A stretch of 28,060 nucleotides of DNA. It comes from Desulfuromonas sp. SDB. GTDB lineage: Bacteria > SDB-A. The number at the start of each line of letters is the position of its first letter. Positions within the stretch are counted from its first letter, which is position 1. Made by a program: the position numbers and the translations under genes. The notes under the pieces were generated by a model. That model saw only the letters and a program-made list of their open reading frames with translations. It searched no databases and was not told the DNA's origin. Where the stretch lies: the NCBI GenBank assembly GCA_001412365.1, contig LKUE01000332.1, positions 1 through 28,060 on the forward strand, written 5' to 3'. This document shows positions 1 to 28,060 of this stretch, in pieces.

Positions 1-412
1 TTTGTGATATCAGATTGAAAATGAAAAAACCTTTGTACTTGACAATGCGGTTAACTTCTCTAAATAGGTCCAGTGGATTCTTTAAATGAACTACTAAGAA
101 TGCGCTTATTACTATATCAAAACTATTATCGGGGAAAGGGAGTTCGCTGCAGTCAGCCTGAATGAGAAGGGGAGACTTTGATTTGATTTTTTTTATCATC
201 TCTCCGGAAATATCTACGCCAAATAGATGTTCTGTTTTCTTTTTAAGCTGATTGAATAACCTTCCATCCCCGCACCCCAGATCTAGACCCAGTTGCCCCG
301 GGGGAACTAAACTCATGAATTTAACCCGGTCAAAACTGTCTAACCATGAATAGTGCTTCTTGTATTGATTGCTGTAGAGGTCATATCCTTGACGGGAAGA
401 CAATATTTTCAT
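1..412 (-). CDS. class I SAM-dependent methyltransferase, C-terminally cut by window edge
   Basis: My translation from the ATG at 412 gives 137 codons before the window ends, so the C-terminus is missing. Residues 41-51 read LGLDLGCGDGR, the glycine-rich SAM-binding motif I of class I methyltransferases. Asp67 in FGVDIS is the usual acidic residue that binds the SAM ribose, and PFPDNSFDIVIS (residues 92-103) is the post-motif common in Methyltransf_11/UbiE-like proteins. The substrate cannot be told. The gene begins 4 nt after the stop of the unknown protein upstream on the same strand, so the two are very probably co-transcribed and may work together. Confidence 0.85.
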   Translation of the reverse strand, partial: MKILSSRQGYDLYSNQYKKHYSWLDSFDRVKFMSLVPPGQLGLDLGCGDGRLFNQLKKKTEHLFGVDISGEMIKKIKSKSPLLIQADCSELPFPDNSFDIVISAFLVVHLKNPLDLFREVNRIVKYKGFFIFNLISQ

Positions 413-416
413 ATTA

Positions 417-1187
417 TTAGTGTTCCCAAATTACAATTAAATAGTCAGTTAATAATTCACTTTTCAACTTTATTCCAGCCAGGGGCGGAAAACCAAGATG
501 ATCAATTATATCTTCTACTACAGGGTGGTAGGGGAGAGGAATTCTTTTAAAAGTATATTCTTTGTTCTGGGATTTAATTATTTTGGAAGTATCGTTGATT
601 GTTTTGCCGATTAAACCAATATCTCTTTGTAAATTTTCAATCATTTTTACATTCACTTTTCCCTGGGGGGCAATTTGCAGCCAGGAAAATTTATTTTCCA
701 TTATCAATACTGTTTGTATATGGGGAAGGGGCTGTGGGGGTATAGGGTTGTTGATTACAAATAAAATGTCAGGTTCATTGCTGGATTCCAAGGTTAAATT
801 CCGGGTTAATTTACAGGGATGGGGATAATGACAGCAGGTTTGAGCTTGAGGTGAAATTAACTTGTCCGGAAATAAATATCGCTGGGTATTTGATAGGGGT
901 TTTGGATTAAGGGTGTCAAGAATTTTTGCCATGGGATGTTGAGGGGATAGTAACGGTAAAATAGTATTTTTCAAAAATAATGCTAGTTGCTCATTTTGCG
1001 CGGAAAAATTTTGCCAGTCATGCTTGAGATTTTCCAATGACTGCTCTGAGAATGGAGATTTTTCAGCTACACTACTGTATTTTAATTTGTGTTTAAACAG
1101 AGGAATCCGTTGGGAATCTTGTTTTAAAAAATACTGCAAATACCAGTTAATGTGTGAAAATTCGGGGATTATAAAAATTTCATCCAT
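417..1187 (-). CDS. conserved-looking protein of unknown function, operon partner of the methyltransferase
   Basis: A 256-aa soluble protein that I do not recognise. There is no signal peptide or membrane segment. It is rich in Pro, Leu and Ile, with a short Cys/His cluster (TCCHYPHPC, around residues 116-124). The frame opens at a GTG (1193), but an AAGG lies only 2 nt before that GTG and 8 nt before the ATG at 1187, so I prefer the ATG. It ends 4 nt before the methyltransferase start, which suggests translational coupling. A candidate promoter (1217-1245) sits just upstream. The function may be tied to the methyltransferase, for example as substrate or partner, but nothing in the sequence proves this. 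Confidence 0.75.
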   Translation of the reverse strand: MDEIFIIPEFSHINWYLQYFLKQDSQRIPLFKHKLKYSSVAEKSPFSEQSLENLKHDWQNFSAQNEQLALFLKNTILPLLSPQHPMAKILDTLNPKPLSNTQRYLFPDKLISPQAQTCCHYPHPCKLTRNLTLESSNEPDILFVINNPIPPQPLPHIQTVLIMENKFSWLQIAPQGKVNVKMIENLQRDIGLIGKTINDTSKIIKSQNKEYTFKRIPLPYHPVVEDIIDHLGFPPLAGIKLKSELLTDYLIVIWEH

Positions 1188-1467
1188 TATCACAACCTTG
1201 TGGCTTTTACTTATAAATTATAAGATAAATTTGATTAAAAGTCATTTTTTCTGTAGATTCATTGAAATCTGACTAATTTTGCAGTGAAATGTGCAAAATT
1301 ATCAATCAGGCACTGAATATATAGCTGTTTTAATATAATTTTTAGTAAACTGTTATCATGCTAAATTTTAAGCATTTAGACAAAATTTTCATAGTAAAGT
1401 GAGCTTAAATGATTAAGTAACTTCATAATCCATTGACAATTTTTTATTTATCAGGCAACCTTAAACG
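1188..1467. other. divergent intergenic region between the unknown protein and recJ
   Basis: About 280 nt of very AT-rich DNA between divergent genes. It holds the candidate minus-strand promoter described separately. For recJ there is a TATAAT at 1334-1339 without a convincing -35 and a TTGACA at 1433-1438 without a convincing -10, so I assign no plus-strand promoter. I see no ORF, RNA gene or riboswitch-like structure. Confidence 0.6.
1217..1245 (-). promoter_or_regulatory. candidate sigma70 promoter for the 1187-1 operon, overlapped by a palindrome
   Basis: On the minus strand ATGACT (1245-1240) and TATAAT (1222-1217) are separated by 17 nt, with the start codon about 30 nt downstream. 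The -10 is perfect; the -35 matches 4 of 6 bases. The palindrome ACTTATAA-A-TTATAAG (1209-1224) covers the -10, so a repressor could bind here. The AT-rich context makes chance matches likely. Confidence 0.4.
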
Positions 1468-3156
1468 ATGGAGACAGAACGATATATTTGGAATTTTCTT
1501 CCCAGCGTGAATTTGATGGATATTACTCTACTTTCCCGTAAATTAGGTGTTCATCCGGTAGTGTCGAAAATTTTACTGCAAAAGGAATATAATCTTCAAA
1601 AAAGCCGTGAATTTTTAGATTCAAATCTGGAGAAATTAAGTTCACCTTATCTTTTTAAGGATATGAAAAAAGCGGTTTCCCGAATAGTACAGGCAATTGA
1701 AAATAATGAAAAGATAAGGATTTATGGTGATTATGATGCCGATGGAGTATGTGCCACTGCAGTGATGCAGTTAACCTTACAACAATTGGGAGCAAATGTA
1801 GTTCCAGTAATCCCCAATAGATTAACTGAAGGATACGGCTTGACTGAAGAGGTTATCCAGAGGTTTTACCGGGAAAATGTCAACTTAATCATCACTGTTG
1901 ACAATGGAATTAAATCTTTTGATGAGGTAAAACTGGCAAATCAGCTTGATATTGATGTTATTATCACTGATCATCATATCTGCGACCCTCAGCTTCCTGA
2001 GGCGTTAGCTGTATTAAATCCCTTTTTAGAACAGGATATGACTCCATTTGCAGGATGTGGAGTAGCTTTCCAGTTATCCCGAGCGCTGGAGATGGAGGTG
2101 GGGGGATTCAATGCTCTGGAACTGATGGATATTGTAGCTATTGGCACCTATGCAGATATAGTGCCTATAATCAAGGACAATAGGATTATTGTAATTGAGG
2201 GATTAAAGCTGATTTCCGGAGAAAACCATACCGGTATAACTGCATTGTTGAATACCGCCGGTAGAAAACCAAAATTAATCGGAGAGTTGGATTTAGGATT
2301 TATCCTAGGTCCCCGGTTAAATTCTGCGGGAAGAATTGGAAAAGCAGAAAAGGCGCTGGAGCTGTTAAGTGTTAAAAATGATATAAATGCTGCAATGATA
2401 TTTGCCCGGGAGTTGGAGTCCTACAATGATTGGCGGAAAATTAAAATGGAAGATATTGAAAAACAGGCTACTGCAATGATTGAAGCAAAGGAAGAGATTC
2501 CTTATGGAATTGTCCTGATGAATCAAGACTGGCATCTAGGAGTTATCGGTCTTGGTGCTTCAAAACTGGCGGAATTGTACAATAGACCTTCAATACTTCT
2601 GAAAGATTTAGGCGGTTATGCAAAGGGCTCAGGCAGAAGTCCGGTAAAAGAATTTAACTTGATTGAAGTATTAGATTTATGTTCATCTCTTTTAGATGTT
2701 TACGGAGGTCATTCCCAGGCGGTTGGATTGACTATAAAAATTGATAATGTACCCGCTTTCAAACAAGAATTCAACCGATATTCAAAAACGATGTTTAAAA
2801 ATATACCCAGTAAACAAACTATCAACATCAACGGTGAATTTTTACCCAGCTATGATGATTTTAAATTGATTACTGATTTGAAAAAGCTATCCCCCTTTGG
2901 TTTGGGAAATGAAAAACCTCTTTTTCTTGCCCGAAAGGTTTCTTTTATTGATCCCAGGGAAGTAGGATCTGGACATCTTAAAGCTCAGTTGATTACCAAT
3001 AAAGGCCGTATTGACTGCATTGGCTTTAATTTAAGCTACTTAATCAAAGATATAAAGCAAAAACCTCAAGATGTAGTGTATTCTTTAAGACAAAACAACT
3101 GGAACAACCGCACCACAATACAGGTGAATATTATTGATGTCAGACCTTCAGAATAA
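1468..3156 (+). CDS. recJ: single-stranded-DNA-specific exonuclease RecJ
   Basis: RecJ degrades single-stranded DNA 5' to 3' in recombination and mismatch or base-excision repair. The 562-aa length is normal for the family. The DHH phosphoesterase domain shows GDYDADG (residues 87-93) and the DHH triad at 168-170, which ligate catalytic Mn2+ with Asp residues nearby; GPRLNSAGR (281-289) is also typical. The DHHA1 part has GSGRS (387-391) and YGGHSQAVG (412-420). A C-terminal OB-like domain follows (about 450-562). The ribosome binding site before the ATG is weak. pgeF begins about 11 nt after the stop, so recJ is probably the first gene of a recJ-pgeF-TonB-like operon. Confidence 0.96.
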   Translation: METERYIWNFLPSVNLMDITLLSRKLGVHPVVSKILLQKEYNLQKSREFLDSNLEKLSSPYLFKDMKKAVSRIVQAIENNEKIRIYGDYDADGVCATAVMQLTLQQLGANVVPVIPNRLTEGYGLTEEVIQRFYRENVNLIITVDNGIKSFDEVKLANQLDIDVIITDHHICDPQLPEALAVLNPFLEQDMTPFAGCGVAFQLSRALEMEVGGFNALELMDIVAIGTYADIVPIIKDNRIIVIEGLKLISGENHTGITALLNTAGRKPKLIGELDLGFILGPRLNSAGRIGKAEKALELLSVKNDINAAMIFARELESYNDWRKIKMEDIEKQATAMIEAKEEIPYGIVLMNQDWHLGVIGLGASKLAELYNRPSILLKDLGGYAKGSGRSPVKEFNLIEVLDLCSSLLDVYGGHSQAVGLTIKIDNVPAFKQEFNRYSKTMFKNIPSKQTININGEFLPSYDDFKLITDLKKLSPFGLGNEKPLFLARKVSFIDPREVGSGHLKAQLITNKGRIDCIGFNLSYLIKDIKQKPQDVVYSLRQNNWNNRTTIQVNIIDVRPSE

Positions 3157-3167
3157 TTAAAAACGGG

Positions 3168-3857
3168 TTGGCGTTGAATTCAATTAAACTAATAAAAAAG
3201 TTAAGTAATTCCTGTTGCAAGGTGTCTTTTGTAATTACTTTAAAAAATTTTGATATTGATGAACCTCAGCAGATTTCTATGCTGAAAAAACATTTACATG
3301 CAGATAAAATTGTCAGTTGTCCAAAACAAATACATTCTGCAAAATTTTTTGTTTATCCAAATCAACAAATAAATCAGGGTGACGGGATTATTACCCGAGA
3401 TTTTCAAATTGCAGTTGGAGTTAGAGTGGCAGATTGTCCCGCAGTTTCATTGTACGATGGAGAAAAAAATATTCTGGGTATATTTCATTGTGGGTGGAAG
3501 GGTTTAAAAAATAAAATCTTGTCAGGAGCGGTAAAAGGTTTTAAATCAATGGGAAGCAAGGTAAATAATATCCAAGCAGTAATTTACCCTCATATTTGTC
3601 AGGATTGTTATGAAGTTGGAGAGGAGTTGACAAATTATTTCAATCAAGGTTCAATTAAGTATATTAATAAAAAATATTATCTTAGTTTACAAGGGGAGAT
3701 AAAATCGCAGTTATCTGGTTTAGGAATTGAAAAAATTAACTGTACAGATTACTGTACCCGGCATCAGCCCGATTTGTTTCATTCTTACCGGAGATATCGC
3801 CAGCAGGGACTGGATTTCAGTAAAAGGATGTATGCGCTGGCTGTCCAGGAAAGGTAA
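3168..3857 (+). CDS. pgeF: PgeF/YfiH family protein (peptidoglycan editing factor, DUF152)
   Basis: Family members have a laccase-like Cys/His metal site. Depending on the study they act as a peptidoglycan editing factor that removes L-Ser-containing muropeptide precursors or as a purine nucleoside-cleaving enzyme. The likely metal ligands are His56 (KQIHSAK), Cys90 (VADCPAV) and His107 (FHCGWKG). The family signature HAGWRG is altered to HCGWKG. HSYRRY (205-210) is the usual C-terminal motif. At 229 aa it is slightly shorter than typical. The start is a TTG at 3168, with another TTG two codons on; the ribosome binding site is poor, so the exact start is uncertain. The stop lies 2 nt before the next ATG. 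Confidence 0.9.
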   Translation: MALNSIKLIKKLSNSCCKVSFVITLKNFDIDEPQQISMLKKHLHADKIVSCPKQIHSAKFFVYPNQQINQGDGIITRDFQIAVGVRVADCPAVSLYDGEKNILGIFHCGWKGLKNKILSGAVKGFKSMGSKVNNIQAVIYPHICQDCYEVGEELTNYFNQGSIKYINKKYYLSLQGEIKSQLSGLGIEKINCTDYCTRHQPDLFHSYRRYRQQGLDFSKRMYALAVQER

Positions 3858-3859
3858 AT

Positions 3860-5425
3860 ATGGCCAAGGATAAAGATTCATTTAATGATTTTTTAGATAA
3901 AGGGAATGATGATTTATCTGATTTAATTGAAAAAATTGCTGCCCATAAAGATATAATTGATAGTTCGGAATTAGATAAAGATTTAGAAGATCTTTTTGTA
4001 AAATGTGAATCTGAAAAAAGTCAGCATACCCCGGATGAAAAAGAAAATCCTGAAAACCACTTCTTTGAAAAAATTGAAAAATTAGCCCAGGAATTGCATA
4101 AAGCTACTCTGGATACAGATAAAAGACTTAATAAAATTGAGGATGAAATAAAGGAACAGCAGATACCTGAATTTGCTAAATTATGTGAAGATTTGGAATT
4201 AGATTATTTTCTAAGTCAAGATTCTGAACCTCTGGAGGACTCCCTCAAAGTTGATAAAGAAACAGCGGTTGCGGAAATAGAAAAAAGCATTTCAGTTCAG
4301 CAAAAGCCGGATTTAATTTCAGTAAAAACTACTGCTGATGAGAAAATTAAATCAGGATTGGCTGGAATTGTTTTTTTTATTGATAATTTTATATACCTGT
4401 TAACCGGAAAATCAATATTTGCCAGGTTCACTGAAAATCATTGCAAACAGCATCTATTAAGATTGGATAATAATTTAGTGGGCTTGGATTTTGCCAGCTT
4501 TGCCACTCGCCCTCATGACAGTATGGGCATTGAAATAGCTGCTGAAAAACATCGGGACCGGGATTCATTAATCAAGATGGTTTCAATGGGTTTGGGAGCG
4601 TGGATTATAATTATGTTGATTACAGGAATAATTCAGATGCCGGATAAAAATTTTGTTCTGGAGAGTTTTTCAGAATGGGAGCTTAGAATGTCCAATGATC
4701 CCTTGTTAAATGAACTGTTTAATTCTCAAAACCACCGTAATTATTTGTCTGAACAGAGTCAGTCCTCTGCTTCTTTGATCACTTCACAAAATTCCGGTCA
4801 ACAAGTGGCGGGAGCGAGAGTAGGTATTTCAGGCGGAGGTGGCGAAACTGGAGTTTACCGGGCTCTCAGGATTTTGTCCGCCGGTACCAATTCCTATCTA
4901 GGAAGCGGAGATGCTTCTATCCAGGATTTACTGGAGAACCCCAGTCAGGTATCCATAACCGCTCCTCGAGGAGTAAATAATGGCAGTATCGGATCAAATC
5001 AGGTGATGCAAACTGTTCATTCTGATACAGTGGCTTTAAGTTCAGCTCAGGGAGGGGAGTTGTCCCACCAAGCTCGGGTGGAGATTTCACCGCCTCAATC
5101 CCTTAGCGGGGAACCGGAAGCTCTGGTTTACCGGGATAATTCCTCCATCAACCGGGTGCTGGTCAGGCACCGGGGAGCTATTCAGTATTTATATAATTCT
5201 TACCGGGAAAATAATCCCTATCTGTCCGGGCAGGTGGTGATGAATTTAATAATTGACTCCCATGGTCAGGTTCTGTCAACTACTGTGGTCAGTTCGGATA
5301 TGGGCGCTCCTGACTTTGTAAATCAGTTGAGAACTATGGTAATGATGTGGCAGTTTACTCCCTTGGAGGATACCACCCTGAGTCCGGTTACCGTAACCAT
5401 CCCCTTTAATTTTATTGATTTCTAA
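3860..5425 (+). CDS. membrane-anchored protein with C-terminal TonB/AgmX-like domain
   Basis: 521 aa. Residues 1-160 are highly charged, acidic and probably coiled coil. A single hydrophobic segment follows at about 241-259, then a flexible Ser/Gly/Gln-rich linker (about 290-425). The C-terminal domain at about 430-520 looks like the TonB C-terminal or AgmX/PglI family: VRHRGAIQYLYN, then LSGQVVMNLIIDSHGQVLS, then MWQFTPLEDT. By family knowledge such domains contact outer-membrane or gliding/secretion components and transmit energy across the envelope. The 240-residue N-terminal region would lie in the cytoplasm, which is unlike classical TonB. No exbB/exbD is nearby. AGGAAAGG lies 5 nt before the ATG; the gene is tightly linked to pgeF. 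Confidence 0.75.
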   Translation: MAKDKDSFNDFLDKGNDDLSDLIEKIAAHKDIIDSSELDKDLEDLFVKCESEKSQHTPDEKENPENHFFEKIEKLAQELHKATLDTDKRLNKIEDEIKEQQIPEFAKLCEDLELDYFLSQDSEPLEDSLKVDKETAVAEIEKSISVQQKPDLISVKTTADEKIKSGLAGIVFFIDNFIYLLTGKSIFARFTENHCKQHLLRLDNNLVGLDFASFATRPHDSMGIEIAAEKHRDRDSLIKMVSMGLGAWIIIMLITGIIQMPDKNFVLESFSEWELRMSNDPLLNELFNSQNHRNYLSEQSQSSASLITSQNSGQQVAGARVGISGGGGETGVYRALRILSAGTNSYLGSGDASIQDLLENPSQVSITAPRGVNNGSIGSNQVMQTVHSDTVALSSAQGGELSHQARVEISPPQSLSGEPEALVYRDNSSINRVLVRHRGAIQYLYNSYRENNPYLSGQVVMNLIIDSHGQVLSTTVVSSDMGAPDFVNQLRTMVMMWQFTPLEDTTLSPVTVTIPFNFIDF

Positions 5426-6115
5426 GCCCCTCACAATCACCAATAGATAGTAACCACAGATTAACACAGAGCCCTGCACCACTCCAGTGAACCCGAACAC
5501 AGAGAATAAAAGATGCTGCTTTGCAGATATACCCACTTCCACCTAAGGAATTGACAGGTTTAACCTGCCATAGTGGCAGGTGAACCGGATAAGATAACAT
5601 ATAGGGGTACTGTTTTGAAAAACAGCCAATAACCACAGATGAACACAGACCACCCCCAGCCAGGAGAAATGTATTCCCACTAATGGACACGAATCCACTC
5701 ACCCCTCCCTACCAGGGACACGAATCTACACGAATAAGATTTTTTTCATGGACAGGAATATACGCTTGATGAAAATTTTCAAGCTGATCTCATCTGCGCT
5801 GATATCCCAGCTTTACAGCAGCATGAAACAATAACAGGATGCCCAATCCCCCGCCTTGATTAAGACCACAGATGAACACGGAATAACTTGGTAATGAACA
5901 ATTAAACAATGATCAACTATCAATACCATCATCATCCTTTTTTTTGAACCACGGAGCTCATCCCAGCACTTCCACCCATAACACAGATCACACCGCCCAA
6001 CTCCAAAAGAATGGAACTCTGATCAACAAGATTACTCCCCCCGTCAGGGGATTAGAACGCAGATTTAACTGCCAAATAACTGGTGAACAGAATGATATTT
6101 TATAGGGATAGATTC
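5426..6115. repeat. 690-nt non-coding region with degenerate dispersed AC-rich repeats
   Basis: The strand is rich in A and C, unlike the genes on either side. Repeat copies: TAACCACAGATTAACACAGA at 5451-5470, AACCACAGATGAACACAGA at 5631-5649 and ACCACAGATGAACACGGA at 5865-5882, with fragments such as ATAACACAGATCACAC near 5980. A second family is GGACACGAATC at 5685-5695 and GGGACACGAATCTACACGAAT at about 5714-5734. There is a hairpin at 5563-5581. Spacing is irregular and the copies are imperfect. I know similar ACCACAGATnAACACAGAT elements as dispersed intergenic repeats in several environmental bacteria. Reading frames here show no family resemblance and I treat them as chance. Confidence 0.65.
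5563..5581. other. perfect 8-bp hairpin inside the repeat region
   Basis: ACCTGCCA and TGGCAGGT flank a TAG loop. The left arm can also pair with the preceding CAGGT (CAGGT-TTA-ACCTG), so two exclusive hairpins are possible. No T-run follows on the plus strand, so it is not a standard terminator for the gene ending at 5425. A very similar stem occurs at 8943-8967. Confidence 0.5.
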
Positions 6116-7615
6116 TCAGGAGAAGATTTCAAAGTTCATGGTGAAGTCACCGGGCTGACGGGTGATTTCCAGGGAAATTATACCATTATGGTCCAGCCTG
6201 TATTTTTCAGTTACCTCCACTTCACCAAGGTGGTCATTGAACTTAATGGGAACACGGTCAAACTTTTTCTTTCGATCCAAACACTGCTCATAAGGAAAAT
6301 GTAGTGCATTGAATATCCTGATATCCCTGTCTTCTCCGTCATAGCTAGTTAAAGCTCCTGCTTCAAAGAATTTAAGATAACCGATATTGTGAAAGGGACG
6401 GTAGGGACCTTTGGTGAAATACTTATATTTATTGAAATCAGGCAATGCTGTCCCCTTGGGAAAGATTACATCGAAGAATTCATCTTGATGCTGATTGGTT
6501 AAACGGATTACTCCAAGATGCCGGGCAGTGATATTGGACAATTTTCTGGTAAATTCACCTCCGTACATAGCAGCTCCCATTGCCACGGTTTCCAGAGGCA
6601 CGGGAGAAAAGATAAGATTTTTAAATCTTTCCTGAAGAGTAATTCTTACCGGGGGGAATAAAGTCCCTCCTCCGGTTACATAAATAGGAGTATCCGGATG
6701 GGGAAGAATTGACTGGGTTAATTTAACTGCTTTATTGATCAGTTTAAGGGAGTTGATCATCAGTGGCTGGATGTCAACTTCAACGTTCTGATTAAATTTT
6801 TCAGTATTTATATCTTTTAACAACGCATCTAATTTTTCAGGCAGTTTATTTTTATAGTGGATTAAGCTTTCCTTAATTCGCTTAGCTTCCAACTGTAATC
6901 TGTAGGATTCGAAAGAGTTCAAACTGTTTAAGCTGCATCCTGCTTTTTCACAAATTTGATCTATCAGTAACTGGTCAAAACTGTTTCCCCCTAAATTTTC
7001 AATTCCTTCACTGGCTATAACCCTGAAATCTTGTTTATACTTCTCCACCATAGAAACATCAAAGGTCCCCCCTCCTAAATCAAATACGGCAATTTCAGGC
7101 AAACTTGACTGCTGTACCCGGTAGAAGTCCAGAATTGATGCAACCGGTTCGTCCAGTAAGTAAATTTCTCTGGCTAGCTTTGTTTTCTCTGCAGCTTCTC
7201 TTAATACCCATCTATGATTGGATGATGCATTGGCAGGGATAGTGAAAACTGCTTTGTCCACTGGCTGATCTAGCTGCAGGCTGTTTTTAATTGACTGAAC
7301 TACTGCCTGTACAAATTTTTGATAAATTAAAGCCAGATCTTCTCTTTTATTCCCGATTCTGGTGGTAGTGCCTTTGCGGTAATAATTTAGTTTTTGCTTT
7401 AAACTTAGCACCACGTCCTGATCCGGATCTGACAAACCTTGAGCTTCTAAACCGAATTTAAACTGCTGATCAGAATAACAAATGACCGATGGAAAAATAT
7501 TTTCGATGATCTGAGTTGAATTTACCAGGATATAATGGGGTATAATCCGGTAGATGCCTTGGGCAAATAGTACAGCCAGAGTATTGGTGGTTCCAATATC
7601 AATTCCAATAACCAT
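6116..7615 (-). CDS. Hsp70/DnaK-like chaperone ATPase lacking the helical lid
   Basis: 499 aa against about 630 for DnaK. The actin-like ATPase domain (about 1-355) has phosphate-1 GIDIGTTNT (4-12), connect-1 LLDEPVAS (153-160), phosphate-2 FDLGGGTFDVS (178-188) and the adenosine motif YVTGGGTLFPPV (312-323). Residues 360-499 resemble the beta-sandwich substrate domain, including YRLDHNGII (472-480) like the FDIDADGIL of DnaK. The helical lid and the charged C-terminal tail are absent. The start ATG (7613-7615) overlaps the stop of the GrpE-like gene by one base, so it is translationally coupled to its likely nucleotide exchange factor. No J-domain gene is nearby. It is a paralogue type rather than the main dnaK. 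Confidence 0.9.
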   Translation of the reverse strand: MVIGIDIGTTNTLAVLFAQGIYRIIPHYILVNSTQIIENIFPSVICYSDQQFKFGLEAQGLSDPDQDVVLSLKQKLNYYRKGTTTRIGNKREDLALIYQKFVQAVVQSIKNSLQLDQPVDKAVFTIPANASSNHRWVLREAAEKTKLAREIYLLDEPVASILDFYRVQQSSLPEIAVFDLGGGTFDVSMVEKYKQDFRVIASEGIENLGGNSFDQLLIDQICEKAGCSLNSLNSFESYRLQLEAKRIKESLIHYKNKLPEKLDALLKDINTEKFNQNVEVDIQPLMINSLKLINKAVKLTQSILPHPDTPIYVTGGGTLFPPVRITLQERFKNLIFSPVPLETVAMGAAMYGGEFTRKLSNITARHLGVIRLTNQHQDEFFDVIFPKGTALPDFNKYKYFTKGPYRPFHNIGYLKFFEAGALTSYDGEDRDIRIFNALHFPYEQCLDRKKKFDRVPIKFNDHLGEVEVTEKYRLDHNGIISLEITRQPGDFTMNFEIFS

Positions 7616-8007
7616 TATTTTATCTCCACCGTAGCCTTTATGATAACTTGACCCCTTCGGGTTTTGTAACCGGGAGAGATAACTTTCAATATAATTCCTT
7701 TCTTTTTCCGATTACGGTTTACATGGAGAAGAGAGCTGAAGGTATCCCCGGGCTTTACATTTATCTCCTCTAATTCTGCAAATTCAAGCAGCTGTTCTAT
7801 CAGCGGTTTTAAAGATTTGGCTATCTCCGTAGTTTTTCTTAATTTTTGGTATTTGGAGGCAAGCATGGCCAGAGGAATTAAAAATTTTTCCATTTCCGCT
7901 CTCAGCTGGTCATCAGCGCTTTCTCCGGATAAAACAGTGTTTATATTTACAGTTGGCTTATATAATGTTTTTGAGTGGCTTACTTCTTTTTTTCTTTTTT
8001 TTGGCAT
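7615..8007 (-). CDS. small GrpE-like nucleotide exchange factor
   Basis: 130 aa, against about 170-200 for typical GrpE. Residues 36-95 are predicted helices (LRAEMEKFLIPLAMLASKY, then LKPLIEQLLEFAELEEI) resembling the GrpE four-helix-bundle region. The C-terminal part, GDTFSSLLH (87-95) and then KGIILKVISPGYKTRRGQVI (103-122), follows the GrpE pattern in which FDPxLHEA is followed by G-x-V-x-x-V-x-x-x-G-Y and GRVIRPA. The long N-terminal coiled coil is missing and the first 15 residues are basic. AGGAG lies 5 nt before the ATG. Its coupling with the Hsp70-like gene strongly supports a role as that protein's exchange factor. Identification is by pattern and context, so moderate confidence. 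Confidence 0.7.
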   Translation of the reverse strand: MPKKRKKEVSHSKTLYKPTVNINTVLSGESADDQLRAEMEKFLIPLAMLASKYQKLRKTTEIAKSLKPLIEQLLEFAELEEINVKPGDTFSSLLHVNRNRKKKGIILKVISPGYKTRRGQVIIKATVEIK

Positions 8008-8038
8008 GAGCTCTCCTGTGGAAAAATTGAGTTCAGAT

Positions 8039-8065
8039 GTTATAATAGTTTGAAAACTAAGTCAA
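8039..8065 (-). promoter_or_regulatory. candidate promoter for the GrpE-like/Hsp70-like operon
   Basis: On the minus strand TTGACT (8065-8060) lies 15 nt before TATAAC (8044-8039), or 17 nt before TAACAT. The first -10 is good but its spacer is short; the second has normal spacing but a poorer -10. The start codon is about 32 nt downstream. I see no CIRCE (TTAGCACTC) inverted repeat, so classic HrcA heat-shock control is not supported here. Confidence 0.35.
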
Positions 8066-8114
8066 CAGTTTTAAAATTTAATAGCCAGAGGACTAATTAA
8101 ATAAGGAGGAAAAT

Positions 8115-8297
8115 ATGCCTTATGTACATGTCAGAGTAGCCGGTGAGCTTACCCTTGAGCAAAAGAAATTGATTTCTCAGCAGATGACCGAAGTTCTTTC
8201 CGAAGTGGCAGGTAAGCCTCCTTCGGTGACTTATGTGGTAATAGAAGAAATTAAACGGGATAACTGGGCAGTAGGAGGGAAGTTACTATCCCAGTAA
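8115..8297 (+). CDS. 4-oxalocrotonate tautomerase family protein
   Basis: 60 aa, the normal size for these tiny beta-alpha-beta subunits. Pro directly after Met is the catalytic general base of the family. EQKKLISQQMTEVLSEVAG is the amphipathic helix, and VVIEEIKRDNWAVGGKLLS matches the C-terminal consensus, with Trp at the place of 4-OT Phe50. In an ungapped alignment to classical 4-OT, Arg11 is Leu and Arg39 is Tyr, so the real substrate is unlikely to be 2-hydroxymuconate. A subgroup with the same TYVVIEE...NW pattern is widespread. AGGAGG lies 6 nt before the ATG. It may be co-transcribed with the ankyrin lipoprotein 23 nt downstream. Confidence 0.9.
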   Translation: MPYVHVRVAGELTLEQKKLISQQMTEVLSEVAGKPPSVTYVVIEEIKRDNWAVGGKLLSQ

Positions 8298-8320
8298 CTA
8301 AATTTAAAATGGAGATGGAT

Positions 8321-8884
8321 ATGATTAAAGTTATTAGAATATTGATTTGCCTGGGTCTGATAGCTTCTGTATTCTCATGTAAGAAAAAGTGGCCAGAAGG
8401 ACTGAGTGATCATTTAATCTCTATTATGGAGAATTACGACCTGTACCGACTTGAAGATGAAAATACCGATGGTCAGTCTCCTCTCCACATTGCCGCTGCT
8501 TTTGGCACTTCCCAGGAATTGATAGTTGTCCTTGAAAATCAACCGGAAGTAAACGTAAATCAGCAGGATAATTACGGATGCACTCCCCTGTTGTTTGTTT
8601 TAAAAAGCTGTATTGGCAATGGATACTGCTTAACTGAAGATAACAATGCTGAAGGGATTGACAATTTGAAAAACATCGGAATTCTTGTGGAAAAAGGAGC
8701 TGATTTAAATTATAGAACCACTGATGGAAAGACCGCTCTGACCTTAGCTCAAGAGCTGTGTGATAAATTCAATAGATTAATTGAAACCAGCGCCAATGCT
8801 CAGCAACTTCAGGAAAATATGGCTTACTATCAAAGAGCTGAAAAGATATTAAATTATATCAGGGAAAATGGCGGACATAATTAG
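8321..8884 (+). CDS. ankyrin-repeat lipoprotein
   Basis: 187 aa from the ATG at 8321. Two earlier in-frame ATGs exist (8309, 8315), but GGAG at 8311-8314 lies 6 nt before 8321 and overlaps the others, so 8321 is favoured. Residues 1-20 form a lipoprotein signal (hydrophobic stretch ending SVFSC), with Cys20 as the probable lipidation site, followed by KKK. Ankyrin repeats follow: DGQSPLHIAAAFG (about 51-63), then NQQDNYGCTPLLFVL (about 81-95), and LVEKGADLNYRTTDGKTALTLA (about 125-146). The second repeat carries an insertion. The C-terminus is a predicted helix. Ankyrin repeats bind proteins; the partner is unknown and probably periplasmic. Nothing links it functionally to the tautomerase upstream. 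Confidence 0.8.
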   Translation: MIKVIRILICLGLIASVFSCKKKWPEGLSDHLISIMENYDLYRLEDENTDGQSPLHIAAAFGTSQELIVVLENQPEVNVNQQDNYGCTPLLFVLKSCIGNGYCLTEDNNAEGIDNLKNIGILVEKGADLNYRTTDGKTALTLAQELCDKFNRLIETSANAQQLQENMAYYQRAEKILNYIRENGGHN

Positions 8885-8942
8885 AAGTCACTTCGCCGGC
8901 AGAAATAAGAAAAATTATCCAGGGGAAGATTAAAAATAAATA

Positions 8943-8967
8943 CCACCTGCCTTTTTATGGCAGGTGG
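8943..8967 (-). terminator. hairpin terminator of the rpiB-glyA-transglutaminase operon
   Basis: A perfect 9-bp stem (CCACCTGCC and GGCAGGTGG) with a 7-nt loop sits between convergent genes. On the minus strand it is followed directly by TATTTATTTTTAA, a usable U-tract, so it best serves the operon coming from 12267. On the plus strand no T-run follows, although it may still help to end transcripts from 8321-8884. Confidence 0.6.
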
Positions 8968-9095
8968 CAGATTCACCAGATTTAACTAGGTTTTATAAAA
9001 TATAAAAAACAAAGTTAAACTCAATAATCCAGTAGAAATAACTAAGGGACCAACAGAAAGTAAAACTGGAAACAGCAGCAATAACATTTTGTTAC

Positions 9096-10523
9096 CTATT
9101 TATACTTGGTATTTAAGATAATTATATCAATTTTACCCATAACTGTCATTATTTTAGCCTGTTCAACCGTATTCCCCCGGGATATGGCAATGTGGGAGGC
9201 ATCAGAAGGAATTTGGTCCATGGTGGGATCAATGCTGAACCATTTGCCTAGATATACTTCACACCAGGCGTGGTAGTAAAATCCATCGTTGTTGGCATGT
9301 ACAATGCCCACTGCAATTCTGGCGGGTATTCCAATTGCCCGGAGTAAAGCGCATAGCAGGGTAGAATGTTCATTGCAGTCCCCCTGGCGTGAATTCAATA
9401 TATCCAGGGCGGAGGGAACGGTGAAAGTGGGTTCCTTTTGTAGATTTTGATAAACCCAATGGTTTAACAGTTCTACCTGCTTTTTTAAGTTTCTTTCTGA
9501 TCCGATTATATTTTCAGCAGCATTGACAATATCAGGGTGCTGTGACTGAATTAAGGGAGAAGGTTCAACATATTTCAGAACTGAATCGGGGAGTTCTGAA
9601 TTTATCCATTCTAAATCAGCAGAGGTTACAAATACAGTGTCCCCTTTCTGTTTTTGATTAAAACAGGCGATGTCAATATCCAAGTGATTTATGATTACGG
9701 TTAGTTCAACCAGGTTTCGGGGATTTTCCAGGGGACGGTCTGTATCTACCTTGAACTGTTTATAGATGTCCGGAGATAATTCAGTTAAAGATAAATCCTC
9801 TGCTAATTCCCGGGGTTCTGATTTTAGAACCATCTGCATGGCTTGCATCTCCTGCTTTATCAATCTATTATTCTGATCAAACCAGATGTCAATAGGAACT
9901 CCCAGCATGGTAGCTTGATAATGCCGAAGAACTCCATATTGATAAGAAGTATCTACTCCCAGGTCCTGGATAACAATTTCCACCACTTCCTGGGTGCTGG
10001 GTTCGAAAATTTCAAGGGTGATCTGCTGCTGGTCCCCGAAAAATCTAATTGCATCAATCATGGTCAGGGGTAGGGGAGGAGCAGCAAATATCTTTTGTTC
10101 AACGTGGTTATCGCTTATCATGGTCAGTTGCAGGGAATCAGTTTGGTAGATCCCCTTTAGGTGCAAGGTTTGAGTTTCACTTTTTATTTCGTAGAAGAAA
10201 CTATCCACATAGCCCTGTTGATTTCCATAACTAACTCCCCGGGTAGTAATCTCCAATCCTTTGGATCCAGCGGTAAGTTTCATCACCATTAATTCTCTTT
10301 CCTGTAGAATACCATTGTTCAAGGTGTCCAGGGCAAAAACGGCGTAACCTACTTTATTACCTGCAATATACATGCCTAGCCATTCATCCTGATCTTCAAA
10401 CTGATAATTTAATTGGGATTGAATACTTTCTGCCTGGGGACTTAAACTCGGGGTGGATGAAGAGCAGGACAGGTTGACCATTAGTAATAGGCTGAATAAA
10501 GTTAAATAGAATAAGATTTTCAT
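9096..10523 (-). CDS. transglutaminase-like domain protein, probable lipoprotein
   Basis: 475 aa. Residues 1-20 form a signal peptide ending VNLSC; the Asn at -3 is non-canonical for a lipobox, so lipidation at Cys20 is likely but not certain. Residues about 45-260 look all-beta (WLGMYIAGNKVGYAVFAL and what follows). The transglutaminase-like core has Cys383 (QGDCNEH), His418 (YYHAWCEVY) and Asp432 (SIDPTMDQ), the papain-type triad, all present. Substrates of bacterial members are mostly unknown; proteolysis or amide transfer in the periplasm is possible. The ATG overlaps the glyA stop by one base, so it is translationally coupled to glyA although no metabolic link is evident. Confidence 0.85.
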   Translation of the reverse strand: MKILFYLTLFSLLLMVNLSCSSSTPSLSPQAESIQSQLNYQFEDQDEWLGMYIAGNKVGYAVFALDTLNNGILQERELMVMKLTAGSKGLEITTRGVSYGNQQGYVDSFFYEIKSETQTLHLKGIYQTDSLQLTMISDNHVEQKIFAAPPLPLTMIDAIRFFGDQQQITLEIFEPSTQEVVEIVIQDLGVDTSYQYGVLRHYQATMLGVPIDIWFDQNNRLIKQEMQAMQMVLKSEPRELAEDLSLTELSPDIYKQFKVDTDRPLENPRNLVELTVIINHLDIDIACFNQKQKGDTVFVTSADLEWINSELPDSVLKYVEPSPLIQSQHPDIVNAAENIIGSERNLKKQVELLNHWVYQNLQKEPTFTVPSALDILNSRQGDCNEHSTLLCALLRAIGIPARIAVGIVHANNDGFYYHAWCEVYLGKWFSIDPTMDQIPSDASHIAISRGNTVEQAKIMTVMGKIDIIILNTKYK

Positions 10524-11803
10524 TAGTATCCTCTTTCTAAAAGATTAAGGTAAAGGGGAAATGCTGAAGTTAATTCTTTTACCTGCTGTTGAATTTTATC
10601 AATGATCTGGGGATCATCTCGATGAGTGATTACTTCATCAATCAATCTGGCAATAGTTTTCATTTCAGCCGGTCCCATTTTTCTGGTAGTCAGAGATGGA
10701 GTTCCCAGTCTTAGACCACTGGCGATGAAAGGTTTTTCTGGATCAAAAGGTATGGTATTTTTGTTGACAGTTATCCCCGCCTTATCCAGCAACTCTTCCG
10801 CATCTTTTCCGGTGATGTTTTTGGGCCTTAAATCAACCAGCATCAGATGGGTATCCGTACCTCCTGCCACCATTCTGAATCCCTGCTCAGTGAGAGCTTC
10901 AGCCAGGGCTTTGGCATTGATAACGATGTTTTCCTGATAAGTTTTAAATTCCGGTTTAAGTGCTTCTCCAAATGCTACTGCTTTAGCCGCAATTACATGT
11001 TCTAACGGTCCCCCCTGAACCCCGGGGAACACCCAGCGGTTTACTGATTTGTAATGATCTTTTGTGCATAAAATTAATCCCCCCCTCGGTCCTCTTAGAG
11101 TTTTATGAGTGGTTGAAGTCACCACATCAGCATAGGGTACGGGGCTATTATGGATACCAGCCGCTACTAATCCTGCAATATGAGCCATATCCACTACCAG
11201 GAAAGCTCCTACTTCATCAGCTATTTCCTTGAACTTCATAAAATCCATTTCCCGGGGATAAGCACTTGCTCCGGCAATGATTAATTGGGGTTGGCACTGT
11301 TTGGCTTGTTCCAGAATTTGTTTGTAGTCAAATTGCTCGGTTTCAGGATCAACCGTATAATGAACCATATTGAAGAATACCCCTGAAAAATTAATAGGAT
11401 GTCCGTGGGTGAGATGACCTCCATGGGAAAGGTCTAAGCCCATAACTACCGGTTTTTTTGACTGTTCGGGCCATTCTTCCGGTTTCAATAAAGCAAAGTA
11501 AGCAGCCATGTTAGCCTGACTTCCCGAATGAGGTTGAACATTTGCTCTTTCTGCATTGAATAGTTCTTTAGCTCGATCCCTGGCGATCTTTTCAGTTACA
11601 TCTACAAATTGACAGCCGCCATAGTACCTTCTGCCCGGGTAACCTTCTGCATACTTGTTAGTCATAATGGAACCCATCGCTTCCAATACCGGCTGACTGA
11701 CAAAGTTTTCTGAAGCTATTAATTCCAGATTTTCTGATTGACGTTTAGTTTCAGAATAAAGTGCATCGGCAACTTCCGGATCAATTTTTGAAATTATGCC
11801 CAT
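10523..11803 (-). CDS. glyA: serine hydroxymethyltransferase
   Basis: GlyA converts serine and tetrahydrofolate to glycine and 5,10-methylene-THF with PLP, in the cytoplasm. From the ATG at 11803 the protein has 426 aa, normal for the family. AAGGAGG lies 6 nt before this ATG; a longer frame opens 7 codons upstream but has no such site. Motifs: [10 protein letters not shown] near the N-terminus, [13 protein letters not shown] (substrate/folate region), [14 protein letters not shown], and the PLP lysine in [14 protein letters not shown] (about Lys234). Second gene of the rpiB operon, with 26 nt between rpiB and this start. Its methylene-THF product is the methyl donor of TrmFO, encoded divergently next door. 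Confidence 0.98.
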
Positions 11804-11829
11804 GGTATTCCTCCTTAGGTTCAATAAAT

Positions 11830-12267
11830 TTAACTGAAATTATCTAATTTTTTTATTCGGCGTTGATGACGGTCTCCGTCAAAATCAGTATTCAACCATA
11901 CTTCCAACCATTGACAGATTAACCGGGGGGCTAATAAATCAGCGGGAAAGACAATGATATTTGCATTATTATGCCTTCTGCTGGATACAACTTGTTCATA
12001 ACAGGTACATAAAGCTGCCCGGATACCCTTAAATCTATTGGCAGCCATGGACATGCCCAAACCAGATCCGCATATCAGAATTCCACGGTGAGCAGTTCGG
12101 TTGATGATATCCGTGCAAACTTTTTGTGCATAGTCGGGGTAATCGGTGGATTGATCATCATAAGGACCCTGATCAAAAATATTGTGCTGTGTATTTTGCT
12201 GGATAAAATTTATTATATTGGTTTTCAGGTTTAATCCCCGGTGATCACTGGCAATAGAGATATTCAT
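11830..12267 (-). CDS. rpiB: ribose-5-phosphate isomerase B
   Basis: RpiB interconverts ribose-5-phosphate and ribulose-5-phosphate in the pentose phosphate pathway. 145 aa, family-typical. ASDHRG (6-11) supplies the His/Asp that bind and open the sugar ring. Cys66 in [14 protein letters not shown] is the catalytic base of the RpiB group, and [10 protein letters not shown] (95-104) matches the SReHNdaN motif. AAGGTG lies 5 nt before the ATG. rpiB followed by glyA is a common arrangement in bacteria. A strong-looking promoter lies upstream (12301-12329). Confidence 0.96.
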
Positions 12268-12300
12268 ATTTTCACCTTTTATTTAGTCGGTTTGGCATAA

Positions 12301-12329
12301 TTTATACTAATAAATTTAATAAATGTAAA
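12301..12329 (-). promoter_or_regulatory. sigma70-type promoter for rpiB-glyA-transglutaminase
   Basis: On the minus strand TTTACA (12329-12324) and TATAAA (12306-12301) are separated by exactly 17 nt; each matches 5 of 6 consensus bases. The rpiB ATG is 33 nt downstream of the -10, leaving a short leader with its Shine-Dalgarno. This is the clearest promoter in the window. Confidence 0.6.
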
Positions 12330-12415
12330 TCTGTGGTATCATAATAATGACAATAAATCAATATTGAATATTTCATGTATAGTTGAGTTGTTAGAATTTA
12401 TTTAAGGTGAATACT

Positions 12416-12430
12416 ATGCGGATAAGGTAA
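12416..12430 (+). other. four-codon mini-ORF (MRIR) with good ribosome binding site before trmFO
   Basis: AAGGTGA (12404-12410) lies 5 nt before an ATG that reads Met-Arg(CGG)-Ile-Arg(AGG)-stop, 12 nt before and in frame with the trmFO ATG. The Shine-Dalgarno is better than that of trmFO (TAGGT at 12433-12437). It could be a leader peptide or an old start cut off by a stop; it could also be chance. Confidence 0.3.
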
Positions 12431-12442
12431 CATAGGTCATTA

Positions 12443-13750
12443 ATGAAAAAACTGGTAAATATCATTGGAGGAGGATTAGCAGGTTCTGAAGCAGCTTTAT
12501 ATTTAGCTGACAGGGGATATAAAGTTAATCTGGTGGAGATGAGACCCCATCGTATGACTGCTGCTCATCAAACTGAAAATTTTGCTGAACTGGTTTGTTC
12601 TAATTCCCTGAAAAGCACAGAGCGCAGAAATGCTCACGGTTTGTTGAAACATGAACTTTCCCTGCTGGGAAGCAAGGTATTGCCTGTTGCTGAAAAGTTT
12701 TCAGTGCCCGGAGGTAAAGCTTTAGTGGTGGATAGAGATAGCTTTTCCGCAGGGGTTACCCTTGAAATTTCAAATCATCCCAACATCTCCATTATCAGAA
12801 AAGAATGCCAGTGTTTGGATCTAGCTTCAACCATTATAGCTTCCGGACCTTTAAGCTCTGAATCACTGCTGAGAAGTTTAGAGAATATCATTGGCAGGGG
12901 ATTTTTGCATTTTACTGATGCAATTTCTCCAATAGTGAGAGGGGACAGTATAAACTATGCTAATTGTTTTTTTGCCAGCAGATATCAGCACAGCGGTGAT
13001 TATCTGAACTGCCCTTTGGATAGTGAAAGTTATTATAAATTTGTTGATGATTTAGTGAATGCGGAGGTAGTTAGCACTGAATTCGACCAGGAGGTGTTCT
13101 TCTACGGGTGCATGCCCGTTGAAGAAATAGCCAGAAGGGGAAGAGATTCACTGAGGTTTAGTTTGTTGAAACCAAAAGGATTGATTGACCCCCGAAACGG
13201 CAAACAGCCTTTTGCAGTTTGCCAGTTAAGAAGAGAAGATATACAAGGCAATGCCTGGAATTTGGTGGGTTTTCAAACCAGATTAAAATTCCAGGAGCAG
13301 CGGAGGGTTTTCAGCACTATTCCCGGCTTGCACCAGGTTAAGTTCGATCGTTTTGGTCAAGCCCATCGTAATAGTTATATCAATGCTCCGGAAGTTTTAG
13401 CAGACCGGTCTCTGAAGATTAAGAATTCAGAATTATTCATCGCCGGGCAGTTATCAGGAGTGGAAGGTTATGTCGAATCTTTAGCCATTGGACTGTTAGC
13501 CGCTTTGGAAAAGATAACCACAGATAATAACCGGCAGTGGAATCCGCCGCCGGGCACTACGGTTATCGGAGGTTTATTAAACCATCTGCATACCGCTAAA
13601 AAAGATTTTCAACCAATTGCCGCTTCCTTCGGCTTAGTTTCTCCGTTAGAACATAAAATTAAATCTAAAAAGTTAAAAAAGGATTATTTGGCGGAAAGAT
13701 CTTTAAATCATCTGGCGGATTGGATAAGAAAATCATCTATAACTGGATAA
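12443..13750 (+). CDS. trmFO: methylenetetrahydrofolate-tRNA-(uracil-54-C5)-methyltransferase TrmFO
   Basis: TrmFO makes ribothymidine at position 54 of tRNA with FAD and 5,10-methylene-THF. 435 aa, family-typical. The FAD-binding GGGLAGSEAA is at residues 9-18. The family motif MRPHRMTAAHQTENFAELVCSNS follows (33-55), with Cys52 and Cys223 (FYGCMPVEE) at the positions of the two functional cysteines described for the Bacillus enzyme. SLKPKGLIDPR-type sequence and GQLSGVEGYVESLA in the C-terminal part are also diagnostic. The TAGGT ribosome site is weak. Divergent from rpiB-glyA; xerC follows, as often seen with trmFO. Confidence 0.97.
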   Translation: MKKLVNIIGGGLAGSEAALYLADRGYKVNLVEMRPHRMTAAHQTENFAELVCSNSLKSTERRNAHGLLKHELSLLGSKVLPVAEKFSVPGGKALVVDRDSFSAGVTLEISNHPNISIIRKECQCLDLASTIIASGPLSSESLLRSLENIIGRGFLHFTDAISPIVRGDSINYANCFFASRYQHSGDYLNCPLDSESYYKFVDDLVNAEVVSTEFDQEVFFYGCMPVEEIARRGRDSLRFSLLKPKGLIDPRNGKQPFAVCQLRREDIQGNAWNLVGFQTRLKFQEQRRVFSTIPGLHQVKFDRFGQAHRNSYINAPEVLADRSLKIKNSELFIAGQLSGVEGYVESLAIGLLAALEKITTDNNRQWNPPPGTTVIGGLLNHLHTAKKDFQPIAASFGLVSPLEHKIKSKKLKKDYLAERSLNHLADWIRKSSITG

Positions 13751-13752
13751 GA

Positions 13753-13781
13753 TTGCTTTAGAATGTATAATAACTTATAAT
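13753..13781 (+). promoter_or_regulatory. candidate promoter of xerC overlapping the palindrome
   Basis: TTGCTT (13753-13758) and TATAAT (13776-13781) are 17 nt apart. The -10 is perfect and lies inside the palindrome; the -35 keeps only TTG. Because the palindrome itself contains TATAAT, this may be coincidence. Confidence 0.3.
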
Positions 13782-13816
13782 TAATTATAAGTTATATGAC
13801 TTATAATTAATTATAA
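13770..13816. repeat. two AT-rich palindromes repeated at 26 bp, upstream of xerC
   Basis: The first is a perfect 26-bp palindrome at 13770-13795 (arm ATAACTTATAATT and its complement). The second, at 13801-13816, is a perfect 16-bp palindrome (TTATAATT and its complement). An 18-nt word ACTTATAATTAATTATAA occurs at 13773-13790 and again at 13799-13816, exactly 26 bp apart. The layout suggests two protein-binding sites, either operators for xerC or dif-like Xer recombination sites, since two inverted arms around a short centre resemble dif. Confidence 0.5.
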
Positions 13817-13879
13817 ACAGGAATGGAAATTAATTATGGGATTAAGATTATATGGGAAAATAAACAAGAGATCTGTTTT

Positions 13880-14764
13880 ATGAATCTTGTTGAAGAATGG
13901 ATAGAATATTTAAGTTTAGTTAAAAGATATTCTGCTAAAACCATACAATCCTATCAAAAAGACCTAAATCAATTTTCAATATTTTTAGAAGAACAGTTTG
14001 ACCTTAATGATTTTTTGCAGGTTACTCAGGATGAGGTGAGAGAATATTTGATTTACATGATGAAATCAGGATTGAAAAGAACTTCCATCGCTCGGAGAAT
14101 TTCTGCTTTGAAAAATTTTTACAAGTACTATAAACTTCAGCCCAATCCGGTGGAAGACATTACTCCACCTAAAATTGCAAAATCACTGCCTGATTATCTC
14201 CAGGTAAAAAATGTTACCGAGCTTTTAGCAGAACCCCAATCAGAAGATCCGGTAATTTATCGAAATGTGGTCATATTAGATTTACTTTACAGTACCGGCA
14301 TGAGATCGGAAGAACTGGCAAATATTGATTTTAGAGATATTAGCATTTCAGCTGAACAGATTAGAATCACCGGCAAGGGATTTAAGCAGAGAATTATCCC
14401 CCTTCCTCAAAGGTTTATCCCCCGGTTGAAGAAATATTTAATTATTCGGCAAAACTGGCAGAATGAAATTGATGATCAGGCATTATTTTTGGGAGTCCGG
14501 GGTAAAAGAATAAATACCAGGGAAATCAGAAGAGTGGTTAGGAAGGCGATATCTCAATATTGTAAAAGCGACCGCAGGGGGGCACATATTCTCAGACATT
14601 CAATAGCAACCCATCTTTTGGAAAATGGGGCAGATATCCGTTTTGTCCAGGAATTTTTAGGCCATTCTTCAGTTACCACCACCCAGATTTATACTCATTT
14701 ATCAATGAATAAATTAAAAGAGATATACGGTACCGCTCATCCTCATTCCGGCAAAGAAGATTGA
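13880..14764 (+). CDS. xerC: tyrosine recombinase XerC/XerD-like
   Basis: Xer recombinases resolve chromosome dimers at dif sites. From the ATG at 13880 the protein has 294 aa, the usual Xer size; the frame extends 19 codons upstream (13823), but that stretch has no family resemblance. The N-terminal SAM-like DNA-binding domain (1-95) shows YSAKTIQSYQKDLNQF. The catalytic set is complete: Arg142 (STGMRSEEL), Lys166 (GKGFKQR), His236 and Arg239 (HILRHSIATHLL), His262 (LGHSSVTTT) and the nucleophile Tyr271 (QIYTH). This composition fits a cellular Xer protein and not a phage integrase. XerC versus XerD cannot be settled here. The stop overlaps or nearly abuts the rhomboid frame. Confidence 0.93.
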   Translation: MNLVEEWIEYLSLVKRYSAKTIQSYQKDLNQFSIFLEEQFDLNDFLQVTQDEVREYLIYMMKSGLKRTSIARRISALKNFYKYYKLQPNPVEDITPPKIAKSLPDYLQVKNVTELLAEPQSEDPVIYRNVVILDLLYSTGMRSEELANIDFRDISISAEQIRITGKGFKQRIIPLPQRFIPRLKKYLIIRQNWQNEIDDQALFLGVRGKRINTREIRRVVRKAISQYCKSDRRGAHILRHSIATHLLENGADIRFVQEFLGHSSVTTTQIYTHLSMNKLKEIYGTAHPHSGKED

Positions 14765-14799
14765 TTTATACCTGTAAAAGATATTACAATAACCTCCAT

Positions 14800-15678
14800 A
14801 TGAATAAAAACAACATAAGCATAAAAATGCCCCAGACTACTCCTGTAGTTTTTTGGTTTATCATTATTTGCATTGGCACTTTTTTCTTTCAGTCAATTAC
14901 CACTCTTCCTCAAGGTATAGATTTATTAACTTTGAGATTGGGATTGATTCCCCGGGAAGTGTGGCACTCTTTTCAAATATGGAGACTGGTCACCTATACC
15001 CTGCTGCACGGAGGTATTTTTCATTTAGCCATTAATCTTTTCGTATTCTGGATGATTGGTTCTGAATTGGAAAAATTTTGGGGCAGCCGAGAATTTCTCA
15101 AGTACATATTGATAGGGGGAGTGGGAGCAGGCATCTTACATGTACTATTTCAGTTTCAATCTACTATTCCGGTTATCGGCGCATCAGGAGTGGTGTTTGC
15201 AGTTTTACTTGCTTTTGGAATGGTCTTCCCCAATCGGACCGTATACATTTACTTTTTATTCCCATTGAAAGCGCGTTATTTAGTTTTACTTCTGGGGGGA
15301 TTGGAATTACTGATGCTGTTTTCCTCAGGCATGGAAACGGGAATTGCTCATTTAGCCCACCTGGGGGGAATGCTGTTCGGATTTATTTATTTAAAAGTAT
15401 TTTCCTTAAAAAAACAATTGAAGCCGGTTCATAAAAATGATCGGAATATTCATCAGGTTGCTCCTCCTAAGAACAGAGCATATTATTATGATGACCAAAC
15501 TCTTAAAAGGGAAATGGACCGGATTTTGTTAAAGTTGAAGATAAAGGGAAAGCACAGCTTAGATGCTGAAGAGTTGGAGATTCTGAGGGAAGCAAGCAGA
15601 AGATTTGGAAAAGTGAACCATAAAAAGGGAATAATATTGGTACAAATTAAATATATTAACTTTAGAACTTATGAATGA
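14800..15678 (+). CDS. rhomboid family intramembrane serine protease
   Basis: Rhomboids cleave membrane proteins inside the bilayer. From the ATG at 14800 the protein has 292 aa. Six hydrophobic segments are visible. WRLVTYTLLHGGIFHLAINLFVFW carries the HxxxN motif of helix 2; the catalytic Ser129 sits in GASGV; the catalytic His187 lies in HLAHLGGMLFG. The soluble C-tail has LDAEELEILREASRRFGK, a conserved tail module of many bacterial rhomboids. The start is uncertain: TTG 14761 (overlapping the xerC stop), ATG 14800 and ATG 14830 are all possible and none has a clear ribosome site. It overlaps the MoxR gene by 8 nt, indicating translational coupling. Confidence 0.93.
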   Translation: MNKNNISIKMPQTTPVVFWFIIICIGTFFFQSITTLPQGIDLLTLRLGLIPREVWHSFQIWRLVTYTLLHGGIFHLAINLFVFWMIGSELEKFWGSREFLKYILIGGVGAGILHVLFQFQSTIPVIGASGVVFAVLLAFGMVFPNRTVYIYFLFPLKARYLVLLLGGLELLMLFSSGMETGIAHLAHLGGMLFGFIYLKVFSLKKQLKPVHKNDRNIHQVAPPKNRAYYYDDQTLKREMDRILLKLKIKGKHSLDAEELEILREASRRFGKVNHKKGIILVQIKYINFRTYE

Positions 15679-16648
15679 TTTAGAATTATTAAATAACTTA
15701 ACCAAGCTGCATAATCTGGTTAAAAAAGAAATTAGCCGGATAATTATTGGACAGAAAAATGTAATTGACCATTTAGTTTTATGTTTACTGTGCAATGGAC
15801 ATAATTTAATTATTGGAGTACCCGGATTGGGCAAAACCCTAATGGTTCATACATTATCCGATCTTTTGGATTTGAGTTTTAATAGAATTCAATTTACTCC
15901 TGATTTAATGCCTGCAGATATTACCGGAACCGATGTGCTGGAAGAAGATGCAATTACCCGCCAGAGAAGTTTCAGGTTTGTCCTTGGACCTTTGTTTGCC
16001 AATGTGATTTTAGCTGATGAAATCAACCGAACCCCTCCTAAAACCCAAGCAGCCTTACTCCAGGCGATGCAGGAATATGAAGTTACCTGTTCAGGTAAAA
16101 CCTATCAACTTCCTCAACCTTTCTTTGTCCTAGCCACTCAAAATCCAATTGAACAAGAAGGAACTTATCCTCTCCCTGAAGCTGAATTAGATCGTTTTAT
16201 GTTCAGCGTCAAGATTGACTATCCGCACACAGATGAGGAAATTGAAATTGTATTAAGTACTACTGCCGAACAATTACCTAAGCTGAAACCAGTTATCTCC
16301 GCACAACAGGTAATTGATTATCAGAAGCTGGTTCGCCGAATACCGGTTAGCAGGGATTTAGTTGAATTTGCAGTTAAAATTGTCAGGCTGACCCGGCCAG
16401 GTAAAAACAGCTCAGAACAGATTAACCGCTATGTGATGTGGGGTGCTGGCCCCAGAGCCAGTCAAAATTTAATTTTAGGGGCTAAAGGTTTAGCCGCTAT
16501 TCAAGGGAAACCAAATCCCGACCGTAGTGATGTTTTAAATTTGCTGTACCCGGTGTTACAACACCGGATAGTTATGAGTTTTGCTGCGGAAGCAGAAGGA
16601 ATTAAAGTAAATGATGTAATTGATATGATCTACAAAATGGTAAATTAA
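15671..16648 (+). CDS. MoxR-family AAA+ ATPase
   Basis: MoxR ATPases act as chaperones that mature or activate partner proteins. 325 aa, typical. Walker A GVPGLGKT (49-56), Walker B VILADE (112-117) followed by the MoxR signature INRTPPKTQAALLQAMQE, sensor 1 ATQNP (155-159), then EQEGTYPLPEAELDRFMF. The C-terminal lid includes an arginine finger-like WGAGPRASQ region. MoxR genes normally precede DUF58 and VWA genes; here the next gene is a DUF3108 protein 12 nt downstream and none of the usual partners is present. The start overlaps the rhomboid stop. Confidence 0.95.
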   Translation: MNDLELLNNLTKLHNLVKKEISRIIIGQKNVIDHLVLCLLCNGHNLIIGVPGLGKTLMVHTLSDLLDLSFNRIQFTPDLMPADITGTDVLEEDAITRQRSFRFVLGPLFANVILADEINRTPPKTQAALLQAMQEYEVTCSGKTYQLPQPFFVLATQNPIEQEGTYPLPEAELDRFMFSVKIDYPHTDEEIEIVLSTTAEQLPKLKPVISAQQVIDYQKLVRRIPVSRDLVEFAVKIVRLTRPGKNSSEQINRYVMWGAGPRASQNLILGAKGLAAIQGKPNPDRSDVLNLLYPVLQHRIVMSFAAEAEGIKVNDVIDMIYKMVN

Positions 16649-16660
16649 TAGGAGGATGCG

Positions 16661-17392
16661 ATGAACCGTAAAAATATATATATTATGTTGATAATCCTGT
16701 TTGCCGGCACTCAGTTATGGTCTGCCCAGGTTCCCTGGTCAATTGGAGAAAATCTGAGATTTTCAGTCCAGTATGGAGCAATAACTGCTGGAGAAGCCTT
16801 GATGCAGGTAGAGGGATATTCTACAGTGGCAGGTCATCAGACTTATCATCTGATCAGTTTTTTAAGAACTAATGACTATTTTTCAAAAATTTTTAAAATT
16901 AACGACCGCTATGAAAGTTTTATGGATGTCAATTTACTGGCAACCCGCAAATTTATTAAAGATATCAATGAGGGCAGCTATTCTTCGCAGAGAGAAACCA
17001 TTTTTATCCCGGAGATGAATGTGGTGATTTATGGGGAAGATGAAAAATATCCTATTGAGGAGCAAACCCAGGATCTTCTGTCCTGTATTTATTACGCCAG
17101 GATTCTGCCGTTGACAGTGGGGGAAAGCTATCCCATAAATATTCATGACTCCAAGAAAAATTTTCCAGGTACAATCGAAGTGCTCAGAGAAGAAACAGTT
17201 AGTACTCCTCTGGGAGAATTCAACTGTGTGGTAGTGAGAGCTTATGCGGAAGGAGCAACGATTTTTGCCAGCAGAAATGGACTTGAAGTCTGGTACACCA
17301 ATGATGAATGGCATATTCCTGTTTTGGTGAGTTTGAAAATCATGGTGGGATCAATACAGATGGTGTTAGTTGATGCAGATATGGGAGTTTAA
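16661..17392 (+). CDS. DUF3108 domain protein, exported
   Basis: 243 aa with an N-terminal signal peptide (MLIILFAGTQLWSA, likely cleaved near residue 22). The mature part starts WSIGENLRFSVQYGAITAGEALMQV, the characteristic opening of DUF3108, and continues with alternating strands (TYHLISFLRTNDYFSKIFKINDRYESF; WYTNDEWHIPVLVSLKI near the end). The family is predicted to be a periplasmic or outer-membrane-associated beta-barrel-like fold of unknown function. AGGAGG lies 5 nt before the ATG, an excellent site. It sits 12 nt after the MoxR gene, so both are probably co-expressed, and a DUF3108 protein as MoxR client is conceivable but unproven. Confidence 0.85.
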   Translation: MNRKNIYIMLIILFAGTQLWSAQVPWSIGENLRFSVQYGAITAGEALMQVEGYSTVAGHQTYHLISFLRTNDYFSKIFKINDRYESFMDVNLLATRKFIKDINEGSYSSQRETIFIPEMNVVIYGEDEKYPIEEQTQDLLSCIYYARILPLTVGESYPINIHDSKKNFPGTIEVLREETVSTPLGEFNCVVVRAYAEGATIFASRNGLEVWYTNDEWHIPVLVSLKIMVGSIQMVLVDADMGV

Positions 17393-17415
17393 TATAAACA
17401 GTTGTAGAGGGTAGC

Positions 17416-18441
17416 ATGTCATTTATTTCAGTAATCATTGCCGGAGGCATAGGGGAGAGATTTTGGCCCTTGAGTACGCCTGAAAATCCCAAACAGTTCA
17501 TTAATATTTGGAGCGGAAAATCCATGCTGGAGACAACTATGGAAAGACTGGCTCGGTTGTCCTGTGGAGATGAATGGGTTATAACCACGGAAAATCTTAA
17601 GTCAAAAACTGTTTCCGTGGGAATTCCTGAACACCGGGTAATTGGTGAACCAAGGGGAATGAATACAGCGATGGCAGTTGCTTTAGCTGCATTTGTTATT
17701 GGCAGGAACCGATCCCAGGATATCCTGGGCATATTTCCAGCTGACCATGTGGTGCAGGATGTTGATTTGTTCTACAAACGAATCAATCAAGCAATGAAAA
17801 TTGCCGCACAGGATAAATTAGTGATTTTTGGAATTAAACCAGACCGACCAGATACTGGTTACGGATATATTGAGGTCGGATCTTCAATTAGTGAAAATGT
17901 TTTTGAAGTGTCCATGTTCAGGGAAAAGCCGGATAAGGCTACTGCTGAAACTTTTTTAAACGCGGGTAATTTCTTTTGGAACAGCGGAATGTTTGTATTT
18001 AAAGTTGACACTATTCAAAAGGCTTTTCAAAAATATGTCCCTGAATTAAAAGAATCCATTGATTATCTTCAGCAATATGCAGAAAGTAATGACCCTCAAA
18101 AATTAATATTAGCATATCAGCAAGCGGTGAAGATGCCTGTTGATGTAGCGGTGATGGAAAGAGCTGATAATATTGCCTGTGTACAAGGAGATTTTTTGTG
18201 GGATGATGTCGGCTCGTGGATGGCTTTGAAAAGACTTAAATCACCTGATCAGGATGGTAATGTGATAGTTGGTCCGGTTGAAACTCATCAGCTGAAAAAT
18301 TCAATCGTAGTTAATGAGCACAGTAAAATAATAGTGATGGGCTTGGAAAATGTTGTGGTAATCCAAAGTAAACAGGGCACCTTGGTTACTTCAGAACAGT
18401 ATATAGATAAACTGAAACAGGTACTTCAGCAAATAAAGTGA
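17416..18441 (+). CDS. mannose-1-phosphate guanylyltransferase
   Basis: Makes GDP-mannose from GTP and mannose-1-phosphate for envelope polysaccharides. 341 aa: the single-domain form, without the phosphomannose isomerase cupin found in bifunctional ManC/AlgA. The nucleotidyltransferase signature AGGIGERFWPLSTPENPKQF is at 9-28. FPADHVV, GYGYIEVG, REKPDKATAETF, FWNSGMFVFK and WDDVGSWMAL follow in the expected order; the last two are typical of the GDP-mannose group. Its stop overlaps the GTG start of rdgB by 4 nt (GTGA). Together with the epimerase at 22471 it suggests capsule, LPS or glycan synthesis. Confidence 0.94.
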   Translation: MSFISVIIAGGIGERFWPLSTPENPKQFINIWSGKSMLETTMERLARLSCGDEWVITTENLKSKTVSVGIPEHRVIGEPRGMNTAMAVALAAFVIGRNRSQDILGIFPADHVVQDVDLFYKRINQAMKIAAQDKLVIFGIKPDRPDTGYGYIEVGSSISENVFEVSMFREKPDKATAETFLNAGNFFWNSGMFVFKVDTIQKAFQKYVPELKESIDYLQQYAESNDPQKLILAYQQAVKMPVDVAVMERADNIACVQGDFLWDDVGSWMALKRLKSPDQDGNVIVGPVETHQLKNSIVVNEHSKIIVMGLENVVVIQSKQGTLVTSEQYIDKLKQVLQQIK

Positions 18442-19049
18442 AAATATTCCTGGCTACTAATAATATGGACAAGAGAAATGAATTCAATGAGTTGCTGAAT
18501 AAAGTTGATGTTGAACTGGTTTATCCGGAGCAGTTTGGTAAAACTTCAGAAATCGAGGAGAGTGGTATTAATTTAGAAGAAAATGCTCTAATCAAAGCCA
18601 GATGGGGAGCAAAATTTTCCGGTTTGCCCAGCCTGGCAGACGACACCGGATTGGAAGTCCAAGCACTGCAGGGGGCTCCGGGAGTGTATTCAGCCCGATA
18701 TGCCGGAAATCAAGCATCTTACCAGGATAATGTCCGGAAATTATTAAAGCAGATGGAGAAACTTGAGGGTGAGGACAGAACTGCTCAATTTAGAACAGTG
18801 CTCTGTTTTTATATTCCGGGGCACCACAATCCCTATCTGTTTCAGGGAGTAGTTAAGGGTATTATCGTAAAAAATCCGACCGGAGATAATGGTTTTGGAT
18901 ACGATCCGGTATTTGTCCCCCGGGGATCAACATTGACCTTTGCTCAAATGAGTTTAGGTGAAAAGAACAATTACAGTCACCGATCAATGGCTATAAATAA
19001 TTTTAAAAATTGGTTTAAACAAGTTGACCTTTACACAATTGATAATTAA
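18438..19049 (+). CDS. rdgB: RdgB/HAM1 XTP/dITP diphosphatase
   Basis: Hydrolyses XTP, ITP and dITP to monophosphates, keeping deaminated purines out of DNA and RNA. 203 aa, family-typical. ATNNMDKRNEF (6-16) is the SxTGNxxKxxE-like substrate motif with N and K present. LADDTGLEV carries the metal-binding acidic residues, and GAPGVYSARYAG follows. GDNGFGYDPVF binds the base, and MSLGEKNNYSHRSMA is the conserved C-terminal signature. It starts with GTG inside the stop of the guanylyltransferase gene, so it is translationally coupled. The tRNA-Pro gene begins 14 nt after its stop. Confidence 0.96.
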   Translation: MKIFLATNNMDKRNEFNELLNKVDVELVYPEQFGKTSEIEESGINLEENALIKARWGAKFSGLPSLADDTGLEVQALQGAPGVYSARYAGNQASYQDNVRKLLKQMEKLEGEDRTAQFRTVLCFYIPGHHNPYLFQGVVKGIIVKNPTGDNGFGYDPVFVPRGSTLTFAQMSLGEKNNYSHRSMAINNFKNWFKQVDLYTIDN

Positions 19050-19063
19050 AATTCAAAATCATT

Positions 19064-19136
19064 CGGGGTGTAGCGCAGCTGGAAGCGCACCTGCTTTGGG
19101 AGCAGGGGGTCGCTGGTTCAAATCCAGTCACCCCGA
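19064..19136 (+). tRNA. tRNA-Pro (anticodon TGG)
   Basis: Complete cloverleaf of 73 nt: acceptor CGGGGTG with CACCCCG, discriminator A; D stem GCGC/GCGC with an 8-nt loop containing GG; anticodon stem CCTGC/GCAGG with loop TTTGGGA, anticodon TGG at 19097-19099; T arm with GGTTCAAATCC. The 3' CCA is not encoded. The first base C1 and the anticodon both fit proline. It reads every proline codon if U34 is modified. Confidence 0.97.
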
Positions 19137-19148
19137 TTTGTTATTTAA

Positions 19149-19631
19149 ATGCTGAAGTATAAAGGAATATTTATTCTATTATTTTTATTCCTGGGTTCAT
19201 TGATGTTGGGAATAGTAATCGGCTTGAATATACCTACTAAAAACCAGTCAGATCAAACCGAAATAATTACCGGAAACATCGTCAATCCCCCTGGACAATC
19301 AGTGGATTTTAATCAAGTACAGGAATCAGACACTTTTATCCAGGAGATTTATTTTGATTCAGGGATTTCTGATTCAGGAGCATTTTTGGACAGCATAACT
19401 GAACCTGATCTTAGTGCGGACAGCCAGGCAGTTGACAGTGCCAGCAATAACCGGGAGATTTCAGAACCGGATGTTGGAGTAACTGTTGATTCCAACCCAC
19501 AACCTAATCAAATAATAGAAGATTTGGAAGATTTTGAAGATGTTGATATTTCTGGCACAACTGATAACACCGAAAGTTTACCCCCCGTTGACACCAGTTA
19601 TCAGCAGCTTGATACTCTGGAGGATTTTTAA
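19149..19631 (+). CDS. acidic, N-terminally anchored protein of unknown function
   Basis: 160 aa, not recognised. Residues about 7-28 form one hydrophobic helix after a Lys-rich start, acting as a membrane anchor or uncleaved signal. The rest is low complexity and strongly acidic (Asp, Glu, Ser, Gln, Asn): after residue 31 there is a single basic residue, one Arg. Short phrases such as DSGISDSGAFLDS and EDLEDFEDVD look repetitive. It ends in DTLEDF. It is probably disordered in the periplasm. The start has no clear ribosome site and lies 12 nt after the tRNA. GGAGG within its last codons may serve the downstream GH57 gene 3 nt away, arguing that the pair is translated together. Confidence 0.7.
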   Translation: MLKYKGIFILLFLFLGSLMLGIVIGLNIPTKNQSDQTEIITGNIVNPPGQSVDFNQVQESDTFIQEIYFDSGISDSGAFLDSITEPDLSADSQAVDSASNNREISEPDVGVTVDSNPQPNQIIEDLEDFEDVDISGTTDNTESLPPVDTSYQQLDTLEDF

Positions 19632-19634
19632 TTT

Positions 19635-21707
19635 TTGAGTAGTCCGGTAACCTACTTTATATTTGGAATTCACTGTCATCAGCCGGTGGGTAATTTTGAT
19701 TTTGTGTTTACACAAAATTTCCAAAAGGCTTACCAGCCATTTATAGATATTTTATCTGAGTTCCCCCAAATAAAAACAGCTGTACATTTTTCAGGACCTG
19801 TTTGGGAATGGATTGAACAGAATCAACCCGGTTTTATTACCAAGTTAAATCGGATGAGGGAAATTAATCAAATTGAAATTATAGGGGGAGGCTGGTATGA
19901 ACCTATTCTTAGTTCAATTTCCCGACAGGATGCCCTTAATCAAATTGAATTAATGAATGAGAAGCTGAGAAGTTACTTCAACTGCACCCCCAGAGGATTG
20001 TGGCTGGCGGAAAGAGCTTGGGAGCCCCAGATAGCCTCATTACTGGGCAGATCAGGCATGGAATATACCTTTTTAGATGATTTTCATTTTTTCAGCGCAG
20101 GTATTGAACCAGAACAACTTTACGGTTATTTTAATACCGAAGATCAGAATCATATATTGAAAGTCTTTCCCATATCCAAAATGCTCAGGTATAAAATCCC
20201 TTTTTCCCCGGTGGAGGAAGTAATTGAATGCCTTGAAAATCCGGCTTTTTCCCCTGCCCATAATGAACCGGTTACCGCAGTTTTATTTGATGATGGAGAA
20301 AAGTTTGGAACATGGCCGGGCACTTTTCAGCATGTATATGAAAATAAATGGCTGATGAAATTTTTTACCGCATTAACCCAGAGTAATAAAATTAAATGTA
20401 TTCTTCCCGGGGAAGCAGCAGATAAATTTCATTCCCGGGGTTTAGCTTATCTACCCACCAGCTCCTATCTGGAGATGACCGAGTGGGTATTGCCTACCGA
20501 AGTAAGATTGAAATTGGAAAAATTTTTAGATCAGACCAAAGATGATCCCAGCATAAAAGGATTGGACGGATTAATCAGAGGAGGTTACTGGAGAAATTAC
20601 TTTTCCAAGTATCCTGAATCAAATTACATGTCCAAACGGGTTAATTTTCTCTCTTCTGATTTAATGAAGATTGATCAATCTGCCTCCGTGCATATTTTAA
20701 AAGCTCAATGCAACTGTGGTTATTGGCATGGCATTTTCGGAGGTATTTATTTGCCTCATTTAAGAGAAGCTATTTTCAGCAACTTATTGAATGCTGAACA
20801 GGAATATTTTCAAACTCAGCATAAGTTGTATTCAGTTGACCGGATTGATTTCGATCAAGATGACATTGATGAAATTCTGGTGAGGACAAAAAATTTCAGC
20901 TATGTAATATCCCCAGCCCGGGGAGGGTCTTTTAATGAAATCAGCTCTCGTCCTCTCGGTCATAATTTTGCTAATTTAATAGCCAGAAGAAAAGAAGCTT
21001 ACCATCAGTTATTGCTAAATGCTTCAACGGTCAGCCAGCCGGACAGGGAGGACCGGGAAATTCCTACTATTCATGATATCAATGTAGATGATTTTGAAAA
21101 ATGGAAAAAATGGTTGGAATTTGATCGAGGTCCTTTGGTTATGTTCTTTGAAATTTTATGCACTCAACCTAAAAATCAAGAATTGCTTACCACTGAAAAC
21201 ATTTTAGACACCCGGAATATTCATTTACCTTTCAATATTTCTGAAAAAGGGGAGGAAATTGAATTAGCTGGATATTACCGAAATAATTATGTTGAAATAA
21301 ATAAAAAAATTATTATCGACCTGAGAAGAGATAATCTGGAAATTAACTATCAACTTAGTCATGATTATAAACAAGACTTGTTTTTTCATTTGGTTATCCC
21401 TGTATTCATACCCGAACCAGATAATCCTGACCGCCGTATAATATTTCCAGATGATTTTCATCTTCCCGGAAGCACCGGGCAGGCAAACAAGAATCAAGTT
21501 TCGGTTTTAGATAAAATTGTCGGATATGATCTGACTATAAATTCAGATTTCAATGATGACATCATTTGGTTCCCAATATATACTGTTAATCATAATGAAG
21601 GAGGATTTGAGAAAAATCTCCAGGGCACTATGGTGGTGTTCAGAGTTAAGTTAAGTCAGTACAATCGGATAAAAATCAAGGCGATATTTAAAACAGGAGA
21701 TATCTGA
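19635..21707 (+). CDS. GH57 glycoside hydrolase, 4-alpha-glucanotransferase/amylase type
   Basis: 690 aa, close to the about 660 aa of Thermococcus litoralis 4-alpha-glucanotransferase. The GH57 conserved regions appear in order: HCHQPVGNF (13-21), GGGWYEPIL (84-92), the nucleophile Glu126 in WLAERAWEP, the acid/base Asp in FDDGEKFGTWP (about 218-228), then SSYLEMTEW. After the catalytic barrel comes a beta-rich C-terminal domain as in DUF1925/DUF1926-type members (DFEKWKKWLEFDRG and what follows). It likely transfers or hydrolyses alpha-1,4-glucan in the cytoplasm; no signal peptide. The start is a TTG with GGAGG 11 nt upstream. It is 1 nt from the HEAT gene's ATG. No other glycogen gene is in the window. 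Confidence 0.92.
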   Translation: MSSPVTYFIFGIHCHQPVGNFDFVFTQNFQKAYQPFIDILSEFPQIKTAVHFSGPVWEWIEQNQPGFITKLNRMREINQIEIIGGGWYEPILSSISRQDALNQIELMNEKLRSYFNCTPRGLWLAERAWEPQIASLLGRSGMEYTFLDDFHFFSAGIEPEQLYGYFNTEDQNHILKVFPISKMLRYKIPFSPVEEVIECLENPAFSPAHNEPVTAVLFDDGEKFGTWPGTFQHVYENKWLMKFFTALTQSNKIKCILPGEAADKFHSRGLAYLPTSSYLEMTEWVLPTEVRLKLEKFLDQTKDDPSIKGLDGLIRGGYWRNYFSKYPESNYMSKRVNFLSSDLMKIDQSASVHILKAQCNCGYWHGIFGGIYLPHLREAIFSNLLNAEQEYFQTQHKLYSVDRIDFDQDDIDEILVRTKNFSYVISPARGGSFNEISSRPLGHNFANLIARRKEAYHQLLLNASTVSQPDREDREIPTIHDINVDDFEKWKKWLEFDRGPLVMFFEILCTQPKNQELLTTENILDTRNIHLPFNISEKGEEIELAGYYRNNYVEINKKIIIDLRRDNLEINYQLSHDYKQDLFFHLVIPVFIPEPDNPDRRIIFPDDFHLPGSTGQANKNQVSVLDKIVGYDLTINSDFNDDIIWFPIYTVNHNEGGFEKNLQGTMVVFRVKLSQYNRIKIKAIFKTGDI

Positions 21708-21708
21708 T

Positions 21709-22470
21709 ATGAATGATCCCCAATTCATTAAGGAAAAAATTGATAAAATTTACAATGTGTTGAAGTATGAAAGCGAAGAAAACAAGAAAAAAGCTTATAT
21801 TGAAATGATGACCCATAAAGAACTTCTGCCCGAATTTTTAAAAAGGGCTAAAAGTAAAGATTATCAAGATAGATTGTGCTTTTCTTTAGCCGCAGCCTAC
21901 ATGAAATCTGAGAAAATGGTAGGTACGTTGCTAAGCTATCTTAGCGATGAAAATAAATATGTCCGCAAAGAAGCATGTAATGCCTTGGGAGAAATTGGCA
22001 GTGATAAAGCCATCCCCTATTTGACTAAAACCATGTACGGCGATGATTCATTTATTGTATGGACAAGGGCGGCAGTAGCTCTGCATAAATTAGGGGATAA
22101 AAAGGGGGAGAGAATGCTGGTGGAGAACTACAATTTTGATGATCCTGAACAAACCGAGCCAGCAGTATTGGAAGCAATTCATGAATTAGAAATCACTCCC
22201 AAAAAGAAAAGGAAGCCTTGTTTTGTTGCCACAGCCTGTATGCCTGAACAAAAACATAAAATATTGAATCTCCAACTGTGGAGAGATCTAATCATGATCA
22301 AACATGAAACTGGAATGATTTTTATAGACGGATATAACCTGTTAGCTCCTCCGGTTGCAAAGTTGATTGGTAAAAATGACTTGATGAGGAAATTAAGCAA
22401 ATGGTTATTAGTTGATCCAGTATACTTTACAGTCCGCAGATACTTTCAACATTTGAACCAAGGAAACTAG
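21709..22470 (+). CDS. HEAT-repeat protein with C-terminal CFI-box-like domain
   Basis: 253 aa. Residues about 20-160 are HEAT/PBS-lyase-like helical repeats: LLSYLSDENKYVRKEACNALGEIGSDKAIPYL (74-105) is the clearest, followed by VWTRAAVALHKLGDKKGERML. After a basic linker (PKKKRKP), residues 171-236 match the pattern I know as CFI-box-CTERM: CFVATAC, then LWRDL, then TGMIFIDGYNLLAPPVAKLI, then RKLSKWLLVDPV. That module is found at the end of many otherwise unrelated proteins and its role is unclear. HEAT repeats bind proteins. The gene lies 1 nt after GH57 and directly abuts the epimerase gene with no gap, so all three should be co-translated. Confidence 0.8.
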   Translation: MNDPQFIKEKIDKIYNVLKYESEENKKKAYIEMMTHKELLPEFLKRAKSKDYQDRLCFSLAAAYMKSEKMVGTLLSYLSDENKYVRKEACNALGEIGSDKAIPYLTKTMYGDDSFIVWTRAAVALHKLGDKKGERMLVENYNFDDPEQTEPAVLEAIHELEITPKKKRKPCFVATACMPEQKHKILNLQLWRDLIMIKHETGMIFIDGYNLLAPPVAKLIGKNDLMRKLSKWLLVDPVYFTVRRYFQHLNQGN

Positions 22471-23439
22471 ATGAATAAGATATTGTTGACGGGAGCAGCT
22501 GGTTTTATTGGAATGAAAACTGCCCAACAGTTATTGGAAAAAGACCATGAAGTAGTGGGTATTGACAATCTCAATGATTATTATGATTTACAACTGAAGA
22601 AAAGAAGACTTTCCATTTTAAAGAATTATCAAAATTTTAGTTTTCAGCACTTAGATATTGAGAAGCTTGAGGATTTAAAAAATTTATTTAACACCTTTAA
22701 GTTCACCGCAGTGATTAATCTCGCTGCCCGGGCTGGAGTAAGATACAGTATGGAGAATCCGTTTGTATATGTTACTACTAATGTGCTGGGAAACACTAAT
22801 CTGCTGGAACTTTCCAAAAGACATAATGTATCTAAATTTATTTTAGCTTCAACCTCTTCTCTGTATGCGGGACAGCAAATGCCCTTTCCTGAAACTCTTG
22901 CCGTAAATACTCCCATCTCTCCCTATGCTGCGACAAAAAAAGGAGCGGAGATGATGTGTTATGCTTATAATTATCTTTATAATTTAAATATTACCGTGTT
23001 AAGATTTTTCACGGTGTACGGGCCTTTGGGCAGACCGGATATGAGTATCTTTAGATTTATGAAATTAATTGATGAAGGCAAGCCCATAGAAGTATTTGGC
23101 GATGGAAATCAGAAAAGAGATTTTACCTACATTGATGATATTGTTGAGGGAATTGTTTCCGCTCTGAAGCCCCTTGATTTTCAAATAATTAATTTGGGGG
23201 GGAATAAATCAGTTAAATTAAACTACGTTATAGAGCTAATTGAGAAAAATCTAGGCAAAAAAGCAGAAATAATACATAAAGATTTTCATAAAGCGGATAT
23301 GAAGGCAACCTGGGCTGATATATCCAAAGCCCGTCAAATGCTGAATTGGCAACCTCAAATTTCCATTGAACAAGGAATTGAAAAAACAGCCTGCTGGTGG
23401 AAGGAGAACAGGGACTGGCTGAAAAATATAACCATCTAG
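22471..23439 (+). CDS. NAD-dependent epimerase/dehydratase, UDP-glucuronate 4-epimerase-like
   Basis: 322 aa extended short-chain dehydrogenase. The Rossmann motif GAAGFIG is at 8-14. GIDNLNDYYDLQLKKRRL (30-47) is characteristic of UDP-glucuronate 4-epimerases, as are LAARAGVRYSMENPFVYVTTNVLG and LRFFTVYGPLGRPDMSIFRF. The catalytic Tyr152 and Lys156 (SPYAATKKGAE) and the Ser/Thr at 128-130 are present. By family knowledge it would turn UDP-glucuronate to UDP-galacturonate for surface polysaccharide; other UDP-sugar epimerase activity is possible. The ATG immediately follows the HEAT gene stop; AAGGAAA upstream serves as ribosome site. Confidence 0.92.
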   Translation: MNKILLTGAAGFIGMKTAQQLLEKDHEVVGIDNLNDYYDLQLKKRRLSILKNYQNFSFQHLDIEKLEDLKNLFNTFKFTAVINLAARAGVRYSMENPFVYVTTNVLGNTNLLELSKRHNVSKFILASTSSLYAGQQMPFPETLAVNTPISPYAATKKGAEMMCYAYNYLYNLNITVLRFFTVYGPLGRPDMSIFRFMKLIDEGKPIEVFGDGNQKRDFTYIDDIVEGIVSALKPLDFQIINLGGNKSVKLNYVIELIEKNLGKKAEIIHKDFHKADMKATWADISKARQMLNWQPQISIEQGIEKTACWWKENRDWLKNITI

Positions 23440-23506
23440 GAATTAATGGTTATTATCTCGGTTGTTCTCAAATTAGCTGAGATGGGGGGAGTGGTCTAAT
23501 TATATT

Positions 23507-24070
23507 ATGAAAAAATCAAGTAAAGTAATTGATCTGGTGATAAATATTATTTGGTGGGTTTCAATAATTTTTACTGTATTGCTAGGTTTAGATGTTGTAA
23601 TCAGCCTGGCTTCGATTAACCGGTCAATTGAGGATATTCCCCAGCAAGTGTGGAGGGGTGAAGTGATCAGTATATTTTTAAGTTCCCCGGCATTAACCCC
23701 TGCTGCAAAGATTTCACAATCATTTATTGAATTTGTCACCATGTTATTTTCTCTGCTGGTTATTTATAATTTAAGAAAAATTCTGCTTGATCGAAAATCC
23801 AAATTTACTGTTGACGCCATAATTAAGAGAATACAGTTAATTGGGATTATAGTGATTGCGGGAAATATTATCATTTCGATTATAAAATATTATTTTGCTA
23901 ATCAAATTTTTCTTTCCGCTGATATGAATTCAGGTATGAATGTAAAAGTTGAATTTAATTTTTCTATGGAATTATTTTTTCTGGGGTTTGTAATACTGGG
24001 CTTGGCTGAGGTTATCAAGCGTTGGCATGAAAACCACATCGGATCTAAAAGTGATCAGCAAGATGGTTAG
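23507..24070 (+). CDS. DUF2975-like four-helix membrane protein
   Basis: 187 aa with four hydrophobic helices at about 9-31, 70-90, 109-128 and 152-168. The final segment MELFFLGFVILGLAEVIKRW matches the end of DUF2975 proteins, whose helix 4 reads like GLLILVLAEIFRRG. Function of the family is unknown; members are usually followed by a small YozG-type helix-turn-helix regulator, which is absent here. GGGGGGAG lies about 15-20 nt before the ATG, a rather distant ribosome site. The next gene (HD hydrolase) starts 18 nt downstream on the same strand. Confidence 0.65.
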   Translation: MKKSSKVIDLVINIIWWVSIIFTVLLGLDVVISLASINRSIEDIPQQVWRGEVISIFLSSPALTPAAKISQSFIEFVTMLFSLLVIYNLRKILLDRKSKFTVDAIIKRIQLIGIIVIAGNIIISIIKYYFANQIFLSADMNSGMNVKVEFNFSMELFFLGFVILGLAEVIKRWHENHIGSKSDQQDG

Positions 24071-24088
24071 TGAACAGGGGAGTGCAGT

Positions 24089-24889
24089 TTGAGTTCGCCT
24101 AAAGAATTGATTTTAGAGAAGAAAATTGAGAAATTGTTGGATCCTTCTGAGAAGATCATCGCTCATTTTCTGTTTCATGACCAACAGATAAATTGTCTGC
24201 ATGATTATGCAAATATTGTTTCCATTAAACGGCTGGGATATAATGATCATGGCCCGGTGCACATGCGGAAAGTGGTGCTGAACGCTTTAGTCATGGCAAA
24301 TTTGCTTCACCGCGCTGAAATCCAACTTTCCCTGGAAAAAGATGAAGTCTGTACTTTTCATGACTGCAGAATTGGATTGATGATTGCCGGTTTTTTGCAT
24401 GATGTGGGGATGTCCATAGGAAGAGAAAATCACCAGTTGACCGGGATTGTTTTGGCTGCCCCCATTATCCAAAGAATACTGGAAAAATTTTATGGGGATG
24501 ACCTGTACAAACAAGTTGTTCTGAAATCGGTTATTATAGAATGTATTATCGGGCACATGGCTGATTTCAGCATAAATTCAATGGAAGCGGGGATAATTTT
24601 AGTTGCGGACGGATGTGATATGGAAAAAGGCAGGGCTAGAATTCCCATGCTTTTAAATACAGAATCTAAAGTGGGAGATATTCATAAATATTCTGCAGCA
24701 GCAATTGAAAAAGTTCTAATTGAACCAGGAGATAGTCTGCCTATTAAAATAACTGTCCGCATGACCGCCTCAGTTGGCTTTTTTCAGGTTGAAGAAGTAT
24801 TGTTGAAAAAGATAGATTCAAGTCCCATAAAAAATTATATTGAACTTTATGCAGGGGTTATAGGAAGAGAGATAAAATGTTATCTTTAA
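24089..24889 (+). CDS. HD-domain metal-dependent phosphohydrolase
   Basis: 266 aa, soluble. The HD metal-binding set is visible: His58 (HGPVHMRKV), His104-Asp105 (FLHDVGMS), His115 (RENHQLTG), His156 (IIGHMAD) and Asp174 (VADGCDMEKGR). The order and spacing fit the HD superfamily; the two extra histidines suggest a two-metal site. The substrate is unknown; nucleotides or cyclic dinucleotides are the usual ones. The C-terminal 80 residues form a mixed alpha/beta domain (PIKITVRMTASVGFFQVEEVLL). It starts with TTG, with AGGGGAG about 8 nt upstream. Its end overlaps the zinc-ribbon protein by 13 nt. Confidence 0.85.
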   Translation: MSSPKELILEKKIEKLLDPSEKIIAHFLFHDQQINCLHDYANIVSIKRLGYNDHGPVHMRKVVLNALVMANLLHRAEIQLSLEKDEVCTFHDCRIGLMIAGFLHDVGMSIGRENHQLTGIVLAAPIIQRILEKFYGDDLYKQVVLKSVIIECIIGHMADFSINSMEAGIILVADGCDMEKGRARIPMLLNTESKVGDIHKYSAAAIEKVLIEPGDSLPIKITVRMTASVGFFQVEEVLLKKIDSSPIKNYIELYAGVIGREIKCYL

Positions 24890-25182
24890 TTTTATTGCAG
24901 AAAGTTAAAGACACCACTACTGTTTCCCCTGAACAGGTGGACAGCATTACCGAAATGGGAAAGGGTCTATTCCTGCGGGGCTCATCATTTTGCTGTGGGT
25001 TTTGGATTGCTTTGGGAGTGGTAATAGCTGCGATTATTACTACAATTATTATTATGCTCGTAATTAGATCGAGGAAATACCGTCAGTGCCCCCGGTGTAA
25101 ATCCAAAATTTTAAAATCTGAATTAATTTGTCCTATTTGTAATTGGGAATTTCATCATCCGGTCAGAGGAGAAAATAATTAA
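24877..25182 (+). CDS. small membrane protein with cytoplasmic zinc ribbon
   Basis: 101 aa. One clear transmembrane helix at about 41-63 (GFWIALGVVIAAIITTIIIM), followed by basic RSRKYR and then a zinc ribbon CPRCKSKILKSELICPICNW with Cys71, Cys74, Cys85 and Cys88. The positive-inside rule puts the zinc ribbon in the cytoplasm. An upstream CC pair (39-40) borders the helix. The ATG lies inside the HD gene's last codons, so translation is coupled. Function unknown; the zinc ribbon could recognise nucleic acid or the HD protein. Confidence 0.75.
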   Translation: MLSLILLQKVKDTTTVSPEQVDSITEMGKGLFLRGSSFCCGFWIALGVVIAAIITTIIIMLVIRSRKYRQCPRCKSKILKSELICPICNWEFHHPVRGENN

Positions 25183-25262
25183 TTACTTAAATTACCCTGT
25201 TTATGTCTGCATAGATTTATCTGAGGAATTTAGGTTAAAAACTGTATCCTTGGCAAGATTTT

Positions 25263-26009
25263 ATGATTTTAATTAAAGTAGTTTTATTCAGCTTATTGCT
25301 TCCAGGAATAGTGGAAGATGATTTTGGAAATGTATTTTTATGTCAGGAGCAATACGACCTTTATTATCAAAGAATAGAACAATTCACTGAACAAAATTGT
25401 TCCATACCTCCGGGTGGAATAGTATTTATTGGAAATTCCATCACCCAGGGTTTTTTACTTCAGAAATATTTTCCGGGGGCAAGAGTATATAACCGGGGGA
25501 TTGTAGCTGATAAAATCGGAATGGGGGACGATGGGGGAGTGCTGAAACGGCTGGATGTATCCTGCTTCCAATTAAAACCTTCTCGTATCTTCTTGATGAT
25601 TGGGATTAACGATGTAGCAGATGGGCGGAGAAGCGTTTCCCGAATTGCCAGCGGTTATCAATTATTGATTGATACAATTCTGGACAGTCTGCCCTGGGTA
25701 GAATTATATGTGCATAGTATTCTGCCTACCCGGGATAATTACAGTAATCTTAATCCACGTATTGATTCACTTAATGAATTGCTGCAACAGATTATTGATG
25801 ATAGATCCATGGAGTATTACGTTCGGTATATAGATCTTCATATGCTGTTTAAAGATCAGTATGGAAATCTGCATGAAGAATTTACCTGGGACGGCATACA
25901 TTTAACTGAACGGGGTTATACACTATGGGCGGATTTCATCTCCACTCTGGTCAATCCTGATTATATGTATCACCAGAGATGGATTTTATCAGACAGTTTA
26001 AATAATTAA
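25263..26009 (+). CDS. SGNH/GDSL-type esterase or acetylhydrolase
   Basis: 248 aa. Block I is FIGNSITQGF with the nucleophile Ser59 (GNSIT replaces GDSL); block II Gly79 in NRGI; block III GIND with Asn116; block V Asp210 and His213 in WDGIHLT. All four catalytic SGNH residues are present. The overall pattern resembles PAF-acetylhydrolase-like and carbohydrate esterase members that deacetylate sugars. The first 16 residues are hydrophobic (VVLFSLLLPGI) and may be a short signal peptide. No good ribosome site is seen. It stands 80 nt after the zinc-ribbon gene. It is followed by a convergent gene. Confidence 0.9.
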   Translation: MILIKVVLFSLLLPGIVEDDFGNVFLCQEQYDLYYQRIEQFTEQNCSIPPGGIVFIGNSITQGFLLQKYFPGARVYNRGIVADKIGMGDDGGVLKRLDVSCFQLKPSRIFLMIGINDVADGRRSVSRIASGYQLLIDTILDSLPWVELYVHSILPTRDNYSNLNPRIDSLNELLQQIIDDRSMEYYVRYIDLHMLFKDQYGNLHEEFTWDGIHLTERGYTLWADFISTLVNPDYMYHQRWILSDSLNN

Positions 26010-26122
26010 CATCCTGGGTTTATCGTACTTTACCTGCTCTTTTTATCTTTATAATGCTTACTGTAATAATGGTGAAAGTAAAAGAAGCAATACATGGTAA
26101 ATATGGTTGGTTGGAAATATTT

Positions 26123-26518
26123 CTAGGGAACTTTTTTACCGTCTTCACCCAACTCATCAATCAACTCTTCGATGACTTCATCAATTCCCATGGAAATCCT
26201 ACGGGCGGAATCATAAATTCCTTTAAAGTAACTGTGGGCATCTTCGATTTGATCAACAAGATCAGTATCGGATATCCGGTCTATGAGGATTTCTTTGATA
26301 TTGTAAAGACTTAAAACGTAATAGGAGTAATCTTCTTCGTCATAAGAAAATTTATTTTCTTCAATATCTCTTTCTGAATGTTTGGAGATAGTGACAATGT
26401 ATTTTGAGAAGGTAACTTTAAAAACATTTTCGTCAGCGGTGGGCTCCCATTTGACCATACCCAACAAGGATTTTTTCAGCAACTTCTCAATAAAAATTTC
26501 AATATTATGATAGGGCAT
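26123..26518 (-). CDS. small hypothetical protein
   Basis: 131 aa, soluble, acidic at the C-terminus. Residues about 20-55 read as a beta meander (MVKWEPTADENVFKVTFSKYIVTISKHSERDI), a pattern I have seen in small uncharacterised proteins (Trp, then Thr/Asp, then F-x-x-x-F, then V-x-I), but I cannot name a family. The end is helical and highly acidic (IDEVIEELIDELGEDG). No ribosome site is obvious before the ATG. A frame on the opposite strand overlaps it but has no coding character. It stands alone between convergent and divergent neighbours. Confidence 0.65.
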   Translation of the reverse strand: MPYHNIEIFIEKLLKKSLLGMVKWEPTADENVFKVTFSKYIVTISKHSERDIEENKFSYDEEDYSYYVLSLYNIKEILIDRISDTDLVDQIEDAHSYFKGIYDSARRISMGIDEVIEELIDELGEDGKKVP

Positions 26519-26603
26519 GTTAAAATAAACTCGTCAAATATTTCTATTTAATATACCATAAAATTTTCAAATAAGTACATTAATTAAAAAAAAGATCAAT
26601 ACT

Positions 26604-28060
26604 ATGCTAAAAAAATTTATAGGTTATTACAAACCACACCTGAAATTATTCATTGTTGATTTAGTTGCTGCAATATCAGCTTCATTACTGGCTGTATTTT
26701 TTCCTTATCTGACTAGAAATCTGTTAAAACAACAGATACCTGATGAAAATATTACAATGATAGTTGTTATACTGGGATTGATGTCCCTGATTTACCTGTT
26801 CAAGACTTTGGTTACTTATATCCGAATAAAATGGGGTCATATCTTGGGAGTTAGGATGGAATATGATATGAGGAGTGATATTTTCAGGCATATTCAGAAA
26901 CTGTCATTTACTTATTTTGATAATGTAAAAACCGGCCACATCATGTCCAGGATATCTAATGATCTGAACTTAATTGCTGAAGTTGCCCATCATGCTCCTG
27001 AAGACTTAATTATTTCTATCGGAGTTATCATTGGCGCATTTATCTTCATGTTCATGTTTAATACCCAGCTGGCTTTTATTTCCTTTATTCCCATTCCTCT
27101 CATGTTAGCCTGGGGATGGATTTACGGAGGAAAAATGAGGAGTGGTTTCCGCAGGGTAAGGAAAAAAATTGCAGATATAAACAGCACTGTGGAAAATTCA
27201 GTACAGGGGATTAGAGAAGTAAAATCCTATGCCAATGAAGAACTGGAAATTACAAAATTTGATATGGTTAATGTAAGTTTTAAAAAATCCAAAGAAACCA
27301 TGTATTCAATGATGGCTACATTTTTCTCAGGAATGCAGCTGTTTAGAGATTATTATTATCTGCTGATAATTGGAGGAGGAGTAGTTCTGATTTTTCAAGG
27401 AAAAATTGATACAGCAGACCTTTTAGCGTTCATACTGTACCTGGGGATTATTTTGCCTCCCATTGACAGATTGAAAAATTTTATCGAGCAATTTCAGCAG
27501 GGTGCGGCTTCTTTTGAAAGGTTCATCGAGATAATGGACATTGAACCGGACATTAAAGATCATCGCAATGCCTACAGCTTAAAAGAAGTACAGGGAGAAA
27601 TTAAATTAAAAAATGTTGATTTTAAATACAAAACTTCTCCTGAACAAATACTTTATAATATCAATATGAATGTTGCCAGTGGAGAAAAAGTTGCTTTGGT
27701 TGGAGAATCAGGAGCGGGGAAAAGTACTTTAGTTTCGTTAATTCCCCGTTTCTATGAACCGCAGGCAGGAACAATTTACTTGGATAACCACAATATTATG
27801 AATTTAAAACGGAGATTTCTGAGGGAAAGCATTGGGATTGTTCAGCAGAATGTCTTTCTTTTTGACGGAACCATCAGAGAAAATATTATTTACGGAAATT
27901 ATCAGGCAGATCAGCAAGACCTGGAGGAAGCTTCAAAAATGGCTAATATTTATAATTTTATTATTTCCCTTCCCCAGGGTTTTGATACCCAGGTGGGAGA
28001 AAGAGGAATAAAATTATCAGGAGGACAGAAGCAGAGAATATCCATAGCCAGGGTTTTTTT
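26604..28060 (+). CDS. ABC exporter, membrane and ATPase domains fused, cut by window end
   Basis: My translation gives 485 codons up to the window end; about 90-100 residues are missing (Walker B, D-loop, H-loop). Residues 1-310 are an ABC type 1 exporter membrane domain with six hydrophobic helices, including FRHIQKLSFTYFDNVKTGHIMSRISND, the coupling region typical of MsbA/LmrA-like exporters. The ATPase has Walker A GESGAGKS (367-374), Q-loop IVQQNVFLF, and the signature LSGGQKQR (471-478). It probably acts as a homo- or heterodimer exporting lipid, peptide or drug; the substrate cannot be read. The start ATG follows AAAGATCAA, a weak ribosome site. Confidence 0.93.
   Translation, partial: MLKKFIGYYKPHLKLFIVDLVAAISASLLAVFFPYLTRNLLKQQIPDENITMIVVILGLMSLIYLFKTLVTYIRIKWGHILGVRMEYDMRSDIFRHIQKLSFTYFDNVKTGHIMSRISNDLNLIAEVAHHAPEDLIISIGVIIGAFIFMFMFNTQLAFISFIPIPLMLAWGWIYGGKMRSGFRRVRKKIADINSTVENSVQGIREVKSYANEELEITKFDMVNVSFKKSKETMYSMMATFFSGMQLFRDYYYLLIIGGGVVLIFQGKIDTADLLAFILYLGIILPPIDRLKNFIEQFQQGAASFERFIEIMDIEPDIKDHRNAYSLKEVQGEIKLKNVDFKYKTSPEQILYNINMNVASGEKVALVGESGAGKSTLVSLIPRFYEPQAGTIYLDNHNIMNLKRRFLRESIGIVQQNVFLFDGTIRENIIYGNYQADQQDLEEASKMANIYNFIISLPQGFDTQVGERGIKLSGGQKQRISIARVF

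Follow-up and report, generated by a model that had tools for sequence, protein, structure and literature searches.

The window, the whole 28,060-nucleotide stretch of DNA that was analysed, contains on its minus strand two overlapping genes, the first encoding a 130-residue protein and the second a 499-residue Hsp70-like protein. Both open reading frames are located where the first-pass annotation, made from the DNA letters alone, had described a divergent Hsp70 coupled by TAATG to a small gene. The junction reads ...ATAAAATAATGGTT, and one base is common to the stop codon of the upstream gene and the start codon of the Hsp70 gene. The features of the locus are listed below in window coordinates.

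7615..8007, minus strand: putative mini-GrpE gene (130 residues, first of the pair); open reading frame with a sub-threshold match to PF01025 at residues 65-129, homologous neighbours, and a profile match with E 1.3e-6
7969..8007, minus strand: basic N-terminal tail, MPKKRKKEVSHSK, seen in the sequence; similar starts occur in coupled relatives
7780..7917, minus strand: two predicted helices (residues 31-52 and 59-76) at the place of the hairpin of the canonical GrpE four-helix bundle, from the GrpE alignment; the DSSP assignment comes from a low-confidence model and has little weight
7618..7755, minus strand: predicted GrpE-type C-terminal domain, GDTFSSLLH ... PGYKTRRGQVIIKATVEIK, from alignments and profile comparisons
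7613..7617, minus strand: TAATG junction, where the mini-GrpE stop overlaps the Hsp70 start, seen in the sequence
6116..7615, minus strand: lidless Hsp70 gene (499 residues); open reading frame with a match to the Pfam HSP70 family (PF00012, E 7e-24) and a model with pLDDT 88.4
6548..7615, minus strand: nucleotide-binding domain (NBD), residues 1 to ~356, with the ATPase residues kept
6119..6547, minus strand: SBDbeta-like C-terminal domain ending where the lid of DnaK would begin, from alignment and from a structure alignment reaching residues 499/506
8115..8297, plus strand: tautomerase of 60 residues (PF01361, E 1e-16), divergent from the pair and given as context only

A small lipoprotein-like ankyrin-repeat protein, encoded at 8309-8884, is also divergent from the pair. 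As the first-pass annotation had noted, the window contains no CIRCE element (up to three mismatches allowed), and the promoter-like and terminator-like matches around the pair were not above the shuffled expectation. A Pfam scan of the 22 window proteins detected no J-domain.

In the genome (3.14 Mb in 433 contigs, 98.7% complete), grpE, dnaK and dnaJ are grouped on contig C343. Therefore, the pair is not the housekeeping set, and that reading of the locus is ruled out, in agreement with its original description as a dedicated module. The same description had the pair working without a J-protein, which is true of the locus and not of the genome, where two J-proteins are encoded, DnaJ and a second one on contig C209. 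The contig with the pair probably belongs to the genome, because the window TrmFO is closest to those of the family relatives G001 and G003 (54%); contamination of the bin is thus not favoured. Neither gene of the pair was found in the family relatives G001-G003; the phylum is sparsely sampled, with four genomes. The genome also contains a stray DnaK-IIB fragment, an 86-residue open reading frame (C323:1413-1673; L004:1413-1673) that matches only subdomain IIB of Hsp70 (PF00012 positions 227-295; ...ITADKNGPKHL...).

The window Hsp70 scored 88 bits against the DnaK equivalog (cut-off 648) and 116 bits against the HscA equivalog (cut-off 708). Its predicted structure, calculated from 25 sequences (pLDDT 88.4, pTM 0.89), has DnaK as the best Foldseek match. 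VIA-align 2 placed residues 1-499 of the model on residues 3-506 of DnaK (4b9q), with 447 residues aligned, an rmsd of 3.0 and a Z score of 36.1. This alignment indicates that the NBD and SBDbeta are both present and that the protein ends at the start of the lid. According to the model, the window Hsp70 is composed of NBD and SBDbeta, without the alpha-helical lid and C-terminal tail of the ~640-residue DnaK. All seven ATPase residues are kept (D8, T11, T12, K70, E171, D194 and T199, DnaK numbering). By sequence comparison with hhalign, only the last strands of SBDbeta align. The C-terminal domain contains, at residues ~405-418, the signature YRPxHNIGxxxFxE (also written YRPxHNIGHFRFxEC), which is common to the subfamily described below. 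V436 of the DnaK peptide pocket is replaced by an invariant histidine in 31 of 31 subfamily members in a MAFFT alignment; this replacement is a lead only, because hhalign did not reach that divergent region.

When the whole window Hsp70 was used as a query, it matched mostly DnaKs and other Hsp70s, and a first scan of the genome contigs with it gave no match. The last 150 residues retrieved a small set of proteins of 500-525 residues. A profile search of 386 genomes identified five such members besides this genome, and further ones were collected from the phyla of the first matches and from named assemblies (Acidobacteriota, Myxococcota, Lambdaproteobacteria and a PVC-labelled group). When 50 Hsp70s were placed in a maximum-likelihood tree, 31 subfamily members separated from DnaK, HscA, HscC and other paralogues with support of 100/100, and the branches between the subfamily and DnaK are longer than one substitution per site. 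The window Hsp70 is a member of this distinct and rare subfamily, for which the versions of NCBIfam and Pfam searched contain no separate name. Its exact place among the 31 compared members is uncertain because its branch is long (2.15). The members are 489-543 residues long, which suggests that none of them has a lid.

A survey of gene adjacency, as suggested in the first-pass annotation, showed the same arrangement in two further, distant lineages. A GrpE-domain gene is positioned directly upstream of the subfamily Hsp70 in G267, G386 and G387, which belong to one phylum, and in L087, L090 and L091, with the two genes overlapping or separated by at most 3 nt. Including the window, seven members in three lineages are coupled. 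The other 24 members form one clade (100/100), and wherever the upstream region was examined, no GrpE-like neighbour was present; some of the uncoupled loci were cut by contig ends or carried overlapping spurious open reading frames. Since all seven coupled members are outside the 24-member clade, the coupling is probably ancestral. The simplest reading is that the genes were paired in the ancestor and that their linkage was lost once, although the coupling may instead have been gained several times or transferred.

The chaperone had been proposed to serve one client or a membrane process, and the genomic context does not bear this out: neighbours differ in every lineage, so that no common gene provides a clue to a client. 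They are the tautomerase and ankyrin genes in the window, a glgB-like gene in L087 and L091, oligoribonuclease-like and phosphofructokinase-like genes in Lambdaproteobacteria, and various genes in Acidobacteriota. The glycogen-branching-enzyme-like gene of L087 and L091 is ~50 nt or less downstream of the Hsp70 gene. In the lambdaproteobacterial L093 and L096, the stop of the Hsp70 gene and the start of the oligoribonuclease-like gene overlap; the phosphofructokinase-like gene comes next, and there is no GrpE nearby. The genomes G386 and G387 each contain five GrpE-domain matches, including one more short one (L124 and L126, on G386:C52 and G387:C60; 155-175 residues) that has no known Hsp70 partner.

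The first-pass annotation had assigned the C-terminal half of the 130-residue protein to the type of GrpE, the factor by which Hsp70s are recharged with ATP. Residues 65-129 match positions 96-163 of the GrpE profile (PF01025) with E 0.01 and 16.0 bits, under the curated cut-off of 25.8, and the identity is 27% over a short stretch. Among the upstream neighbours of the other coupled Hsp70s, three score above this cut-off (G386, 40.6 bits; G387, 37.1; L087, 28.4) and two below it (G267, 25.2; L091, 19.5). A profile of these five neighbours, built without the window protein, gave the window protein as its top match (E 1.3e-6; best of 2000 shuffles, 0.085), and a combined profile matched it with E 9e-8. 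A profile of four other GrpEs alone did not pick it out (E 0.55). When the six mini-GrpEs were compared with the four other GrpEs profile to profile, the probability was 95% (E 2.5e-8; control 0.2%). The best PDB match of the mini-GrpE profile is M. tuberculosis GrpE (E 1.9e-4). The AlphaFold model of the 130-residue protein, based on an alignment of four sequences, has a pLDDT of 41, too low to establish a GrpE fold. A PDB search with the single protein returned chance matches only. Judged by its sequence, the 130-residue protein carries a GrpE C-terminal domain, as had been proposed.

The 130-residue protein appears to retain only the part of GrpE that corresponds to the four-helix bundle and beta domain, together with a short basic tail. 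Its length can accommodate a pair of short helices and the beta domain, but no long stalk after the ~30-residue tail. Of the five other GrpE-like proteins that are coupled, L087, G267, G386 and G387 have Lys/Arg-rich starts and L091 has a weaker one; the basic starts of the coupled proteins read MPKKRKKEV, MIKKKKIKRK, MMISRKKKIRRKK, VSRKKKVRRKR and MKAKIKK. The N-terminal tails of E. coli GrpE and of the genome's own GrpE are acidic. The N-termini of the other GrpEs of the same genomes are mostly acidic to neutral, with exceptions, and because of these the basic tail is a trend and not a proof. Lys/Arg-rich tails are also found at the C-termini of the uncoupled acidobacterial Hsp70s L077, L080, L086, L088 and L095, where they recall the basic tails of the mini-GrpEs.

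Both co-chaperone contacts of the window Hsp70 are unusual. R167 of DnaK forms a hydrogen bond with the aspartate of the J-domain HPD motif (PMC8215388). It is kept in 3 of 31 subfamily members, whereas 15 of 16 other Hsp70s have it, as do E. coli HscA and HscC. Q378 is kept in 4 of 31 members and D393 in 10 of 31, with mostly E elsewhere; the VLLLD linker is not kept. At the linker, R167, Q378 and D393, the window Hsp70 has RKLSN, Y, Y and N. The usual J-protein contact may thus have been lost in this branch of chaperones. On the GrpE side, the window Hsp70 has neither the K55-E267 nor the R56-E264 salt bridge. R56 is kept in the Hsp70s of L087, L090 and L091, and the loss of the salt bridges is not certain in every member because two alignments place those columns differently. 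The GrpE-signature loop is deleted in ~29 of 31 members, comprising six of the seven coupled and most of the uncoupled ones; the window Hsp70 has a loop of similar length and different sequence at this site. The same losses of salt bridges and loop in HscA and HscC were used in a 2021 review to argue for the lack of interaction with GrpE (PMC8215388). An exchange role cannot be read from these residues. The earlier designation of the small protein as a private exchange factor is plausible from synteny, but the window Hsp70 has no such salt bridges and most members lack the loop, both of which are marks of DnaKs that respond to GrpE.

There is a precedent for an extra Hsp70 with a GrpE to itself, namely the grpS-mxdnaK2 pair of Myxococcus xanthus, in which MXAN_6671 is presumably the gene called sglK. 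The operon is bicistronic, with MXAN_6672 (GrpS) ahead of mxdnaK2 (MXAN_6671), and the two gene products interact (PMC11019930); GrpS is also described in PMC10313047. The window pair fits this type, a non-housekeeping Hsp70 with an adjacent GrpE-domain gene: in both organisms, which also have a housekeeping set, the gene of a second Hsp70 is immediately preceded by that of its own GrpE, and the resulting two-gene operon includes no J-protein. However, mxDnaK2 is a DnaK-type paralogue and GrpS has a conserved GrpE domain (PMC11019930, PMC10313047), whereas the window Hsp70 belongs to a separate lidless subfamily and its partner has 130 residues. A GrpE-domain gene is also directly or closely upstream of the HscC-like Hsp70s at L012, L008 and L035 (581, 590 and 531 residues), but in the tree these cluster with HscC of E. 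coli and other Hsp70s, outside the window subfamily, and their GrpE domains are nearer full length. At L008, a 489-residue protein carries the GrpE domain as its C-terminal part.

The pair shares with housekeeping DnaK-GrpE the ATPase residues, the predicted NBD and SBDbeta fold and the GrpE C-terminal domain, and differs from it in the absence of the lid, the VLLLD linker, the J-contact residues, the cleft salt bridges and room for the long stalk. Like HscA and HscC, the window Hsp70 is specialised and has lost the cleft salt bridges and the GrpE signature of the loop. In contrast, HscA and HscC keep the lid, R167, Q378 and D393 and have dedicated J-proteins and no exchange factor, which is the reverse of the window pair. 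What is new is the combination of a separate lidless subfamily, a much reduced GrpE with a basic tail, and degenerate J-contact residues. We found no paper describing this combination in a literature search of incomplete coverage.

Based on these comparisons, a mechanism can be proposed. We consider it somewhat better than an even bet that the pair is a dedicated two-part chaperone, in which the lidless Hsp70 works with its own reduced GrpE-type partner and the mini-GrpE drives ADP release. In the complex from M. tuberculosis, the four-helix bundle and beta domain of GrpE shift lobe II of the NBD, and the long N-terminal helices displace the SBD (PMC10803776); the N-terminal tails of E. coli GrpE visit the substrate site of the SBD (PMC12915176). 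The mini-GrpE would dimerise via its short helices, and its beta domain would enter the NBD cleft of the paired Hsp70 and drive ADP release. The lidless SBDbeta would grip the client loosely, and because of this loose grip nucleotide exchange would set the release step and a long stalk displacing the SBD would not be needed. The basic tail may tether the complex to an acidic surface, such as nucleic acid, the ribosome or an anionic membrane, or visit the SBD as a pseudo-substrate. Canonical docking of the J-domain would be weakened or lost. The lack of a lid and the reduction of the mini-GrpE favour NBD opening with the basic tail tethering the complex or visiting the SBD. This proposal, in which the exchange role of the mini-GrpE is inferred, is favoured by the housekeeping set on another contig, the recurrence of the pair in three lineages, the tree, the profile matches, the lidless model, the degenerate J-contact positions and the precedent from Myxococcus. 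Against it count the missing salt bridges, the deleted loop, the sub-threshold GrpE match and the low-confidence mini-GrpE model, as well as the uncoupled members, which evidently function without an adjoining mini-GrpE.

The main rival is a pure tether without exchange activity, which we regard as possible though distinctly less likely. The GrpE-like protein would be an adaptor that holds the Hsp70 through its GrpE interface, its basic tail leading to nucleic acid, ribosomes or membrane, and nucleotide exchange would be intrinsically fast. The losses of salt bridges and, in most members, of the loop, as in HscA and HscC (PMC8215388), are consistent with such an adaptor, and so are the basic tails of most coupled mini-GrpEs and the C-terminal tails of the five acidobacterial Hsp70s, as if the tail had moved to the chaperone. 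However, the conserved part of the small protein is the GrpE C-terminal domain, which opens the DnaK cleft; R56 is kept in three coupled Hsp70s, and the salt-bridge columns depend on the alignment. It is improbable that the pair simply duplicates the general chaperone system and acts with DnaJ on the same clients: DnaJ and one further J-protein are available in the genome and the ATPase residues are intact, but the lid is missing, the J-contact positions and linker are degenerate, and more than one substitution per site separates the subfamily from DnaK. It is even less probable that the 130-residue protein is an unrelated small partner resembling GrpE by chance, as its sub-threshold Pfam score, 27% identity, low-confidence model and E 0.55 with the four-GrpE profile might suggest, since it has the same position and coupling as clear GrpE-domain proteins in two other lineages and was matched by the profile built without it (E 1.3e-6) and by the combined profile (E 9e-8).

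Returning to the two-part chaperone with an exchange factor, we speculate, as a tentative and fairly unlikely extension, that the window Hsp70 represents an undescribed subfamily with a private exchange factor, no canonical J-domain stimulation and an open lidless SBDbeta, placed by its basic-tailed mini-GrpE on nucleic acid, ribosomes or membrane. The specialised bacterial Hsp70s HscA and HscC are reported to have co-evolved with their own J-proteins and to have given up nucleotide exchange factors (PMC8215388). In contrast to this pattern, the window subfamily lacks the lid, has degenerate J-contact positions and, in its deep lineages, retains a dedicated GrpE-type partner. If true, the J-independent reading would be the opposite of the rule for specialised bacterial Hsp70s, which is to retain a J-protein and dispense with the exchange factor. 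With 499 and 130 residues, the pair is a small natural system for asking what the lid, the J-protein and the GrpE stalk each do.
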